A DNA stretch of 64,000 bases from the NCBI RefSeq assembly GCF_013373795.3, contig NZ_CP088022.1:4402001-4466000 (forward strand), read 5' to 3'. A program made the translations under genes and the position numbers. Positions within the stretch are counted from its first letter, which is position 1; each line of letters starts with the position of its first letter. This DNA is from Bradyrhizobium quebecense. Its GTDB lineage: Bacteria > Pseudomonadota > Alphaproteobacteria > Rhizobiales > Xanthobacteraceae. Under the pieces are notes generated by a model, which did no database searches, was not told where the DNA came from, and saw only the letters and a program-made list of their open reading frames with translations. Shown here in pieces: positions 1-64,000 of this stretch.

Positions 1-196
1 GACGGCACCTGCGACCGCGCAGAACAGGGCCCCTGCCCCATCGGCAGAGGCTGTCCAGCAGCGCACGCTCACCGGCAAGGAGCGGCTCGGACGCAAATGG
101 ACCGACGAGCAGCGCATCGACAATTGCAATGTGCCGCCGGACAAGCGGGGCACCAAGCCACGTCCGAGCGCCTGTCCGCATGCGCCGTCGAGCTGA
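1..196 (+). CDS. Hypothetical protein, C-terminal part (5' end outside window)
   Basis: An open frame enters from the left edge at base 2 and stops with TGA at 194-196, giving about 64 residues. The visible part is Ala/Pro-rich and then charged, with a KWTDEQRIDNCNVPPDKRG stretch and two cysteines. It resembles small Bradyrhizobium proteins of unknown role, probably exported, but no domain is recognised. The function is unknown and the true start cannot be seen. Confidence 0.45.
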   Translation, partial: TAPATAQNRAPAPSAEAVQQRTLTGKERLGRKWTDEQRIDNCNVPPDKRGTKPRPSACPHAPSS

Positions 197-424
197 CCGA
201 ACCGTTCGCGCTGCGGCATAGCGGCGAGTCACGCGTGGCGTTGTGTATTCCATGCCACGGTAAGCTACGGGCGCATCAGCAAAAACCTGAAGCTTTCGAC
301 CGGCCTCCGGAGGCTGGTTGGGGTTCGTTCACGTTTTCGTATTGACCCGTTTTGGTTTCAGGGGGATGGTTCCGTCCGCAACGTCAGGAATAGGCGTGCG
401 GAAAAGGTTCATTGGGAGGATATG

Positions 425-2089
425 ATGAGACGCATTGCGCTGGCCGCAAGCCTCGTGATTCTTGCATCTTATGGTGCAAGCGCTCAGACCAACGAGCAGT
501 TGGTCAAGGGTGCGACTGATACATCGAACGTTCTCAATTACGGAATGGGCTACAATCTTCAGCGCTTCTCGACGCTGAACCAGATCAACAAGGACACTGT
601 CAAGAATCTGGTCCCGGTCTGGAATTACAGCTTGAACGACGACCGCAGCGAGGAATCGCAGCCGCTCGTCTACCAGGGCGTCCTTTACGTCACCACGCAC
701 AATGCCACGATGGCGATCGACGCCAAGAGCGGCAAGCAGATCTGGAAGACCAAGGTCGAGTACCCCGCCGAGACGCCGCGCATCGTCTGCTGCGGCATCA
801 TCAATCGCGGCGCGGCTCTGTATGACGGCAAGCTGTTCCGCACCACCCTCGACGCCAATGTGATCGCGCTCGATGCCAAGACCGGCAAGGAGCTGTGGCG
901 CGAAAAGGCTGCGGACATCAAGGAAGGCTACTCGATGACGGTGGCGCCGCTGGTCGCCGACGGCGTCGTGATCACCGGCATCTCCGGCGCCGAATTCGGC
1001 ACCCGCGGCTTCATCGACGGCTGGGATCCGGCGACCGGCAAGCGCCTCTGGCGTACCTACTCGATCCCGACTCCGGACGAGCCCGGTGGCGACACATGGA
1101 AGGGCGACACCTGGAAGCTGGGCGGCGGATCGACCTGGATCACCGGCTCCTATGATGCTGAACTGAACACCGTGTATTGGGGCATCGGCAATCCCGGACC
1201 GTTCAACTCTGCGGTGCGTCCGGGCGACAACCTCTACACCTGTTCGGTGCTCGCGCTCGATCCGAAGACCGGCAAGATCAAGTGGCACTACCAGTTCTCG
1301 CCGAACAATCCGTTCGACTATGACTCGGTGGCCGAAATGGTCCTTGCCGACATGAATGTCGAGGGCAAGCCAACCAAGGTGCTGATGGATGCCAACCGCA
1401 ACGGCTTCTTCTACGTGCTCGATCGCACCAACGGGAAGCTGCTCGCGGCCAATCCTTATGTGAACGTCAACTGGGCCACCGGCATCGACATGAAGACCGG
1501 CCGCCCGATCGAGACCGACGTCGCCAAGGATGCACGTGACGGCAAGAAGGTCACGGTCTACCCGTCGATCCTCGGCGGCAAGAACTGGGAACCGATGTCG
1601 TTCAATCCGCAGACCGGTCTCGCCTACGCCAACACGCTCGCCTTCGGCGGCAAGTACAAGGCCGAGCCGGTGACGTTCAAGCAGGGCGAGTGGTATCTCG
1701 GCATGGACCTCACCGATCCCTGGGAATGGGGCACCGGACCGCGCGGCCATCTCAAGGCGATCGATCCGATGACCGGCAAGGCGAAGTGGGAAGCGCCGAG
1801 CGACATTCCGCGCTTCTCCGGCGTGCTCTCCACGGCCGGCGGCGTGGTGTTCTCCGGTCAGCTGACCGGCGAATTCGAGGCATTCGACGCTGACACCGGC
1901 AAGAAGCTCTGGCAGTTCCAGACCGGTTCGGGCATCGAAGGACAACCCGTGACCTGGCAGCAGGACGGCGTGCAGTATGTCGCCGTCACCTCGGGCTATG
2001 GCGGCGTCTATTCGCTGTTCTCGGGCGACGAGCGGCTTGCCAAGGTCCCGCCCGGCGGTTCGCTGTGGGTTTTCGCGGTCAAGAACTGA
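425..2089 (+). CDS. PQQ-dependent methanol/ethanol-family alcohol dehydrogenase
   Basis: This is a periplasmic quinoprotein that oxidises alcohols and passes electrons to a cytochrome c. A signal peptide ends near residue 21 (ASAQ). At least six tryptophan-docking motifs of the DxxTGKxxW type mark the beta-propeller. A vicinal Cys-Cys pair (VCCG, residues 123-124 counted from 422) is the PQQ-contacting disulfide of the family. The GAEFG glutamate and GNPGPFN asparagine match metal ligands, and the catalytic Asp lies in ALDPKTG (about 281). The residue two positions later is Lys, not the extra Asp of lanthanide-dependent XoxF, so a calcium-type ethanol dehydrogenase is likelier. ATG 422 is also possible, but GGGAGG at 414-419 spaces better for 425. 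A cytochrome c gene and a binding-protein gene follow directly. Confidence 0.9.
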   Translation: MRRIALAASLVILASYGASAQTNEQLVKGATDTSNVLNYGMGYNLQRFSTLNQINKDTVKNLVPVWNYSLNDDRSEESQPLVYQGVLYVTTHNATMAIDAKSGKQIWKTKVEYPAETPRIVCCGIINRGAALYDGKLFRTTLDANVIALDAKTGKELWREKAADIKEGYSMTVAPLVADGVVITGISGAEFGTRGFIDGWDPATGKRLWRTYSIPTPDEPGGDTWKGDTWKLGGGSTWITGSYDAELNTVYWGIGNPGPFNSAVRPGDNLYTCSVLALDPKTGKIKWHYQFSPNNPFDYDSVAEMVLADMNVEGKPTKVLMDANRNGFFYVLDRTNGKLLAANPYVNVNWATGIDMKTGRPIETDVAKDARDGKKVTVYPSILGGKNWEPMSFNPQTGLAYANTLAFGGKYKAEPVTFKQGEWYLGMDLTDPWEWGTGPRGHLKAIDPMTGKAKWEAPSDIPRFSGVLSTAGGVVFSGQLTGEFEAFDADTGKKLWQFQTGSGIEGQPVTWQQDGVQYVAVTSGYGGVYSLFSGDERLAKVPPGGSLWVFAVKN

Positions 2090-2102
2090 GCGCGGAGCAC
2101 AC

Positions 2103-2453
2103 GTGACTGAAAGAGTAACCCTGTTGACGGCGGCGATCTTCGCCGCCGTCGCTGCGGCCTTGATCACGTTGATCCCGGCAGCCGCACAGCAAGCCAGTGC
2201 AATCGACCTTCAGGGTCAGGCCGACCAGGGCAAGGTCACCTACGCCAAGAACTGCTCGCATTGCCATGGGCCCAACATGGTCAACTCCGGCACCATCACG
2301 CCGGACTTGCGCGCGTTTCCCGACGACAAGACGCGCTTCGTGACCACCGTGAAGCAAGGCAAGAACGGCAAGATGCCGCCCTGGGCCGACATCCTGAGCG
2401 AGCAGGAGATCGCCGACGTCTGGGCCTTCCTGTCGAGCCGGAGGCCCGAATGA
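2103..2453 (+). CDS. Periplasmic c-type cytochrome, partner of the PQQ dehydrogenase
   Basis: This small monohaem cytochrome c (about 116 residues) is the likely electron acceptor of the upstream quinoprotein. It has a hydrophobic signal peptide ending near AAAQQ, one CSHCH haem-binding motif, and a downstream KMPPW segment that supplies the axial Met ligand. The frame stays open further upstream, but that part overlaps the dehydrogenase. The GTG at 2103 is chosen because GGAG lies at 2094-2097 and the signal peptide starts there. The stop overlaps the start of the next gene by 4 bases, so the three genes form an operon. Confidence 0.85.
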   Translation: MTERVTLLTAAIFAAVAAALITLIPAAAQQASAIDLQGQADQGKVTYAKNCSHCHGPNMVNSGTITPDLRAFPDDKTRFVTTVKQGKNGKMPPWADILSEQEIADVWAFLSSRRPE

Positions 2454-3388
2454 GAGCGCTGCTGGCGGGCGCCGCGACAGCCTTGCTGCTCGCCATGACG
2501 GCGGCAGCGCATGCGGCCGGCGAGCCGCTCAATGTATGCCTCGACGAGGATCTCCCGCCGTTGTCGGCGCATCATCGCGGCAAGCCGGATGCCGGTTTCG
2601 ACGTCGCGCTCGCGCAAGTGATCGCCGAGCGGCTCGGACGGCCGCTCAATATACAATGGTTCGAGAGCAAGCTCGACGAGGATTCGAGCCCCGCGCTGGA
2701 GGCCAATGCGTTGCTGTCGGACGGGCGATGCTCGCTGGTCGGCGGCTACGCCCTCACCACGGACTCGCTGAAGGCGCCTGGTGTCGCGACGGCTAAGCTG
2801 CCAGACTTCGATGGCGCCACCCGCGACGATCGCCGCCGGCGGATTCCGATCGGGGTGCTGGCGCCAAGCCAGCCTTACATCTATTCGCCGATGACCGTCG
2901 TGCTCGGCCCCAAGGCCAAGGACCGGGTCAAGGACCGCAAGATCTCCGATATCGGCGATCTCGCCGGCCTTCGCCTGACGATCGAAAGCGGTACGCTGGG
3001 CGATGCCATCCTGATGACCTTCGACAAGGGAAAGCTGATCGAAGACATCACCCACCTCGTTCCCGGGCGCAGCGACCTGCTGGGAGAGCTCGAACGCGGT
3101 GAATTCGACGCCACCCTGCTCGACCTGCGGCGGTTCGACGCCTACCGCGCTGATCATCCCGACACCAAGATCACCGCCTCCGGCTATTACTATCCGATCG
3201 GCGCCAACCGCGGTTACGTCGCGCTCGAGACCGACAAGGCGCTGCTGGAGGCTGTCAACAAGGCGCTGTCCGACCTGCAAGCCAAGGGCGCCATCGCCGA
3301 GCTTGGCAAAGCCGCAGGCCTGACTTGGCTTCCCCCGCGCGAACCGATCATTCTCGGTGACGTCTGGCTGAATATCCTGAACCGCTGA
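2450..3388 (+). CDS. Quinoprotein-dehydrogenase-associated substrate-binding protein (MxaJ/XoxJ-like)
   Basis: This 312-residue periplasmic protein belongs to the type-3 solute-binding fold. Its family accompanies PQQ dehydrogenases and is not part of an ABC importer. A signal peptide (MRALLAGAATALLLAM...AHA) is followed by LNVCLDEDLPPLS and GFDVALAQVIAERLGR, the usual beginning of this fold. The ATG overlaps the cytochrome stop as ATGA, so translation is probably coupled. No permease or ATPase gene is nearby, which supports a role in dehydrogenase maturation or electron transfer. MxaJ-type proteins are thought to help activate the enzyme, but the exact role here is inferred. Confidence 0.85.
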   Translation: MRALLAGAATALLLAMTAAAHAAGEPLNVCLDEDLPPLSAHHRGKPDAGFDVALAQVIAERLGRPLNIQWFESKLDEDSSPALEANALLSDGRCSLVGGYALTTDSLKAPGVATAKLPDFDGATRDDRRRRIPIGVLAPSQPYIYSPMTVVLGPKAKDRVKDRKISDIGDLAGLRLTIESGTLGDAILMTFDKGKLIEDITHLVPGRSDLLGELERGEFDATLLDLRRFDAYRADHPDTKITASGYYYPIGANRGYVALETDKALLEAVNKALSDLQAKGAIAELGKAAGLTWLPPREPIILGDVWLNILNR

Positions 3389-3404
3389 TGCCGGCGACAG
3401 GCTG

Positions 3405-4313
3405 CTATCGCAAATAGCTCGCCAGGTTCATGCTCTGGATCTTGGCGATCGCCGAATAGGACGCCGTCAGCTGCGCCTGATAAGTCGAAAGCTGCGCCGT
3501 CACCGCGGCGACGTCGACGCTGGTGAGGTTGGTCGACAGGGTCTTGGCGAAATTCTGGTAGTCGCTCTGGTTCGTGCTGGCGGTCTCGATCTGCGACGCC
3601 GAGGTCGAAAGCTTTGCCTGCACCGTGGACGTTGCATCCAATGCATTGCTGGCGAGGTCGAGCGCCTGCGAGATATCGCTAGACGACAACGTCGTGCTGT
3701 TGCCGACGTATTTCAACAGCCGCATGACCTGCTCGAAGGCAGGATTGTCGGCGGTGACGCCATAGGGAACCGAATGGCTGTCCGAAACGCGCACCGACGC
3801 GATCTCGCTGTCACCCTTGTAGTAGCTGGTGTCTGATGTCGTCAGCGAGCCCGTGCCGGTGTCATAGCTGGACATATCCACAGGCGCAGTATCGGTGCGG
3901 GCGCCGCTGAAGACGTATTCGCCGTCATACTGGGTGTTAAGCAGCCCCTGCATCTGCGAGATCGCCTGCTGGGCATAGTTGATCACCGATGCCGTCGCCG
4001 TGCTGCTGCCGGTCGTGGCGGCGCTGAGCTGGGTCCGAAGCTGGGTGATGATATCCGTCACCGAGCCGACCGCCGAATACATCGCCTGCACCTTGTTGTC
4101 GGCGAGATTGCTGGCATCGATATAGGACTGGGCGCGCGTCACCGAGACCTGCAAATTGATCACGCGCCCGGCGCCTGAGCCGTAACCGCCGAAATCCTCG
4201 GATTGCAGCCCGGAGGACTCCTGCACCTGCTCATTGGCCATCACCGACTGCACGCGCAACGCGCTTGATATCATCTGCTCCGATTGCGCGAAGGTGGCAA
4301 CACGCATCATCAT
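3405..4313 (-). CDS. flgL: Flagellar hook-filament junction protein FlgL (HAP3)
   Basis: FlgL is the second junction protein between hook and filament. The 302-residue product has flagellin-like heptad helices at both ends (RVATFAQSEQMISSALRVQ near the N-terminus, VTAQLSTYQAQLTASYSAI near the C-terminus) and an INYAQQAISQMQGLLNTQ segment with EYVFSGART, typical of FlgL. It lies 16 bases downstream of flgK, in the usual flgK-flgL order, and is the last gene of the minus-strand flagellar block. The start MMMR has three Met codons in a row, so the exact start is uncertain by up to two codons. Confidence 0.88.
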   Translation of the reverse strand: MMMRVATFAQSEQMISSALRVQSVMANEQVQESSGLQSEDFGGYGSGAGRVINLQVSVTRAQSYIDASNLADNKVQAMYSAVGSVTDIITQLRTQLSAATTGSSTATASVINYAQQAISQMQGLLNTQYDGEYVFSGARTDTAPVDMSSYDTGTGSLTTSDTSYYKGDSEIASVRVSDSHSVPYGVTADNPAFEQVMRLLKYVGNSTTLSSSDISQALDLASNALDATSTVQAKLSTSASQIETASTNQSDYQNFAKTLSTNLTSVDVAAVTAQLSTYQAQLTASYSAIAKIQSMNLASYLR

Positions 4314-4329
4314 GACAAGGCCCTCACAC

Positions 4330-6099
4330 TCAGGCTGCGGTCATCGCGGTCATCAGCGCCGAGAACATGGAATTGATGGCCGTAATGATCTGGGATGCGG
4401 CAGCGTATTTGTTCTGCAACGCACTCAGATTCGCGCTCTCCTGGTCAATGTTGACGCCGGACTGCGACGACAGCGAGCTCGCATAGGTCGACTGCGCGGT
4501 TTGCTTTGATGTGTAGGTTGCCGATGCCCGGGTCGCCTTGCCGGCGACGTTGGCAACGATCGCTGCCGCATAGTCGGTGAAAGAGCCGGTGGTGGCGCCC
4601 AGCCCACCCGCCATCGCGAAATTGGTCGACCCCGTCAGTGCGCTCGAGAGCGCGTTCACCACCGTCGCCGAGCCCGATGACAGCACTGAGTTTCCGACCG
4701 TCAGCGTGGACGACGTATCGAGTGTCGCCGTCGGCAGCGCCGCCGTGCCGCTCAGGATGTCGTTGCGCACCGCGATGTTGGAAGCGCTGGTCCCCGTGAT
4801 CAGATCGTTGAGCCCGAAATACTGCGAAAATCCCTCACCGCCGACCGAACTCGTCATCTGGTTGATGGCGATGCCATTGCCCGACCCGGTCGCCGAGATC
4901 GACAAATGTCCGTTGGCATCAACCGATGCCGAGACGCCGGGGATAGTGTTGATCTTGGCGGCAAGAGCGCCCACCGTGGAATATGCCGATAGATCGATAT
5001 CCTGATACGATACGAGATTCCCGCTCTTGTCGGCGACAGCGATACGCACCGTGCCGGTGCCCGCGAACGATGTCGAATTGCTGACAGTCGCCGTACTGGT
5101 CAAGCTCGCTGGCGGCGGCATCGATGTGCCCTGGTTCGATACTGCATTCACGCTCGAGGCCAGCTGCTGGGCAAGCTCGTCGAGTTGCGACTGCGCGGCC
5201 GGCAGGGTCTGGTCGCGCAGGGCAATCAGGGCGCTGACCTTGCCGGAGGAGATCTGCGAGGTGATGTCGACCCCGTTGACGGTGATACCGCTGAAGCCGC
5301 TCGACGATCCCGCGCTGTACGTCGTCGATGCCGTGACACTGGGCAGCGCCGTGTAGCTCAGCGGGTGTGCCGTGCTGTCAACTAGCGCCTGCCCGGAGCC
5401 GGTATAGACCTGCAGATCACCGCTCGACGTGGTGAAATAGCTCACATTCATTTGCGAGGCGAGGTCCTGCAGCGCGCCGTTGCGCTGGTCCTCGAGATCG
5501 GCGGTCGACTGGCCCGCGGCCGCTTCCTGCTTGATCTGCTTGTTGAGGTCGGAGATCTGCTGCAGATCGGAATTGATGTCGGTGACCGACGAGGCGATAT
5601 CCTGGTCGGCATTGGAGCGCAGCTTCTGGATGCCGCTCGAGGTTTGCTGCAGCTGATTGGTGACCGCAGCGAGCGCGCTGACGGCGTTCGATTGCAGCGA
5701 AGCGCTGCTCGGCGTGCTGGCGAGCGAGGACAGCGCCGACTCGAATGCCGCGATCGTGTTGGCCAGCGAGGTGCCCGTCGTGGAGCTGTCGCCGCTCGAG
5801 GTGTTGCCGTAGAGCTGCTGGAGCTCGGTCAGATAGCTGTTGTTGGTGTCGGCTGCGCCGAGATCGGAATCGGCCCCGACCAGCGACTTCAAGAGCAGCT
5901 TGTCGACCGCGCTAGTGATCCCCGAGATCGTGACGCCGGTGCCGACACCACTGGTGACGCTGCTGCTCTGGTTGGCGGTCTTCTCGGTATAGCCCTTGGT
6001 GTCGGCATTGGAGATGTTGGCCGAGGCCACGCTGATCTGCACCTGCGTGGCTGACAGCCCGCTGAATGCGATGCTTCGTGCGATATCAAGCGACGACAC
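4330..6099 (-). CDS. flgK: Flagellar hook-associated protein FlgK (HAP1)
   Basis: FlgK is the first hook-filament junction protein. The 589-residue product begins MSSLDIARSIAFSGL and carries the rod/hook N-terminal signature SANISNADTKGY. A long Ser/Thr/Ala-rich central region follows, then a C-terminal helix (SGVNIDQESANLSALQNKY) that matches the conserved FlgK end. The length fits alphaproteobacterial FlgK. It is followed by flgL and preceded by an FlgN-like chaperone gene, which fits because FlgN chaperones FlgK and FlgL. Confidence 0.9.
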   Translation of the reverse strand: MSSLDIARSIAFSGLSATQVQISVASANISNADTKGYTEKTANQSSSVTSGVGTGVTISGITSAVDKLLLKSLVGADSDLGAADTNNSYLTELQQLYGNTSSGDSSTTGTSLANTIAAFESALSSLASTPSSASLQSNAVSALAAVTNQLQQTSSGIQKLRSNADQDIASSVTDINSDLQQISDLNKQIKQEAAAGQSTADLEDQRNGALQDLASQMNVSYFTTSSGDLQVYTGSGQALVDSTAHPLSYTALPSVTASTTYSAGSSSGFSGITVNGVDITSQISSGKVSALIALRDQTLPAAQSQLDELAQQLASSVNAVSNQGTSMPPPASLTSTATVSNSTSFAGTGTVRIAVADKSGNLVSYQDIDLSAYSTVGALAAKINTIPGVSASVDANGHLSISATGSGNGIAINQMTSSVGGEGFSQYFGLNDLITGTSASNIAVRNDILSGTAALPTATLDTSSTLTVGNSVLSSGSATVVNALSSALTGSTNFAMAGGLGATTGSFTDYAAAIVANVAGKATRASATYTSKQTAQSTYASSLSSQSGVNIDQESANLSALQNKYAAASQIITAINSMFSALMTAMTAA

Positions 6100-6126
6100 G
6101 ACCCACTCCCTCCGACGCCGGCGCGA

Positions 6127-6582
6127 TCAGGCCCGCACGTTGGTGCCATAGGACATCGCAGATGTGACGCGACGGCCGCCGGCCCCGTAAGGCGACACGT
6201 TGGCGATCTGCTCGCGGATCGCCTGCATGATCGCCTCGATCCTGCGGTTGCTGGCATCGATCGCCGCGCGCAGCTGCATCACGTTCTCGTCCATCGCGAC
6301 CCGAAGCTTCAGGATCCGATCCATCAGCTGCTCGCGCAGCACGCGATCCTGGACGTTGAGGTTAGCGGTCTTGCCGACGGCCTCCGCCACGCACTGCTCG
6401 AACAGCGTGGCGAGGCGGTTCTTCTCGTCGACCTGCTTCAGCCGCGAGGCCGGCAGACCCTTGGCGAGCTCGACGTTCTCCTCGTTCACGATCTCGATCA
6501 GATTGTCGATCAGTGCGATCAACGACCTGGCGCGCTCGTCATTGCCCGCGGGATTGATCTTGATGTTGCGTTCCGGTGTCAT
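6127..6582 (-). CDS. FlgN-like flagellar export chaperone
   Basis: This product of about 151 residues is almost wholly helical, with long charged heptads (LIALIDNLIEIVNEENVEL, KQVDEKNRLATLFEQCV), which is the appearance of the FlgN family. FlgN binds the C-termini of FlgK and FlgL before export. The start MTPERN at 6582 is preferred because the longer frame adds 22 unlikely residues and runs toward the upstream gene, which stops at 6602. Its position directly upstream of flgK supports the assignment, which rests on shape and context more than on motif identity. Confidence 0.7.
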   Translation of the reverse strand: MTPERNIKINPAGNDERARSLIALIDNLIEIVNEENVELAKGLPASRLKQVDEKNRLATLFEQCVAEAVGKTANLNVQDRVLREQLMDRILKLRVAMDENVMQLRAAIDASNRRIEAIMQAIREQIANVSPYGAGGRRVTSAMSYGTNVRA

Positions 6583-6601
6583 GTCATCGCTCCCGTTCAA
6601 G

Positions 6602-6844
6602 CTAGTGTCCGCGACGCAGGGCGCGAACCGATTGTGCGCTGCGCCCATACGCGGTGATTGCCGTTACCCGGACCGAGACCCGGTTGATTTCCTGGTCGAG
6701 CCGCACGCACTCACGCATCAGCAGGTCCCGCAACGCTCCGACGTCGTCGAGCAACGCAGTGAGTTGCGCCCGATCGTTCGGCCGAACCGAGGCAGCCCTC
6801 GCCTTCAGCCGCTGAAGCCTGACCAGCAGGCGGTCATTCTTCAT
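6602..6844 (-). CDS. Small helical protein of the flagellar operon, function unknown
   Basis: This 80-residue basic protein is predicted helical (LLVRLQRLKARAASV, LTALLDDVGALRDLLMREC). Its ATG overlaps the flgE stop as ATGA, so it is translationally coupled to flgE, and the FlgN-like gene follows 19 bases later. No known domain is recognised. Size, coil character and position suggest a second export chaperone or a small assembly factor, but this is inference only. The tight coupling makes it very likely to be a real gene. Confidence 0.6.
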   Translation of the reverse strand: MKNDRLLVRLQRLKARAASVRPNDRAQLTALLDDVGALRDLLMRECVRLDQEINRVSVRVTAITAYGRSAQSVRALRRGH

Positions 6845-8130
6845 CGCGACACCGCCGAAATCAGCGTGTCGAACATCTTGTTGACGGTGGTGACGACCTG
6901 CGACGCCGCCGAATAGGCCTGCTGCGCCGAGATCATGTTGGAGAACTGACCGCTGGTGTCAGTGGTGCTCGATTCCAGCTCGCTGCCGTAGATCGTGCCG
7001 GCGCCGTTGGCCCCCGAGGTCTGCAGCGTGGCGTTGCCGGAGGCTGCCGTCGCGGAGTACAGGCCGTCGCTGGCCGCGCTCAATCCGTTGGGGTCGCTGA
7101 AGGTCGCAACCGCAATCTTGTAGATCGCGATGGTCTGCCCGTTGGAGTAGGTCGCATCGACCACGCCGCCTTTGCCGATCGCGATGCTGCTCAGCTTGCC
7201 GTAAGGCAGGCCGTCCGACGTGATGCTCGTGAGGTCGACGGAAGGCGTGGTCTGGCCCGACGAATATTGCGTGAGACCGTCGGTCTTGCCGGCCGTGCCG
7301 AGATTGAGCGTGATCACGGTACCATTGGCAGTGGAGCTGTCGGCCGCGCCGTCCTTCCAGCCGGTGATCGAGATGGTCGGCGGACTCGGCACCGTCGAGG
7401 CGAGCGAACCGTCGGGATTGAAGGTGATCGCCACCGTATCGGTGATCGCGTTGGCACTGGCCGTGCTGGAGTCCGACGCGAGCTTCGGCTGCTCGAAGCT
7501 CGCCTGCCAGGCATTGTCTGCGGTCTTCTTCCAGTCGATCTGGATCGTGCTCGCCGTACCAAGCGAATCGTAGACCGTCATCGAGCTGTTGAACGTCGCG
7601 CCAATGGTGGCATCGGCCGGCAGATTCGCCGCGACCGTGGTCTTGGTGGTCGCGCTGCCGCTGGTGGAGGCGACCTGCGTGTTGATCGGCCCGAGACTCG
7701 CGGCGGAAGCATTGCCGATGATGTTGCCTTGCGCGTCGGTGCGCCAGCCCTCGAGATAGTTTCCGTTGTTGACGAGATAGCCCGAGTTGTCGGTGGTGAA
7801 CGCGCCGTTGCGCGTATAGGAGGTGGTGCCGCCGGTCGTCGCATTGGTGGTGACGAAGAAACCGCTGCCCTGGATCGCAACGTCGGTGGCGTTGGTGGTC
7901 GCGGCCAGCAATCCCTGCTGGGTGATGTTAGCGCGGCCGGACACCGTGACGCCGCCGGACGTGTACGATGTGGCGCTGTTCGACGCCGTCACCAGATCTT
8001 CGAACATCGCCGACGTGGTCTTGTACCCCGTGGTATCGGCGTTCGATATGTTGTCGGAAATCATTGCCAGCGATTGGCTCTGCGAATTGAGCGCCGAGAT
8101 CGCCGAGGAAAGTGCACCTGTGAGACTCAT
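6841..8130 (-). CDS. flgE: Flagellar hook protein FlgE
   Basis: FlgE forms the flexible hook between rod and filament. The 429-residue product begins MSLTGALSSAISALNSQ and has the rod/hook signature ISDNISNADTTGYKT near residue 25. It then shows the GRANITQQGLL and IQGSGFFVTT motifs of the hook D1 domain, and ends in the conserved hook C-terminus (SQFSNMISAQQAYSAASQVV..VNKMFDTLI). It sits between flgD, which encodes the hook cap, and the small coupled gene, as expected for a hook operon. Confidence 0.92.
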   Translation of the reverse strand: MSLTGALSSAISALNSQSQSLAMISDNISNADTTGYKTTSAMFEDLVTASNSATSYTSGGVTVSGRANITQQGLLAATTNATDVAIQGSGFFVTTNATTGGTTSYTRNGAFTTDNSGYLVNNGNYLEGWRTDAQGNIIGNASAASLGPINTQVASTSGSATTKTTVAANLPADATIGATFNSSMTVYDSLGTASTIQIDWKKTADNAWQASFEQPKLASDSSTASANAITDTVAITFNPDGSLASTVPSPPTISITGWKDGAADSSTANGTVITLNLGTAGKTDGLTQYSSGQTTPSVDLTSITSDGLPYGKLSSIAIGKGGVVDATYSNGQTIAIYKIAVATFSDPNGLSAASDGLYSATAASGNATLQTSGANGAGTIYGSELESSTTDTSGQFSNMISAQQAYSAASQVVTTVNKMFDTLISAVSR

Positions 8131-8149
8131 GATAATACTCCGGCAGCAA

Positions 8150-8821
8150 TCAGGACGTGACGCCGATGATGTTGGCGGCGCTGACAGGGACGCCGTTCAC
8201 GAGCAGCGAAGGTGTCGAGCCGGAGGCATCGATCCCGGTCACCGTTCCGGTCATCGTGGTGTAGCTGAGCAGCGAGTTTCCGGCGGAGTCGGTGGCGGTC
8301 ACCTGGATCGTGTACTGGCCGCCATTGCTGAGCTGGGTGCCGCTCGTGGTCTGGCCATTCCAGGTGAAGGTGTTCGAGCCGGCGTTGCCGGTCCCCTTGC
8401 CGCTCCACACCGTGTTGCCCGAGGAGTCCTGGATCGCGATCGCGACGTTGGAAGCGGCCGAAGTGAGCGAGTAGCCGAAGGTCGCCGAGCCGTTGGTCAG
8501 CTCCGCCGTGTTGGTCTTCGCCTCGACGGTGTGGCCGATATAGTTGACCGAGTTCAGCGTCACGAGGCTCGAGAACGAGCTCGCCAGCGACGTCATGCTG
8601 GCGTTGGTCGACTGCTGCTCGGTGAAGTTGGCGTAAGAGGTGAGCTGATTGATGAAGTCGGTCGTGCTGGTGGCGTTCAGCGGATCCTGGTTTTGCAGTT
8701 CGCTGACGAGCAGGTTGAGGAAATCGGTCGAGCTCATCCCCATCGACGCGCTGGTTGACGAACTCGACGACGAGCTCGAGGCGGCGGAGGCTGCTGCAGA
8801 GGTTGCCGAGGAAACGGTCAT
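8150..8821 (-). CDS. flgD: Flagellar hook assembly (cap) protein FlgD
   Basis: FlgD caps the growing hook and is needed for FlgE polymerisation. The 223-residue product has a Ser/Ala-rich disordered N-terminus, then the FlgD signature (FLNLLVSELQNQDPLNAT..TDFINQLTSYANFTEQQ). A FLgD_tudor/Ig-like C-terminal part follows (ITSSGN-type loops, GGQYTIQVTATDSAGN). The frame is open up to 8932, but ATG 8821 is preferred because the extra 37 residues are basic and unlike FlgD. flgE lies 19 bases downstream. Confidence 0.88.
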   Translation of the reverse strand: MTVSSATSAAASAASSSSSSSSTSASMGMSSTDFLNLLVSELQNQDPLNATSTTDFINQLTSYANFTEQQSTNASMTSLASSFSSLVTLNSVNYIGHTVEAKTNTAELTNGSATFGYSLTSAASNVAIAIQDSSGNTVWSGKGTGNAGSNTFTWNGQTTSGTQLSNGGQYTIQVTATDSAGNSLLSYTTMTGTVTGIDASGSTPSLLVNGVPVSAANIIGVTS

Positions 8822-9061
8822 GACAAGGCTCTCTTCGTCGCGGGCTAGGCGACGGAACGCGGTGAAACATTGGGATCGTGAAGTCGTTCGCAGATAGAAC
8901 GGATGACGCGGCGATTTCAGGCGCGGATTCATCCGCCCGGAATCACTTGATTAATCGGCAGAATTTGCCGTGTCGGTAGCGGCCCGGAGGCGCGCAAATG
9001 CGCGCGCAAGCCGATCCGCCGCGGAACGGCGCGGAGTGTTGCAAAAGGAATTGCGGAGAGA
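8822..9061. promoter_or_regulatory. Intergenic region upstream of flgD
   Basis: About 240 bases separate flgD from the next upstream gene. No coding frame is convincing here. The stretch is expected to hold the promoter of the flgD-flgE-flgK-flgL operon. I see an AT-richer patch around 8935-8970 but no clear sigma-28 or sigma-54 consensus. Confidence 0.35.
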
Positions 9062-9583
9062 TTAGAGCAAGAGGCTGATCGGCAGATCCGGCTCGGCGAG
9101 CATCAGTGCCGGCGGCGCCAGCGCGGGCAACAGGCAGAGGGCCAGCAGCAGCGCCGGCAGCACCTTGCCTTGCTGCGCGGCATCGCCTGGAGCTTGCGCA
9201 TCGTTCGACTGATCGGTGGGTGCGTCCGGCTCCGGCGCCGGCTCTTGGGGCAGTACGTCCTGGGGCAGTTTCGCCGCCGCGGTCACGATGCGGTCGACAA
9301 GACCCTTGGGTGCACGAACCGGCGGCGCCGTGAGCGCCCGGCGTACCGCGCTCGCCTGCTCATAGAGCGTCCGCGCCTCAGCCGAGGATGCGAGCAGCTG
9401 GACGGCGGCAAGACGTTGATCATCGGGCCAGCGGGACAGATCCTCCCCCAGCCGGTCGATCAGGTCTTCGAATGTCGCAACGTCCATCCCGCGCGCAGAT
9501 CCAGCCTCGTCGCCAAGGCTGTCATAAAGCATTCGCGGGACGGCGGAAATCAATTTCCGCCGCCGTAGCGTCAGGTCCAGCAT
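9062..9583 (-). CDS. Small membrane protein with RWP motif, possible anti-sigma factor
   Basis: The 173-residue product has a cytoplasmic-looking N-terminal helix bundle (FEDLIDRLGEDLSRWPDDQR, then LLASSAEARTLYEQASAVRR), a Pro/Gln-rich linker, and one C-terminal hydrophobic segment (VLPALLLALCLLPALAPPALML). Proteins with this D-x-RWP-x-x-x-R plus PEAR/AEAR pattern are common near ECF sigma factors in alphaproteobacteria. An ECF sigma gene lies at 12857-13558 on the same strand. An anti-sigma role is therefore plausible but unproven. Start 9583 (MLDLTLRRR) is chosen over a GTG three codons upstream. Confidence 0.55.
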   Translation of the reverse strand: MLDLTLRRRKLISAVPRMLYDSLGDEAGSARGMDVATFEDLIDRLGEDLSRWPDDQRLAAVQLLASSAEARTLYEQASAVRRALTAPPVRAPKGLVDRIVTAAAKLPQDVLPQEPAPEPDAPTDQSNDAQAPGDAAQQGKVLPALLLALCLLPALAPPALMLAEPDLPISLLL

Positions 9584-9678
9584 GGTGCTCACCGAGCGGC
9601 CTTTTTCCCCAACAGGACGCCCGCCCGAGCGCCCTGCCCCCTCCCGGCGAAACGGGGTTCGCCGGCCGGTTCGCCCGC

Positions 9679-10122
9679 TCAGCGGCCGGCTGCTGATTCG
9701 AGCGTCTTGTCGAGTGTCCTGGCCTTGGCGGCCTTGCCGGCGGTCGCCTCGACGAACTTCCAGGCGTCGCGGAGCTCGGTCAGGCTGGCAATGATGCGCC
9801 GGAAATTCTCCCTGGCGTGCGGCCGGCCGTAGGAGCGCAGGCACGCCATGATCAGCGCATTGTAGGTCCGGAACAGGCGGTCGGCCATCGCGCCGCCGCG
9901 GGTGACGTCGAGATGGTGGCTCAGGCCGCGCAGGATCGCGGTCGCCCGCGTCAGATAGGTATGCCCTTCCTCGAAGCGCTTCGCCTCGTGCGCATCCAGC
10001 GCCTTCTGCAGCAACGTGATGGCGCCGTCGCACAGCATCACCACCGCCTTCAGCGGCGGGACCGCCACCGCGGCGGATCGATAGGCATTGTTGGCAAGGT
10101 AGGCCGTAGCATTCTGGGTCAT
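9679..10122 (-). CDS. fliS: Flagellin export chaperone FliS
   Basis: FliS binds the flagellin C-terminus and prevents premature polymerisation in the cytoplasm. The 147-residue helical product has the FliS features YLANNAYRSAAV near the N-terminus, MLCDGAITLLQKALDAHEA, and the long second helix (RATAILRGLSHHLDV..GGAMADRLFRTYNAL). Its ATG overlaps the fliD stop as TAATG, giving translational coupling. The order fliC-fliD-fliS is the classical one. Confidence 0.88.
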   Translation of the reverse strand: MTQNATAYLANNAYRSAAVAVPPLKAVVMLCDGAITLLQKALDAHEAKRFEEGHTYLTRATAILRGLSHHLDVTRGGAMADRLFRTYNALIMACLRSYGRPHARENFRRIIASLTELRDAWKFVEATAGKAAKARTLDKTLESAAGR

Positions 10123-11828
10123 TATTTACTCGATGATGCGTTCAGGAGGGCACTCAGGTAGCCCAGCGTGTTGTTCGCGCTTTCGATGGCGGCCTGATAA
10201 TTGGCGTATTGAAGCTGCAGCTGCGCCTTGAACGTCGCCGCATTGCTCTGGATGTCGCTGACCTGGGACTGCAGATCGGTATCGCGCGACTGCAGGTTGG
10301 TGATCATGGTCTGTAGCTGACCGCTGCTCCCGGAGTTGGTTTGCGCGAGCTGATAGAGTTGTGCCGCAAGCCCGGACGATGACGTCACGGTGATCGATTG
10401 CGAAGTCGAGCCGGTGTAGGTGAATGCCATGCCGGCGTAGATCGTGCCCGAATTGCCGATGATGGTGTTGCCGACCACCGAAAAGCCGGAACTGTCGCCG
10501 CCGACCGAGGCGCCGGTCAGCGTGCCGGTCGAATCCACCGTCACATCGAGCGTGAACGATTGCGGCGACGTGCCGGTGTTGACGACGTTGAGCTGGCTGG
10601 ACGAGGTCGTCGTCTGCGCGGACAGCAGCTTGGTAACGCCGGCCAGATTTTGCGTCAGCACGGTCGACAGCGTACCGGTATCGAGCTGCAGCTCGTTGTT
10701 CTCGTTGAACGACAGGCCGAGGTCGGCCATCGTCATTCCGCCGACGGAGCCGCTAAGCACCTGCTGAAGCTGGGTCATGATATCGCGCATCGTGCTGTCG
10801 CCGAACAGCACCGCGCTCGATGCGGCGGTGCCGTCGGAATTCTGCGCGGACTGCGCGATCACCTGGTCGCGAAATGCGTTGTAGTTGGTAACGAAGGTCT
10901 GCAACGCTGACGTGATCTGGCTGGTGTCGGTCGAGATGCTGATGTTCAGGCTGGTGCCGCTGGGCGTCGGCTGCAGCAAATCGAACGTGACGCCCGAGAG
11001 AACGTCGGAAATATCGTTGGTGTTGCGGGTGAGCGCGATGCCGTCGAGGGTGAATTCCGCGGATTGCGCCTTCTGCAACACGTCGGTGAACGCCCCCGAA
11101 GTATCGGTGACCCCGAGCTTGTTCAGGATGTCGTCGCCGGATGTCGATGAATAGGTGATGTTTGCGGCGTCCTGGGTCCCCGTCAGCACCATCTCATAGG
11201 ACCCGCTCGACACCTGGACGATAGAGGCCTGAACATTGGTCGCCGAGGTCTGGGCATTGATGGTGTCGACGATATCCTGCATCGACATGCCGCTGGTGAT
11301 CGAGATCGCCGTGCTGCTGCCGCCGGCGAGGCCCAGCGAAAACGTTCCCGAATAGCCGAGTGCGGTCGAACTGCTCGACTGCGAAGCGCCGATCACTTTC
11401 TGCGCGGTTGCGAGCTGGGTGATCTGGAGCGCGTGATCGCCGGTCGCCGAGCCGCTGTTGACGCTCATCGACAGCGCCGAGGAGGCGCTGACGTCGCCGG
11501 TGGACGAAATCGTCGCCGAACGTGTGGCGAACGCATTGGTGGCGATCGAGTTGATGATCGACGTGCTGAGCGACGACAGCCCGGTTGCCAGCGTCGACAG
11601 CTCGGTCTGTAGCGACTGATAGGCGGTGACCTTGGCCTGGTTCGCGCTAATCTTGGTGGTGATCGTGGTCGCCGCCGTGAGCTTGGCGTTGACTTCGGCA
11701 TCGATCAGGGCAGTCCAGTCGATACTGGCCGAATTGGTCGTGCCGGTCGTGGTCACCGTGCTGGCAGAGCTGGCGGAACTCGACGATGTCGCGCCTGATG
11801 TGCTCGAGGTGGCGCTGCTAACCGTCAT
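10122..11828 (-). CDS. fliD: Flagellar filament cap protein FliD (HAP2)
   Basis: FliD caps the filament tip and inserts flagellin subunits. The 568-residue product has a low-complexity Ser/Thr N-terminus, a FliD_N-like region (IDWTALIDAEVNAKL..ITTKISANQAKVTAYQSL), the FliD_C region (SAEFTLDGIALTRNTNDISD), and a long C-terminal coiled coil (DTDLQSQVSDIQSNAATFK..LQLQYANYQAAI). It lies between flagellin and fliS. Length and order agree with a complete, functional cap protein. Confidence 0.9.
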   Translation of the reverse strand: MTVSSATSSTSGATSSSSASSASTVTTTGTTNSASIDWTALIDAEVNAKLTAATTITTKISANQAKVTAYQSLQTELSTLATGLSSLSTSIINSIATNAFATRSATISSTGDVSASSALSMSVNSGSATGDHALQITQLATAQKVIGASQSSSSTALGYSGTFSLGLAGGSSTAISITSGMSMQDIVDTINAQTSATNVQASIVQVSSGSYEMVLTGTQDAANITYSSTSGDDILNKLGVTDTSGAFTDVLQKAQSAEFTLDGIALTRNTNDISDVLSGVTFDLLQPTPSGTSLNISISTDTSQITSALQTFVTNYNAFRDQVIAQSAQNSDGTAASSAVLFGDSTMRDIMTQLQQVLSGSVGGMTMADLGLSFNENNELQLDTGTLSTVLTQNLAGVTKLLSAQTTTSSSQLNVVNTGTSPQSFTLDVTVDSTGTLTGASVGGDSSGFSVVGNTIIGNSGTIYAGMAFTYTGSTSQSITVTSSSGLAAQLYQLAQTNSGSSGQLQTMITNLQSRDTDLQSQVSDIQSNAATFKAQLQLQYANYQAAIESANNTLGYLSALLNASSSK

Positions 11829-11891
11829 GTCGACACCTCCGCCGTCGTGAGAATCGGGCCGGCACGATGCCGGCCCGATCTATCGTTCGAA

Positions 11892-12716
11892 TTAGCCGAG
11901 CAGCTTCAGCAGGTACTGCGGCATCTGGTTCGCGGCGGTTTCCGCCGACACCGCGGCCTGGGTCTTCACTTCGGCCGACGACAGCGTCGCCTGCTCGGAA
12001 GCGATATCGACGTCCTTGATCGCCGAGTTCGCGGACTGCAGGTTCTGGGTCTGGGTCGAGATCGAGTCGGCGCTGAAGTTGAAGCGCGATTCCTGGGCAC
12101 CGATCTCGGCGCGGGCGGACGACACGGTGTCGATCGCGCTGTCGAGGGCCGACATTGCGCTGGTGGCGCTCGACAGGCTGGAGACGTCGAGCGAGGTCAC
12201 GCCGAGCGAGGACGCCGTCAGGCTGGTCAGCGTGATCGTGATGGTGTCGGCCGAGGTCGAGCCGACCAGCACCGAGACGCCCGAGGAGAACACGCTCGAA
12301 CCGTCGAGCAGGCTCTGGCTGCTGTAGCGGGTGCCGGAGGCGATGGAGTCGATTTCACCCTTGAGCTGCGTGAATTCCGAGTTGATGTAGGCGCGGCTGG
12401 AATCGGCCACGGTGCCGGAGGCGGACTCGGAGGCCAGCGACTTCATGCGGGCCAGGATGTCCGAGATGTTGGACGCGCCGCCGTCGGCGGTCTGCAGGAT
12501 CGAGGTCGCTTGCGCCGCGTTGGTGGCGGCCTGCTGCAGCGTCGTGATGTCGGAGGAGATGCGGGTCGAGATCGCGAGGCCGGCCGCGTCGTCGGAAGCG
12601 GAGGTGATACGCGATCCGCTCGACAGCTTCGACAGCGCGCTGGTTTCCTGCTGCGAGTTGATGTTGAGGTAACGGACCGCTGAGTTGGCGGCCGTGTTGG
12701 TGGAAATTGCGGGCAT
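11892..12716 (-). CDS. Flagellin, short (lateral-type)
   Basis: This 274-residue flagellin forms the filament. The N-terminal D0/D1 domain (RYLNINSQQETSALSKLSSG, SASDDAAGLAISTRI) and the C-terminal D0/D1 domain (ARAEIGAQESRFNFSADSI, VKTQAAVSAETAANQMPQ, ending in LLKLLG) are intact. The variable D2/D3 domains are almost absent. The size is near that of the short flagellins I know from Bradyrhizobium lateral flagella, rather than the longer subpolar ones. It leads the fliD-fliS group, and a glycan-type cassette lies just beyond the sigma factor gene. Confidence 0.92.
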   Translation of the reverse strand: MPAISTNTAANSAVRYLNINSQQETSALSKLSSGSRITSASDDAAGLAISTRISSDITTLQQAATNAAQATSILQTADGGASNISDILARMKSLASESASGTVADSSRAYINSEFTQLKGEIDSIASGTRYSSQSLLDGSSVFSSGVSVLVGSTSADTITITLTSLTASSLGVTSLDVSSLSSATSAMSALDSAIDTVSSARAEIGAQESRFNFSADSISTQTQNLQSANSAIKDVDIASEQATLSSAEVKTQAAVSAETAANQMPQYLLKLLG

Positions 12717-12856
12717 GAGTAGCTCCTGTGCTGATGGGGCATCGCATGCCGCATCGTGAGAAAGAAAGGTGACGCGGATCCAGCCCCCGTCCGACCGATC
12801 AAACGGGTCGGCCGCCGGTGGTCAGGCGCGAAAACTTCAGAAGCCGGAATTTATGG

Positions 12857-13558
12857 TTAGCAGTCGGTAAACGCGCCGCGCAGGTCGCGCTCGTGCCGCT
12901 TGAGCAGCTCGCGCAGCTGTTGCCGCCCGCGCTTCAGCAGCGACTCGACCGCGGCCACGGTCGTATCCATCACCTCGGCGATCTCGCCGTTGCTCATGTT
13001 CTCGTGGTAGGAGAGGATCACCGCGACACGCTGCTGCTCGGGCAGCCGCTGCATCGCAAGCTCCAGAAGATTGCCGATCTCGTTGCGCTCGATGACGGTA
13101 GAAGCGTCGAGCTGGGTGTCGGCGACCTCGGGCACGACATCGACATTCTCGGTGCGCGGCTTGCGGCGCAGGTCGATGCAACGGTTGCTGACGACGCGAT
13201 AGAGCCAGGTCGAGAACTTGGCGCGGCCATGCTGCCAGCGGCCACGATGCGTCCAGACCTTCAGCATCGTATCCTGCACCACGTCTTCAGCATCTGCGAC
13301 GTTGCCGACGATGCGCAGCGCGATCGCGTAGGCGCGATCGACATGGCGTTCGACGAGAGCACGAAACGCCGCCTCGTCGCCGGCGGCGAGGCGGTCGAGC
13401 AGCTCCTTGTCCTCGTCCTGGATCTCGACGGTGTCGAGCGGGCCCGCATCGGCAACCGTGGGGACGTTGCTCCAGGGAGTGGCCGCTTCGACCGGCGCAG
13501 CCGCGGCCGCCGTGGCTTCCACCTCGACCGCTGCCATCACATCAAGCGCGTAACTCAT
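12857..13558 (-). CDS. ECF-type RNA polymerase sigma factor
   Basis: This sigma-70-family factor redirects RNA polymerase to specific promoters. The product has about 233 residues, with an acidic/Ala-rich N-terminal extension of about 50 residues before the core. Region 2 is seen in FRALVERHVDRAYAIALRIV..AEDVVQDTMLKVW and region 4 in MQRLPEQQRVAVILSYHEN..IAEVMDTTVAAVESLLKRG. No region 3 is present, as in all ECF factors. It sits immediately upstream of flagellin on the same strand, so control of the flagellar block, alone or with the membrane protein at 9062-9583, is suggested. Start MSYAL at 13558 is chosen; the frame opens 13 codons earlier. Confidence 0.88.
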   Translation of the reverse strand: MSYALDVMAAVEVEATAAAAAPVEAATPWSNVPTVADAGPLDTVEIQDEDKELLDRLAAGDEAAFRALVERHVDRAYAIALRIVGNVADAEDVVQDTMLKVWTHRGRWQHGRAKFSTWLYRVVSNRCIDLRRKPRTENVDVVPEVADTQLDASTVIERNEIGNLLELAMQRLPEQQRVAVILSYHENMSNGEIAEVMDTTVAAVESLLKRGRQQLRELLKRHERDLRGAFTDC

Positions 13559-14066
13559 CCGCCGCTCTCCAACCAACGCCGCAAGCACACATCGCATGCG
13601 GCTTCTGAGCGTTGAACGGAGGGGTTGAGCAAACCAGGCGAACTTTTTTCGTTATTTTTCAAATGCTTAGCTGGATTTTTTTGCCGACCGCCCGGCAAAA
13701 GCTGCCGCTCCGCGGAGGCGCAGGCAGTAATTCTACGGAGTCTGGAGCAGTCGTTCAGCATCGCCTTGCATGCCTGCGGGAGAATTCGTCGCGCCGGAAA
13801 ACGCCGTTGTCACATCAACTAACGCCACGCGAACACATGCATGCGCGGAGCATGCGAGTGATCCATCGCCGTTGGTCGCCAACTTGCATTCGACGATTGC
13901 GACTAGGCAATTTTTTCCGAATCACCATTTCGACGTTATCGGATTTTTTGAATCTGTCAGTCGCGAAGCGCGCGTTTTCGAATCCCGCATCAACTTTTTT
14001 GAATCATCGCGCCTGATTTGTCTCACGCAGGCGTTCAACGCATGAGGACTGGCGGGAATTTTGCGC
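13559..14066. promoter_or_regulatory. AT-rich divergent intergenic region
   Basis: About 500 bases lie between the ECF sigma gene and the divergent cassette. Short frames here look non-coding. The right half is clearly AT-rich against the GC-rich genome. It carries repeated TTTTTTGAATC-like strings: two exact copies, near 13943 and 13995, and a weaker TTTTCGAATC copy near 13974. Such tracts could be binding sites for a nucleoid-type or flagellar regulator and should include both promoters. Confidence 0.4.
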
Positions 14067-16571
14067 ATGACGATCATGACGGTCGACGCAACGCGTCGAG
14101 CGCAGAATGTTTCTGCATGTTCATTCGATGTTTTCGATACATTTCTGTTGCGTGCCTGCACGACGCCGGATGGCGTATTTGAAAGGGTTTTTCAGCTTTC
14201 CCGCATTGCTGAAAAATTTTCGGACATGTCCGTCAGTTTCGTTCAGCATCGAATCCAGGCTGAGGCGCGTGCGCGCAAGCTCGCGCTGGAGCGGTGCGGC
14301 TCCACTGAAGTGCGCATCGCCGACATCTATAAGTACTTTCCGTTCAGGCTGTTCGGCCTGAGCCGCGAAGCGTTGAGCGACCTCGCGCAGATCGAGTTCG
14401 AAGCCGAGCTCGAGCTGTGCCGCGCCAATCCGGAAATGCTCGAGCAATATCTGGACATGAAGCGCGGCGGCTTTCGCGTCGGCTTCATCTCCGACACGTA
14501 TTGGAGCACCGAGCAGCTCGCGCAATTGCTGCGCTCCTGCAGCCCCGGACTGACCTGGGATTTCCTCTACGCATCCTGCGATCACGGCTCTGGCAAGAGC
14601 GAAGCGCTGTTCGAGGCCTATCTCGCCGAGCAGGGCATCGATGCGGCGAGCTCGTTCCATGTCGGCGACAATCACAACGCCGATATCAAGGGCGCCCGCC
14701 GTCACGGCATCCGCCCGCGCTACTATCCGCAGGCCAGCGCGGCATTGGCATCGAAGTTTCAGCGCGAAACGTCGATCTTCGAATTGTTGTGGCCCGATCA
14801 GCCGTCGCGGCTCGATTGCGGCGCCCGCACGCTACGACGCGCGGTGACGGCACGCAGCGCAGGGCATTCTCCCGCTTTCAACCTCGGTGTGACCGTTCTC
14901 GGTCCGGTGATGGCGGCGTTCGACGCCTTCATCGAAGCACAGCGCGCTGCGCTGGCGCGCGAGGGCGCGCGCGTTGCGATCGGATTCCTCGGCCGCGACG
15001 GTCTGCTGCCGTATCGCGTCTGGCAGGCGAACCATGGCGAGACCGGCGCCTATGTCGAGATCAATCGTCGTGTCAGCCTGGTCGGGTCCGCCGATACGCT
15101 CGAACCTCTCAGTGAGCTGCTGGGCCGGGTCGTCAAGATCGACGCGGCGACCTTTGTCGATATCGTCAAGGTGCAGCCTCCGGCGGTGATGAAGTTCTTC
15201 GCGCAATATCCTGACGGCATTGCGGGCGGCCGCGAACTCGCCGACGCCCTGCCCGATCTGATGGACCCGCGCGAGATCACCGACATCGCTGCCGGTGTCC
15301 GCACGCGCCTGCTCGCTTATCTTCGGGCGAAGATCGCGGATTTCGACGGCTGCACCGACCTCATCCTCGTTGACCTCGGCTATTCCGCCAGCGTGCAGAA
15401 GTCGCTGCGGCGCATCTTCGATCGCGAAGGAATTCGCTTCCGCCTGCATGGCGCCTATCTGCTGACGCTTGACGATGCCTTCGACGACATCGCCGACAAC
15501 GACACCGCAGAAGGCCTGATCTCGGATCGCATCGTCACGCCGCACGTCAAGCGCATGTTGATCCGCAACGTCGCATTGCTGGAGCAGCTTTGCTGTTCCG
15601 ATCAAGGATCGGCACGCGACTACCGCGGCGGTGAGGTGTTGCGCGAGGGCGACCAGCGCCCGGCCGCTCAGCTGGCGCTGGCGAACGAGGTGCAGTCCGG
15701 GACGCTGGCCTATGCGTCACACGCCCGCGAATTGGCATCGCGCTATGCATTGCAGCCCGACACGGACCCCATCGTTGCCGCACGCTGGGCCGCCGCCGTG
15801 CTCGGACGTCTCCTGCTGCTGCCCGACGATGATGAACTCGTGCTGCTCGGCGGCATCAAGCATGACGTCAACCTCGGCACGCAGGCGCTCGCGCCGCTGC
15901 TCGACGCCGGCTTCATCAATGATTGCATCGTCGCCCGCGGCCTCTCGACCGCCTGCACGGCTCCGGCGCCGCCGATGTGGCTGGCCGGCAGCTTTGCCGC
16001 GTTGTCGCCGTCACACGCCTACCTCTACACATTGTTCGGCGCCAATCGCCTGCCCGCGAACGTGTTCGGCGAGGCGCAATGCGGGACGCTGCAGGTCGGC
16101 CTGTTCGGGTCGGACGGCCAGGCGTCGCTGGAAGCCGTCAGCGTCTATCATACCGGGCTGGGCGACCTCCGCCTGCGGATTCCATTGTCGCGCCGCATGG
16201 CGGTTGCGACCATCGCGCTGCCGCTAGCAAAGCTCACCCGCGCCGGGATGCTCCACGGCATCACGGTCCAGTACGGCGAGAGCGCCGCGAAGGCGGTGGA
16301 GAGTTCGAACGTGAAGGCGATCGCCGAGGGACGGCTGATCGATGCCGGCCTCGAGCGGAGCGACCGCCAGTTTCGTGCGACCACCGAGGATGGCATGCTG
16401 TTGATCCCCGTCGACGGCTTCGAGGACGATGTTGCAATCTACACCGTCGCGTTGACTGCCCTCGACCATGACCGCATCCTTGCGGTCGAGGACCGCGACG
16501 GTAACCGGGCCCCCTCGGCCACGCTGACCTGGCGCAGCGCCAACAGTGCGCAGGCAACCATCGGCAACTGA
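14067..16571 (+). CDS. Large HAD-superfamily protein, probable glycan/sugar-phosphate enzyme
   Basis: The N-terminal 230 residues are a HAD domain. Motif I is FDVFDTFLLR (Asp at about 21 and Thr replacing the usual second Asp region as DxFDT), motif II is FISDTYWS, motif III uses the Lys in GSGKSEA, and motif IV is HVGDNHNADIKGA. The remaining 600 residues are not recognised but look globular. HAD proteins of this long type are often found in polysaccharide and glycosylation loci. Here it starts a three-gene plus-strand set with a glycosyltransferase-like gene and a formyltransferase gene, divergent from flagellin. The ATG at 14067 is chosen; a TTG lies two codons upstream. A role in flagellin or surface glycan modification is inference. 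Confidence 0.65.
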   Translation: MTIMTVDATRRAQNVSACSFDVFDTFLLRACTTPDGVFERVFQLSRIAEKFSDMSVSFVQHRIQAEARARKLALERCGSTEVRIADIYKYFPFRLFGLSREALSDLAQIEFEAELELCRANPEMLEQYLDMKRGGFRVGFISDTYWSTEQLAQLLRSCSPGLTWDFLYASCDHGSGKSEALFEAYLAEQGIDAASSFHVGDNHNADIKGARRHGIRPRYYPQASAALASKFQRETSIFELLWPDQPSRLDCGARTLRRAVTARSAGHSPAFNLGVTVLGPVMAAFDAFIEAQRAALAREGARVAIGFLGRDGLLPYRVWQANHGETGAYVEINRRVSLVGSADTLEPLSELLGRVVKIDAATFVDIVKVQPPAVMKFFAQYPDGIAGGRELADALPDLMDPREITDIAAGVRTRLLAYLRAKIADFDGCTDLILVDLGYSASVQKSLRRIFDREGIRFRLHGAYLLTLDDAFDDIADNDTAEGLISDRIVTPHVKRMLIRNVALLEQLCCSDQGSARDYRGGEVLREGDQRPAAQLALANEVQSGTLAYASHARELASRYALQPDTDPIVAARWAAAVLGRLLLLPDDDELVLLGGIKHDVNLGTQALAPLLDAGFINDCIVARGLSTACTAPAPPMWLAGSFAALSPSHAYLYTLFGANRLPANVFGEAQCGTLQVGLFGSDGQASLEAVSVYHTGLGDLRLRIPLSRRMAVATIALPLAKLTRAGMLHGITVQYGESAAKAVESSNVKAIAEGRLIDAGLERSDRQFRATTEDGMLLIPVDGFEDDVAIYTVALTALDHDRILAVEDRDGNRAPSATLTWRSANSAQATIGN

Positions 16572-16629
16572 TTTGTCCGCCTGATCTGGCCGGCCCGCTC
16601 GTAGAAGGTTAACGAGGGGTAGTGCGGGC

Positions 16630-17988
16630 ATGATTTCGGCTGACACGGTGCAAGCGGACGGCTTGCAGACGAATTTCGACCAATTGCTGGCGGCGAACGG
16701 CATCCGGATGAGCGCTGCACAGCGCCGGCGGCTCGCATGGCTGTCCGAACGGCTCGGACGCGCGACCATCCACCAGGCCGGTTCCGTGCCGGGGCGGGAC
16801 CATGGCGTCATCATCCTCGTCGAGCCGCCGAGCGGCCCCGCCGCCGAAATCCTCTATCGGTCACTTCGCGCCGATTGTGCGGTCGTCGTCCCCTTCGGCG
16901 AAAATCCCGGCTTCGATTTCCTGAAGTCCAAGCTGACCGACTTCGGGACGATCGGGCCGAGCTTCGATGGCCCGCACGAGATGTGGTGGGGCGGCCTCAA
17001 CTGGCGCCCGATCGCGCCCGCGGAAGGCTCCCGATCCGACTCGGCGCTGCGCGTGGTCTCCTGCTATCCCCGCGCCTACGGCGACGATCATGCCGGCGCG
17101 CTCCGCGAGAAGCTGGCCGAATTCGACATCGCCTGCGACATCGTGCCGATCGACGCCGCGGATGGCGAGCACATGCGCGCGTCCGAGAAGTCTGCCTTCA
17201 TGCTGCGGATGTGGCAGGAGCACCGCGAGCCGCTGCTCTTCATCGAGGCCGATGCGACGCTCAGCGAACCACCATTGCTGCCGTCCTCCCTCGAATGCGA
17301 CATCGCACTCCACAAGTGGAACCGGTGGGAGATGTCGGCGCGCACTTTGTATCTCGGCCGCACCCTGGCCGCCGAGTCGCTGCTGCGCAACTGGCATCAC
17401 ATCGCGACCGCCTATCCCGCGGTCTGGGAGGGCTACCTGCTCGACCAGGCCTGGAGCCTGACGTCGTCGCAAATGGCGCTCGACACCGCGTGGCTGCCGC
17501 GCTCGTACCATGCCCCCGCCGAAGATGCCGGCACGCCCCGCCACACCACGGTCGTCCACAATCTGCCGACCGATAACAGCGACCTTGGGCCCGATGCCGA
17601 ATTCGGCGTCACGATGCGGGCCGCGCGGCGCGCCAGCCGCAGCGGCGGCCGCGACGCCATGATCGTGATCAAGTCGCAGGCGGCCTCGAACAACGCGATC
17701 ACCGTGATCATGCGCGATATCGCGACCAGCGACGCACGCGAAATGGCTGCCAGCATCGAGGCCGTCACCGGCGCGTTCGCCGCCGATTGCGGAGGGTTCG
17801 GCCGGCTCGAGCTCGCGCTTTGCCCCTGGCAGGACGATATCCGCGCGGCAAAATCGGCAGCCGCCAGCGCGAACAGCCGGATCATCGAGATTGCGCCCTG
17901 GCAGGCATTGCCGGCCGATCTGTTCCGCACCGTGGGTCAGTCCCACGATGCCGGCAGCGTCGTCGTCATGGCCGGGCAGCGCGGCTGA
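16630..17988 (+). CDS. Glycosyltransferase-like protein (putative)
   Basis: This 452-residue soluble protein has no signal peptide. Its central part (YPRAYGDDHAGALREKLAEF, then SEKSAFMLRMWQEHREPLLF followed by IEADA) resembles nucleotide-diphospho-sugar transferases, in which a hydrophobic strand ends in an acidic DxD-like IEADA motif. The flanking regions are not recognised. It lies 58 bases after the HAD gene and 41 bases before the formyltransferase gene on the same strand, so co-transcription is likely. The transferase call is a fold-level guess from the pattern and neighbours. Confidence 0.5.
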   Translation: MISADTVQADGLQTNFDQLLAANGIRMSAAQRRRLAWLSERLGRATIHQAGSVPGRDHGVIILVEPPSGPAAEILYRSLRADCAVVVPFGENPGFDFLKSKLTDFGTIGPSFDGPHEMWWGGLNWRPIAPAEGSRSDSALRVVSCYPRAYGDDHAGALREKLAEFDIACDIVPIDAADGEHMRASEKSAFMLRMWQEHREPLLFIEADATLSEPPLLPSSLECDIALHKWNRWEMSARTLYLGRTLAAESLLRNWHHIATAYPAVWEGYLLDQAWSLTSSQMALDTAWLPRSYHAPAEDAGTPRHTTVVHNLPTDNSDLGPDAEFGVTMRAARRASRSGGRDAMIVIKSQAASNNAITVIMRDIATSDAREMAASIEAVTGAFAADCGGFGRLELALCPWQDDIRAAKSAAASANSRIIEIAPWQALPADLFRTVGQSHDAGSVVVMAGQRG

Positions 17989-18029
17989 TCAACGGTACAA
18001 TAACCAGGCAAGAGAAGGACATCGACATC

Positions 18030-18752
18030 ATGAAGACCATCATCCTTCTCACCGGCGTCGCCAACCAGCAATTCGCGCTCACCGAGCTGTTGAAGGCGCA
18101 CAATCCGGCGCTGTCGTTCCGCTGCGCGGTGACGGCCGAGGACCTCGCGGCGATCGAACCCGAGGTGTTGTGCGAGGCCCGGCTGCTGGCGTTCACCACC
18201 AGCGTCATCGTGCCTGAAAGCATCCTGGCGGCGCTCGGCCATGGCGCCTACAATTTCCACCCGGGCCCACCGCAATATCCCGGCTGGGCGCCGGCACATT
18301 TCGCACTCTATGACGGTGCGCGCACGTTCGGCGCGACAGCCCATCTGATGGCCGCGCGGGTCGATTCCGGTCCGATCGTCGGGGTCGAGGCCTTCATCAT
18401 TCCTGACAAGATCAGCGTGCGCGGGCTCGAGCAAATTGCCTATGTGCGGCTTGCTTATCTGTTCTGGCGGATGTCGCGCGATCTCGCTCGCGATCCCTCG
18501 CCGCTGCAGGAACTGGAAATCGCCTGGTGCGGCATCAAGAGCACCCGCCAAATGTACCGCGACATGTGCGAGCTTCCCGCCGGCATCAGTGCCGGCGAAC
18601 TGGCTCGCCGAATCCGCGCCTTCCACGACGACTTCCGCGCTATCCCGCTAACCATCTCCGTGCACGGCATCCGCTTCCAGCTGGCGACGACCGCCATGCA
18701 GACACCCGAGGCACCGCAGGTGGCATCGCCGCCGCTCGCGGCGGCGTCATGA
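18030..18752 (+). CDS. Formyltransferase (N10-formyl-THF dependent type), probable sugar or amine formylase
   Basis: This 240-residue protein has the formyltransferase catalytic core: Asn75 and His77 in YNFHPGPPQYPG, and Asp112 in VDSGPI. These match the Asn-His-Asp triad of methionyl-tRNA and sugar formyltransferases. It is much shorter than methionyl-tRNA formyltransferase and lacks its C-terminal tRNA-binding domain, so a small amine substrate such as an amino-sugar nucleotide is likelier. Its neighbours are HAD and glycosyltransferase-like genes, with flagellin beyond. The start has AGAGAAGGA upstream at 18011-18019. The substrate is unknown. Confidence 0.75.
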   Translation: MKTIILLTGVANQQFALTELLKAHNPALSFRCAVTAEDLAAIEPEVLCEARLLAFTTSVIVPESILAALGHGAYNFHPGPPQYPGWAPAHFALYDGARTFGATAHLMAARVDSGPIVGVEAFIIPDKISVRGLEQIAYVRLAYLFWRMSRDLARDPSPLQELEIAWCGIKSTRQMYRDMCELPAGISAGELARRIRAFHDDFRAIPLTISVHGIRFQLATTAMQTPEAPQVASPPLAAAS

Positions 18753-18783
18753 AGGGCGACGAGACCAGGTTGAAGCGTCATCG

Positions 18784-18831
18784 CGCTTGATCCTTTCGGA
18801 ACGCCGCTTCGCACTTCTCCGGGTCATGCTC
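18784..18831. repeat. Dispersed palindromic repeat, degenerate copy
   Basis: The sequence TTGATCCTTTCGGAACGCC followed by GCTTCGCACTTCTCCGGGTC matches, with changes, the repeat at 47291-47339. It lies between the convergent formyltransferase and cyclase genes. It may act as a weak bidirectional terminator. Confidence 0.5.
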
Positions 18832-21800
18832 TAATGCCGCCAGGGTTCACCCTGTGGATCGGCAAGCATTCCGTTCAGGAGCGCTTCGGCCCGATGTAGC
18901 AGCGGCTTCGTTCCACTGCTCGATGCAATCGCAATTGCCGCGCGCAACTTGTGCAGAATGGAAGTCCTGTCGTTCTCATTAGACGCCGGCGATACCGCCG
19001 CCTCTCCGAACAACGCCTCGGCTTCCAGACCGGAAAAGCCCTGCTGCCGCGCGGTATTTCGCGCCTCTCGCAGCATGTTCAACGCGGCTGGCGCATCGCC
19101 GAGCCGGCTCAGAGCCAGTGCCAGATAGATCGAGGTACGCAGCACGATCGAGGTATAGCTCACCGACCTGGCTACCTCTCGGGCTTCGACGAGCGTAACC
19201 CGCGCGTCAGCGAGACGTCCCTGTTCCAGATAGGCAATACCAAGATGGCAGGTGATGACAGGCACGAAGAGGCGAATTCCATACTTTTGCGTAATGGCAA
19301 AAGCGTCCTCCAGGACCGCCGCTGCTTCGCCAGGATTGCCCCGACTGAGCGCCAGACAACCACCGCTATAGCCGGCGCCAACGCGATCAAATGGCCTGTT
19401 GCTCTCATTGGCGATTGCCGTCGCGCGCTGATGAAACTCGGCCCCCATATCAATCTCACCCAAGGTCGTGTGGGTCACGCTTTTCATCATGCAGCACAGC
19501 AGCTCCAGGGTTTTCGGCGTCGTCCCGGGCGGCGCGCTGGCATCCGGCCCGGACAGGCGGAGGCAAGCCTGTCCCAGCATTTGCTCCGCGTCACGATAGC
19601 GCCCGGCAATGAAATAGGCCTGGCCCAGGCTGTACTGAGCCAGGTTGAGCCAACCCGGATTGCCCCACTCTCCCGCCAGACGGGCAACCTCCTCGCCGGT
19701 TTCGATCGCCTCGACCGGGGTGCCGTAGAAGTTCTGCGCCCCCGACCTGACCGCCATCGCCGCGACCTTCCGCCCGATATCGTCGATCGCGTTGGCGCGC
19801 TCCTCCGCGTCTCTTCCGAGATCGAACCATTCGGCGACCTTGCCTGCGCTCATGAAGGCCGTGCGCGCCTCGATGCGAAGGTCGACCGCATCCGCTTCGC
19901 GCGAGCGAGCGAACGGCGTCTTGTCGAGCGCGGTCATCGCGATCTCAAAGTAGTTGGCTGCGTCGGCAAATGCCGATCGTGCCAGGCTCTTCCGCGCGGC
20001 AGTTCTGCCGTAGCTGAAAGCTTTCTGCCAGTCCTTCGCTCGCATTGCGTGATAGCAGAGCCTGCTGGGTTCATCATGCGAGCTTCCATTGCCCTCCAAC
20101 GTCGCAAGAATGCGTGCGTGGACGCCTTCACGTACTTTTTCGACCATCGAGTCGTAGATGACCTGGCGGACCATTTCGTGCGGAAACTCGAGCACTCGAT
20201 CCGGCTCGATATCGATCTTCACCAGAAACTCCGAGCGGTCGAGAACCGCCAGGCAGCGCTGCAGCACGGGCTCAGGGAGACCGGACGCCTCGCGCAAGAT
20301 AACTTCCGTCGAGCGTGGGCCTAGCGCTGCCGCGATCTGCAACAGGGAGCGCTCCTCCCTCGATACCCGATCCAGACGCGCTGCGATGACTCCCTGGATA
20401 CTGCTCGGGATACCAAGCTCGCCGACCGGACGCGCCAGCGCCAGATCGCCCCAATGCCCCCGCAGAATCCCGCTGTCCTTGAGGCCCCGGCAGACCTCTT
20501 CAATGAAGAGTGGCACGCTGGCCGTATGAAGCACGACGCGGCTCTTCAGATCGGCCATGTTCGCGGACCGCCCCAAGATATCGTCCAGCATTTCCCGTCC
20601 GGCATCCTCGGCGAGCGACCGCAACGCGGCGATCTCGGCGTTGCAGCGCGCGATCCAGTCCGGAATGCCGTTGGGTCTGCTGGTCAACAACACCAGAAGG
20701 CTAGGTATCTGCAGCGACGCGAGCGCAGCGACAACGGCCTCGCTGGCGCGATCGATCCAGTGCAGATCCTCGACGAGGATCACCGTGCGCTGGCGGGCGA
20801 CCAGGCTCTCGAGAATCGCGCAGCTCGCGTCGCTGATCGCGCGGCCGCGCGCGTGTGGCTCCAGCTCGCCCCACTCTGGATCCGATATCGGACGATCCAG
20901 CACCGCATTGATGGCGGAACGCGCTATCCCGGTCAGAGTCGTCGGAGGCTCGGTCCGGATATCGGCGTCCGCCGCAGTCCCTTCGAGCATCGACAGCATG
21001 AGCGCCTTCAGCGCGCTGAACGGTGCACCTTGAAGATTCGGACTGCACTCTGCGTGGACCGGACGCCAGCCCTCGCGCTTGAGCTCGTCGACAAACTCGT
21101 GCACGAGCCGCGACTTTCCGATGCCAGGATCGCCAATCAAGAGCGCCGTCTGCCGGCTCGCCCCGGCATTTTGAGCCAGCTGCCTGAGCAACCCGGTCTC
21201 GTCCACGCGGTTGACAAACCGTGCAACGCTTCGCGCCCTGCGTACCCGCCAACTGGAGACATTGGTTGCGCCGGTCACACGGTAGATCGGCACAGGCTCG
21301 CTGAACCCTTTGAGTCGTTTGCGACCCAAATAGTCGAACTGGACATTGCCATCGGCGAGATGCTGACAAGCCTCGGACGCGTAGATCTGATTCGGTCCGG
21401 CGACCGCTTCGAGGCGCGCCGCAAGATGCTGCGCTGCTCCTCCGATCTCATAGACCTTGGAATATTCGCTGGCGACCATGTAGGTCACCACGCGCCCCGA
21501 ATGGAGCCCCACCCGAACCTGGAGCGCCGGATCGCCCAAGCCCCCGATACGTCGGACGAGTTCGATCGCAGCATGGCAAGCAAGCGGCGCGTGGTTGTCG
21601 TCAGCAATCGGGGCGCCAAATACCGCGGCGAGCCCATCCCCCAATTCCTTGCTGACGATGCCGCCGAACTGGCGCACTGCGCCGCGCATGGCGGCCAGGG
21701 CCGGCTCCAGGCGGGAGACCGCCTCTTCCGGATCCAGGTCCGCTACGAGCCCCGTGGAATCGACCACGTCGGCGCGAAGGATGGTTACAAATCGCTGTTC

Positions 21801-21929
21801 ACTGTCGGGATCGAGGCGCTTTGCTACGGCGGCACCGCATTGGGCGCACCAATTGTCGTCCGCTCCGATCGTCGATTGGCATGCAAAGCAAAGCATTCCT
21901 GCTCTCAAAGGCTGCTGCGGTCTCGCCAA
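18831..21929 (-). CDS. Adenylate/guanylate cyclase-AAA ATPase-TPR regulatory protein
   Basis: This 1032-residue cytoplasmic protein has four parts. A zinc ribbon (CxxC at 14-17 and 28-31) comes first. A class III cyclase domain follows (about 45-220), with FVTILRADVVDSTGL, KELGDGLAAVFGAP and VGLHSGRVV holding the metal-site aspartates. An AAA/STAND ATPase module has Walker A GDPGIGKS and Walker B TVILVEDLHWID. A long TPR-like helical C-terminus ends the protein. The helix that carries the transition-state Asn in true cyclases reads GGAAQHLAAR, so that residue appears changed, as in many members of this fusion family, and cyclase activity is uncertain. It is a single gene facing the formyltransferase gene. 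Confidence 0.85.
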   Translation of the reverse strand: MARPQQPLRAGMLCFACQSTIGADDNWCAQCGAAVAKRLDPDSEQRFVTILRADVVDSTGLVADLDPEEAVSRLEPALAAMRGAVRQFGGIVSKELGDGLAAVFGAPIADDNHAPLACHAAIELVRRIGGLGDPALQVRVGLHSGRVVTYMVASEYSKVYEIGGAAQHLAARLEAVAGPNQIYASEACQHLADGNVQFDYLGRKRLKGFSEPVPIYRVTGATNVSSWRVRRARSVARFVNRVDETGLLRQLAQNAGASRQTALLIGDPGIGKSRLVHEFVDELKREGWRPVHAECSPNLQGAPFSALKALMLSMLEGTAADADIRTEPPTTLTGIARSAINAVLDRPISDPEWGELEPHARGRAISDASCAILESLVARQRTVILVEDLHWIDRASEAVVAALASLQIPSLLVLLTSRPNGIPDWIARCNAEIAALRSLAEDAGREMLDDILGRSANMADLKSRVVLHTASVPLFIEEVCRGLKDSGILRGHWGDLALARPVGELGIPSSIQGVIAARLDRVSREERSLLQIAAALGPRSTEVILREASGLPEPVLQRCLAVLDRSEFLVKIDIEPDRVLEFPHEMVRQVIYDSMVEKVREGVHARILATLEGNGSSHDEPSRLCYHAMRAKDWQKAFSYGRTAARKSLARSAFADAANYFEIAMTALDKTPFARSREADAVDLRIEARTAFMSAGKVAEWFDLGRDAEERANAIDDIGRKVAAMAVRSGAQNFYGTPVEAIETGEEVARLAGEWGNPGWLNLAQYSLGQAYFIAGRYRDAEQMLGQACLRLSGPDASAPPGTTPKTLELLCCMMKSVTHTTLGEIDMGAEFHQRATAIANESNRPFDRVGAGYSGGCLALSRGNPGEAAAVLEDAFAITQKYGIRLFVPVITCHLGIAYLEQGRLADARVTLVEAREVARSVSYTSIVLRTSIYLALALSRLGDAPAALNMLREARNTARQQGFSGLEAEALFGEAAVSPASNENDRTSILHKLRAAIAIASSSGTKPLLHRAEALLNGMLADPQGEPWRH

Positions 21930-22188
21930 CTCAGCATCCCGGTGAGCAGCTTAGAGTAGAGATTACCCATCGGGACATGCTTATCAATCCGGACGTGCTG
22001 TCCGTCTGCATCCGCGCCAACCCGAGAGGTTGCTAAACTGGACGAGATACAGTCTTGAGTGGTAGGTCGAGGCGCGAGAAATCAGACGGCGCAACTCGAG
22101 CCGTACGACCGATTTCGTTCGACGTCCCCGCGTTGCACAATTTATGTATAGCCAGAGCAAGCCAAAGTTGTAATGAAAGGGAAATCCT

Positions 22189-22677
22189 ATGGGCGGAAGA
22201 GTATACAATAACCAGCAATTCAAAGATCATATCAACGCGCATTACTATCCTTTGCAGAACATGGTCAAGAGCGTCGCTATACTTAAGGCGTCGGATCTTA
22301 TCGACATCGAGACGCTGGAATATGGCCAATACCAGCCGATCCTGTCGCCCAGGCACCAGTGGCCGGGCGGGAGCGGCAAGCTGTGGCAAAAGGAGATGGG
22401 CAAGGCGCGCCTGGACCTCGCCACTCAAGCGAGCACCGCAGCCCTCTCCAAGGACGAGGCCGGCGTCGTACCGCTGACGAAATGCGCGCTGCTGGATGCC
22501 GCCGTCCGCAAATGCTTCAACTCCGAACCGCCGATCCCGATGAAGATCGACGTGAAAGAGAAAGACAAGAATGCGCCGAATGCCGATCGGCACGACATTC
22601 TGCTGACCTGGGAACACGCCAACGGAGACAATCAGCCGCCAACGCTGCTGCTGCTGACGATGGTCTGCCCGGCCTGA
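22189..22677 (+). CDS. Hypothetical protein
   Basis: This 162-residue protein has no signal peptide or membrane segment and no domain I recognise. It begins MGGRVYNNQQFKDHINAHYY and ends in a hydrophobic strand (TLLLLTMVCPA). GAAAGGGAAA lies a few bases before the ATG. Upstream sequence (21930-22188) is AT-richer and probably contains its promoter. It may have been acquired recently, but there is no clear mobile element beside it. Confidence 0.55.
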   Translation: MGGRVYNNQQFKDHINAHYYPLQNMVKSVAILKASDLIDIETLEYGQYQPILSPRHQWPGGSGKLWQKEMGKARLDLATQASTAALSKDEAGVVPLTKCALLDAAVRKCFNSEPPIPMKIDVKEKDKNAPNADRHDILLTWEHANGDNQPPTLLLLTMVCPA

Positions 22678-22782
22678 TCCCCGATCGCAGGCGGCACTTT
22701 CCGCACGACGGTATTGCGCCCGCGCGGCTGCCTGATGGCAGCCGCATCAACCTTGGCGCGCCGGCGATGCCGTGGGGATGAT

Positions 22783-22971
22783 CTATGACGCCGGGCGGCG
22801 CTGTTGCAACAGCGCCCTCACCGCACGCTCCGCGGCGCGAGCGGAGCCGAAATAGCCGCCATCGAGGCCATCAAAGGCGCGATCCGAGGAGAAGAAGCAG
22901 AAGCCTCTGGCGTCGCTGACAACGATACCCACGGTTCGATCCGATACTTCGATGACGTAAGCTTGGGACAT
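22783..22971 (-). CDS. Small conserved hypothetical protein
   Basis: This 62-residue protein begins MSQAYVIEVSDRTVGIVVSD and continues with a GFCFFSSDRAFDGLDG segment and an ARAAERAVRALL helix. I recognise the pattern from small Bradyrhizobium proteins of unknown function. No signal peptide is present. It is a single gene transcribed away from its neighbour at 22189. Confidence 0.55.
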   Translation of the reverse strand: MSQAYVIEVSDRTVGIVVSDARGFCFFSSDRAFDGLDGGYFGSARAAERAVRALLQQRRPAS

Positions 22972-23344
22972 GCGTGCTCGATCGCCGGAAGATGGCGCTC
23001 CTGTCTGATTGTCGGGTGCTTGGGATTTTTCTTAAGCGATCAACAACAGACGCCGGTCGCCGCCGAGACGCAGCGATGCGACATGCGGCTTCGCATGTCG
23101 CACATCAAGCTGCGGTGGTGATGTCTCATGGCGGCGGCCTTGAACAACGCGGGATATCGCGCATCAATATCCGGTCGAACCGCGCGGCGGTCAATGAAAT
23201 GACCGACCAAAGATCACCGCCCGGCGCGATGCCTCATTCGCGCCGGCCTGGAAAACAGCACAGTTTTGGTAATGACGGTTGCGATCCACCGAATTGGCCG
23301 ACCTTGGCCGGGCACCATGCGTCCTGGTGGCCGGCCGCGATCGC
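22972..23344. other. Intergenic region, nothing recognised
   Basis: About 370 bases between the small conserved gene and the fatty acid transporter gene. Frames here are short and do not look coding. No hairpin with a T-tract or clear repeat was seen. Confidence 0.35.
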
Positions 23345-24802
23345 TCAGGGCAGGATCGGCGGGCGATAGGTGAAGGTCGCCATCAGGATCGCGGCCAGCA
23401 GCATCACGATCGGGAAGTGGATGAAGAATTGCACCGACGTATAACCGATCAGATCCTTCGACTTCAGGCCGAGGATGCCAAGCAGCGGCAGCATCCAGAA
23501 CGGGTTGATGAAGTTCGGCAGCGTCTCGGCGATGTTGTAGACCATCACCGTCCAGCCCAGATGCGCGCCGATATCGTTGGCCGCCTTCATGATGTAGGGC
23601 GCCTCGATGATCCACTTTCCGCCGGCCGACGGCACGAAGAAGCCGAGCAGCGCCGAATAGATTCCGACCAGGAATGAGAACACAGTGGAATTGCCGGAGG
23701 CGCCGACGAACCAGTGCGCAATCGTGTCCGACAACGTCGCGCCGCTGCCGTTCGGCACCTTGGTCAGGATCTGCGCGATACCGGCGTAGAACGGAAACTG
23801 CAGCAGTACGCCGGAGACACTCGGCATCGCTTTCGAGAAGGACTCGATCAGGCTGCGCGGCCGCCAGTGCAGCACGATGCCGAGAATGAGAAAGACGAAA
23901 TTGTAGGTGTTGAGCCCCGACAGCGTGATCAGCGGATTGCCCGACTGGAACGTCTGCCACAGCCAGCCGGCGGCAAGCAGGGCGATCAGGATCGTCAGCA
24001 GCGGACTGAATTCCAGCCAGTCGCCCGGACGAGCCGGCTTCCTGGCCTCGATGCGATCGTCGCCGAGCGCAACGCCGAGATCTTCCGCCGTCTTCGCCTG
24101 CTCGGGTGCCGGGGTCGTGAAATAGCAGATCGCCGCCGACACGACGCTCACCATCGCGACGGTGACCATGTTCTGCCAGGTCAGAATGGTTTCCGAGAAG
24201 CCGATCACGCCGGTGATCGGCAAAAGCGATGCCGGAATGCTGCCGGTATTGGCCTGGAGCTGCGCGGCGGACGACGTGATGCCGAGGGTGAAGCCGCAAC
24301 CGAGCCCGAGATAGCCGGCGGCGCCGGCCGCGCGATAATCGAGCCGGATATCCGTGCGCCGCGCAATCTCCCGCACCAGCAGGCCGGAAAAGATCAGGCT
24401 CAGGCCCCAGTTCAGCAGCGAGAGGAAGATGCTGAGCATCCCGACAAAGACCACCGCGCCGCGCCCGGTCTTCGGCACGCTCGCGAGCCGCGCCAGCACG
24501 GCGGCGACCGGCGGCGACATCGCCACGACATAACCGCCGATCGCAACCAGGGCCATCTGCATCGTGAAGGGAATCAGATTCCAGAACCCGTCGCCGAACG
24601 CGCGGCTGACGGCGAGCGGCGAGCCGCCATGCAGGATTGCGCCTGCGGCGACCGCGATCACGGCGATCAGGACGAAGACATACGCATCCGGAAACCAGCG
24701 CTCCGCGAACGCCACCAGGGCCTGCGAAAATCGCGCCATGATGTTATCAGCGACAGGTTTTCGCAGGCTCACGGTTTGGTCGTGCGTTGCATTCGTCATC
24801 AA
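23345..24802 (-). CDS. Short-chain fatty acid transporter (AtoE family)
   Basis: This 485-residue integral membrane protein has about twelve hydrophobic segments. Family-like stretches include NIMARFSQALVAFAERWFPD near the N-terminus, GWGLSLIFSGLLVREIARR-like text, and GNSTVFSFLVGIYSALLGFFVPSAGG. AtoE-type permeases import short-chain fatty acids such as acetoacetate or butyrate. Its gene lies 47 bases downstream of the molybdoenzyme fusion gene on the same strand, so the two are probably co-transcribed. The SDR, hydratase and thiolase genes nearby fit fatty acid use. Confidence 0.85.
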   Translation of the reverse strand: MMTNATHDQTVSLRKPVADNIMARFSQALVAFAERWFPDAYVFVLIAVIAVAAGAILHGGSPLAVSRAFGDGFWNLIPFTMQMALVAIGGYVVAMSPPVAAVLARLASVPKTGRGAVVFVGMLSIFLSLLNWGLSLIFSGLLVREIARRTDIRLDYRAAGAAGYLGLGCGFTLGITSSAAQLQANTGSIPASLLPITGVIGFSETILTWQNMVTVAMVSVVSAAICYFTTPAPEQAKTAEDLGVALGDDRIEARKPARPGDWLEFSPLLTILIALLAAGWLWQTFQSGNPLITLSGLNTYNFVFLILGIVLHWRPRSLIESFSKAMPSVSGVLLQFPFYAGIAQILTKVPNGSGATLSDTIAHWFVGASGNSTVFSFLVGIYSALLGFFVPSAGGKWIIEAPYIMKAANDIGAHLGWTVMVYNIAETLPNFINPFWMLPLLGILGLKSKDLIGYTSVQFFIHFPIVMLLAAILMATFTYRPPILP

Positions 24803-24849
24803 TCTGATCCCCTTCCGGTGATGCGGTTAGCCTTCAATGGTGTTGGTCA

Positions 24850-27800
24850 TCAAAGCGCGAGCGTGAGGTCGGTGAGCGGCACGGCCTGGCAGGCGAGGCA
24901 CTGCCCCTCGCTCCCGTCGACCGGGCCGAGATGAGTGAATTCCCCATCGACCACCTCGACCGCGCAGCTTTCGCATTGCCCGACACGGCAGCCGCTCGGT
25001 AGCGCGACGCCCGCCGCACTTGCGGCGTCGAGCAGCGTCCCCTGCTCCGGTCCCCAGGAAAAGCTCTGCTTGCTGTTAGCGAGCCGGATGGTTCGCGGCG
25101 CAAGGTCGCTCGGCACCGACGGCGGCGAGACGAAGCTTTCGGCGAAGATGTCGAACCGCGGGATACCGAGCGCCACTGCAGCCTCGATCTGCGCCGCGAC
25201 GAAATCCGGCGAGCCGCAGATGTAGACCAGCGGCCGGCGCGCCAAGAGCGGCTTGACCTGTTCGAGATCGAGCCGCCCCTTGCGCAACGACCGCGCGTCG
25301 ACCGAATCCTGCGCGAGCGGTACCGAATAGAACGTCACCCGCATTAGCCCCGGCGTGCTGGCTTCCAGCTCTACCAGTCGCTGCGCGAACGGATGCTCGC
25401 GGCTGCTGCGGCAGCCGTGGAGCAGCAGGACGTCGGCGACGCGATCTTGTGGCGCTGTGTGTTGCAGCGTCTCGAGATGGCTGATGAACGGCGTGATGCC
25501 GATGCCGGCAGCGAGGAAGACCAGCGGCCGCGGTCCCTTCAATGGCGGCGTGAAGATGCCGCCCGGCGGCTCCAGCAGAACCTGGTCTCCAACGGCAAGA
25601 CCATGCAGACGATCCGGCATGAAGAACGGCGCATCGCCGCTCCGCGCCTCATTGAAGAATCGCCCCTTCACCGCGATCGACAGCGCGTCCGGCAAATCGC
25701 CCGATCCGGTCAGCGAGTAGGCACGCGCCTCGGTCGCGCCGGGCAACGCGGTCATCACGTGTTGCCCCGGCAGGAAGTCGGGCAGCGGACCACCGTCAAG
25801 CGGCTGCAGGCTGAGGGTGATGACGTTATCGGCCTCGGCCCTGCGCTCGCCAACCACGAACCGCCGCTGGCCGCTCCAGACGCCGCGGCTGGCCACGCCG
25901 TCGCGCCTGATATCGCAGACGATCGCACGCAGCGGGACGGAGCCGCTGACCGGGTCGCGCGCATCGTCGTGCAGCACCGCGTTGATGTTGCGCGTGAGGG
26001 GGCCTGCCGCAGCCGAGCGATCGCGACCGAGCGGCGGACAATCCTCCCACCAGCCGAACTCGGCGACGACGACCCGCGCGTCGAGTGCCGCATTGAGGCG
26101 CACCTTCAGGCGCACGGCACCGCCTTGCGTTTCCACCATGGCCCAGTCGCCCTCTACCAATCCGCGCCGCTCGGCGAGCTGCGGGCTGATCTCGACGGCC
26201 GGATCGGGCGACTTTCGCCGCAGCGAGGCGACATGCCGCCAGGAGGAGTGAATGAACCAACCGCTCTTGGCGGTGGAGAGCACGAGCGGAAAGCGTTCGT
26301 CTGCCGCTGTCGTGAGCGGGCTGCCGACCGGTTCGACATGATCGGGCAACGGGTCATGCCCGTGTCCCAGCATCAGCTCCGAATAGATCTCAACACGGCG
26401 CGTCGGCGTCGCAAAGCCCGCCGCCGTTCCGTCCTCGCGCGTGACGGCGTATTTTTCATTGCGGAAGACCTGCGGGAAGCGACGTCCTTCCGGATGTTCG
26501 CGCAGATCCTCGACACCAATGCCGAGCGGCGCCAGCTGATAATTCCAGCCGGCCTTGATGTCTCCGCCGAAGAACAAGCTCCCCATGCCGAGCTTGAGCG
26601 CGAGCGCGGCGGCGATCTCGTAGTCGGCCTTCACTTCACCGATCGGCTCGACCATGCGCGGGCGAAACTGCACGGTCTCGACGGCTTGCTGCGTGATCTC
26701 GAACCCGATCTTGAGCGCGTCGCGCTCCCACGGCGTGCTGGCCGGCAGGACGAAGTCGGCGCTTTCCGCGGTCGGGTTCATGAACATGTCGATATGAACC
26801 TGGAATTCCAGCGCCTTCAGCGCCGCACGGTTGCGCTCGGTATGGCCCTGCGAGACGACGAAGTTGGTGCCGAAGGCGACCAGCGCGCGCACGCGGTAAG
26901 GTTCGCCCTCGAGCACGGCGCGGCTGAAATCGCGCGCCGTGATCCAGCCCTTCGCCGGCGGGCCGAGCGGCAGTTCGGCAAGGCCCAGCGCCTTGGCCTG
27001 CTGCTCCGGCGAAAGGATGTTGTAGTCGTTGAGAGGACGTGTCGGCGGCGGGACCGGCCAGCGGTTGCCGCCGGGCCGATCGCACGCGCCGGTCAGCGCA
27101 TAGAGCGACGCGATCGCGCGCTCGATCGCGGTGGCGTTGGTGTGCTGACCGACGCCGGTCCAGGAATGATAGGCGAGCCGTGGCCGGGCGGCGAGCAGCG
27201 CATTGAATGCGTCGATATCCTCGACGCGCAACCAGGTCAGTTCCGCCACGCGCGCCGGCGTATAGGGCGCGGCGCGCTCGGCCAGCAATTCGAACGCGGT
27301 TGCCGCCGAAATCATCCGGCCGTCGCGCGCACGGATCGACAGCGCACCGCGAAGCTGGCCGCCGCGCTCCGGCGCGTATCGGGTGTCGCAAGCCACCGGC
27401 GAGCCCAGCGCATCGAGACGAACGAAAGCCTCAGGCGCGCCATCGGGCCACAACGCGTCGGCGCGCAGGAAGCGCCCGGTCGCACGATCGACCAGCAGCG
27501 ATCCGTTGGTCCATTGGTCGACGAAATCCGCATCGAAGCTGTCGGTCGCGATGAGATGACGGATCGCGCCCATCGCAAGTGCGCCATCGGCGCCGGGGCG
27601 AATGCGCAACCAGAGATCGGCCTGCTGACCCGATCCGTTCGGTTTGGGATCGACGACGACGACCTTTGCGCCGCGCCGCCGCGCGTCAGCGATCCGCGTC
27701 GCCTGGGCGAGCCAGGTGCGCGCGGGATTGTGGCCCCACAGGATGATCGCATCGGCATTGTCGTAATCGGGAAAGCCGATGCCGCGACCAAAGGTCAGCG

Positions 27801-28251
27801 CGTGCGCATAGTCCTTGTGCCAGCCGCAGATCTCGACCGCGTAGATCAGGTTGGGACTGCCGAAGCCGCGGATGAAGCGCTCGACCCACTCAAAGCTGTC
27901 GACCATCGGCGTGCCGCTCGGCGTGGTGACGCCGAACGCCACCGCCTCGGCGCCGCTCTCGGCGCGGATCCGGCCGAGCCGGTCGGCGATCTCGGTCAAA
28001 GCCTCGTCCCACGACACCTCGATCCAGCCCGGATCGGCGGCATCGCGCGGTCGGGTTCGCTTCAAGGGCACGGTCAGACGGCGCGGGCTGGCGACGATTT
28101 CAGGGGCGGCCCGGCCCTTGGCGCAAAGCGCGCCGCCGGTCGGATGGTTATTCAGTACCTCTACGCCGACAACCCGCCCGTCCTCTACCACGGTGACAGA
28201 ACCGCAGCGCGAACGACAAAGCGTGCAATAGCCGGGTAGCCGCTGTTTCAC
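24850..28251 (-). CDS. Molybdopterin oxidoreductase fused to flavin reductase and 2Fe-2S ferredoxin
   Basis: This is one 1133-residue polypeptide. Residues 1-60 bind a 4Fe-4S cluster (CxxCxxxC at 9-16 and a Cys in GGALCAKG). About 60-720 form the Mo-bis-MGD catalytic part, with LILWGHNPARTWLAQ-like text and a candidate Mo-ligand Cys in EICGWHKDY. About 750-800 begin a ferredoxin-NAD(P)H reductase part, with ARAYSLTGSGD binding flavin and GIGITPFISHLE binding nucleotide. The last 90 residues are a plant-type ferredoxin (CRVGQCESC..CLAC). It could take electrons from NAD(P)H by itself. The substrate is unknown. A divergent GntR regulator gene lies 132 bases away. Confidence 0.8.
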   Translation of the reverse strand: MKQRLPGYCTLCRSRCGSVTVVEDGRVVGVEVLNNHPTGGALCAKGRAAPEIVASPRRLTVPLKRTRPRDAADPGWIEVSWDEALTEIADRLGRIRAESGAEAVAFGVTTPSGTPMVDSFEWVERFIRGFGSPNLIYAVEICGWHKDYAHALTFGRGIGFPDYDNADAIILWGHNPARTWLAQATRIADARRRGAKVVVVDPKPNGSGQQADLWLRIRPGADGALAMGAIRHLIATDSFDADFVDQWTNGSLLVDRATGRFLRADALWPDGAPEAFVRLDALGSPVACDTRYAPERGGQLRGALSIRARDGRMISAATAFELLAERAAPYTPARVAELTWLRVEDIDAFNALLAARPRLAYHSWTGVGQHTNATAIERAIASLYALTGACDRPGGNRWPVPPPTRPLNDYNILSPEQQAKALGLAELPLGPPAKGWITARDFSRAVLEGEPYRVRALVAFGTNFVVSQGHTERNRAALKALEFQVHIDMFMNPTAESADFVLPASTPWERDALKIGFEITQQAVETVQFRPRMVEPIGEVKADYEIAAALALKLGMGSLFFGGDIKAGWNYQLAPLGIGVEDLREHPEGRRFPQVFRNEKYAVTREDGTAAGFATPTRRVEIYSELMLGHGHDPLPDHVEPVGSPLTTAADERFPLVLSTAKSGWFIHSSWRHVASLRRKSPDPAVEISPQLAERRGLVEGDWAMVETQGGAVRLKVRLNAALDARVVVAEFGWWEDCPPLGRDRSAAAGPLTRNINAVLHDDARDPVSGSVPLRAIVCDIRRDGVASRGVWSGQRRFVVGERRAEADNVITLSLQPLDGGPLPDFLPGQHVMTALPGATEARAYSLTGSGDLPDALSIAVKGRFFNEARSGDAPFFMPDRLHGLAVGDQVLLEPPGGIFTPPLKGPRPLVFLAAGIGITPFISHLETLQHTAPQDRVADVLLLHGCRSSREHPFAQRLVELEASTPGLMRVTFYSVPLAQDSVDARSLRKGRLDLEQVKPLLARRPLVYICGSPDFVAAQIEAAVALGIPRFDIFAESFVSPPSVPSDLAPRTIRLANSKQSFSWGPEQGTLLDAASAAGVALPSGCRVGQCESCAVEVVDGEFTHLGPVDGSEGQCLACQAVPLTDLTLAL

Positions 28252-28290
28252 CGCCGTCTCATGTTCAAGTCAGCCCTTGTGACGCATTCT

Positions 28291-28304
28291 TGTAATGCGT
28301 TACA
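28291..28304. promoter_or_regulatory. Palindromic operator candidate TGTAA-N4-TTACA
   Basis: TGTAATGCGTTACA forms perfect 5-base inverted arms around a 4-base spacer. It lies in the 132-base gap between the divergent molybdoenzyme and GntR genes, where a GntR/FCD regulator would bind. Its size fits that family's usual short palindromes. Confidence 0.5.
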
Positions 28305-28383
28305 CATTTACGTCATACGCTACCGGCCGCGTCAAGGCTAAGTAATAATCAGGACGAATCGGAGCTCCCGGCGAGAGGCACCC

Positions 28384-29061
28384 ATGGACCAGAATTTGCG
28401 CGAACAGGTGCTGCAGCGGGTGCGCGCCGAGATCATTTCCGGGCAGAGCCTTCCCGGAACGATGTATTCGGTGCCGTCACTCGCCGCGAGCCTCGGCGTC
28501 TCCTCGACACCGGTGCGCGAAGCGCTGCTCGAGCTCAGCCGCGGCGGCCTGGTCGAGCCGATGCGCAACCGCGGCTTCAAGGTCGTGGAGCCGTCGCTGA
28601 CCGAGCTGCGCAACTTGTTCGACATGCGCGAGGTGCTGGAGCTGCACGCCGCCGTGCTGGTCGCCGCCAATCCTCCAAAGGATCTACCAGTCGTGCGCGG
28701 CTGGGCCGATGAGATCGCCAAGGCCGTCGAGACCGACGACGTCCAGCTCTATCTGGAGGCCGATCGCAACTATCATCGCGAGTTCATCGCAGCCGCCGGC
28801 AACGAGCTCTTGACCGACATGGTGATGGGCCTGCGCGACAAGATGCGCCTCTATGGCATCAGCTCACGCGCCGGCCTCGAGCGGCAGCAGGCCTCGGTGC
28901 CCGAGCACTACCGGCTGATCGAGCTCGCGCTCGCCGGCGAGACCGAGGCATTGCCGACGCTGCTTCGCAGCCACATTCGCTCATGGGAGCCGATCTTCGT
29001 CGACGCATTGATGCGCTCGAAGGAATATGCGCGCGAGCCGCTGCGGCAGGCGCGCGGGTAA
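28384..29061 (+). CDS. GntR family transcriptional regulator, FCD subfamily
   Basis: The 225-residue product has an N-terminal winged helix (QVLQRVRAEIISGQSLPGT, then SVPSLAASLGVSSTPVREAL) and a C-terminal FCD helical ligand-binding domain. The latter includes FDMREVLELHAA, an arginine and acid-rich metal or carboxylate pocket, and histidines such as YHREFI. Members often repress catabolic genes and respond to acids. It is divergent from the molybdoenzyme and transporter genes, which are its likely targets, and a palindrome lies between them. Confidence 0.88.
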   Translation: MDQNLREQVLQRVRAEIISGQSLPGTMYSVPSLAASLGVSSTPVREALLELSRGGLVEPMRNRGFKVVEPSLTELRNLFDMREVLELHAAVLVAANPPKDLPVVRGWADEIAKAVETDDVQLYLEADRNYHREFIAAAGNELLTDMVMGLRDKMRLYGISSRAGLERQQASVPEHYRLIELALAGETEALPTLLRSHIRSWEPIFVDALMRSKEYAREPLRQARG

Positions 29062-29099
29062 CGCGCGGAGCGAAGTAGACAGCCGGCCGCGGTGACCGG

Positions 29100-30266
29100 C
29101 TAGTCCAGAATGCTCTTGTAGTGCTTCGAAAAGACATCGCGGCCGATGATCAGCCGCATCACTTCGGAGCTTCCCGCCAGGATCCGATTGACGCGCGCGT
29201 CGGTGAACATGCGGCTGATCGGATACTCATCCATATAGCCTGCGCCGCCGTGCAGCTGTACGCCGAGGTCGAGCATCTTCCACTCGACTTCCGATGACAT
29301 CATCTTGGCCTTGGCGCCCATATTGCTGGTCAGGCGCCCCGCATTGTGTTCGGCCACGCAGTGATCGACATAGACCTGCACGAGATCGATCTCGGCATCC
29401 ATCTCCGCCATGCGGAACTGGGTGTTTTGCTGTTCGGCCAGCGGCCTGCCGAATAGCTTGCGATCCATCACGTATGCGCGTGTGATGTCGAACGCCTTGC
29501 GGCCATTGGCGATTGACCCGACCGCGGAGATCAGCCGCTCCTCGGCAAGGCCCTCCATCAGATAGTAGAAGCCCCTGCCCGGTTCTCCAAGCATGTTGGC
29601 TTTAGGCACCTTCACGTTCTGGAAGAACAGTTCGGCGGTGTCCTGCGCCGGCATGCCCATCTTCTTGAGATTGCGGCCGCGCTCGAAGCCTTCCATGCCG
29701 CGCTCGACGATCAGCAGCACCATCGCGTGCTTCTTCTCGGCACCTGCGAGCCTGGCGGCCACGATCACCACGTCGGAATTGATGCCGTTGGAAATATAGG
29801 TCTTCGAGCCGTTGAGCAGGAAATGATCGCCCTTGTCCTCCGCCGTCGTCCGCATGCCCGCGAGGTCCGAGCCCGCGCCGGGCTCGGTCATCGCGATGGC
29901 CAGGATCGTCTCGCCGCTGACGCATTTGGGCAGGAAGCGGTCGCGCTGTTCTTCGGTGCCGAAGCGCTTGAAATAGGAGCCGACCAGGCGGCTGTGCAGC
30001 GTGTTGAACCAGCCCTTGCAGCCCGAGCGCGCGGTCTCCTCGATGATGATCTGCTCATAGCGAAAGTCCTCGTCGCCCATCCCGCCATACTTTTCCTCGG
30101 GCCAGATCATCAGGAAGCCGAGATCGCCGGCCTTCTTGAACGCGCTGCGGTCGACGATGCCGGCCTCCCGCCACGCCTCCAGCGCTCTCAAGCGGCGCGG
30201 AAACCGGCCGGCGTGCGGCGAAGCACTGACAAAAAAAATTCGGAGCGCCGGTTCTGCTTCAATCAA
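29100..30266 (-). CDS. Acyl-CoA dehydrogenase with abnormal N-terminus
   Basis: This flavoprotein introduces the alpha-beta double bond into acyl-CoA. The FAD/acyl-CoA signature MTEPGAGSDLAGMRTTA and the C-terminal signature (LQLHGGAGYMDEYPISRMFT) are intact. Where many relatives carry the base Glu the sequence reads ILAGSSEV; an ER pair in LAEERLI fits the alternative position used by long-chain and isovaleryl-type enzymes. Homology appears to begin only at EAWREAGIVDR, about residue 30. The 5' end falls inside the terminator hairpin of the upstream gene, so the first 30 residues are not a normal acyl-CoA dehydrogenase helix. The start is therefore doubtful and the gene may be a 5' truncation. 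Confidence 0.7.
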   Translation of the reverse strand: MIEAEPALRIFFVSASPHAGRFPRRLRALEAWREAGIVDRSAFKKAGDLGFLMIWPEEKYGGMGDEDFRYEQIIIEETARSGCKGWFNTLHSRLVGSYFKRFGTEEQRDRFLPKCVSGETILAIAMTEPGAGSDLAGMRTTAEDKGDHFLLNGSKTYISNGINSDVVIVAARLAGAEKKHAMVLLIVERGMEGFERGRNLKKMGMPAQDTAELFFQNVKVPKANMLGEPGRGFYYLMEGLAEERLISAVGSIANGRKAFDITRAYVMDRKLFGRPLAEQQNTQFRMAEMDAEIDLVQVYVDHCVAEHNAGRLTSNMGAKAKMMSSEVEWKMLDLGVQLHGGAGYMDEYPISRMFTDARVNRILAGSSEVMRLIIGRDVFSKHYKSILD

Positions 30267-30279
30267 AACCGGCGCTCCG
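30241..30279 (-). terminator. Rho-independent terminator of the enoyl-CoA hydratase gene
   Basis: A perfect 13-base inverted repeat (arms CGGAGCGCCGGTT and AACCGGCGCTCCG, loop 13 bases) lies 21 bases after the hydratase stop. Read on the minus strand it is followed by AATTTTTTTTG. This is the strongest terminator in the window. Confidence 0.85.
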
Positions 30280-30299
30280 TCATTGAAACAAGCGACGCC

Positions 30300-31115
30300 T
30301 TACTTGCCCTTCCAGTTCGGCGCGCGTTTTTCTGCGAAGGCAGCCGCGCCCTCGCGGGCATCCTCGGACACGAAGACAGAAGCGACGATCTCCTGCTGCT
30401 TCTTCCACATCTGGTCTTCCGGCCAGAGCCGGGATTCGACGATCACCTGCTTGGATGCCTTGACGGCGAGCGGGCCATTGGCGCCGATCGCGGCTGCAAG
30501 CTCGAGTGCGGCGTCGAGGGCCGGGCCGTCGGTCACGCGGTTGATGATGCCGAGTTGGTAGGCGCGCTCGGCGCCGAAGAACTCGCCCGTCAATGCGAAC
30601 TCCATCGCCACGCGGAACGGCATCTGGCGCGGCATGCGGATCAGCCCGCCGGCCGCAGCAGCCAGCCCGCGCTTCACCTCGGGGATCCCGAACTTGGCGT
30701 TGCGGTTGGCGACGATCATGTCGCACGACAGCGCGATCTCCATCCCGCCGGCGAGCGCGTAGCCGTCCACGGCCGCGATCAGCGGCTTCTTCGGGGGCGC
30801 CTCGGTGAGGCCGGCGAAGCCACGGCCCGGGATCGACGGCCGCTCGCCCTTCAGGAACCCCTTGAGGTCCATGCCCGAACAGAATGTGCCGCCGGCGCCG
30901 GTGATGATGCCGACGCTGAGGGCATCGTCGACGTCCAGCCGGTCGATCGCCGCGGCCACGCCCTTGGAGAGGGCGAGGTTGGCCGCGTTCTTGGCTTCGG
31001 GCCGGTTCAACGTGATGATCAGTATAGGTCCGCGGACTTCAGTGAGGACCGGAGTTTCTTCGCTTTGGTCTCCTGTTGCCGTGCGCTTAGCGCGGGGCCA
31101 TGCGGATGGCGCCAT
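30300..31115 (-). CDS. Enoyl-CoA hydratase/isomerase family protein
   Basis: This crotonase-fold enzyme hydrates trans-2-enoyl-CoA. Clear features are LIITLNRPEAKNAANLALS near the N-terminus, GTFCSGMDLKGF, the oxyanion-hole region ALAGGMEIALSCD, and PEVKRGLAAAAGGLIRM with the acidic residue. No ATG or GTG is found where relatives seem to begin (near SEETPVLTEVRG), though AGGAGA lies just before. Translation may begin at ATG 31115 or 31133, inside the end of the SDR gene, or at a rare codon. The start is uncertain; the enzyme call is firm. Confidence 0.8.
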   Translation of the reverse strand: MAPSAWPRAKRTATGDQSEETPVLTEVRGPILIITLNRPEAKNAANLALSKGVAAAIDRLDVDDALSVGIITGAGGTFCSGMDLKGFLKGERPSIPGRGFAGLTEAPPKKPLIAAVDGYALAGGMEIALSCDMIVANRNAKFGIPEVKRGLAAAAGGLIRMPRQMPFRVAMEFALTGEFFGAERAYQLGIINRVTDGPALDAALELAAAIGANGPLAVKASKQVIVESRLWPEDQMWKKQQEIVASVFVSEDAREGAAAFAEKRAPNWKGK

Positions 31116-31869
31116 CGAGGCGGACATCTTCACCGTTGAAGTAGCCGTTGGTGATCATGGTCAGCGCCAGCTGCGCATATTCCTCCGGCATGCCAAGCCG
31201 CTTCGGGAATGGCACCGACGCGCTGAGCGCGGCCTTGACATTCTCCGGGGCGCCCTGCAGCAGCGGGGTGTTGAAGATACCCGGCAGGATGGTGTTGACG
31301 CGGATGCCCTCGGCCATCAGGTCGCGCGCGATCGGCAGGGTCATGCCGACGACGCCGGCCTTCGAGGCCGAATAGGCCGCCTGTCCCATCTGGCCGTCCT
31401 CGGCCGCGACCGACGCCGTGTTCACGACCGCGCCGCGCTCACCGTGCTCCAGCGGGGACAGCGACAGCATGCCCTGCGCCGACTTGGCGATGCAGCGGAA
31501 GGTGCCGACGAGGTTGATCTGGATGATGCGGTTGAAGGCGTCGATCGGGAAGTGGGTGGGTTCGCCGGTCTTCTTGTCCCGGCCTGCAGTCTTCACCGCG
31601 TTGCCGGTGCCGGCGCAGTTCACCAGGATGCGCTCCTGGCCGTGCGCCGCGCGCGCCTTGGCGAAGCCCGCATCGACCTGCTCGTCGGAGGTGACGTCGA
31701 CCTTGCAGAACACACCGCCGATTTCCTTGGCGATGGCTTCACCCTTCTCTTCGTTGAAGTCGAAGATCGCGACTTTGACGCCTTGTGCTGCGAGCGCCCG
31801 CGAGGTGGCCGCGCCGAGGCCGGAAGCGCCGCCGGTGACGACGGCGGCGACCGATGAATCGAGTTTCAT
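31087..31869 (-). CDS. Short-chain dehydrogenase, 3-hydroxyacyl-CoA dehydrogenase type II-like
   Basis: This 260-residue NAD(P)-dependent SDR has GGASGLG at residues 13-19 for the cofactor, LVNCAGTGNA, the catalytic Ser in VVNTASVAAEDG, and YSASK. Its length and the ending (NGYFNGEDVRLDGAIRMAPR) are characteristic of the 17-beta-HSD10/3-hydroxyacyl-CoA dehydrogenase type. It lies between thiolase and hydratase genes, completing a beta-oxidation-like set: dehydrogenation, hydration, second oxidation, thiolysis. Confidence 0.85.
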   Translation of the reverse strand: MKLDSSVAAVVTGGASGLGAATSRALAAQGVKVAIFDFNEEKGEAIAKEIGGVFCKVDVTSDEQVDAGFAKARAAHGQERILVNCAGTGNAVKTAGRDKKTGEPTHFPIDAFNRIIQINLVGTFRCIAKSAQGMLSLSPLEHGERGAVVNTASVAAEDGQMGQAAYSASKAGVVGMTLPIARDLMAEGIRVNTILPGIFNTPLLQGAPENVKAALSASVPFPKRLGMPEEYAQLALTMITNGYFNGEDVRLDGAIRMAPR

Positions 31870-31887
31870 GGCAATATCCTTTCGCGA

Positions 31888-33138
31888 TCAGATGCGTTCG
31901 ATGATGATGGCCGGCGCCATGCCGCCGGCGGCACACATGGTGACGAGACCATAACGTCCGCCGCTTCGCTCGAGCTCGTCGAGCGCCGTGCCGATCAGGA
32001 TCGATCCGGTGGCGCCGATCGGGTGGCCGAGCGCGATCGAGCCGCCATTGATGTTGACCTTCTCGCGATCCAGCTCGAGGTCGCGGATGAACTTCTCGGC
32101 GACGACCGCGAAGGCCTCGTTGATCTCCCAGACGTCAATGTCGTCCTTGGTCAGGCCGGCCTTGGCGAGAACCTTCTTGGCCGCCGGAACCGGCGCGTTG
32201 AGCATCAGCGTCGGATCGTCACCCTGATTGGCATAGGCCACGATCCGGCCGCGCGGCTTGAGGCCGTGCTTCTCGGCATATTCTTTGGAGGTGATGAGGA
32301 CCGCGGCGGCGCCGTCCACCACGCCCGAGCTGTTGCCGGCGTGATGCACGCCCTTCCACTCGAGGTCCGGATAACGGCGCTGGATCTGCTTCTTGAACGT
32401 CACACCGTTGCCGAGGTCGAAATCGGCAAGCTGCTCGAAGCTCGGCTTCAGCGAAGCAAGGCCTTCGGCCGTGGTCTCGGGGCGCGGGAATTCCTCACGA
32501 CCGAGGGCGACGCGGCCGTCGTCGTTGAGCACCGGGATCACCGACTTGGCGAAGCGGCCTTCATCGATCGCCCGCTTGGCACGCTGCTGGCTGACCAGCG
32601 CCAGCGCATCGCAGGCTTCGCGGCTGATCCCCTCGCGCGTGGCGATGGCGTCCCCGCACACGCCCTGGTGCGACTGCGGGTGAATCTCGTCAAGCGCCGG
32701 ATTGCCCGAACCCATCATCCGCGCCGGCTGTCCCGCCTTGGAGCGCTCGGCCGCGAGGGTCTGCTGATAGCTCATCATCTCGGTACCGCCGGCGATGACG
32801 CAATCCTCCATTCCCGACATCACCGAAGCTGCCGCGAGGTTCACCGACGTGATGCCGCCGCCGCAGAAGCGATCCAGCGTCGTGCCGCTGGCGTTGATGT
32901 CGTAGCCGGCGGCGAGCGCCGACATGCGTCCGAGATCGCCGCCCTGCTTGCCCTCCTGGGTCGAGGTCGACCAGATGATGTCATCGACGGTCGATGTATC
33001 GAGCTTGTTGCGCTCCTTGAGCGCGCCGAGCACCGTTGCCGCCAGTTGTTGCGGATGCAGGTGCGACAGCGCACCCTTGCCCGGCTTGCCGATGCCGCGC
33101 GGCGTGCGGACCGCGTCAATGATGTATGCTTCAGACAT
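31888..33138 (-). CDS. Acetyl-CoA acyltransferase (thiolase)
   Basis: This 416-residue thiolase cleaves or forms 3-ketoacyl-CoA. The acyl-binding Cys lies in LDRFCGGGITSVN, with NEAFAVVAEKF, GGSIALGHPIGATGS (His) and the second Cys in MCAAGGMAP. ATG 33138 (MSEAYIIDAVRTPRG) is chosen, since a 28-residue upstream extension is not thiolase-like. It is the first intact gene of the SDR and hydratase unit on the minus strand. Confidence 0.92.
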   Translation of the reverse strand: MSEAYIIDAVRTPRGIGKPGKGALSHLHPQQLAATVLGALKERNKLDTSTVDDIIWSTSTQEGKQGGDLGRMSALAAGYDINASGTTLDRFCGGGITSVNLAAASVMSGMEDCVIAGGTEMMSYQQTLAAERSKAGQPARMMGSGNPALDEIHPQSHQGVCGDAIATREGISREACDALALVSQQRAKRAIDEGRFAKSVIPVLNDDGRVALGREEFPRPETTAEGLASLKPSFEQLADFDLGNGVTFKKQIQRRYPDLEWKGVHHAGNSSGVVDGAAAVLITSKEYAEKHGLKPRGRIVAYANQGDDPTLMLNAPVPAAKKVLAKAGLTKDDIDVWEINEAFAVVAEKFIRDLELDREKVNINGGSIALGHPIGATGSILIGTALDELERSGGRYGLVTMCAAGGMAPAIIIERI

Positions 33139-33231
33139 GCGTTTCCCTCTACTTTGGATGTTTCTTGACTGTGGGCTCGTGCCGGGGGTCCCAACCGTTT
33201 CGGGTCTTCTGCCCCGGAACAAGCCGAGGCG

Positions 33232-33660
33232 TCAGCGGTGTGGCGTCACCGCAAGCGGCGCGGTAACCGGCTTGCGCTGATCTTCGAAGTACTCGAAGCG
33301 CGAGTTGATCAGCATCGACGGTTGCGCCGTTGCGCGCTCCCGATCGTCGGCACAGACGGGCTTGTCGCCCCCCTCCGCAAACAGCGGGACGCCGGGCGCG
33401 GCGGCGTGAGGACCGAGAGCATATTTCTGCTCTTGCGGCAGGTAGATCAATTGGCCGATCTGGGTGAGGGTCAAGGTGAGACGGGAGACCGTCGATCGGG
33501 GAAGACCGCAGCGATCGGCGATTTCGCGATTGCCCAGGCGTATGCTTCGACCTTCGAAGCAACGCACGATGTCGAATGCGCGCGATACCACCTGTATCAC
33601 GCGCCGGTTGTCCGTGCCGGCGCTGTCTTGCGCCATCAGTACCTCAGATCGACGTCCCAT
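33232..33660 (-). pseudogene. IclR family regulator, C-terminally truncated
   Basis: The 142-residue frame holds a normal IclR helix-turn-helix (RVIQVVSRAFDIVRCFEG, IADRCGLPRSTVSRLTLTLT). After about residue 90 it runs into sequence that is not the IclR effector-binding domain, and then stops. A full IclR protein has about 250-270 residues. The remainder is missing, so it should either be non-functional or act as a bare DNA-binding domain. It lies upstream of the thiolase gene, which it probably once controlled. Confidence 0.65.
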
Positions 33661-34315
33661 CGTTTACGCCTCACTCCTCATTTTTCATACGGGTGAATGA
33701 AACCCACCCTGGTTCGGGCAGGACGCGCCGGTCCGCGACAGCGCGGGCGCGTGCGAACGTGGGTGCGGGATGTAAAGGCAGGGATTGGCGGCGAGCGCCG
33801 CGCCGGTGGACTAGCCGAGTGAAGCCGCGACCGCGCGGGGCAAGCAGCTTCGGATATCGGTCGCCGGCCAGCATCAGGCGGATTCTTTCCCTAGGGTTTC
33901 AGACCTTAATTAATTGATTAATTAGTCAGGTGCTTAAAGTGGGCGCTTCCCCCTGTCAACTGCCGTTGCCGCAGGGCGCCCCGCGTGCCGAAGGCACCTC
34001 GCGCATCGCTCAAGCCGCTCGGAGCCGTAGCAGCTGCCAATCTGTCGCGACGAACTTCAGCAGTGCTGGACCGTGGTCGAACGAAATGTCCGACATGAGG
34101 GCACGCAGGCTCCGACGCATGACGCAGAAGCGGACGCGGAATCACGCGCCGGTCGTCGCACCGCGCGGCCGGTCCGTCACTCGCAAGACGAACATAGGAA
34201 AGATGTGAGTGAATTCAGGAAAGGTAGCGCGGAGAGAGCAATGCGCTTGTCGAAACAGAACGCGACCGCTGGCCGGAGTGGCCGTTACGAGGGCTAAACC
34301 TAAGCTTTGAAAGCT
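33661..34315. other. Intergenic region at the left flank of the genomic island
   Basis: About 650 bases with no convincing gene. An AT-rich nearly palindromic patch (TTAATTAATTGATTAATTAG, about 33906-33925) stands out and could be an operator for the regulator gene beside it. Just before the tRNA fragment, AAGCTTTGAAAGCTT (34302-34316) forms a perfect short hairpin, possibly the old terminator of the tRNA gene. Confidence 0.4.
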
Positions 34316-34360
34316 TGGTGGGCGCACCAGGGCTCGAACCTGGGACCCGCTGATTAAGAG
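34316..34360 (-). repeat. Left attachment-site repeat (tRNA-Lys 3' fragment)
   Basis: This copy covers the encoded CCA, acceptor 3' strand, T-arm and the 3' side of the anticodon arm of tRNA-Lys(CTT), identical over 45 bases to 46309-46353. The next 12 bases match with three mismatches (GCAGCTCCTTTA against TCAGCTGCTCTA), and then similarity ends. Confidence 0.85.
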
Positions 34361-34708
34361 GCAGCTCCTTTATGGGTTATTGCAGATACTTAGCTGTAAA
34401 AACCCATCTCAGCGCGGTCATATACATCAATAGGTTACGACCGAATTGTAAATCACAATCCGCTCATTGCTTGAAGCCGCAATGGCCTTTTTCCCTGTCC
34501 TTAGCGATGGAAGGAGAGCGGACGACGAAGCGTGGTGGTGACCGGATCGCCCCGGGCCCGCTCAAAACGGTCTGGTTGCGGGTTCGAGTCCTGCCGGGCC
34601 CACCAAGAAGATCAATATTACCTTATTGGATCCTGGTTGCCCCCAGCGCGACGACCGCATCAGAAACCGCACCACGAGATGCGCCGAGTGACGCACTGAA
34701 AGGCTTGC
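34361..34708. other. Island left end, AT-rich with tRNA remnant
   Basis: This 350-base stretch lies between the attachment repeat and the IS21 end. It is AT-richer than the genome and holds no convincing gene. It includes the second tRNA remnant at 34554-34605. An integrase gene would be expected here but is absent. Confidence 0.4.
34554..34605 (+). pseudogene. Degenerate tRNA remnant (possibly tRNA-Leu CAA type)
   Basis: GGGCCCG at 34554-34560 can pair with CGGGCCC at 34595-34601, followed by ACCA, so both acceptor strands and an encoded CCA are present. GCGGGTTCGAGTCCTGC forms a normal T-arm. Between them only CTCAAAACGGTCTGGTT remains, so the D-arm and most of the anticodon arm are missing. 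CTCAAAA could be a CAA anticodon loop. It cannot be functional. Confidence 0.55.
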
Positions 34709-34802
34709 TGTGTTTCGGCGTGGAATAAGGACCCCGTATTCGGGGTGATCGGCATCCAATCGGGACCCCGGGGCAAGGGTCCACAGTGGCTTCCATTGAG
34801 TC

Positions 34803-36320
34803 ATGGAAGCCGAGGTTGGGATGCTGGTGGTGGAGACGATTGCCAAGGTCCGTCGCGCCTATTTTGTTGATGGTCGTCCGATCAAGGCGATCTGCCGAGA
34901 ACTCGGCGTGTCGCGGAAGGTGGTCCGCAAGGTTATCCGTTCTCAAGCAACCGAGTTCCGGTACGAACGCGAGACGCAGCCGCTCCCGAAGATGGGGCCG
35001 TGGAGTTCCGAGCTTGACCGGCTGCTGGCGGCAAATGAGAGCAAGGCGGCACGGGAACGGCTGACGCTGATCCGGTTGTTCGAAGAGCTTCGCGGCTTGG
35101 GCTATACCGGCGGCTATGACGCGGTTCGTCGCTACGCGCGACGCTGGAGCCGGGAGCGCGGCGCCTTGACAGCATCAGCCTATGTGCCTCTGAGTTTTGC
35201 CCCCGGCGAGGCCTATCAGTTTGACTGGAGCCACGAAGTGGTCCTGCTGAGCGGGGTCACGGTGATCGTGAAGGTGGCTCACGTCCGGCTTTGCCACAGC
35301 CGGATGCTGTTCGCGCGGGCCTATCCGCGCGAGACACAGGAGATGGTGTTCGACGCCCATGACCGGGCGTTTGCGCTGTTCAAGGGAGCCTGCAGGCGCG
35401 GCATCTACGACAACATGAAGACCGCGGTGGAGACGATCTTTGTCGGCAAGGGACGCCTCTACAATCGCCGCTTCCTGCAGATGTGCAGCCACTACCTGGT
35501 CGACCCGGTGGCCTGCACGCCGGCGTCGGGCTGGGAGAAGGGCCAAGTCGAGAACCAGGTCGGGCTGGTCCGCGAACGCTTCTTCACGCCACGGCTGCGC
35601 TTCAAGACGCTGGATGAACTGAACGCCTGGCTACTCGAAAAATGCATCGCTTACGCCAAAGCGCATCGGCATCCGGAGTTTGCGGACCAAACCATCTGGG
35701 AAGTCTTCGAAGCCGAGCGACCAAAGCTCGTTCCGTATGCCGGCCGCTTCGACGGCTTCCATGCCGTGCCCGCCTCGATCTCCAAGACCTGTCTGGTGCG
35801 CTTCGACAACAACAAATACTCGGTGGCGGCGAGCGCAGTCGGACGCCCGGTCGAGGTCCAGGCTTATGCCGATCGCATCGTGATCCGCCAGGACGGCCGG
35901 ATCGTCGCTGAGCATCAGCGGTCCTTCGGGCGCGGCGAGACGACCTACGATCCCTGGCACTATGTGCCGGTACTGGTTCGCAAACCTGGCGCCTTGCGCA
36001 ATGGAGCTCCCTTCAAAGGCTGGGTGCTGCCAGCCGCTATCGAGCGGATCCGGCGCAGGCTTGCCAGCACCGACGATGGCAATCGGCAGATGGTCGACAT
36101 CCTCAACGCGGTGCTGACTGACGGTCTGCCCGCGGCGGAAGCCGCCTGTGCCGAAGCGCTCGGTCACTGCGTCCATTCCGCCGATGTCGTTCTCAACATC
36201 CTGGCCCGTCAACGCGAGCCCGCTCCACCGGCCAACATCATGACACCGGCTGCCCTGACGCTTCGCCATGCGCCGATCGCCGATTGTGCCCGCTACGACA
36301 ACCTCCGGAGGACCATCTGA
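34803..36320 (+). CDS. istA: IS21-family transposase IstA
   Basis: This 505-residue transposase has an N-terminal helix-turn-helix (IKAICRELGVSRKVVRKVIR) and a DDE integrase core (YQFDWSHEVVLL with the first Asp, RGIYDNMKTAVE with the second, GWEKGQVENQVGLVRE with the Glu). A C-terminal beta-rich region follows (FDNNKYSVAASAVGRPVEV). It appears intact. Its stop overlaps the start of istB, which is truncated, so transposition is not expected without a helper in trans. Confidence 0.9.
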   Translation: MEAEVGMLVVETIAKVRRAYFVDGRPIKAICRELGVSRKVVRKVIRSQATEFRYERETQPLPKMGPWSSELDRLLAANESKAARERLTLIRLFEELRGLGYTGGYDAVRRYARRWSRERGALTASAYVPLSFAPGEAYQFDWSHEVVLLSGVTVIVKVAHVRLCHSRMLFARAYPRETQEMVFDAHDRAFALFKGACRRGIYDNMKTAVETIFVGKGRLYNRRFLQMCSHYLVDPVACTPASGWEKGQVENQVGLVRERFFTPRLRFKTLDELNAWLLEKCIAYAKAHRHPEFADQTIWEVFEAERPKLVPYAGRFDGFHAVPASISKTCLVRFDNNKYSVAASAVGRPVEVQAYADRIVIRQDGRIVAEHQRSFGRGETTYDPWHYVPVLVRKPGALRNGAPFKGWVLPAAIERIRRRLASTDDGNRQMVDILNAVLTDGLPAAEAACAEALGHCVHSADVVLNILARQREPAPPANIMTPAALTLRHAPIADCARYDNLRRTI

Positions 36321-36355
36321 TGGAACGGACCCAAATCTTCGACCTCATGAGATAG
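36320..36355 (+). pseudogene. istB: istB remnant
   Basis: ATG overlaps the istA stop. The frame reads MERTQIFDLMR and then stops. This is the normal start of the IS21 helper ATPase (MERTQIFDLM), and the rest of about 240 residues is missing, so a deletion joined it to unrelated sequence. Confidence 0.7.
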
Positions 36356-36505
36356 ATCTTGCGAGCCTGGGCCTCTGTCACGCCGCGGCGAACCACGACG
36401 GTCGCTGCTGCTTCGGTGTCATTTCGTCGCTCGTCCTCCGCTCGGGGCTATAGGAACACAGGCCTCCAAGTCAGAGTTATCCGCGTTGTTGTAAGGAGTT
36501 CTGCG

Positions 36506-36736
36506 GTGGTCACCACGATGATCTCTGCAAAGGATCTAGAGCTGATTGCCCTTCGAGAGCTTCGAAGCGTTCCCGGGGGCGAATACATCGCCCATGTGGA
36601 AGTTGATCCCATAAGTGACGAGTGGCGTCTCAACGTGAGCGCGCGGGACGGCGCCGATCTCGACCGCATACAGGAGGCAATCAAAACAACGACGAACAGG
36701 CTCAAGCAACGATACGTCCTGCGGACTGATTGGTGA
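36506..36736 (+). CDS. Small hypothetical protein
   Basis: This product of about 76 residues has MISAKDLELIALRELRSVPG, then a beta-strand pattern (YIAHVEVDPISDEWRLNVSA) and a final helix (LDRIQEAIKTTTNRLKQRY). AAGGAG lies at 36493-36498, 7 bases before GTG 36506; ATG 36518 is the alternative start. The function is unknown. It sits right after the broken IS21 element, inside the island. Confidence 0.5.
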   Translation: MVTTMISAKDLELIALRELRSVPGGEYIAHVEVDPISDEWRLNVSARDGADLDRIQEAIKTTTNRLKQRYVLRTDW

Positions 36737-36966
36737 GGCGCCGGTCGTCATGGGCCGACATCCTCCCCGTGGATGACACCGGTTAGCCGCTCGTCCCGCT
36801 GGCCAGAGGGGGTCCGCACGAAGGCGAGCGCTACGGCGAGGAGGAAATCCTCTGCTCGGCGCGGTTCTCCCGCCATAGCCGGCGCCCATTGACCAAGTCG
36901 TTGTAGGCGGGTGCAGGCTGCCCGATAGTTCTAGCGGCTTCCCACCCTCGCGGATCGGCGCGATCA

Positions 36967-37385
36967 TTGGGAATGGGATCCAAGTCTCGCGAGTACATGT
37001 TCGGGTCGACGGTCAGGCATCTGGCCGAGCATGCTGCCGATGCTCGACGGGATGCCGACATATTGGCCTGCCAGGCGTGGAACGCCCGCATGCTCGCCTT
37101 CCGGGGCCGGCCCAGCCGTCCCCGGCGCTCGGCGACGCGCTCAACGCCGCCTGCCGATACCTCGAGGTGAAGTGCCTCGGCTGCGAGACCCACCAGACGG
37201 TCGCGCTGGATGTCGTCCGGCGGCCGAAGTGGACGCCGATCCACGAACTCGAGCGCTACATGCGGTGCAAGGGCTGCTCCCGCCAGCAGGGCCAGTCGTA
37301 TAAGCGCAGTCATCTCGTGGCACTCCGGACCACAAAGATCTCCGTCATGAACCCGCCGTCGACCTGGTGGCCTGCGGAGCGGTAG
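36967..37385 (+). pseudogene. Frameshifted zinc-ribbon-type hypothetical protein
   Basis: The first part (SVRHLAEHAADARRDADI, then QAWNARMLA in frame 36967) continues naturally into a second frame that begins near 37100 (GPAQPSPALGDALNAACRYL, then CLGCETHQTVALDVVRRP and MRCKGCSRQQG). The two frames differ by one base, so a single-base change split the gene. Two CxxC motifs suggest a small zinc ribbon. I recall similar intact proteins from Bradyrhizobium. The function is unknown. Confidence 0.55.
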
Positions 37386-37603
37386 AGCCGATGAAAAACT
37401 GACCTAGTCGCCAAACCGAACAAACCCGCCGAAGTCCGGCAGGTTTGAATGCGACTGCGCAACATTCTCGATCCTATGTCTGGCCGATGGCATGAACCGT
37501 GCTCGGGACTTGCTGCCGGGAATTTCAGTGTCCCGGTTCAGGAATAAACTGTCGCCTGGTGTGTGATTCTGAGACCAGCGGCCCGACAAATTGGGAGGTA
37601 TCA

Positions 37604-37846
37604 TTGAACAACACCCTACCTCTACACGCCAGATTCATTGTTCGAAGAGGAAGCACCGACTGGATGGTTTACGATCGAGAACTTAAGGGACCGGCGCAGT
37701 TGGAAAAAGGTGGCCGTTTCGCCGAGAAACTGACGATGGAACAGGCCGAACACATCAAGCAGGCGCTCACGAATTCCCTCATTATGCAGGCGGGAGCGCG
37801 TTCGGTCTCTCAGCCACCGACGTCTACGGGTAAGCCTCGGCCGTGA
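37604..37846 (+). CDS. Small hypothetical protein
   Basis: This 80-residue product starts at TTG 37604 with GGGAGG at 37593-37598. It shows a beta-rich first half (RFIVRRGSTDWMVYDRELKG) and a helix (AEKLTMEQAEHIKQALTNSL). The upstream extension of the open frame is Cys-rich and not convincing. The function is unknown; small proteins of this pattern are common in accessory regions of Bradyrhizobium. Confidence 0.5.
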   Translation: MNNTLPLHARFIVRRGSTDWMVYDRELKGPAQLEKGGRFAEKLTMEQAEHIKQALTNSLIMQAGARSVSQPPTSTGKPRP

Positions 37847-37862
37847 AAGCCGTAATCGACCA

Positions 37863-38063
37863 TCACATCGGTGCTCGCAAACCGCGAGATGAAAGCCACT
37901 CGGTCATCTGGGAGGCGTTGTCCGCCTGCCGCGCCTTGCGCAGGAGTCGTTCGCGCTCGATGCCCGGTGGAGTTCCTCTTGCCTCTTTGCGCCGGCGCTG
38001 CGCTTCTTCGTTCAAGCGTTGATAAAGCGACGTGGAATGTTTGACAGGATGCCGTTGCTGCAT
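37863..38063 (-). CDS. Small hypothetical protein
   Basis: This 66-residue protein is helical and charged (SLYQRLNEEAQRRRKEARG, then PPGIERERLLRKARQADNAS). It resembles a widely spread small Bradyrhizobium protein with the pattern PPGxERExLLxKARxAD. It is convergent with the gene ending at 37846. No signal peptide or membrane segment is present, and the function is unknown. Confidence 0.55.
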   Translation of the reverse strand: MQQRHPVKHSTSLYQRLNEEAQRRRKEARGTPPGIERERLLRKARQADNASQMTEWLSSRGLRAPM

Positions 38064-38290
38064 GACGCACTTCCTTGCTTCGTGGAAGGCGGGAGCATGA
38101 TGCTCTCAGTCACCGGTAAATTGCCAAGCGGCCGAGCGGTGATATTCAATATGTAGCTACCCAACCTCTATCAAAACAGACCACCGCGCCGAATATTCGC
38201 GGCGGTGTCGGTTTGCGGACCGGGGCCAAAAAGCGGAGTGTGGCAGGATCACTGGCTTGTAGCTGGCCACCGTCGGCGCATACTTTCTTG

Positions 38291-38473
38291 ATGACCGAGC
38301 AGCTACCAGCTTTCATGGCTTGCAAAAATCCCGGCACTGGCTGGAGGATCGATATTCTATGGCCCGATGGCGAAACGGAAGTTATCAAGGGCTTTGTTAC
38401 GGAGCACGACGCGACCAAGTGGATTTCTGAGCACTCGACGACGTGGCAAGAAAATCCGGACCAACCGCGCTAG
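38291..38473 (+). CDS. Small hypothetical protein
   Basis: This 60-residue product begins MTEQLPAFMACKNPGTGWRI and continues ILWPDGETEVIKGFVTEHDA, then a short helix. The pattern of two beta-strands and a helix recurs in small alphaproteobacterial proteins. ATG 38291 is preferred, since the earlier part of the open frame is low-quality. The function is unknown. Confidence 0.5.
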   Translation: MTEQLPAFMACKNPGTGWRIDILWPDGETEVIKGFVTEHDATKWISEHSTTWQENPDQPR

Positions 38474-39090
38474 ACAATTGACCCACCATTGGTGATCGCC
38501 ACCCATAGGCGACCGATTCCTAGCGGCTTCTCTCCGCATGCGATCGGCGCCATCATCCGGCCATGCACCAGCGTCGATCCACGAAATGGTCCGGCCGCAT
38601 CCTCCTGACCACAGGATGGGCGGAGATTGCGATGGGCCTCATTCGATGAGAAGTACCAAGTCATCTGATCCGGATCCATCCGCAGAACGTCACAAGATAA
38701 GAACTGGATCATCGTGTTGGAGGCGGGCACAGTTGTCTGGCCCTCGCCTGAAAGGCCTCGTGTTTCCCGAGCGACGCAAGATCGAAAATTGTAAGAAGAT
38801 ACGATGCCTCGCTCCGAGCCGAGCACTTCCTCGTTGTGGAAGGATACGACCCGCGAATTCATGCTGTATATTTTTGTCTTCAACTTTACAAATATGATTC
38901 AGAAGAAACGTGTGCCTCTACAAGGCGAGGAGATAGGCAGGCTGATCGCCAATGCCCTTGAGAGCCGAATTGTAGACCGCGACCACGGTACGGCCCAGTA
39001 GAGAAGCTGCTACGTTCTTGCTCCAGATCAATCCAAACCTACCCTGGAAGGATAACATAACATTGATCAACCTTGGAAAGGAGATCAATT
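38474..39090. other. Gene-poor stretch inside the island
   Basis: About 600 bases with only weak frames. A minus-strand frame at 38470-38883 (137 codons, ending LGIGRLWVAITNGGSIV) is open but matches nothing I know. A plus-strand frame at 38804-39001 is also weak. The composition is AT-richer than the flanks. Either frame could be a gene fragment. Confidence 0.3.
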
Positions 39091-39342
39091 ATGTCACGTA
39101 AAACCTTTATCGCTATTGCCGCATCTGCCATCATTGGAATGGGCTGTCTCGCGATGGTTTCAACAGACGCGTTGGCGCGCGGTGGTCACCGTGGCGCGGG
39201 CGGCGTTCACCATGGCGCTGGCGTTGGTCACCATGGTGTTGGCGTTGGCGCCCGTGGCGTTGGCGTACGGCCTGGAGTGGCCGTAGGCGTCGGAGCTGCT
39301 GCCGTTCGCTGCGGATACGCGCCCTACCCACCGTGCTACTAA
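39091..39342 (+). CDS. Small secreted Gly/His-rich protein
   Basis: This 83-residue protein has a clear signal peptide (MSRKTFIAIAASAIIGMGC up to ALARG), followed by a low-complexity Gly/His/Val repeat (GGVHHGAGVGHHGVGVGARG) and a short CGYAPYPPCY tail with two Cys. AAGGAG lies about 10 bases before the ATG. His-rich secreted peptides may bind metals, but this is only a suggestion. It is complete and well expressed in form. Confidence 0.65.
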   Translation: MSRKTFIAIAASAIIGMGCLAMVSTDALARGGHRGAGGVHHGAGVGHHGVGVGARGVGVRPGVAVGVGAAAVRCGYAPYPPCY

Positions 39343-39476
39343 CGCTATGGCAGAACCCGATCCCCGTTAAAGGGGACCGGGCTGCTGCTGGTATGCGGTA
39401 TTAGTCGCGATTGAGAGTTTGGCATCATCTCCTAGATCAATGCTTATCAGACCTGGGCGGGGTGAAGGAGCCACGA

Positions 39477-39923
39477 ATGCCCTTGGCGAGATATTTTCTC
39501 GTTGTCGGCGCAGTGCTGCTCGTGCTGCTGTTCATTTCCAATGCATATCTTGCAAGGTCGCAAGTCACGGCAGGCGCAGATAGCAAACCTTTCATCATCC
39601 GCATTCATTCCGATCGGAAATGGCCGGAGCGCATTGTTTACGATACCAGCGCCCCGAAAATCATTCCTCCGCAACTCGCGAGTACAGAGGGCAGCATCGT
39701 CGCCACGCCTTCGCTCATCGACGTTCCCGCCAGAGCCAAGGAGCGGGATGCAATGGCGCAGCTGCGGCCGCCCGATGCCATCCAGCTACGACCGTCCGCA
39801 TCAAGAATGCAAGAGTCAAAGCAACAGCGCTTTCGCAAAGTTGCAAAGAAACGTGCGTGGCCACCCGCATTGCAGGTCGCGCGGCAATGGAGATTTGGGT
39901 GGTTCGGAAATGGCGTCTGGTAA
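39477..39923 (+). CDS. Hypothetical membrane-anchored protein
   Basis: This 148-residue product has an N-terminal hydrophobic anchor (YFLVVGAVLLVLLFISNAYL), then a periplasmic part with FIIRIHSDRKWPERIVYDTS, a Pro-rich section and a basic tail rich in Trp, Lys and Arg (FRKVAKKRAWPPALQVARQW). The open frame begins earlier, but ATG 39477 starts the membrane anchor directly. I know the RIHSDRKWPERIVYDT pattern from Bradyrhizobium proteins of unknown role. Confidence 0.55.
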   Translation: MPLARYFLVVGAVLLVLLFISNAYLARSQVTAGADSKPFIIRIHSDRKWPERIVYDTSAPKIIPPQLASTEGSIVATPSLIDVPARAKERDAMAQLRPPDAIQLRPSASRMQESKQQRFRKVAKKRAWPPALQVARQWRFGWFGNGVW

Positions 39924-40032
39924 GCCAACCTGGTCGACGCCTGTGAGACATTAGAGCTACATATCGATGGAAATTGGCTGCGCAGAAGGGCCGTAGCCCT
40001 GTGACCATTCGTCGGAAGCCGCTCGCATCGGC

Positions 40033-40385
40033 CTACTTCAGACGTATCGTGACTCCGCCCACGGCAGCCGATATCTTAGCGCCCACCTCCGGGCCGCTGA
40101 GTTCAGGATCACGTCATTGGCGTTCTGCAACTTGAATGCCGCAAGCGCGCCGCCCGCACAGGGCAGGAGCCCTCGATCGAGGCCGGGTCCTCTGAGATTG
40201 ATGGCGCCGATCGTGAAACCGACGCTTATGCCTGACAGCGTAAACGGGCATCGCTTGTCGCGAAGGACGAGCACGCCCTCATCGCCGCCGACTCCAGCGA
40301 TGAATCCACCCTTGTTGAAGATCACGCCGACTTGGCCGGTTTCGGCACGCGATGGCGTGCTGAAGCCAGCTACGCGTCCGAACAT
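40033..40385 (-). pseudogene. Frameshifted conserved hypothetical (exported beta-rich family)
   Basis: The minus frame shows GGFIAGVGGDEGVLVL, FTLSGISVGFTIGA and LQNANDVIL, a known pattern of small exported proteins. After that, the matching end (LSGPEVGAKISAAVGGVTIR) is in another frame and stops at 40033. A second frame change seems to lie at NLRGPG (alternative frame DPASIEGS). The 5' part overlaps a plus-strand receiver fragment, so two gene pieces meet near 40300. Confidence 0.5.
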
Positions 40386-40650
40386 CTTGGCTACGAGACC
40401 ATCTATCGAGATTCAGCCAAAGCCGCATTGAAACTGCTTGAGGCCGGCAAGGATCGATCTCGTCTTCAGCGATATCGTGATGCCGGGGACCATCGACGGC
40501 GCCGGGCTGGCGAGAGAAATTCGCTCGCGGTATCCCAAATTGCCGGTAGCGCTTACGACGACTATAGTGATGCTGCAGGCAGCTCTGCCAAACCTGAAAA
40601 TATTGCGCAAGCCGTGCGATATCGAGGCACTCAGAGGCTTCATCATATTG
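40312..40650 (+). pseudogene. Response-regulator receiver domain remnant
   Basis: LVEDHADLA and EHLGYETIYRDSAKAALKLL are in one frame; IDLVFSDIVMPGTIDGAGLA and ILRKPCDIEALRGFI are in another. Together they follow a CheY-type receiver: acidic pair, phosphorylated Asp in SDIVMP, Lys in LRKP. At least two frameshifts break it. The kinase part, if this was a hybrid histidine kinase, is missing. Confidence 0.6.
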
Positions 40651-40878
40651 CGTCTCCGAGATCAACGAGAACATCCGGTGTGCCTCTGGCGTCAAGCACG
40701 ATCGACGCCTCGCACGGAAGTTGATCGGACGTTCTCGGCAGGCCGGTGTCCACCCCTTCTCGGCTCCGGACGATGTCCCTGAGATCATGTGGGTCGTATC
40801 GTCGCCGATATCTTGATGCTAGGCTCGACAACGGCAGGGTGCACCTGCTCCCTGCTTCACACTGGACGGGAGGACGAC

Positions 40879-41094
40879 ATGCCTGAGAGCGTCTACAAGG
40901 TCATTGAGCTGATCGGTACCAGCAACGACTCCTGGGAAAAGGCCGCCACCAATGCGGTCGAGCAAGCTGCAAAATCTCTGCGAGATCTCCGCGTTGCCGA
41001 GGTCGTCAAACTCGATATGCAACTGGATGAAAAGGGAAAAGTAGAAGCCTATCGCGCCAAGCTCAACGTATCGTTCAAGTTCGAGGGCACCTGA
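40879..41094 (+). CDS. Dodecin family protein
   Basis: Dodecins are 12-subunit flavin- or CoA-binding storage proteins of about 70 residues. This one has 71: MPESVYKVIELIGTSNDSWE, the helix KAATNAVEQAAKSLRDLRVA, then three strands (EVVKLDMQLDEKGKVEAYRA). The beta-alpha-beta-beta order and length fit exactly. GGGAGGA lies before the ATG. A hairpin terminator follows. It lies inside the island, upstream of the PHA synthase gene. Confidence 0.85.
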   Translation: MPESVYKVIELIGTSNDSWEKAATNAVEQAAKSLRDLRVAEVVKLDMQLDEKGKVEAYRAKLNVSFKFEGT

Positions 41095-41103
41095 GCCTCA
41101 CCA

Positions 41104-41127
41104 CCTCGCCCCGCTTGCGGGGCGAGG
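41104..41127 (+). terminator. Terminator after the dodecin gene
   Basis: CCTCGCCCCG and CGGGGCGAGG form a perfect 10-base stem with loop CTTG, 9 bases after the dodecin stop. Only TTT follows, so termination strength may be moderate. Confidence 0.6.
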
Positions 41128-41443
41128 TTTGGCTCGTTGGAGAAAGATGTCAGGCGCGGTCGCCGGATTTTCATACCTTTGTTCAGACCAGATGGCTTGG
41201 AGACGCGCTCGACCACGGCAGGGAGACAGAATGCCCAGCCGCCTCGCGCGCCAGGCTTTTCCCTGGAGAGCGGCGGCGTAAGTGCTCCACTCGTTCGTCT
41301 CCTTCGTGCGACTCAAACCCTGAACCGCGCAGACAATGGCGCGCCGCCCAAGAGAGCATATTGCGATCCATGGATCCTGATTGCCTCGTTGTCTTAGATT
41401 TCCACGGTGTTAGTCTTTCGAAAAACGCCCAAGGGAGGGAGCC
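41128..41443. promoter_or_regulatory. Upstream region of the PHA synthase gene
   Basis: About 315 bases with no convincing frame. AAGGGAGGGAGCC at about 41430-41442 provides the ribosome binding site of the synthase. A promoter is expected but not recognised. Confidence 0.35.
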
Positions 41444-43231
41444 ATGGCAGATCGATCGACACAACCACCGACTTGGGACCCCCTCGTCATCGCAGGCCAA
41501 TTGCACGCGATAGCGAAGCAGAGCCAATCGCTCATGCAGCGCTTTGCCGCGAGCCAGACCGACGCCACCAGGATCGGCATGGGAGACACCTCGACGGTCG
41601 GATTCGACTTCATCGACCTCATGACGAACATGATGTCCGACCCTACCCCGGCCACGAAGGCCCAGATCGACCTCTTCAACGAGAGCGTTGCGCTTTGGCA
41701 GAAGACCGCAGAGCGCATGTGGACAATGCGTCCTTTCGAACCTGAAAAGCCGACGGACAAGCGATTCAAACACCCGGATTGGACCGAGAATGCGGTTTTC
41801 AATTACGTCAAGGAGAGCTATCTCGTCGCCGCCAAGTCGATCCTTTCGACCGTCAGGGACGTCAAGGGCATGGATGAAAGCTCGGCTCGCAAGGTCGATT
41901 TCTACACACGTCAGTTCGTCGACGCCATTTCTCCCTCGAACTTCGTCGCAACCAACCCTGAGGTCCTCAAGGCCACGCTGGATACCGGGGGACAGAACCT
42001 GCTCCGCGGGCTAGAGAACCTGCTTTCCGATCTTGATCGCGGCGACGGCCGCCTGTCGATCACGATGACCGATATGAAGGCTTTCCGGCTCGGCGAAAAC
42101 ATCGCGACGACGCCGGGAAAGGTCGTCTTCCAGAACAACCTGATGCAGCTGATCCAGTACACTCCCTCGACGGCCGACGTTCGGAAGCGGCCGCTCCTCA
42201 TCATTCCGCCGTGGATCAACAAGTTCTACGTTCTCGACCTTCAGCCGAAGAACTCGCTGATCAAGTGGGCGGTCGACCAGGGCCATACCGTATTCGTGAT
42301 CTCATGGATCAATCCGGACGAGAAACTCGCCGGAAAGGGCTTCGAAGACTACATGCTCGAAGGTCCCGTGGCGGCTTTGGATCCGATCCAGAGAGCCACT
42401 GGCGAGCGGCAGGTCAACGCGGTCGGCTACTGCCTGGGTGGCACCCTGCTCGCCTCGACGGCTGCCTACCTTGCGGCGAATGATGACGACCGCATCGCAA
42501 GCGCGACCTATTTCGTGACGCTGGTGGATTTCTCCGAGGTCGGCGACATGGCCGTCTTTATCGACAAGGAGCAACTCGCCTCCCTGGAATGGCGCATGCG
42601 CGAGCGCGGATATCTCGAAGCCCATGACATGGCAACGTCGTTCAACATGTTGCGTGCGAACGACCTGATCTGGTCGTTCGTCGTCAACAACTATCTGCTC
42701 GGCAAGGAGCACCTTCCATTCGACCTGCTGTTCTGGAATTCGGACTCGACGCGGATGCCGGCAGCCATGCACTCGTTCTACTTAAGGAAGATGTATCTCG
42801 AAAATCTTCTGGCCAAGCCTGGTGGCATTGTGCTCGCTGGCACGCCGATCGACCTGTCCAGGATCAAGATCCCGACCTTCATCCTGTCGACGCGCGAGGA
42901 CCATATCGCACCTTGGAAATCAACCTACGCGGCCACGCGGCTGTACTCGGGTCCAGTCAAATTCGTATTGTCGGCATCAGGCCACATGGCGGGTGTCATC
43001 AGCGCGCCGGGAAGCAAGTATGGCCACTGGACCAATGACGAGTTGCCGGCCGATCCCGACCAATGGTTCTCCGACGCAACCAGCCATCAGGGCTCCTGGT
43101 GGCCTGTCTGGGACGCCTGGATGACCCGCCTGGATGATGTGCGGGTTCCGGCGCGCCGGCCCGGCGGGGGCAACCTGCCCGTAATCGAGGACGCCCCGGG
43201 CGGTTATGTGCGCGTCAGAGCCGTCGCGTAA
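41444..43231 (+). CDS. phaC: Class I poly(3-hydroxyalkanoate) synthase
   Basis: This enzyme polymerises 3-hydroxyacyl-CoA into polyester storage granules. The 595-residue product has the PhaC_N region (FNESVALWQKTAERMWTM..) and the alpha/beta-hydrolase core. The catalytic Cys is in the lipase-like box GYCLGG, the Asp in STREDHIAPW and the His in ASGHMAGVI. PPWINKFYVLDLQPKNSLI and SWINPD are class I signatures. The length matches class I. No phaA, phaB, phasin or phaR gene is nearby, so it depends on precursors from elsewhere and may be an extra copy brought by the island. Confidence 0.92.
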   Translation: MADRSTQPPTWDPLVIAGQLHAIAKQSQSLMQRFAASQTDATRIGMGDTSTVGFDFIDLMTNMMSDPTPATKAQIDLFNESVALWQKTAERMWTMRPFEPEKPTDKRFKHPDWTENAVFNYVKESYLVAAKSILSTVRDVKGMDESSARKVDFYTRQFVDAISPSNFVATNPEVLKATLDTGGQNLLRGLENLLSDLDRGDGRLSITMTDMKAFRLGENIATTPGKVVFQNNLMQLIQYTPSTADVRKRPLLIIPPWINKFYVLDLQPKNSLIKWAVDQGHTVFVISWINPDEKLAGKGFEDYMLEGPVAALDPIQRATGERQVNAVGYCLGGTLLASTAAYLAANDDDRIASATYFVTLVDFSEVGDMAVFIDKEQLASLEWRMRERGYLEAHDMATSFNMLRANDLIWSFVVNNYLLGKEHLPFDLLFWNSDSTRMPAAMHSFYLRKMYLENLLAKPGGIVLAGTPIDLSRIKIPTFILSTREDHIAPWKSTYAATRLYSGPVKFVLSASGHMAGVISAPGSKYGHWTNDELPADPDQWFSDATSHQGSWWPVWDAWMTRLDDVRVPARRPGGGNLPVIEDAPGGYVRVRAVA

Positions 43232-43329
43232 CGACAGAAGCCAGTCCACCCGTCACGGCGAAGCTAAATATAAGAGGGGCTCAAGCAGACCCGGAAACCC
43301 TAGGTGCGATGCGCAAGCGCGCACCGCTA
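43232..43329. other. Short non-coding gap
   Basis: No gene or clear hairpin is seen between the synthase stop and the next minus-strand gene. Confidence 0.3.
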
Positions 43330-43596
43330 TCAAGCGTGAGTCCAGCCCGAACTGGCATCGTTGAGCCAGCGCCGGGTTGCGTCGTCGGACCAGCCGGGGA
43401 CCGCGTACTGCCCGTGCGGAGCCGCGTCTTGGGCGGGAGGAACGAACACATGCGGCGCATGGAAGCGTCCGGGCTTGGCTCGATGAACGGACGCCGCGTT
43501 GGCGGACCCGCAGATAGCAATAGAAGGAACCACCGTCAGGGACAAAGGCAAGGCGGCACGCATCGCACTTCGCCTGATCACGTTGCGCACTGTCAT
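43330..43596 (-). CDS. Small secreted hypothetical protein
   Basis: This 88-residue product has a signal-peptide-like segment (MRAALPLSLTVVPSIAICGS up to ANA) and a mature part ending PGWSDDATRRWLNDASSGW. The PGWSDxxTRRWLxxAS ending is a pattern I know from small exported Bradyrhizobium proteins. Translation could also begin at the internal Met codon 43563. A further possible fragment (YNDPSKFGGQSLGADP, minus strand about 43612-43660) lies just upstream and may be a related broken gene. Confidence 0.5.
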   Translation of the reverse strand: MTVRNVIRRSAMRAALPLSLTVVPSIAICGSANAASVHRAKPGRFHAPHVFVPPAQDAAPHGQYAVPGWSDDATRRWLNDASSGWTHA

Positions 43597-43843
43597 GACT
43601 CGACCATGCTGCTATGGATCCGCCCCGAGCGACTGGCCGCCAAACTTGGATGGATCGTTGTAGCTGGAACGTCGTGGTACCGAACCGGCGGCTGACACAG
43701 CGCGTAGGCCGGGCCCGCAAAGGCGGCGAAGCTCGAGGCCACGCCGGCAGGACGACGCGATGACGCGCGCGAGAATGATGCACTGTCGCCGCATCGGCGG
43801 ATGCATTCATGTTATTCGGCGCACGGTTTGACCCCGGATCGCC
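43597..43843. other. Gap before the insertion sequence
   Basis: The minus-strand frame ending at 43612 has a C-terminal piece typical of small exported proteins, but no good start. A second GGTTTGACCCC string at 43825-43835 resembles the element's terminal repeat. Confidence 0.3.
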
Positions 43844-45741
43844 GCCGAACGTTGACCCCGCCAACCTCGCCAAATCCCTTGAACCATCACCGGAATGTTC
43901 TTCCCGTGTGGGGTCAATGTTGGAAGCCGATGGGGCGCATTGCCTCATCCAGAATGTTACTGGACAACTTCTCGCCGATGACTGGGTCGGCGCCACCGAA
44001 TCGGTTCGGTGGCCTCTATGGCGGGAAAGATCAGCATGGGCGCGCGGCGCGAAGTGGTGTCGGCGGTGATGGAGCGTTACCGATCGGCCGGACGGGCGGA
44101 GAAGGGACGCATCCTCGACGCGCTATGCGCGACGACAGGCTGGCATCGCAAGCATGCGGTGCGTGCACTTCGGCCACGCGCGACGGTTGGGCCGCGCAAG
44201 GTCGAGGCGCCGCGAGAGCGCAAGCGTAGATATGGCGCGACGGTCAAGGACGCGATGACGGCGCTGTGGGAGGCGTCGGATCGGGTGTGCGGCAAGCGGC
44301 TCAAGGTGATGATCCCGACCTTGCTGCCAGCTCTCGAGCAACATGGCCGATTGCAGCTTGGGCAGGCGGACCGTGATCGTGTTCTGGCGATCAGTGCCGC
44401 TACCATTGACCGCCTGCTCGTCGATGTGAAGCTCGTGGCGAGCGGCGGCAGGCGGCGCCGTGCCGGCTTCTATTCGGCAATCCGGCGCGAGGTCCCGATC
44501 CGCACGTTCAATGACTGGAACAGCCCGGTGCCCGGCTTCTGCGAGGTCGACATGGTCGCCCATGGCGGCACGTCGGTGGCTGGCTCGTTCATCCAAACCC
44601 TGACGATGGTCGATGTCGCCACCGGCTGGACGGAGTGCCTGCCGTTGCTGACGCGGGAAGGTTCGCTGGTCGTCGAGGCGATCAACAGCGCACAGAGCCT
44701 GTTCCCCTGGCTGTTGCGCGGCGTGGACTTCGACAACGACAGCGCCTTCATGAACGATGTCGTCGTGCCATGGTGTCGCGAACAGAAGCTCGAAGTCACT
44801 CGCTCGCGCGCCTACAAGAAGAACGATCAGGCGTTCGTCGAACAGAAGAATGGTGCCGTCGTCCGCCGCCTCATGGGCTATGGCCGCTTCGATGGCGTCG
44901 AGACGGTGCGTGTGATGGGCCGCCTCTATGCGGCGGCACGGCTCTACGTCAACTTCTTCCAGCCGTCGTTCAAGCTGAAGGAGAAGCGTCGCGAAGGGGC
45001 TAAAGTGATCAAGCGCTATCATCCCCCGTCGACGCCCTATGAGCGTGCATTGGCGCATCCCAAGGTGACCGCGGCCGTGAAGAAACGGCTACGCGATCAG
45101 TATCGCTCGCTCGATCCGGTCGCGCTGTTGGCGGAGATTCGCGTAACCCAAGAGGAACTCGGCAATCGCGTCGATCGTCGTGCCGGACAGGCGCGCGGCC
45201 TGCAACCCGCTCACACTAGCACCCTGCCAGCGACCGCGGCGACGTTCGCGAAGACGCTCGGCAAGACGGTGACGGTCGGCGAGCCGCGTGCCACGCACCG
45301 GCGAACTCGTCGGCCCTATAAGACCAGAGTTCGCATGCCGTCCAAGCTCGACCCGCATATTGCTGCGATCGAAGGTTGGCTCGCAGAGCAGCCGCAGCTG
45401 ACGGCGCTCGCAATTGTCGGCCGGCTGAGCGAGAAATACCCCGAGGAGTTCGGGAAGAGACAGCATTCGATTGTGCAGCGTCTGCTGAGGGCGCTCAGAC
45501 GGAGGGCTGCCGAACAGTTGGTCGCCCAGGGTCCGTTCGGCGACGCCACGACCGCTGCCCCATTGCCCGGGGTTGTGGACGGCTCGGGCTATTTAGGGCC
45601 CGACCCGCCCACAGCCCCTCTCGTCGAGCAAGCCGGGAAAGTCACCTGGCGCGGCCGATCAATCGACATCGGATCGTCATCGGCAATGGCGCCATCAGGG
45701 TAACGTTCGCAGATGCGGCAATACGGGGGTCAAAGTTCGGC
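43844..45741 (+). mobile_element. DDE insertion sequence (ISNCY-like), complete
   Basis: GCCGAACGTTGACCCC at 43844-43859 is matched in inverse orientation by GGGGTCAAAGTTCGGC at 45726-45741 (15 of 16). More TTGACCCC-type strings near the left end (about 43826-43835 and 43908-43920) may be subterminal binding sites. One transposase gene fills the interior. The right end abuts an IS66 tnpA fragment. Confidence 0.7.
44018..45703 (+). CDS. Transposase with integrase catalytic core
   Basis: The product of about 561 residues has an N-terminal helix-turn-helix region (REVVSAVMERYRSAGRAEKG). The DDE core follows: first Asp in FCEVDMVAHGG, second Asp in GVDFDNDSAFMND, Glu in NDQAFVEQKNGAVVRRLMGY. A basic C-terminal region comes last. 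It resembles the large ISNCY-type transposases, but the family was not checked by search. ATG 44018 is chosen; a GTG three codons earlier is possible. The gene looks intact. Confidence 0.8.
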   Translation: MAGKISMGARREVVSAVMERYRSAGRAEKGRILDALCATTGWHRKHAVRALRPRATVGPRKVEAPRERKRRYGATVKDAMTALWEASDRVCGKRLKVMIPTLLPALEQHGRLQLGQADRDRVLAISAATIDRLLVDVKLVASGGRRRRAGFYSAIRREVPIRTFNDWNSPVPGFCEVDMVAHGGTSVAGSFIQTLTMVDVATGWTECLPLLTREGSLVVEAINSAQSLFPWLLRGVDFDNDSAFMNDVVVPWCREQKLEVTRSRAYKKNDQAFVEQKNGAVVRRLMGYGRFDGVETVRVMGRLYAAARLYVNFFQPSFKLKEKRREGAKVIKRYHPPSTPYERALAHPKVTAAVKKRLRDQYRSLDPVALLAEIRVTQEELGNRVDRRAGQARGLQPAHTSTLPATAATFAKTLGKTVTVGEPRATHRRTRRPYKTRVRMPSKLDPHIAAIEGWLAEQPQLTALAIVGRLSEKYPEEFGKRQHSIVQRLLRALRRRAAEQLVAQGPFGDATTAAPLPGVVDGSGYLGPDPPTAPLVEQAGKVTWRGRSIDIGSSSAMAPSG

Positions 45742-46100
45742 GCCTATTTACAACCGCCTTCAGCGTCGCCGCGTCGACCGCACCAGTAATCCGCATCCGA
45801 GCTCCGGCAGCAAACTCGATCTCGATCGCCTCGCCGGCCGGCTCTACTGGACCAGGCGTCGCCCCCGGTTCCGGTACCTGTATCGCCGGTATGACGCTCG
45901 TGCGCTGATCGGCGGCATCCGGCGGCTCGGGACGAGACGCTCGCCGCCATCGCAGCAGCAACGAGCGCGAAACGCCATATCGCCGCGCCGTCGCCGCGAC
46001 CTGGCGCGGCCTGTAAGCTCTCCAGGACGATCTCGAGCTTCTCGTCCTCGGGCCGGCGCCGTTCTTATGCTCCTCGAGCTTGAGGGACTAAGTCTCGTCG
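45742..46100 (-). pseudogene. IS66-family tnpA remnant
   Basis: The minus frame contains SRSLLLRWRRAS, then a variable part and IEIEFAAGARMRITGAVDAA, the typical end of the IS66 TnpA accessory protein. The upstream EKLEIVLESLQAAP is one frame off, so a single-base frameshift lies near 46005. Its 3' end is cut by the right end of the DDE element. No tnpB or tnpC is present. Confidence 0.65.
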
Positions 46101-46308
46101 CACAGGACAGTCTTTGAGGGCACGTTGCGCACGGTCGCATCGTGGTAGGCCGCACAAGCTCGCCAGCGTCAACCAGCGGCTTCGGAATCGTGCTGAAAAG
46201 AACGTTTGTCGCATGCGAGCGTCTAAATGGCTCCGAAAGGCGTCTGAACGTTCGCGCTCTGTGCCTGATGAGCGGAGCGCTAGATGCTTGATTCTCTGGA
46301 GGGATTCA

Positions 46309-46384
<76 letters not shown>

Positions 46385-46549
46385 GGAACTTGTCCGGAAA
46401 TGACCCTCGCAAGAGAGGCCGTCGTTTAGCAAAGCGATTCCGCGATGTCCAGCAAGCTGGCGCAACTTTTCCCGACTTTCTGACAGCCGAAAAGCCGCCG
46501 GATTCCGGCGGCCTTTCATAGGCTTGGCGAGGATGCCGGCGGCTGGCTG

Positions 46550-47131
46550 TCAGAGCCGGCCGGAGCGTTCCTGATCCGGACCGTCATCGCGGTCGAAATG
46601 ATGGTCGCGGCCGCCGCGCTCCCAGCGATCCATGCCGCGCTCGAGGCGATGGCGGCGCCAGCCCTCGGCGCCGAAACCGCGCCCTTCCATGTGGGTGAGC
46701 ATGGTCAGCCGCCGCTTCTGGTTGTCGTCGAGCGTCTTGTAGAGCGGATCGGCGGCATCGGCGATCTTCTTCAGCGACGTCGCGGTCGCGGCCATGTTGT
46801 CGGCGCGCTCGCGCAGACGCGCGACCGGATCATCCGGCTTGTCGGCCTTGTCCGCATCGGTCTTCTCCGCGGCCATCCGCGCATTGGCGCGATCGAGCCG
46901 CATCTTGGCGAAGTCGCGCACCGCGGTTTCGACCGGCGGCCACAGCTTCTCCTGATCGGCGGTCAGCTTGAGCCCGGCGTGCACCGCGGCAATGCGCGCG
47001 TCGAGGAAGGCGGCCCGATCCTCGGGGCTCATCCGCATCTGGCCATGGAACCACGGGCGATGCTGGGCATAGACCGCGGTCGAACCGGCAATCGTGAGCG
47101 CCGCGATACCGGCGAGCAGAACTTTCTTCAT
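46550..47131 (-). CDS. LTXXQ-motif (Spy/CpxP-like) periplasmic protein
   Basis: This 193-residue exported helical protein has a signal peptide (MKKVLLAGIAALTIAGSTAV, cleaved near YAQ). The LTADQ motif and the second LDDNQKRRL region are typical of the Spy/CpxP family of periplasmic stress chaperones or metal sensors. The C-terminal tail is rich in His, Arg, Asp and Gly and could bind metal. AGGAGG is 5 bases before ATG 47131. The gene lies just outside the island. Confidence 0.75.
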   Translation of the reverse strand: MKKVLLAGIAALTIAGSTAVYAQHRPWFHGQMRMSPEDRAAFLDARIAAVHAGLKLTADQEKLWPPVETAVRDFAKMRLDRANARMAAEKTDADKADKPDDPVARLRERADNMAATATSLKKIADAADPLYKTLDDNQKRRLTMLTHMEGRGFGAEGWRRHRLERGMDRWERGGRDHHFDRDDGPDQERSGRL

Positions 47132-47290
47132 CCAAACCTCCTTTGAAGGTTGCCTGAGAATGATACCGCCTGCTGCGGCCTTCAACTTACGGATTGGACA
47201 GAGAGACCTTTCTTGCCAAGATGTAATCCGCTTCATTGCCCGCCAGAAACATCCAAAGCGCGAGGTCGCGCTTTGGTTTTCTGATTGTTT

Positions 47291-47339
47291 GCGCATGATC
47301 TCGTCGGAAAACCGCTTCACACTTTTCCGGATCATGCGC
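47291..47339. repeat. Dispersed palindromic repeat
   Basis: GCGCATGATC and GATCATGCGC form perfect 10-base arms around TCGTCGGAAAACCGCTTCAC and nine more bases. It lies right after the dctM stop and may serve as a terminator. A degenerate copy is at 18784-18831. I know this family as a common dispersed repeat of Bradyrhizobium and related genera. Confidence 0.7.
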
Positions 47340-47342
47340 TGG

Positions 47343-48629
47343 CTAGATCATTCCCAACAGCCGCGGCAGCCACAGCGAGATCTCCGGCACGTAGGTGATC
47401 AGGCCGAGGAACACCAGCATCGCGCATAGCCACGGCAGGACCGAGATCGTGATCTCGCTGATGCCCATCTTGGCGATGCTGCTCGCGATGTAGAGATTGA
47501 GCCCGACCGGCGGATGGCACAGCCCGACCTCGGTGTTGACGATCATCAGGATGCCGAGATGCACCGGATGCACGCCGAGCTTGGTCGCCAGCGGAAACAG
47601 GATCGGCGCCATGATCAGGAGGATCGACGACGGGTCCATCACGTTGCCGGCGAGCAGCAGGATGACGTTGACGACGAGCAGGAACATCCAGACCGAGAAG
47701 TTCTTGTCGATGATCCAGGCCGCCATCTCCTGCGGGATCTGCTCATGCGTCATCAGGAACGAGAACAGCACCGCGTTGGTGATGATGTAGAGCAGCATCG
47801 AGCTCATGCTCGCCGCCTGCAGCAGCACCTTCGGCACCTCGGAGAGCTTCAGCTCCTTGTAGACGAACACGGTGATGAAGAAGGCATACGTGGCGGCGAC
47901 CGCGGCCGCTTCGGTCGGCGTGAAGATGCCGCCATAGATGCCGCCGAGCACGATCGCGATCAGCGACAGGCCCCAGATGCTTTCGCGGAACGCCGTGAAC
48001 TGCTGGCCGATGGTCGCGCGCGGCATCTTCGGATAGCCGTTGCGCCGCGCCACGAAGAAGGTCACCGCGGCCAGCATCAGCGCAAGCAGCACGCCCGGCA
48101 CGATGCCGGCCATGAACAGCGCGCCGATCGAGGTGTTGGTGGAGACGCCGTAGAGCACCAGGATGATCGAGGGCGGCACCAGGATGCCGAGCGCGCCCGA
48201 GGTCGAGATCACGCCGACGCCGAAACGCTTCGGATAGCCGTGATCGACCATCGCCGGCATCATGATCGAGCCGATCGCAACCACGGTGGCGACGCTCGAG
48301 CCCGAGATCGCCGCGAACATCGCGCAGGCCGCGACGCCAGCTAGCCCAAGGCCGCCGGGCAGATGCCCGACCAGCGAGGTCGTGAACGCGATCATGCGCC
48401 GCGCGACGCCGCCGCGGGTCAGGAACGTGCCTGCCAGGATGAAGAACGGGATCGCCATGATGCCGAAATTGTCGAGGCCCGAAAACAGCTTCAGGCCGAC
48501 GCTCTCGATCGGCACCTCGGTCATGGTGAACAGGAAGGTGAGCACGGTCAGGCCGAGCGAGATCGAGATCGGCATGCCCGTCAGCATCAGGGCAAACAGC
48601 AGTCCGAAGATAAGTGCGGCGCTCATCAC
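47343..48629 (-). CDS. dctM: TRAP transporter large permease DctM
   Basis: DctM is the ion-coupled translocating subunit of TRAP importers. The 428-residue product has about 12 hydrophobic segments and family-like stretches such as GMPISISLGLTVLTFLF, VATVVAIGSIMMPAM and HPVHLGILMIVNTEVGLCHP with PPVGLNLYI. Its ATG overlaps the dctQ stop (ATGA). The set dctP-dctQ-dctM is complete. Confidence 0.92.
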   Translation of the reverse strand: MMSAALIFGLLFALMLTGMPISISLGLTVLTFLFTMTEVPIESVGLKLFSGLDNFGIMAIPFFILAGTFLTRGGVARRMIAFTTSLVGHLPGGLGLAGVAACAMFAAISGSSVATVVAIGSIMMPAMVDHGYPKRFGVGVISTSGALGILVPPSIILVLYGVSTNTSIGALFMAGIVPGVLLALMLAAVTFFVARRNGYPKMPRATIGQQFTAFRESIWGLSLIAIVLGGIYGGIFTPTEAAAVAATYAFFITVFVYKELKLSEVPKVLLQAASMSSMLLYIITNAVLFSFLMTHEQIPQEMAAWIIDKNFSVWMFLLVVNVILLLAGNVMDPSSILLIMAPILFPLATKLGVHPVHLGILMIVNTEVGLCHPPVGLNLYIASSIAKMGISEITISVLPWLCAMLVFLGLITYVPEISLWLPRLLGMI

Positions 48630-49198
48630 GCTTCTCCAAGCGCGACGGGCGCGGTCTTGCTGGTCTCGACGCCATCGACATGGGAGGCGTCATGGTGCGG
48701 CAGCTCGTCGGTCCACCAGTAATTCCAGCACACCTGCAGGAAGCGGAAGCACATCAGGTAGGAGCCGAGCGGGATGCAGGCGTAGACGATCCAGCTCGGG
48801 ATCTCGAGGTCGGGCGAGACCTGATCGGTGTGCATCAGCTCGAACACGAACTTGGCGCCCATGGTGCCGACGATCGCGGTGAACAGCGCGCCGCCGAGCA
48901 GGCCGAAGCTGATGGTGCGCTTGCGCCAGGCGTCATTGAGGCGATTGATCAGCACGTCGACGCCGACATGGATGCCGGTGCGCACGCCATAGGCGGCACC
49001 GAACTTCGCCATCCAGATGAACATGTAGATGCACAGTTCCTGCGACCATGCGAGATTGATGCCGAACAGATACGGATAGAGCACCGGCACATCGACCAGG
49101 AAGCGGTGCACGACCGTGACGAAGGTCAGAAGCGTCGCAGCGCCCATCAGGCTCGCGATGATGATTTCCTCGAGCCGGTCCAGAATTTTCAGCAGCAT
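48626..49198 (-). CDS. dctQ: TRAP transporter small permease DctQ
   Basis: This 190-residue protein has four hydrophobic helices (SLMGAATLLTFVTVVHRFLV, then the conserved ELCIYMFIWMAKFGAAYGVR). The latter, with W and G residues, marks the DctQ family. It is about as long as expected. It is coupled to dctM by a 4-base overlap and follows the binding-protein gene after a repeat-filled gap of 290 bases. Confidence 0.88.
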   Translation of the reverse strand: MLLKILDRLEEIIIASLMGAATLLTFVTVVHRFLVDVPVLYPYLFGINLAWSQELCIYMFIWMAKFGAAYGVRTGIHVGVDVLINRLNDAWRKRTISFGLLGGALFTAIVGTMGAKFVFELMHTDQVSPDLEIPSWIVYACIPLGSYLMCFRFLQVCWNYWWTDELPHHDASHVDGVETSKTAPVALGEA

Positions 49199-49323
49199 TG
49201 ATCTCCCCTGTCATGGCCTGATGCGGCAACCGGCCACGGCACCCAGGCTGCGGCCTCACGCGGCCGCGGCATTCGTTAGATTTGCGAGACAGCTCTCGGT
49301 TGAGAGGCCCGTCCACACACTCA

Positions 49324-49455
49324 GTCCACCTCTCCCGCCTGCGGGGGAGGTCGCATTGCATCGAATATGCAATGCGGGTGGGCGCTCTCTCCACAACGCG
49401 ACTCGCGGAGAGAGCCCCCACCCCAACCCTCCCCCGCAAGCCGGAGAGGGAGCGC
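49324..49455. repeat. Palindromic repeat cluster between dctP and dctQ
   Basis: Three nested inverted repeats: CCTCTCCCGCC against GGGGGAGG, GCATTGCATCGAATATGCAATGC, and GCTCTCTCC against GGAGAGAGC. A further CCTCCCCCGC is matched by the first arm. It could shape the mRNA so that binding protein is made in excess of permease. Confidence 0.65.
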
Positions 49456-49488
49456 ACCGCCTGTTCGGCGGCTAATAGGCGATCCGCC

Positions 49489-50493
49489 TTAGTTCATCGG
49501 GCTGCGGCCCGTTTCCTTCAGGAATTCGTCGATCAGCGGCTGGCCGACGCGCGAGGCGACGTCCTTGTAGACCGGCATCATCGCCTTGCGCATCGCCTCG
49601 TCCTGCTCCGGCGTCAGCGAGATGATCTCGGTCTTGCCGGCCTTCTTGATCTCGGCGAGCGCGTCTTCGTTCTCCTTGGCCGACTGGTTGTTGCCGAACT
49701 CGGTGGCTTCCTTCATCGCCTTGTTGAGTTCGTCGCGGATGTCGGCCGGCAGGCCGTCCCAGAACTTCTTGTTCACGACCACGACGTAGCCGATGTAGCC
49801 GTGATTGGTGACGGTCGCGTACTTCTGCACCTCATGCATTTTCTGGGTGTAGATGTTCGACCAGGTGTTCTCCTGACCGTCGACCACGCCGGTCTGCAGC
49901 GCCTGGTAGACGTCGGAGAACGCCATCACCTGCGGAATCGAACCGAGCGCGCGGAACTGGGCCTCCAGCACCTTCGAGGACTGGATGCGGAATTTCAGTC
50001 CCTTGTAGTCGGCGGGCGCGACCAGCTTCTTGTTCGCGCTCATCTGCTTGAAGCCGTTGTCCCAATAGGCGAGACCGGTCATGCCCTTGGAATCCAGCTT
50101 CTTGAGCAGCTGGGCGCCGAGCGGACCGTCGGTCACCTTGCGCAGCGATTTCAGGTCCGGGAGGATGTAGGGCAGATCGAAGACTTCGAATTCCTTGATG
50201 CCGATCGGGCCGAACTTCGAGTTCGACGGCGCCAGCATCTGCACCGCGCCGAGCTGCAGTGCCTCGAGCTCTTCCTTGTCCTTGTAGAGCGTCGAGTTCG
50301 GATAGACCTCGACCTTCACCTTGCCGCCCGTGTACTTCTCGGCGAGTTCCTTGAACTTGTCGGCCGCCTTGCCCTTCGGCGTATCCGAGGCCACCACGTG
50401 GCTGAACTTGATGACGATCGGCGACTGCGCCGAGGCCTGCCCGACAAAGGTCAAGGCCGCGATCGACGCCGCGGCCAAAATGGACTTACGCAT
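49489..50493 (-). CDS. dctP: TRAP transporter C4-dicarboxylate-type binding protein DctP
   Basis: This 334-residue periplasmic protein has a signal peptide (MRKSILAAASIAALTFVGQA). The DctP core is clear: VIKFSHVVASDTPKGKAADK, the binding Arg in GLKFRIQSSKVLEAQF, and FSDVYQALQTGVVDGQENTW. These match the C4-dicarboxylate type (succinate, malate, fumarate). Start 50493 is chosen, since a 24-residue extension lacks a signal. It leads the transporter operon. Confidence 0.92.
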   Translation of the reverse strand: MRKSILAAASIAALTFVGQASAQSPIVIKFSHVVASDTPKGKAADKFKELAEKYTGGKVKVEVYPNSTLYKDKEELEALQLGAVQMLAPSNSKFGPIGIKEFEVFDLPYILPDLKSLRKVTDGPLGAQLLKKLDSKGMTGLAYWDNGFKQMSANKKLVAPADYKGLKFRIQSSKVLEAQFRALGSIPQVMAFSDVYQALQTGVVDGQENTWSNIYTQKMHEVQKYATVTNHGYIGYVVVVNKKFWDGLPADIRDELNKAMKEATEFGNNQSAKENEDALAEIKKAGKTEIISLTPEQDEAMRKAMMPVYKDVASRVGQPLIDEFLKETGRSPMN

Positions 50494-50793
50494 GTTTCCT
50501 CCCGCGTATTGCGGAGCACGAATACCGGCCCCGAGACATCCGGTCGCACCATTACAGACAAGCAACGACGATTGCCATTGCCCCTTTAGCAGGGGCTAAA
50601 TTGCGCCATTGCTGCACTGCAAAACCCGATGCGGCGGTATCCCTTTCGGCTCTCGCGACCGCTCAATGACACCGCCCGCACGCTGTGCCCGGCCATGGCG
50701 GCGCGGTCAATACGAGGTTTGGCAATGGCGAGTTCGCCGGGCGCGAATGCTGGTGCCCATCTCCGATGTCGCCCCTGCCGCAGATCTCAGAAC

Positions 50794-50901
50794 CGTCATC
50801 CTGAGGCGCGAGCACTTGCGAGCCTCGAAGGATGCACGGCCCCGCCGGTGGCCGTCGACCCTTCGAGGCTCGCCGAAAAGGCTCGCACCTCAGGGTGACG
50901 G
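50794..50901. repeat. Inverted dispersed repeat (CATCCTGAGG type)
   Basis: CGTCATCCTGAGGCGCGAGC and GCTCGCACCTCAGGGTGACG form imperfect outer arms. Inside, GAGCCTCGAAGGATGCACGG pairs with the CCTTCGAGGCTCGCC side. The family is frequent in this group of bacteria. Confidence 0.65.
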
Positions 50902-50923
50902 GGTAGAATTTTCCGCTGCTCCT

Positions 50924-51017
50924 TCCATGGTCATTGCGAGCGAAGCGAAGCAATCCATGGTTCAGCGTGCGCGGAACGATGGATTGCTTCATCGCTTTTC
51001 TCCTCGCAATGACGATG
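50924..51017. repeat. Inverted dispersed repeat (TCATTGCGAGCGAAGCGAAG type)
   Basis: TCATTGCGAGCGAAGCGAAG and its complement side (ATCGCTTTTCTCCTCGCAATGA) are paired arms, with CAATCCATGG and CGATGGATTG inside. This is a known dispersed palindrome of alphaproteobacteria. Confidence 0.65.
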
Positions 51018-51091
51018 GAATACAGCTTCGCGTTCTCGCGACATGATTTGCCCGAGCTTTGCATTTCGTTTCGCCCTCTCTCTTGAAGAGG

Positions 51092-51200
51092 GCGCAGGGA
51101 AAGCCGGGTGCCGATCGCACCCATGGGCCCCGTGCAAAAGGTAGAAAGCACGGGGGTAGGACCACAGGTGTAACCGGAAACAACCCGGCTTTCCCTGCGC
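51092..51200. repeat. Long perfect inverted repeat
   Basis: GCGCAGGGAAAGCCGGGT (51092-51109) and ACCCGGCTTTCCCTGCGC (51183-51200) are perfect 18-base arms around 73 bases. A second short hairpin (CCCTCTCTCTTGAAGAGGG) touches the left arm. Confidence 0.7.
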
Positions 51201-51300
51201 GATGGGTTACGGCTTACTTCGTGCTCTCCCCGGCGAGACTGGGCTTGCTTGTCACCGCCTTCACAAGACGCGTCAGCGTTCTGTGAAAAGACACCTGCCG

Positions 51301-52514
51301 CTAGTGTCCCGAGTCACAAGTTCGCAATCGTAGATTCGCAGTAGGTTCGCGTCGCTGTGCCAAGGCTGGAGGCAGCAGCAGTGACGGAGGATCTGATGGC
51401 GGTCCGGCAACTTGCCTCCCTGACATTGAGTGATGAAGAGCGCGCCGAACTGAAGGCGCTGACGACGCGGCGGAAGACGGCGCAAGCGCTGGCTCTGAGA
51501 GCCCGGATCGTGCTGACCTGCGCGGAAGGCGGTCAAAACAAGGAAGTGGCGGCCAAGCTGGGCTTGGGCCGGTCAACGGTAGGCAAGTGGCGGCGGCGCT
51601 TTGTGGAGCGGCGCGTGGACGGGCTGCATGACGAGCCCCGCTCCGGGGCGCCACGTACGGTTGACGATGCCCGCATCGAAGCCATGATCGTGAGGACGTT
51701 GGAAAGTTGCCCCGAGAACGCCACCCATTGGAGTTCCCGCGGCATGGCGAAGGCCAGCGGCCTGTCGGTGTCGACGGTGCAACGCATCTGGCGGGCCTTC
51801 GGGCTCCAGCCGCACCGGCTAGAGACGTTCAAGCTCTCGACCGATCCAAACTTCGTGGCCAAAGTGCGCGACGTCGTGGGCCTTTACGTCTCCCCGCCGG
51901 AGCACGCCATCGTTCTCTGTGTGGATGAGAAATCCCAAATCCAGGCACTGGACCGCAGTCAGCCGATGCTGCCGATGCGTCCCGGCCAACCGGCCCGAAG
52001 AAGCCATGACTACACAAGGCACGGCACCACATCGCTGTTCGCCGCCCTCGACATTGCCAGTGGACGGGTAATCGGCAAGTGCTACGGACGCCACCGTGCT
52101 GTCGAGTTCCGCAAGTTCCTCGACGAGATCGAGGCTGCCGTGCCGCGCGACCTCGACGTCCATTTGATCATGGACAATTACGCCACGCACAAGACGCCAT
52201 TGATCCGAAGATGGCTCGCCAAGCGGCCCCGGTGGCACGTGCACCTGACCCCGACCAGTTCGTCATGGCTCAACCAGGTCGAGCGCTTCTTCGCACTCCT
52301 GACCGACAAGAAGATCAGACGCGGCATCTATCGGAGCGTTGCCGCCCTCCGGGCAGACATCGCTTCCTTCATCGACCGGCACAACGCCGATCCCAAGCCG
52401 TTCCGCTGGACTAAGTCCGCCGATGACATCCTGGCATCCATCGAACGCTTCTGCCGGTACAACGCTCCGCCAAATCCAGATTCGATATCGCGAACTTCTG
52501 GTCCACCACACTAG
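51301..52514 (+). mobile_element. IS630-family insertion sequence, complete
   Basis: The left end CTAGTGTCCCGAGTCACAAG and the right end (inverse of CTAGTGTGGTGGACCAGAAG) are imperfect terminal repeats of about 28 bases. Both ends lie in CTAG, consistent with the TA target duplication of IS630. One transposase gene fills the element, and its stop lies in the right repeat. Confidence 0.8.
51357..52514 (+). CDS. IS630-family transposase
   Basis: The 385-residue product has an N-terminal helix-turn-helix (NKEVAAKLGLGRSTVGKWRR) and the IS630/Tc1 DDE core: Asp in LCVDEKSQIQALDRSQP, Asp in LIMDNYATHKTP, Glu in SSSWLNQVERFFALLTDKKI. The frame is intact. An internal start (ATG at MAVRQLAS) is possible and would remove 13 residues. 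Confidence 0.9.
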   Translation: MPRLEAAAVTEDLMAVRQLASLTLSDEERAELKALTTRRKTAQALALRARIVLTCAEGGQNKEVAAKLGLGRSTVGKWRRRFVERRVDGLHDEPRSGAPRTVDDARIEAMIVRTLESCPENATHWSSRGMAKASGLSVSTVQRIWRAFGLQPHRLETFKLSTDPNFVAKVRDVVGLYVSPPEHAIVLCVDEKSQIQALDRSQPMLPMRPGQPARRSHDYTRHGTTSLFAALDIASGRVIGKCYGRHRAVEFRKFLDEIEAAVPRDLDVHLIMDNYATHKTPLIRRWLAKRPRWHVHLTPTSSSWLNQVERFFALLTDKKIRRGIYRSVAALRADIASFIDRHNADPKPFRWTKSADDILASIERFCRYNAPPNPDSISRTSGPPH

Positions 52515-52812
52515 GGCGTCAGGACCACACGACTTCACCGTCCACTTCAGTCACACTCGTCAGTCTCGACATCAGCGTCCACCGCATCTCGACCCACGTT
52601 CGTGACGATCGCGAAGCGCACCCTCGATCGGGTGAGATGGATGTATTGAACATCTGAGTTGGGTGAAACGCCAAGCGGAATATTTTCTTATGGCAGGATT
52701 GACAGCTATTGCTGAGTTGCCCGTCGTGTCCGATGTGCAACACAATTTCGAACGAGCGCGGCGGCGAACGGCACGGACAAGCACCGCATCGGCGGCAACA
52801 GTCGCCGCATCC
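52515..52812. other. Gap after the IS630 element, nothing recognised
   Basis: About 300 bases with short frames only. No repeat or hairpin of note was seen. Confidence 0.3.
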
Positions 52813-53100
52813 TCATTGCGTGATGGTATTCGCGAGTTCGACAAGAGGTCCCGGCTCTACCCGGACATCCCCCGCGAAAGGACGCGCCTGCAGACCAATG
52901 AGTCCCAGCGCCATCACCACCGCGATCGAGAGCACGCTTGGCGCCGTGATCTGCGCGCCAGCCTTGTTGAGATGCACCAGCCCGAGCGACATCTGCGTGA
53001 CCACACCGAGGGTGATCACCAGAATCCACGTGGTATCGATCGTGCGATCGGATGCCACCGCAAGTCGCTCACAGCGGGCACTGCCCGCGCGTACTATTTT
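52813..53100 (-). pseudogene. DUF4239-like membrane protein, C-terminal fragment
   Basis: The frame contains TTWILVITLGVVTQMSLGLV and PSVLSIAVVMALGLIGLQAR, followed by PFAGDVRVEPGPL, which is the end of a bestrophin-like DUF4239 membrane protein. The family has about 250 residues, and only the last 90 or so are present. The upstream codons do not continue the family, so the 5' part is deleted. Confidence 0.5.
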
Positions 53101-53421
53101 AGGCCGACTCGGCTGTGCGGGCCTCATGGTCCTCCGCCATCGCCGGCCACTCATCACTCACAGGGGCCGTGACGTACTTGGCAAGCATGAAACGAACGCG
53201 TCACGATGGCGATGTCCAGGCATCGTCTCGTTTGAACCGAAGAAGACATCGGCCAGCATCGCCATCACGTCCGCCCTGGGCCAATACCGGAGTGTTGCCA
53301 CTCCGCTGCCAAGGACTTGGCGTGGCGGGCCAGGAGGCAGTCGTCGAAGGGCTCGCAGATTCATTCCCCCTGGTTAGTATGGCCATTCTCGAAGTCTGTT
53401 CCCTTCATGGGAGGACGGCAT

Positions 53422-53904
53422 ATGCGCTTCTTCGCCCTCGCTGTTGTCGTGTATTGCTATTTTACGCCTGGATTGGCTTTCGCGCAGGACACAGCAAGGC
53501 AGCTGGCCGGCAGTTGGAAGCTGACTTCGTGGACCATTCAGATCATCGGTGGAGACGTCACCGAACCGTTTGGTCGCAATCCGAAAGGCAGGGCGCTCAT
53601 CACGCCGGACGGGTACGCGGCATTCGTCATCGCGGCGGCAGATCGCAAACCGGCGGCAAACGATGCAGAGTCGGCAGCTCTCCTCAAGACGCTGATGGTT
53701 TACACCGGCCCATTCACAATCGAGGACGACAAGTTCACAACCAAGGTCGATATATCCTGGAATGAGCTTCTGACCGGGCAGGACCAGGTGAGATTCTTCA
53801 AGTTGCAGGGCGACAAGCTGACCATTCGAACGGGTGAACAAGCCAGCGCCGTTTATCCCGGCAAGAAGGTGGTCGGAACCCTCACCTGGGAGCGCGAACG
53901 CTAA
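53422..53904 (+). CDS. Secreted lipocalin-like domain protein
   Basis: This 160-residue protein has a signal peptide (MRFFALAVVVYCYFTPGLAF, cleaved near AQD). The lipocalin-like pattern follows: QLAGSWKLTSWTIQ, NPKGRALITPDGYAAFVIAA, YTGPFTIEDDKFTTKVDISW and a final YPGKKVVGTLTWERE. This family binds or senses small molecules in fungi and bacteria; the ligand is unknown. GGGAGG lies before the ATG at 53422. It has no operon partners. Confidence 0.75.
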   Translation: MRFFALAVVVYCYFTPGLAFAQDTARQLAGSWKLTSWTIQIIGGDVTEPFGRNPKGRALITPDGYAAFVIAAADRKPAANDAESAALLKTLMVYTGPFTIEDDKFTTKVDISWNELLTGQDQVRFFKLQGDKLTIRTGEQASAVYPGKKVVGTLTWERER

Positions 53905-54290
53905 GACCGGCCGGGCTAGTGTTCGACGTTCTTGCACGCCGAAGCGCTGTGACGTCCGCTTGCCCCCCGACACCGGACTTTCTATAGCAAGCGCGGCATT
54001 TCCGAAAAGGGCCACAATCGGAAGTGAGGGCGACACGTTCCGGCGCGGCTCTTGATGGTAGCAGGCTAGCCAACTTTCGGTAGTGTAGACGACCAGAATG
54101 TGGGTATGAAGACCAACCTTGCCGCGCCCGCCAGGGAAAGGCACCGCATCGTTGCATAGTGCTGCGTCACACCGCCTCCTCCCTGTTCAAACAACGAACT
54201 GCTTTGATGATATTTTGAGCGTCCTTTGCATTGCCTTCGTGAGCAGCGTACCTAACATGATCCTTGTTGCATCACACCTTTGGAGATTTT
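53905..54290. other. Intergenic region, nothing recognised
   Basis: About 385 bases with short non-coding frames. The right part is AT-richer and probably has the promoter of the small PsiF-like gene. Confidence 0.3.
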
Positions 54291-54485
54291 ATGAAATACA
54301 TTGCCGTAATCACAGCCGGAGTAGCGCTCGCAGTAGCCGTCACTACACCGGCACTTGCAGGAAGAGCGACGGAAAACCCCCAGTGGCTAATGAGACAGAA
54401 GGCTTGCAAGAAGGAAGCTTCTGCGCAGGGGCTTCATCTGTCGAAGAAGCGGGCGTATGTCAAAGAGTGCATGGCTAAAGGCTAG
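54291..54485 (+). CDS. Small PsiF-repeat-like secreted protein
   Basis: This 64-residue product has a signal peptide (MKYIAVITAGVALAVAVTTP, cleaved near ALAG). The short mature part (RQKACKKEASAQGLHLSKKR followed by YVKECMAKG) resembles the PsiF repeat, with the pattern CKKEA and ECMxG. PsiF proteins are induced by phosphate starvation in enterobacteria; the role here is unknown. A strong terminator follows. Confidence 0.7.
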   Translation: MKYIAVITAGVALAVAVTTPALAGRATENPQWLMRQKACKKEASAQGLHLSKKRAYVKECMAKG

Positions 54486-54510
54486 CATTTTACAGATCGA
54501 TTGCATTAAG

Positions 54511-54533
54511 ACCCCGCTTCGGCGGGGTTTTTC
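54511..54533 (+). terminator. Rho-independent terminator
   Basis: ACCCCGC and GCGGGGT form a 7-base stem with a TTCG loop, followed by five T residues, 25 bases after the small gene's stop. This is a classical terminator. Confidence 0.85.
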
Positions 54534-54803
54534 TTCGTCGTTTGGTCACGTGCGAGTTCGTTGGTCAGCTTCGGGTCAAAAGGCGAAGTCGAGCATCGCC
54601 GCCGTGATATCCGGCTTGAGCCAAGAACAGACATGGCAGCAGTTTTGGGCAAGTCGTCCGCATCGTCCCTCGCAAGCATGTCAAGGGCGGTCAGCGGCAG
54701 AAATTCTTCTGACCCTCAGTGGCCAAGTTCTGAAATTTCGGCTAGTTGAATCTGCGTGGCAATGCAATTAGGACGGCATGTCCGTCCTCGAGAGGACAAG
54801 GTC

Positions 54804-55367
54804 ATGAAATTGTCGTCAAGGTTTGTTGCGCCCTCCGCCGTCGCTTTCCTGTCGACTGTCTTGCTGTGCGGCCCTGCTGCGTCGCAAACCCCAACAGGCT
54901 CCAGCGCCCCGCTTCCCTCCATCACGGTCGAAGCGCCGAAGCCGGCGGCAAGGCCAATCAGGCCGAAGGACGTCGCAAGCAGCAGAGTGGCTGCTCGCCG
55001 GACATCGTCAACCGGTCACACATCATCCTCGAGCGCTCGAACGCCATCACCTGCGCCGGATTCAGTCTTGGGGAGGATTGCCAGTCTGGAGAAGGTCGCC
55101 AGCAACTGCAACGGGGGCTGCGAGTCGAGCCTTCCCCACGGCAAAGACCCCTGGGTTGGGTGTAGCGAGTCGGCGGGCGGACAAACACATGGACCTTTCT
55201 CGGCAACGTGCAGAGACAACCTGACCTACAAGTCCTACGAGGATTGCGTCGAGACCAAAGTGTTCCTGGGCGATTACCGAAATAGAGCCTACTGGGTTTG
55301 CAGCAGCCTGTCCGCCGCCGGGAAGTTTCAGGTCGCCGAACTCAAGCGATCAAGGCATCCGCACTAG
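54804..55367 (+). CDS. Secreted Cys-rich hypothetical protein
   Basis: This 187-residue protein has a signal peptide (MKLSSRFVAPSAVAFLSTVL, near AASQT) and a Pro/Ser-rich linker. The Cys-rich end has six Cys (SNCNGGCESS, WVGCSESAGG, ATCRDN, EDCVETK, YWVCSSL). The Cys pattern suggests disulfides in the periplasm. The family is not recognised; similar proteins are found in Bradyrhizobium. ATG 54804 is chosen for the signal peptide. Confidence 0.6.
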   Translation: MKLSSRFVAPSAVAFLSTVLLCGPAASQTPTGSSAPLPSITVEAPKPAARPIRPKDVASSRVAARRTSSTGHTSSSSARTPSPAPDSVLGRIASLEKVASNCNGGCESSLPHGKDPWVGCSESAGGQTHGPFSATCRDNLTYKSYEDCVETKVFLGDYRNRAYWVCSSLSAAGKFQVAELKRSRHPH

Positions 55368-55380
55368 GCAACACCCTCGC

Positions 55381-55409
55381 ATGGACGCAGCGAACTTTGC
55401 TGCGTCCAT
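55381..55409. terminator. Hairpin between convergent genes
   Basis: ATGGACGCAGC and GCTGCGTCCAT form a perfect 11-base stem with loop GAACTTT. It lies between the stop codons of the convergent genes at 55367 and 55445, so it can act as a bidirectional terminator, though no T-tract follows. Confidence 0.6.
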
Positions 55410-55444
55410 GGATGCCGGACAGCACAGCCGCCTCTCGCTTCTCC

Positions 55445-56656
55445 TCAGCGCGACGCGGTGCTGATGTTCTCGCCAAAGAACTTCCATGTCTTGCCGTCGA
55501 ACTTCGCAAGCTTGAACGTGTCGAAGGTGGAGTAGTCCGTCGGCGACACCGATACCGTGATGCCGGGAAGCAAGAGCGGCAGCGAGATCTTGCTCAGGTT
55601 GGTGGCCTGCTTCAGCAGGTTCTCGCGCGTCAGCACGTCGCCGCAGTTCTTCAGGATGATGGCCGTGAACTGCGCCGACAGATAACCGATCTGGTTGCTG
55701 CCATCGATCGGATTGCCCTCCGGATACCACTGCTTCATGAAGGCGAGATAGTCCTGCACGCCCTTGTCGGTGTCCCACGCGGGGTCGCCCACCACCTTGG
55801 TCGCCAGCGCCGTCATGAGGCCGGTGGATGCTTCGAGGCCGGCAGGCTCGAGCACGCCGCCGATCGAGCTGGCGACGGACACGATGAAGTGCGTCGGCTT
55901 CCAGCCGAGATCGGCCACCTTGCGGATCGCCTGCGCGCCGAACTTCGGCGTCGTGATCGTCATCAGCACGTCGGCGCCGGTGGCCTTCAGATTGACGATC
56001 TGGGAATCGATCGTGGGATCGGTCACCTCGTAGCTGAGCTCCTTGACGATCAGACCGGCCTTCTCTCCCAGCCCCTCCTTGAAGCCCTTCAGATAGTCCT
56101 TGCCGAAGTCGTCGTTCTGGTAGATCACGCCGATCTTCGCGTTGGGCAGCTCCTTGGCGACGTACTTTGCGTAGATCTTTGCTTCCTGCGCATAGGGCGG
56201 ATAGAACGGCGTGGTCCACGGGAATTCCTTCGGATCGTTCCACTTCGAGGCGCCGGTGGAGATCAGCAGATGCGGGATCTTCTTGCCGTTCAGATATTTT
56301 TGGATCGACGAATTTGTCGGGGTGCCCAGTGAGCCGATGTTGGCAAGGATCTCATCCTGCTCCACGAGCTTGCGCGTCTGCTCCACCGTCTTCGGCGGGC
56401 TATAGCCGTCGTCCATGCTCAGCAGCGTGATCTTCCGGCCGTTGATTCCGCCCTGGCTGTTGATCATCTTCCAGTATGCGGCCTCGGCCCTGCCCTGCGT
56501 GCCGTACGCCGAAGCCGGACCGCTGTAGGGCATGGTCTGCCCGATCTTGATTTCGGTATCGCTGGCGCCGGGATCGTATTTCTTGTCGGCAGCGAGAACC
56601 GCCGAAGCGGAAACAAGGCTGAGCGCGGCGACGGCCGCGAGCGTGATGCAACGCAT
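55445..56656 (-). CDS. ABC transporter substrate-binding protein, branched-chain amino acid type
   Basis: This 403-residue periplasmic protein has a signal peptide (MRCITLAAVAALSLVSASAV, near LAAD). It has the LivK-like fold: SDTEIKIGQTMPYSGPASAY at the N-terminus, the effector region GVIYQNDDFGKDYLKGFKEG, and TDPTIDSQIVNLKATGADVL. Ligands may be amino acids, amides or aromatic acids. No permease or ATPase genes are beside it, so it is an orphan receptor. The codon after GGGAGAAC, Met at 56656, is taken as the start. Confidence 0.88.
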   Translation of the reverse strand: MRCITLAAVAALSLVSASAVLAADKKYDPGASDTEIKIGQTMPYSGPASAYGTQGRAEAAYWKMINSQGGINGRKITLLSMDDGYSPPKTVEQTRKLVEQDEILANIGSLGTPTNSSIQKYLNGKKIPHLLISTGASKWNDPKEFPWTTPFYPPYAQEAKIYAKYVAKELPNAKIGVIYQNDDFGKDYLKGFKEGLGEKAGLIVKELSYEVTDPTIDSQIVNLKATGADVLMTITTPKFGAQAIRKVADLGWKPTHFIVSVASSIGGVLEPAGLEASTGLMTALATKVVGDPAWDTDKGVQDYLAFMKQWYPEGNPIDGSNQIGYLSAQFTAIILKNCGDVLTRENLLKQATNLSKISLPLLLPGITVSVSPTDYSTFDTFKLAKFDGKTWKFFGENISTASR

Positions 56657-56770
56657 GTGTTCTCCCATTCGCGTCGCTGTTTGCCGCGACGTCCGGCGAG
56701 ATCATGATCAAGCCCGCGCGAGATGTCGACCCCTGAAGTCGGGACATCTCGCTGCTCTAGCCGTCGAGCG

Positions 56771-57382
56771 TCACAGCCCCATCCAGTTCATCACGGCTCC
56801 GAACGTTGCCCAGAGCGTCCATCCGAGCCCGAGCAGGCAGATCAGCGCAGCCGCCATCGCAATCGCCAGCAGCAGGCCGTCCTCCTGCAGGTAGGCGACC
56901 GCGATCAGGACGACTACCATTCCCGGAATGACGTTCACCAGAGGCAGCGGCCAGCCTGCCGAGAAGGCCAGCAGAAACACGACCAGTCCGACGAGGCGGT
57001 CGATCACGTCGCGACGCGCGTCCCAGCGCGGCCGGCTGATGCGCTCGATCGCCTGCAGCATCGGACGGACGAGAACGGTGAACCGCTTGAAGCGCTTGAA
57101 GTCGAACTGTCGCTTCGACAGGAAGCTCGGAAACGACGGCGCGCTGCGGCCACGCATCATCTCGACCGCCGGAAACAGCAGCGCCAGCGTCGCAACCGTC
57201 GCGACGCCGGGGATGATCACCAGCAGCCCCAACAGCAGCAGGAGCAGGCCGAACGACCGCTTGTCCAGGTTGCTGAGGAGCCATTCGAGATCGACGGGGC
57301 CGTCCGGTGCTTGAGCGACGAGTTCCTCAAGAAGTTGGGACGTGTGCGTGGGCGCCAATGGGGCTCCGGACGAGGGGGACAT
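56771..57382 (-). CDS. ExoD-like exopolysaccharide synthesis membrane protein
   Basis: The product of about 203 residues has several hydrophobic segments (FGLLLLLLGLLVIIPGVATV, VGLVVFLLAFSAGWPLPLVN) and the ExoD pattern PRWDARRDVIDRLVG and NVIPGMVVVLIAVAYLQEDG. ExoD affects exopolysaccharide production and alkali resistance in rhizobia. Starts at 57382, 57409 and 57445 are possible; longer ones overlap the divergent gene. 57382 gives a typical length. Confidence 0.8.
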   Translation of the reverse strand: MSPSSGAPLAPTHTSQLLEELVAQAPDGPVDLEWLLSNLDKRSFGLLLLLLGLLVIIPGVATVATLALLFPAVEMMRGRSAPSFPSFLSKRQFDFKRFKRFTVLVRPMLQAIERISRPRWDARRDVIDRLVGLVVFLLAFSAGWPLPLVNVIPGMVVVLIAVAYLQEDGLLLAIAMAAALICLLGLGWTLWATFGAVMNWMGL

Positions 57383-57447
57383 AGCTGCCAAAGTGGTCAG
57401 ACTCGGCATCGATTGCAACAGCTGCCGAAGCAGACTAGGAAGCATGG

Positions 57448-57984
57448 GTGACCAACGATTCCGACCAGGCATGGCAACACCATGCGCCGTCAAGCCCGAT
57501 TCCCGCCGTGCGCCGCCGCTGGCCGTGGTTCCTGCTGATCGTCGTCCTCGCCTGTGCGGGCGCCGGGGGTGTCTACGCCTGGCCACAGATCGCGCCGCTG
57601 GTCCCGTCCCTGGGCAACGCTGCGGTCAGCGACAGAGTGGCCGCAGGCGACAAGGAGACGTTGCCGGATCTGCTCGCGACCCAGCAGAAGCTCGAGGATG
57701 ACATCGGCGCACTCGGCAAATCGGTGGCGGACCAGCAGGAGCAGCTGAAGGCCGTCGTCGACCAATTGGCGAGCCTGACGTCGAAGGTCGACGCGCTCCA
57801 GCGCCCGGCTCCGGCTCCCGTGCCATTGCCGGCCACGGCAGCGGCCGACCAACCGCATGCACCTGTCGCACAGGCTGCCCCGAAGCCCCGAAAGCCGCCG
57901 CCGGCTCGGGCGCCAAAACCGGCAGGTCCGATTTCGACCGGTGGCGCGCCGCTCAACGTGGCACCCGGCGCCAGGGATCGCTGA
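57448..57984 (+). CDS. Membrane protein with coiled coil, function unknown
   Basis: This 178-residue product starts at GTG 57448 (MTNDSDQ). A cytoplasmic tail and one transmembrane helix (WPWFLLIVVLACAGAGGVYA) are followed by a coiled coil (LLATQQKLEDDIGALGKSVA, QQEQLKAVVDQLASLTSKVD) and an Ala/Pro/Lys-rich tail. It is divergent from the ExoD-like gene with almost no gap, so the two starts share a promoter region. The role is unknown. Confidence 0.6.
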   Translation: MTNDSDQAWQHHAPSSPIPAVRRRWPWFLLIVVLACAGAGGVYAWPQIAPLVPSLGNAAVSDRVAAGDKETLPDLLATQQKLEDDIGALGKSVADQQEQLKAVVDQLASLTSKVDALQRPAPAPVPLPATAAADQPHAPVAQAAPKPRKPPPARAPKPAGPISTGGAPLNVAPGARDR

Positions 57985-58034
57985 GCCGCGCCGCGATCAG
58001 CGCAAGATCAGCGAAACCAGTTGGTGACGGCAGC

Positions 58035-58823
58035 CTATCCGCGCGGCCGCTCCATGCCCGCCCGCTTGATTGCCGCGCGCAAGATAGCGGTATCCGAGGA
58101 AAGGAAATCGATCAGGCGCCTGGCTGCGGCAGGCGACTTTGAGTCGCTGACGACAGCGGCCGTGAAGGTCTGCACAAGCTGCAGATCCGGAGGCAGCAGA
58201 CCGACGACCTCGATGCCGGTCTCCTGCACCAGCTCGCTGGTCGGCCCAATCGAGAAATTCGCCTTGCCCGCGCGCAGCGCTTCGGCCGCCTCGGTCCCCC
58301 GCGTCGCGAGGGTGAGCCGCACCGTGTCCGGCAGGTTCAGCCTGGGGAAGACGTTGTCGCGGACGAATTGTCCGCTCGTGCTGCTTGGCGCCACCACCTC
58401 GCCCGCATCGATCAAGGCCTTCCTCAGCGCGACAGCATTGCCGATGTCCGGCTTCGCAGCGCCTGAGCGAACCGCGGCCACCAAGGGAGCCGTCGCGAGG
58501 CCCGTCTCGGATCCCGCACGAATCCGCCCGTCTTCGTTCAGCTTTCGCAGTCCTTCCCGCGAAAGGATCACCACATCCGCTTTGGTGCCGTGCGCAAGCT
58601 GATGCCTGATCGTTTTCGGACCAGTGCCCTCCGATGCGCCGGATCCGGTCTCCACCTTGATGCCGGTACTGCGCTCGAATTCGGGCAGCACTTCCCGGTA
58701 GACCGCCGCGAAGCCGCCGGAAATGATGACCCTGATCGTTTCCGGGCTATCGGCGATTGCCGGCGTCAAGGCTGCGGCACCATGTCGGCGGCCCGTTGGC
58801 TCATTTCTGAAGGTTTGCGGCAA
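58035..58823 (-). CDS. ModA-like substrate-binding protein
   Basis: This 262-residue product has the type-2 periplasmic binding fold: IRVIISGGFAAVYREVLPEF, ADVVILSREGLRKLNEDGRI, and AEALRAGKANFSIGPTSELV. It resembles the molybdate-binding ModA group and solitary relatives. The frame starts inside the end of the dienelactone hydrolase gene. It has no clear signal peptide, although the ADSPETIRV beginning looks like a cleaved mature end. A start or frame error is possible. Confidence 0.7.
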   Translation of the reverse strand: MPQTFRNEPTGRRHGAAALTPAIADSPETIRVIISGGFAAVYREVLPEFERSTGIKVETGSGASEGTGPKTIRHQLAHGTKADVVILSREGLRKLNEDGRIRAGSETGLATAPLVAAVRSGAAKPDIGNAVALRKALIDAGEVVAPSSTSGQFVRDNVFPRLNLPDTVRLTLATRGTEAAEALRAGKANFSIGPTSELVQETGIEVVGLLPPDLQLVQTFTAAVVSDSKSPAAARRLIDFLSSDTAILRAAIKRAGMERPRG

Positions 58824-59595
58824 ACAGCTTGGCCGCTTCGGCCTTCGATTCCTGATCGGCCTTGGCGTCGTATCTGAGCGGCAGGTTGAACTTCTTGCCG
58901 AGCTCGGTGGCTTCGGGGTTCGTGAACGCGTGCACGGCGCCCGGATATTCGATGATCCGGTAATCGGCCTTCGCTGCGTCGAAATCCTTCTTCAGCGCAT
59001 CATACTGCTCGCGCTTCACGAACGGGTCGTCGGCGCCGTTCAGAATCAGGATTTTCGCCTTGACGGTGCCCGGCGCCGGTGCGGGCGTGTTGGGCCCGAG
59101 CAACGCGTGAAAGCCCGCAACGGCGGCGAGATCAGCGCCGGCGCGCGCCATGTTCAGCACCACCGCGCCGCCAAAGCAGTAACCGACGGCCCCGATCCGC
59201 TGAGGATTGACCGAAGCCTGCTTGGCGAGTTGCTCACGCGCGGCGTTGAAGCGCAGCTCCATCACCTTCGCATCCTTCATCACCGACCCCGCGAGCGCGC
59301 CGGCATCCTTCGGGTTGTCGGCAGTCTTGGCGTCGCCGTACATGTCCGCAATGAAGGCTGTGTAGCCCTGCTCCGCAAACTTCCGCGCCTCGTTATGGAT
59401 ATGCGGGGTGATGCCCCACCATTCGTGCACCATGACGATGCCGGGCCGCTTGGCCTGGCTCGCGTCGTCATAGACCACGAAGCCCTTCATCGTGGTCTCG
59501 CCGTCGGAGTAGGTGACCGGCTCTTCCTTGACCGCGGCGTGTGCGCTCGCGACCATTGCGATGGCGCAAAGTGCTCCGACGATGATCGTTCGCAT
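58801..59595 (-). CDS. Dienelactone hydrolase family protein, exported
   Basis: This 264-residue alpha/beta hydrolase has a signal peptide (MRTIIVGALCAIAMVASAHA). The DLH catalytic Cys is in GAVGYCFGGAVVL, with Asp in LNGADDPFV and His in GAVHAFTNPEA. It has HEWWGITPHI near the N-terminus, as in the family. Dienelactone hydrolases open lactones of chloroaromatic breakdown, but exported members may act on other esters. It overlaps the ModA-like gene by 23 bases. Confidence 0.85.
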   Translation of the reverse strand: MRTIIVGALCAIAMVASAHAAVKEEPVTYSDGETTMKGFVVYDDASQAKRPGIVMVHEWWGITPHIHNEARKFAEQGYTAFIADMYGDAKTADNPKDAGALAGSVMKDAKVMELRFNAAREQLAKQASVNPQRIGAVGYCFGGAVVLNMARAGADLAAVAGFHALLGPNTPAPAPGTVKAKILILNGADDPFVKREQYDALKKDFDAAKADYRIIEYPGAVHAFTNPEATELGKKFNLPLRYDAKADQESKAEAAKLFAANLQK

Positions 59596-59650
59596 GCTGA
59601 TCTCCCTGCGGGTTCGCGTCGCTTCGTTGCGTTTGTTTTGGCCCGGACGG

Positions 59651-62437
59651 CTATTCCGCCGCCGTCCGGATATCGATCTTCTCGGCGCGGACTGCGCAGA
59701 ACTTGAACTCCGGAATCTTGCCGAACGGATCGAGCGCCGGGTTGGTCAGCAAATTCGCAGCCGCTTCCGCGTAGCAGAACGGCATGAAGACCATGTTCTC
59801 GGGCACGTCGCGGTCGGCGCGCACCTTGACCTCGACCGCGCCGCGGCGCGTCTCGAGGCGGATGAAGTCGCCGGGTGCGAGCCCCTTCTTGCGCATGTCC
59901 TTCGGGGTCATGAACGCGACCGCTTCGGGCTCGATCTGGTCGAGCACCTGCGCGCGCCGCGTCATCGAGCCGGTGTGCCAATGCTCGAGCACGCGGCCGG
60001 TCGACAGCACCATCGGATACTCGTCGTCGGGCAATTCGTCCGGCGGAATCACCTTGGCCGGCACGATCTTGCCGCGACCGCTCTCGGTCGGGAAACCGGT
60101 CGTGAAGATGATCTCATTGCCCGGCTTGTCCGGATCGTCGACCGGATAGGTCACCGCGCCCTCACGAACCAGCCGCTCCCAGGTGATGTTCTTCAGCGAC
60201 GGCATCAGCTGGGCCATCTCGGTGAACACCTCGCCCGGCCCCGCATAATTCCAGGGCAATCCCATCCGCTTGGCGATCTCCTGGATGATCCAGAGATCCT
60301 GCCGCGCATCGCCCGGCGGCTTGATCACCTCGCGCGCCAGCTGGACGCGGCGGTCGGTGTTGGTGAAGGAGCCGGACTTTTCGGCGAACGCCGAGGCCGG
60401 CAGGATGACGTCGGCATGGAATGCCGTCTCGGTGACGAACAGGTCCTGCACGACGAGATGATCGAGCTTCGCCAGCGCCTGGCGCGCGTGCTGCAAATCG
60501 GGATCCGACATCGCGGGATTTTCGCCCTCGACATACATGCCGTGGATTTCGCCGGCGTGGATCGCGTTCATGATCTCGACCACGGTCAGCCCGCGCACCG
60601 GATCGAGCTCCTGCCCCCACAACTTCTCGAACGCGCCGCGCATGTCGTCGCGGCCGACCGGCTGATAGTCCGGCAGGAACATCGGGATCAGGCCGGCGTC
60701 GGAAGCACCCTGCACGTTGTTCTGGCCGCGCAGCGGATGTAGCCCGGTGCCGGGGCGGCCGACCTGGCCGGTGATCAAAGCCAGCGCGATCAGGCAGCGT
60801 GCATTGTCGGTGCCATGGACATGCTGGCTGATGCCCATGCCCCAGAAGATGATCGACGACTTGGCGCGGGCGTAGGCACGCGCCACCTCGCGCAGCGTCT
60901 CGGCGGGAATGCCGCAGATCGGCGACATGCGCTCCGGCGTGAACTCCTGGATCTTCGCCTTCAGCTCGTCATAGCCCTCGGTATAACCGGCGATGTACTG
61001 CTCGTCGGTCAGGCCCTCGGTGATGATCGTGTGGATCATCGCGTTCAGCATCGCGACGTCGCTGCCCGGCTTGAAAGCGAGATGCTGCGTGGCATGCCGC
61101 GACAGCGACTGCCGGCGTGGATCCATCACGTAGAGCTTCGCGCCTCGCTTGGCCGCATTCTTGATGAAGGTCGCGGCGACCGGATGGTTCACGGTCGGAT
61201 TGGCGCCGATCACCCAGATCACCTCGGCATCGGCCGCGGCCGAGAACGGTGCCGACACCGCGCCGGAGCTCAATCCCTCGAACAAGGCCGCCACCGACGA
61301 GGCGTGACACAGCCGCGTGCAGTGGTCGACATTGTTGGAGCCGAAGCCGGTGCGGACCAGCTTCTGGAACAGGTAGGCTTCCTCGTTCGAGCCCTTGGCC
61401 GAGCCGAACCCGGCGAGCGCCTTGGCGCCCTTCTCATCGCGGATTTTCTTCAAGCCGGCCGCGGCAAGATCGAGCGCCTCTTCCCAGGAAGCCTCGCGGA
61501 AATGGGTGTAGGGATTGGCCGGATCGACCTGGTCGTTGGCATCCTTCTTCACGCCCGGCAGCCGCACCAGCGGCTTGGTCAGCCGGTTCGGATGATGGAT
61601 GTAGTCGAACCCGAAGCGACCCTTGACGCAGAGCCGGTTGTGATTGGCGGGGCCATCACGGCCTTCGGCGTAGATCACCTTCTCGTCCTTGACCTCATAG
61701 GTGACCTGACAGCCGACGCCGCAATACGGGCACAGCGAGTCCACCTTGCGGTCGGGCCAGGTGACGCGCGTCTGCTTGTCGTCGAGCATCACCGCCGGCA
61801 TCAGCGCTCCGGTGGGACACGCCTGGACGCATTCGCCGCAGGCGACGCAGGTCGATTCGCCCATCGGATCGTCGAAGTCGAACACGATTTTCGAGCCGTG
61901 ACTACGATAAGCCATGCCGATCACGTCGTTGACCTGCACCTCGCGGCACGCCCGCACGCACAGGCCGCACTGGATGCAGGCGTCGAGATTGACGCGCATC
62001 GCCGGGTGGCTGGTGTCGGCGTGCCAGCGCTCGGTGGCGGGGAAGCGGCTCTCGGTGACGCCGGTCTTCTCGGCCCAGTGCCAGAATTTCGAGTCCGGAT
62101 CGTGCGAGGTCTCGCGCGCCGGCTGATCGGCGACGAGCAGCTCCATGACCATCTTCTGCGCCGCGACGGCGCGCTGGCTGGCCGACTTCACCTTCATGCC
62201 GACCGAAGGCGTCCGCTTGCAGGACGCCGCCAGCACGCGCTCGCCTTCGATTTCGACCATGCAGGCGCGGCAATTGCCGTCCGGCCGATAGTCCGGCTCC
62301 GGCGAATAGCACAGATGTGGGATCTCGGTACCCTGGCGCTTGGCGACCTGCCAAATCGTTTCGCCGGCCCGCGCTTCGACCTGATGGCCGTCGAGCTCGA
62401 ACTGGATCGTCTGGCCGGAGTTGTGATTGTTGCTCAT
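59651..62437 (-). CDS. fdsA: NAD-dependent formate dehydrogenase, alpha subunit
   Basis: This is the catalytic molybdenum subunit that oxidises formate to CO2. The 928-residue product has an N-terminal 2Fe-2S domain (HLCYSPEP, GNCRACMVEI) and a His-Cys 4Fe-4S region. Two 4Fe-4S clusters follow (CIQCGLCVRAC, CVACGECVQACP), then a cluster near Mo (CPYCGVGC). The active-site Cys is in HCTRLCHASSV. The order matches FdsA of soluble NAD-dependent enzymes. The beta subunit gene lies 34 bases upstream. Confidence 0.92.
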   Translation of the reverse strand: MSNNHNSGQTIQFELDGHQVEARAGETIWQVAKRQGTEIPHLCYSPEPDYRPDGNCRACMVEIEGERVLAASCKRTPSVGMKVKSASQRAVAAQKMVMELLVADQPARETSHDPDSKFWHWAEKTGVTESRFPATERWHADTSHPAMRVNLDACIQCGLCVRACREVQVNDVIGMAYRSHGSKIVFDFDDPMGESTCVACGECVQACPTGALMPAVMLDDKQTRVTWPDRKVDSLCPYCGVGCQVTYEVKDEKVIYAEGRDGPANHNRLCVKGRFGFDYIHHPNRLTKPLVRLPGVKKDANDQVDPANPYTHFREASWEEALDLAAAGLKKIRDEKGAKALAGFGSAKGSNEEAYLFQKLVRTGFGSNNVDHCTRLCHASSVAALFEGLSSGAVSAPFSAAADAEVIWVIGANPTVNHPVAATFIKNAAKRGAKLYVMDPRRQSLSRHATQHLAFKPGSDVAMLNAMIHTIITEGLTDEQYIAGYTEGYDELKAKIQEFTPERMSPICGIPAETLREVARAYARAKSSIIFWGMGISQHVHGTDNARCLIALALITGQVGRPGTGLHPLRGQNNVQGASDAGLIPMFLPDYQPVGRDDMRGAFEKLWGQELDPVRGLTVVEIMNAIHAGEIHGMYVEGENPAMSDPDLQHARQALAKLDHLVVQDLFVTETAFHADVILPASAFAEKSGSFTNTDRRVQLAREVIKPPGDARQDLWIIQEIAKRMGLPWNYAGPGEVFTEMAQLMPSLKNITWERLVREGAVTYPVDDPDKPGNEIIFTTGFPTESGRGKIVPAKVIPPDELPDDEYPMVLSTGRVLEHWHTGSMTRRAQVLDQIEPEAVAFMTPKDMRKKGLAPGDFIRLETRRGAVEVKVRADRDVPENMVFMPFCYAEAAANLLTNPALDPFGKIPEFKFCAVRAEKIDIRTAAE

Positions 62438-62471
62438 TCAAATCCTCGTCGAATTCGCCTGCTTGATCCGC

Positions 62472-64000
62472 CTACTCGGCGGCTTGCTGCGGACGAAACC
62501 CGTCCGGAAAATATTTGATCACCGAGGTCAGCGGATTGGAGGCCGCCTGACCGAGCCCGCAGATCGACGCGTCGCGCATCGCCTGGCTCAATTGGTCGAG
62601 CAGCTCCTTGTTCCAGATGGGTTGCTGCATCAGCAGCGCCGCCTTCTCGGTTCCGGCGCGGCAGGGCGTGCACTGCCCGCAGCTCTCGTCCTCGAAGAAC
62701 TTCATCAGGTTCAGCGCGGCCTCCCTGACGTCATCGGCCTGCGAGAGCACGATGACAGCGGCGGAGCCGATGAAGCAGCCGTATTTCTCCAGCGTGCCGA
62801 AATCGAGCGGGATGTTGTCCATCGACGCCGGCAGGATGCCGCCGGACGCGCCGCCCGGCAGATAGGCCTGCAAGGTATGGCCGTCGGCCATGCCGCCGCA
62901 GAACTTGTCGATCAGCTGGCGCAGGGTGATGCCGGCGGGTGCGAGCTTGACGCCGGGATCCTTGACGCGTCCCGACACCGAGAAGCTGCGCAGGCCGTGG
63001 CGCTCGTTGCGGCCGTGGCTCTTCCACCAGTCGGCGCCCTTCTCGACGATGTCGCGAACCCACCACAACGTCTCGATGTTGTTGATCAGCGTCGGCAGGC
63101 CGAACAGCCCGACCTGGAACGGATATGGCGGCTTGTGCCGTGGCAGGCCGCGCTTGCCCTCGATCGATTCCAGCAGCGAGGATTCCTCGCCGCAGATATA
63201 GGCGCCGGCGCCACGCCGCAGATGCAGCGTCGGACCACCAGGCGGAAGCTTTGCGATCTCGCGCGCAAGGATCTCGCGGCAGGCGGGGTACTCGTCGCGG
63301 ATATAGATGTAGACTTCCGGCGCCTCGACCACGTGGGCGCCAATCAGCATGCCCTCGAGGAAGCGATGCGGATCGGTCTCGAGATAGTATCGGTCCTTGA
63401 AAGTGCCGGGCTCGCCCTCGTCGCCGTTCACCGCCATCAGCCGCGGACCGGGTTCGCCGAGCACGGCGCGCCACTTGCGGCCGGTCGGAAAACCGGCGCC
63501 GCCGAGACCGCGCAGCGACGAATCGTCGAGCGCCTTCAGCAGGTCTTCCCGCGGCAACTCGCCTGAGCGCAGGCGCGCCAGCAGCCGGTATCCGCCGTCG
63601 TCGACATAGGCGTCGTAATCGATGTAAGGGGGGAGATGCACATGCGTGTCGCCGCTCTTCGCCGCAGCGAGCACGTCGCTGACGGTCGCATGATCGACGA
63701 AGTTGTGGCCAACCTCCGCGGTGGGTGCGGTGTCGCATCGGCCGACGCACGGCGCGCGCACGACGCGGATGCCGGGGCCGGCGCGGCTCTGGAGATCCTT
63801 CAGCAGCTTCTCGCCGCCGAGCATCGCGCAGGTCAGCGAATCGCAGACACGCACGGTGAGCGGCGCGATATCAGGCTCGCCTTCCTTCACGATGTCGAAA
63901 TGCGCATAGAAGGTCGCGGTCTCGAACACTTCGGCGAATGACAGCCTCATCTCGTCGGCGAGCGCCGCAAGATGCGCCGCCGAAATCTGATGATATTTGT
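62472..64000 (-). CDS. fdsB: NAD-dependent formate dehydrogenase, beta subunit (5' end beyond window)
   Basis: This is the NAD- and FMN-binding subunit. The N-terminal part carries a thioredoxin-like 2Fe-2S fold (RVCDSLTCAMLGG, RAPCVGRCDTAP). The NuoF-like part follows: LRGLGGAGFPTGRKW, GDEGEPGTFKDRYY, then GAGAYICGEESSLLESIEGK and the 4Fe-4S motif CGQCTPCRAG. It ends with DGFRPQQAAE. The frame stays open through base 64000 with sequence like HQISAAHLAAL, so translation starts outside the window and 63950 is only an internal Met. Confidence 0.92.
   Translation of the reverse strand, partial: KYHQISAAHLAALADEMRLSFAEVFETATFYAHFDIVKEGEPDIAPLTVRVCDSLTCAMLGGEKLLKDLQSRAGPGIRVVRAPCVGRCDTAPTAEVGHNFVDHATVSDVLAAAKSGDTHVHLPPYIDYDAYVDDGGYRLLARLRSGELPREDLLKALDDSSLRGLGGAGFPTGRKWRAVLGEPGPRLMAVNGDEGEPGTFKDRYYLETDPHRFLEGMLIGAHVVEAPEVYIYIRDEYPACREILAREIAKLPPGGPTLHLRRGAGAYICGEESSLLESIEGKRGLPRHKPPYPFQVGLFGLPTLINNIETLWWVRDIVEKGADWWKSHGRNERHGLRSFSVSGRVKDPGVKLAPAGITLRQLIDKFCGGMADGHTLQAYLPGGASGGILPASMDNIPLDFGTLEKYGCFIGSAAVIVLSQADDVREAALNLMKFFEDESCGQCTPCRAGTEKAALLMQQPIWNKELLDQLSQAMRDASICGLGQAASNPLTSVIKYFPDGFRPQQAAE

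Follow-up and report, generated by a model that had tools for sequence, protein, structure and literature searches.

A cassette divergent from a small flagellin gene in Bradyrhizobium quebecense encodes a predicted PRPP-dependent ribofuranosyl transferase and may glycosylate the flagellin

What do three tightly packed genes that face away from a flagellin gene in Bradyrhizobium quebecense add, and to what? They lie in a 64,000 nucleotide stretch ("the window" below, always at its full length) of a 9.17 Mb genome, and a first-pass annotation suggested that they add an N-formylated sugar to flagellin or to a surface glycan. The coordinates bear out its three plus-strand genes, spaced 58 and 41 bases apart; their order is HAD gene (14067..16571, 834 amino acids), glycosyltransferase (GT) gene (16630..17988, 452 amino acids) and formyltransferase (FT) gene (18030..18752, 240 amino acids), which differs from the order in that annotation's title. 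Their divergence from a sigma/flagellin/fliD/fliS block had also been seen correctly, and Pfam confirms the families of this minus-strand block: an ECF-type, RpoE6-like sigma factor of 233 amino acids (12857..13558; PF04542/PF08281, scanned as the longer frame 12857-13597; synteny in the available part of PMC12826043), the 274 amino acid, FliC2-type flagellin FliC, the presumed target (11892..12716; PF00669/PF00700), FliD (10122..11828; PF07195/PF02465) and FliS (9679..10122; PF02561). The 508 base intergenic region between the sigma and HAD genes (13559..14066) has conserved blocks, including T-runs and GAATC-containing blocks, when 21 of the 30 cassettes are compared; despite these blocks, no clear promoter motif common to fliC and the cassette emerged from those 21. 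The top named relatives of all three cassette proteins are from Bradyrhizobium. Just downstream of the cassette is a gene for a 1032 amino acid cyclase-AAA-TPR protein (18831-21929, minus strand). It occupies the corresponding position in G069, G004 and G044 but did not turn up in the G010 and G070 stretches. Transposase-like genes are located in the right part of the window, at 34803-36317 and 51381-52511 (plus strand; Mu-type C-terminal domain, DDE_3).

The "HAD" gene is predicted to encode a two-domain, PRPP-dependent ribofuranosyl transferase, a reading that the first pass missed; the enzyme family, gPRT-PRP, was reportedly defined in a 2022 paper by Kelly and colleagues. The assignment draws on profiles, predicted fold and active-site residues: both domains are matched by PDB 7shg and by Bcs3 of Haemophilus influenzae type b, by profile as well as by fold, giving a PRTase-like domain fused to a PRP domain. 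A lone HAD phosphatase was rejected, since the match to these two proteins runs on into the PRT domain. The PRP domain (HAD phosphoribose phosphatase; residues ~15-217, 14109..14717, plus strand) aligns to Bcs3 CrpP 386-592 and 7shg 30-262, and its motif FDVFDT (20-25), in which only the first Asp of DxD is kept, is aligned to FDIFDT of Bcs3. The gPRT domain (residues ~250-650, 14814..16016, plus strand) is aligned with 7shg 297-629 and, as far as Bcs3 residue 820, with CriT of Bcs3; R310, D311 and R334 align with PRPP-pocket residues of Bcs3 (the set there is R679, D680, R708 and E818), and D436, in the column just past the end of the Bcs3 alignment, pairs with an Asp of 7shg. A third, mostly beta domain (residues ~660-800, 16044..16466, plus strand; predicted model, strands by DSSP) is not covered by the VIA-align matches and is modelled with pLDDT of 73, then 84-93, per ten-residue block. 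The whole model has a pLDDT of 75.7 from a 36-row alignment, below 50 at 201-223 in the phosphatase part, and superposed on Bcs3 along its entire length it gives an rmsd of about 23 Å, so the placement of its domains is unreliable.

It is very improbable that this protein acts as a phosphatase alone, or that it is a degenerate transferase serving a structural purpose in filament assembly, even with a C-terminal domain that has no assigned role and with a neighbouring FT whose triad loss (below) shows what is possible in this cassette. Against either possibility, the four PRPP-pocket equivalents are identical in 82 of 82 relatives, and all 14 residues checked are identical in 25 of the 26 fully readable cassettes, the exception being D24E in G047. 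Within the PRP domain D143, K177 and D206 are found in all 82 relatives and D21 in 81. The length of the 781 amino acid public models matches a start at 14226, about 53 codons late, which was also picked by the gene caller run here; judged by length and coverage, these models appear to begin past the nucleophile, residue 21, and to omit FDVFDT.

The association with flagellin is close. At the cut-off used, 32 of 120 relatives have a match to the flagellin, 30 of them in Bradyrhizobium, and among these 30 genomes the gPRT-PRP gene is present in 28 (missing from G065 and G049), the GT gene in 29 (missing from G049) and the FT gene in all 30, the G049 copy being only a fragment. G065 retains fliC, GT and FT genes without gPRT-PRP, and three genomes (G004, G016 and G060) have split cassette genes. 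The neighbourhood check proposed with the first-pass annotation gave the same picture: all 12 relatives' loci with a full trio keep its order and its divergence from sigma-fliC-fliD-fliS (one of them, L038, has a split HAD gene), and L042 retains two of the three genes. Since the cassette is tied to the short flagellin, flagellin, one of the two targets first proposed, is the likeliest, and some FT relatives also lie in flagellar loci. The flagellin is constant while the cassette enzymes vary; in the 22 cassettes with an altered FT triad, identity to the window's proteins is 84–90% for flagellin, mostly 62–67% for gPRT-PRP, mostly 54–60% for GT and 39–48% for FT. The same 120 genomes also hold partial gPRT-PRP matches (G015, G048 and G101), a 31% identical GT relative near flgK and a presumed flgL (G052), and FT paralogues. 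On a draft contig of G049 (L068, 16989-17910) a flagellin match (1-228) directly adjoins, on one strand, the end of an FT (153-240); a rearrangement or an assembly fault is the likely cause.

The second cassette protein has no Pfam family over the cut-off; its predicted model has a GT-A fold, and we regard it as a putative GT-A glycosyltransferase. At 206-208, the place of a possible DxD-type motif, it has EAD; the third residue there is Asp in 8 and Gly in 20 of 29 cassettes. The third protein does have the Asn-His-Asp triad noted earlier (N75, H77 and D112), and it likewise lacks a tRNA-binding domain, with PF00551 at 39.8 bits (cut-off 26.1) and no second family over its cut-off. The 29 readable cassettes (G049, whose triad is not readable, is excluded) divide into 7 with Asn-His-Asp, 2 with Lys-His-Asp and 20 with Lys-Tyr-Asp. 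Because the catalytic Asn is thus lost in 22 of 29 copies, and His too in 20, FT is not the conserved core of the cassette, and the N-formyl sugar does not stand as a product, nor formylation as a function, shared by these cassettes. The altered FTs measured are 176 or 178 amino acids long, and their median dN/dS of 0.177 (19 genomes, 171 pairs) indicates purifying selection, leaving a decaying pseudogene unsupported; values in the same group are 0.207 for gPRT-PRP and 0.204 for GT (20 genomes each). These calculations used 26 of the 30 genomes (without G065, G049, G016 and G060); a length filter removed one of the 20 altered FTs.

Could an N-formylated amino sugar on flagellin nevertheless be the main product, with the other two genes assisting? 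FT would then formylate a 4-amino sugar carried on a nucleotide and supplied by aminotransferases encoded elsewhere in the genome. The triad is intact in this species, and the genome has 11 DegT-family matches, four of them strong, the best of which is 36% identical to the PseC-like protein of locus L190. There an FT relative lies with FlaF, PseB-like and PseC-like genes (by Pfam) near flgK- and flgL-like genes, and L191 looks alike; FT relatives accompany flagellins in L200, L201, L202 and L204, the third of these also with Maf and FlbT (by Pfam), and formyltransferases have been reported in enterobacterial flagellin glycosylation islands (available text of PMC4875605). Set against this are the loss of the Asn, and usually also the His, while gPRT-PRP stays, a three-gene unit without an aminotransferase for the substrate sugar, and an absence from this genome of matches to NeuB (PF03102) and to the MptE/Maf type (PF01973, a model that matched only four archaea among the control genomes and yet does find the Maf in L202). 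The lack of NeuB led us to reject a pseudaminic acid route in this strain, and with DegT aminotransferases present and no NeuB or Maf a different amino sugar would be needed. We consider a mainly N-formylated product unlikely.

Across the class, flagellar genes were seen within up to 11 genes around FT in 6 of 20 FT-relative loci, namely L190, L191, L200, L201, L202 and L204 (20 of 28 places were taken, and L203 gave no genes), a figure that serves as a yardstick and not as a control; the other 14 loci had no flagellar gene in view. In L065 a further FT relative has a flagellin immediately after it. Other FT paralogues adjoin or lie near TPR-protein genes (L049, L052 and L053), and the two such loci scanned, L049 and L053, gave a weak ATP-grasp match at the C-terminus. 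Those of L043, L044, L048 and L049 adjoin small Ser/Thr-rich proteins, which are possible modification targets and which had no Pfam family over the cut-off in the three loci scanned (L044, L048 and L049). The FT relative at 8925-10337 of L063 is extended at its C-terminus and belongs to a glycan cluster, with WbqC next to it and a DegT aminotransferase close by.

Does gPRT-PRP keep company with flagella beyond Bradyrhizobium? Of 385 genomes sampled across the class, 13 have a gPRT-PRP match, the window's own among them. The gene lies directly before a sigma gene and three flagellin genes, near a TPR-glycosyltransferase gene, in G162, and it adjoins methyltransferase and flagellin genes in G263 and G362. 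In G159 it is among glycan genes (L128), on a different contig from the sigma/flagellin locus (L127), and sigma-fliC loci without an adjoining gPRT-PRP gene occur as well (L117, L118, L127, L131, L133 and L134). Around the distant or partial relatives in L136, L119 and L120 no flagellar gene was recognised, and that of L136 lies among glycan genes. When gPRT-PRP relatives were collected more widely from named genomes, the best 80 of 105 loci were examined, and 72 of these had motility genes nearby: by BLAST with one query each, motA, cheA, flagellin or flgK was found in the flanks of 71, and the 72nd, from Enterobacter sp. BIGb0383, has flgD, flgA, flgM, flgN and a chemoreceptor gene nearby. 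The same best 80 include a methyltransferase in 50 loci, flagellin in 28–29 and no recognised motility gene in eight, two of which are short contigs (L244 and L266). By their titles we take all but three to be Sphingomonadales, the exceptions being an alphaproteobacterial MAG, a Phenylobacterium MAG and the Enterobacter. All come from a single scan, run without a random-gene control, whose alignment was headed by a flagellin-linked member, so these loci are neither independent nor random and show a motility-linked lineage rather than independent events.

These neighbourhoods also bear on whether the three genes act on a different surface glycan (LPS, capsule or exopolysaccharide) and owe their place beside flagellin to inheritance, not function. 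Characterised gPRT-PRP enzymes do make O-antigens and capsules (available parts of PMC10299916 and PMC11127046), and L128 and L136 show relatives among glycan genes; the tight co-occurrence with flagellin, and the motility genes near relatives from other orders and from one Enterobacter, argue the other way, and we hold this to be still less likely than a mainly formylated flagellin.

The reading we prefer, with a probability of roughly 0.6, is that the cassette glycosylates flagellin, that its conserved core is a PRPP-dependent ribofuranosyl transferase and that N-formylation occurs only in some species. It keeps flagellin from the earlier proposal as the likeliest target and gives up the N-formyl sugar as its centre. 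The computations give the architecture, fold, key residues, co-occurrence and loss of the FT triad; the activities, order of steps, acceptor and linkage we infer as follows. In the cytoplasm the gPRT domain would transfer ribose-5-phosphate from PRPP to an acceptor hydroxyl, and the fused PRP domain would strip the 5-phosphate to leave a beta-ribofuranose; with PRPP as donor, no sugar-nucleotide genes would be needed nearby. The acceptor, reached before export, may be a flagellin Ser/Thr or a first sugar set on flagellin by the GT-A protein, which would add either that sugar or another one. FT would N-formylate an amino sugar only where its triad is kept, as in the window's species, and may be a maintained pseudo-enzyme in most cassettes examined in the genus. 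If this is right, protein glycosylation would gain a donor and a sugar through a two-domain enzyme that sits in flagellar loci of Bradyrhizobium, Sphingomonadales and an Enterobacter, and flagellin should carry a checkable pentose mass of +132.04 Da. The flagellin concerned belongs to bacteria of soil and roots, and their filament is encountered by plant immune receptors. On a bolder reading, which we hold less likely than not, filament decoration would depend on the cell's PRPP pool and require no nucleotide sugar. An FT that is conserved yet triad-less in most cassettes is a second testable oddity.

PRPP-fed addition of ribofuranose is already known from capsules and O-antigens; the open-licence literature searched yielded no report of ribofuranose on flagellin or of a flagellin role for gPRT-PRP. 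Bcs3 (CrpP-CriT; PDB 8a0c and 8a0m) likewise carries a HAD phosphatase ahead of a PRTase-like Ribf-5-P transferase, with the related motif and equivalent PRPP-pocket residues described above, but it also has CroT and SH3b domains and polymerises capsule, whereas the window's protein has a different C-terminal domain and a flagellar locus. According to the available part of PMC11127046, which has no word beginning with "flagell", 7shg is a polysaccharide ribofuranosyl transferase of Thermobacillus composti in the gPRT-PRP family, whose known members work on complex carbohydrates, O-antigens for example. The flagellin glycosylation islands of Enterobacteriaceae resemble our cassette in their formyltransferase genes and differ in that words beginning haloacid, phosphoribosyl or ribos are absent from the available text of PMC4875605. 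The nearest parallel in layout is the RpoE6/FliC2 cluster of Azospirillum, with which a Bradyrhizobium cluster like the window's is reported to be syntenic (PMC12826043, available part). No divergent glycosylation cassette is mentioned in that text, whose main part, as available, contains neither "formyl" nor "HAD". The Azospirillum cluster shares the ECF sigma factor, small D0-D1 flagellin, FliD and FliS and differs in the placing of its sigma gene, and its small flagellin FliC2 is described there as likely glycosylated.
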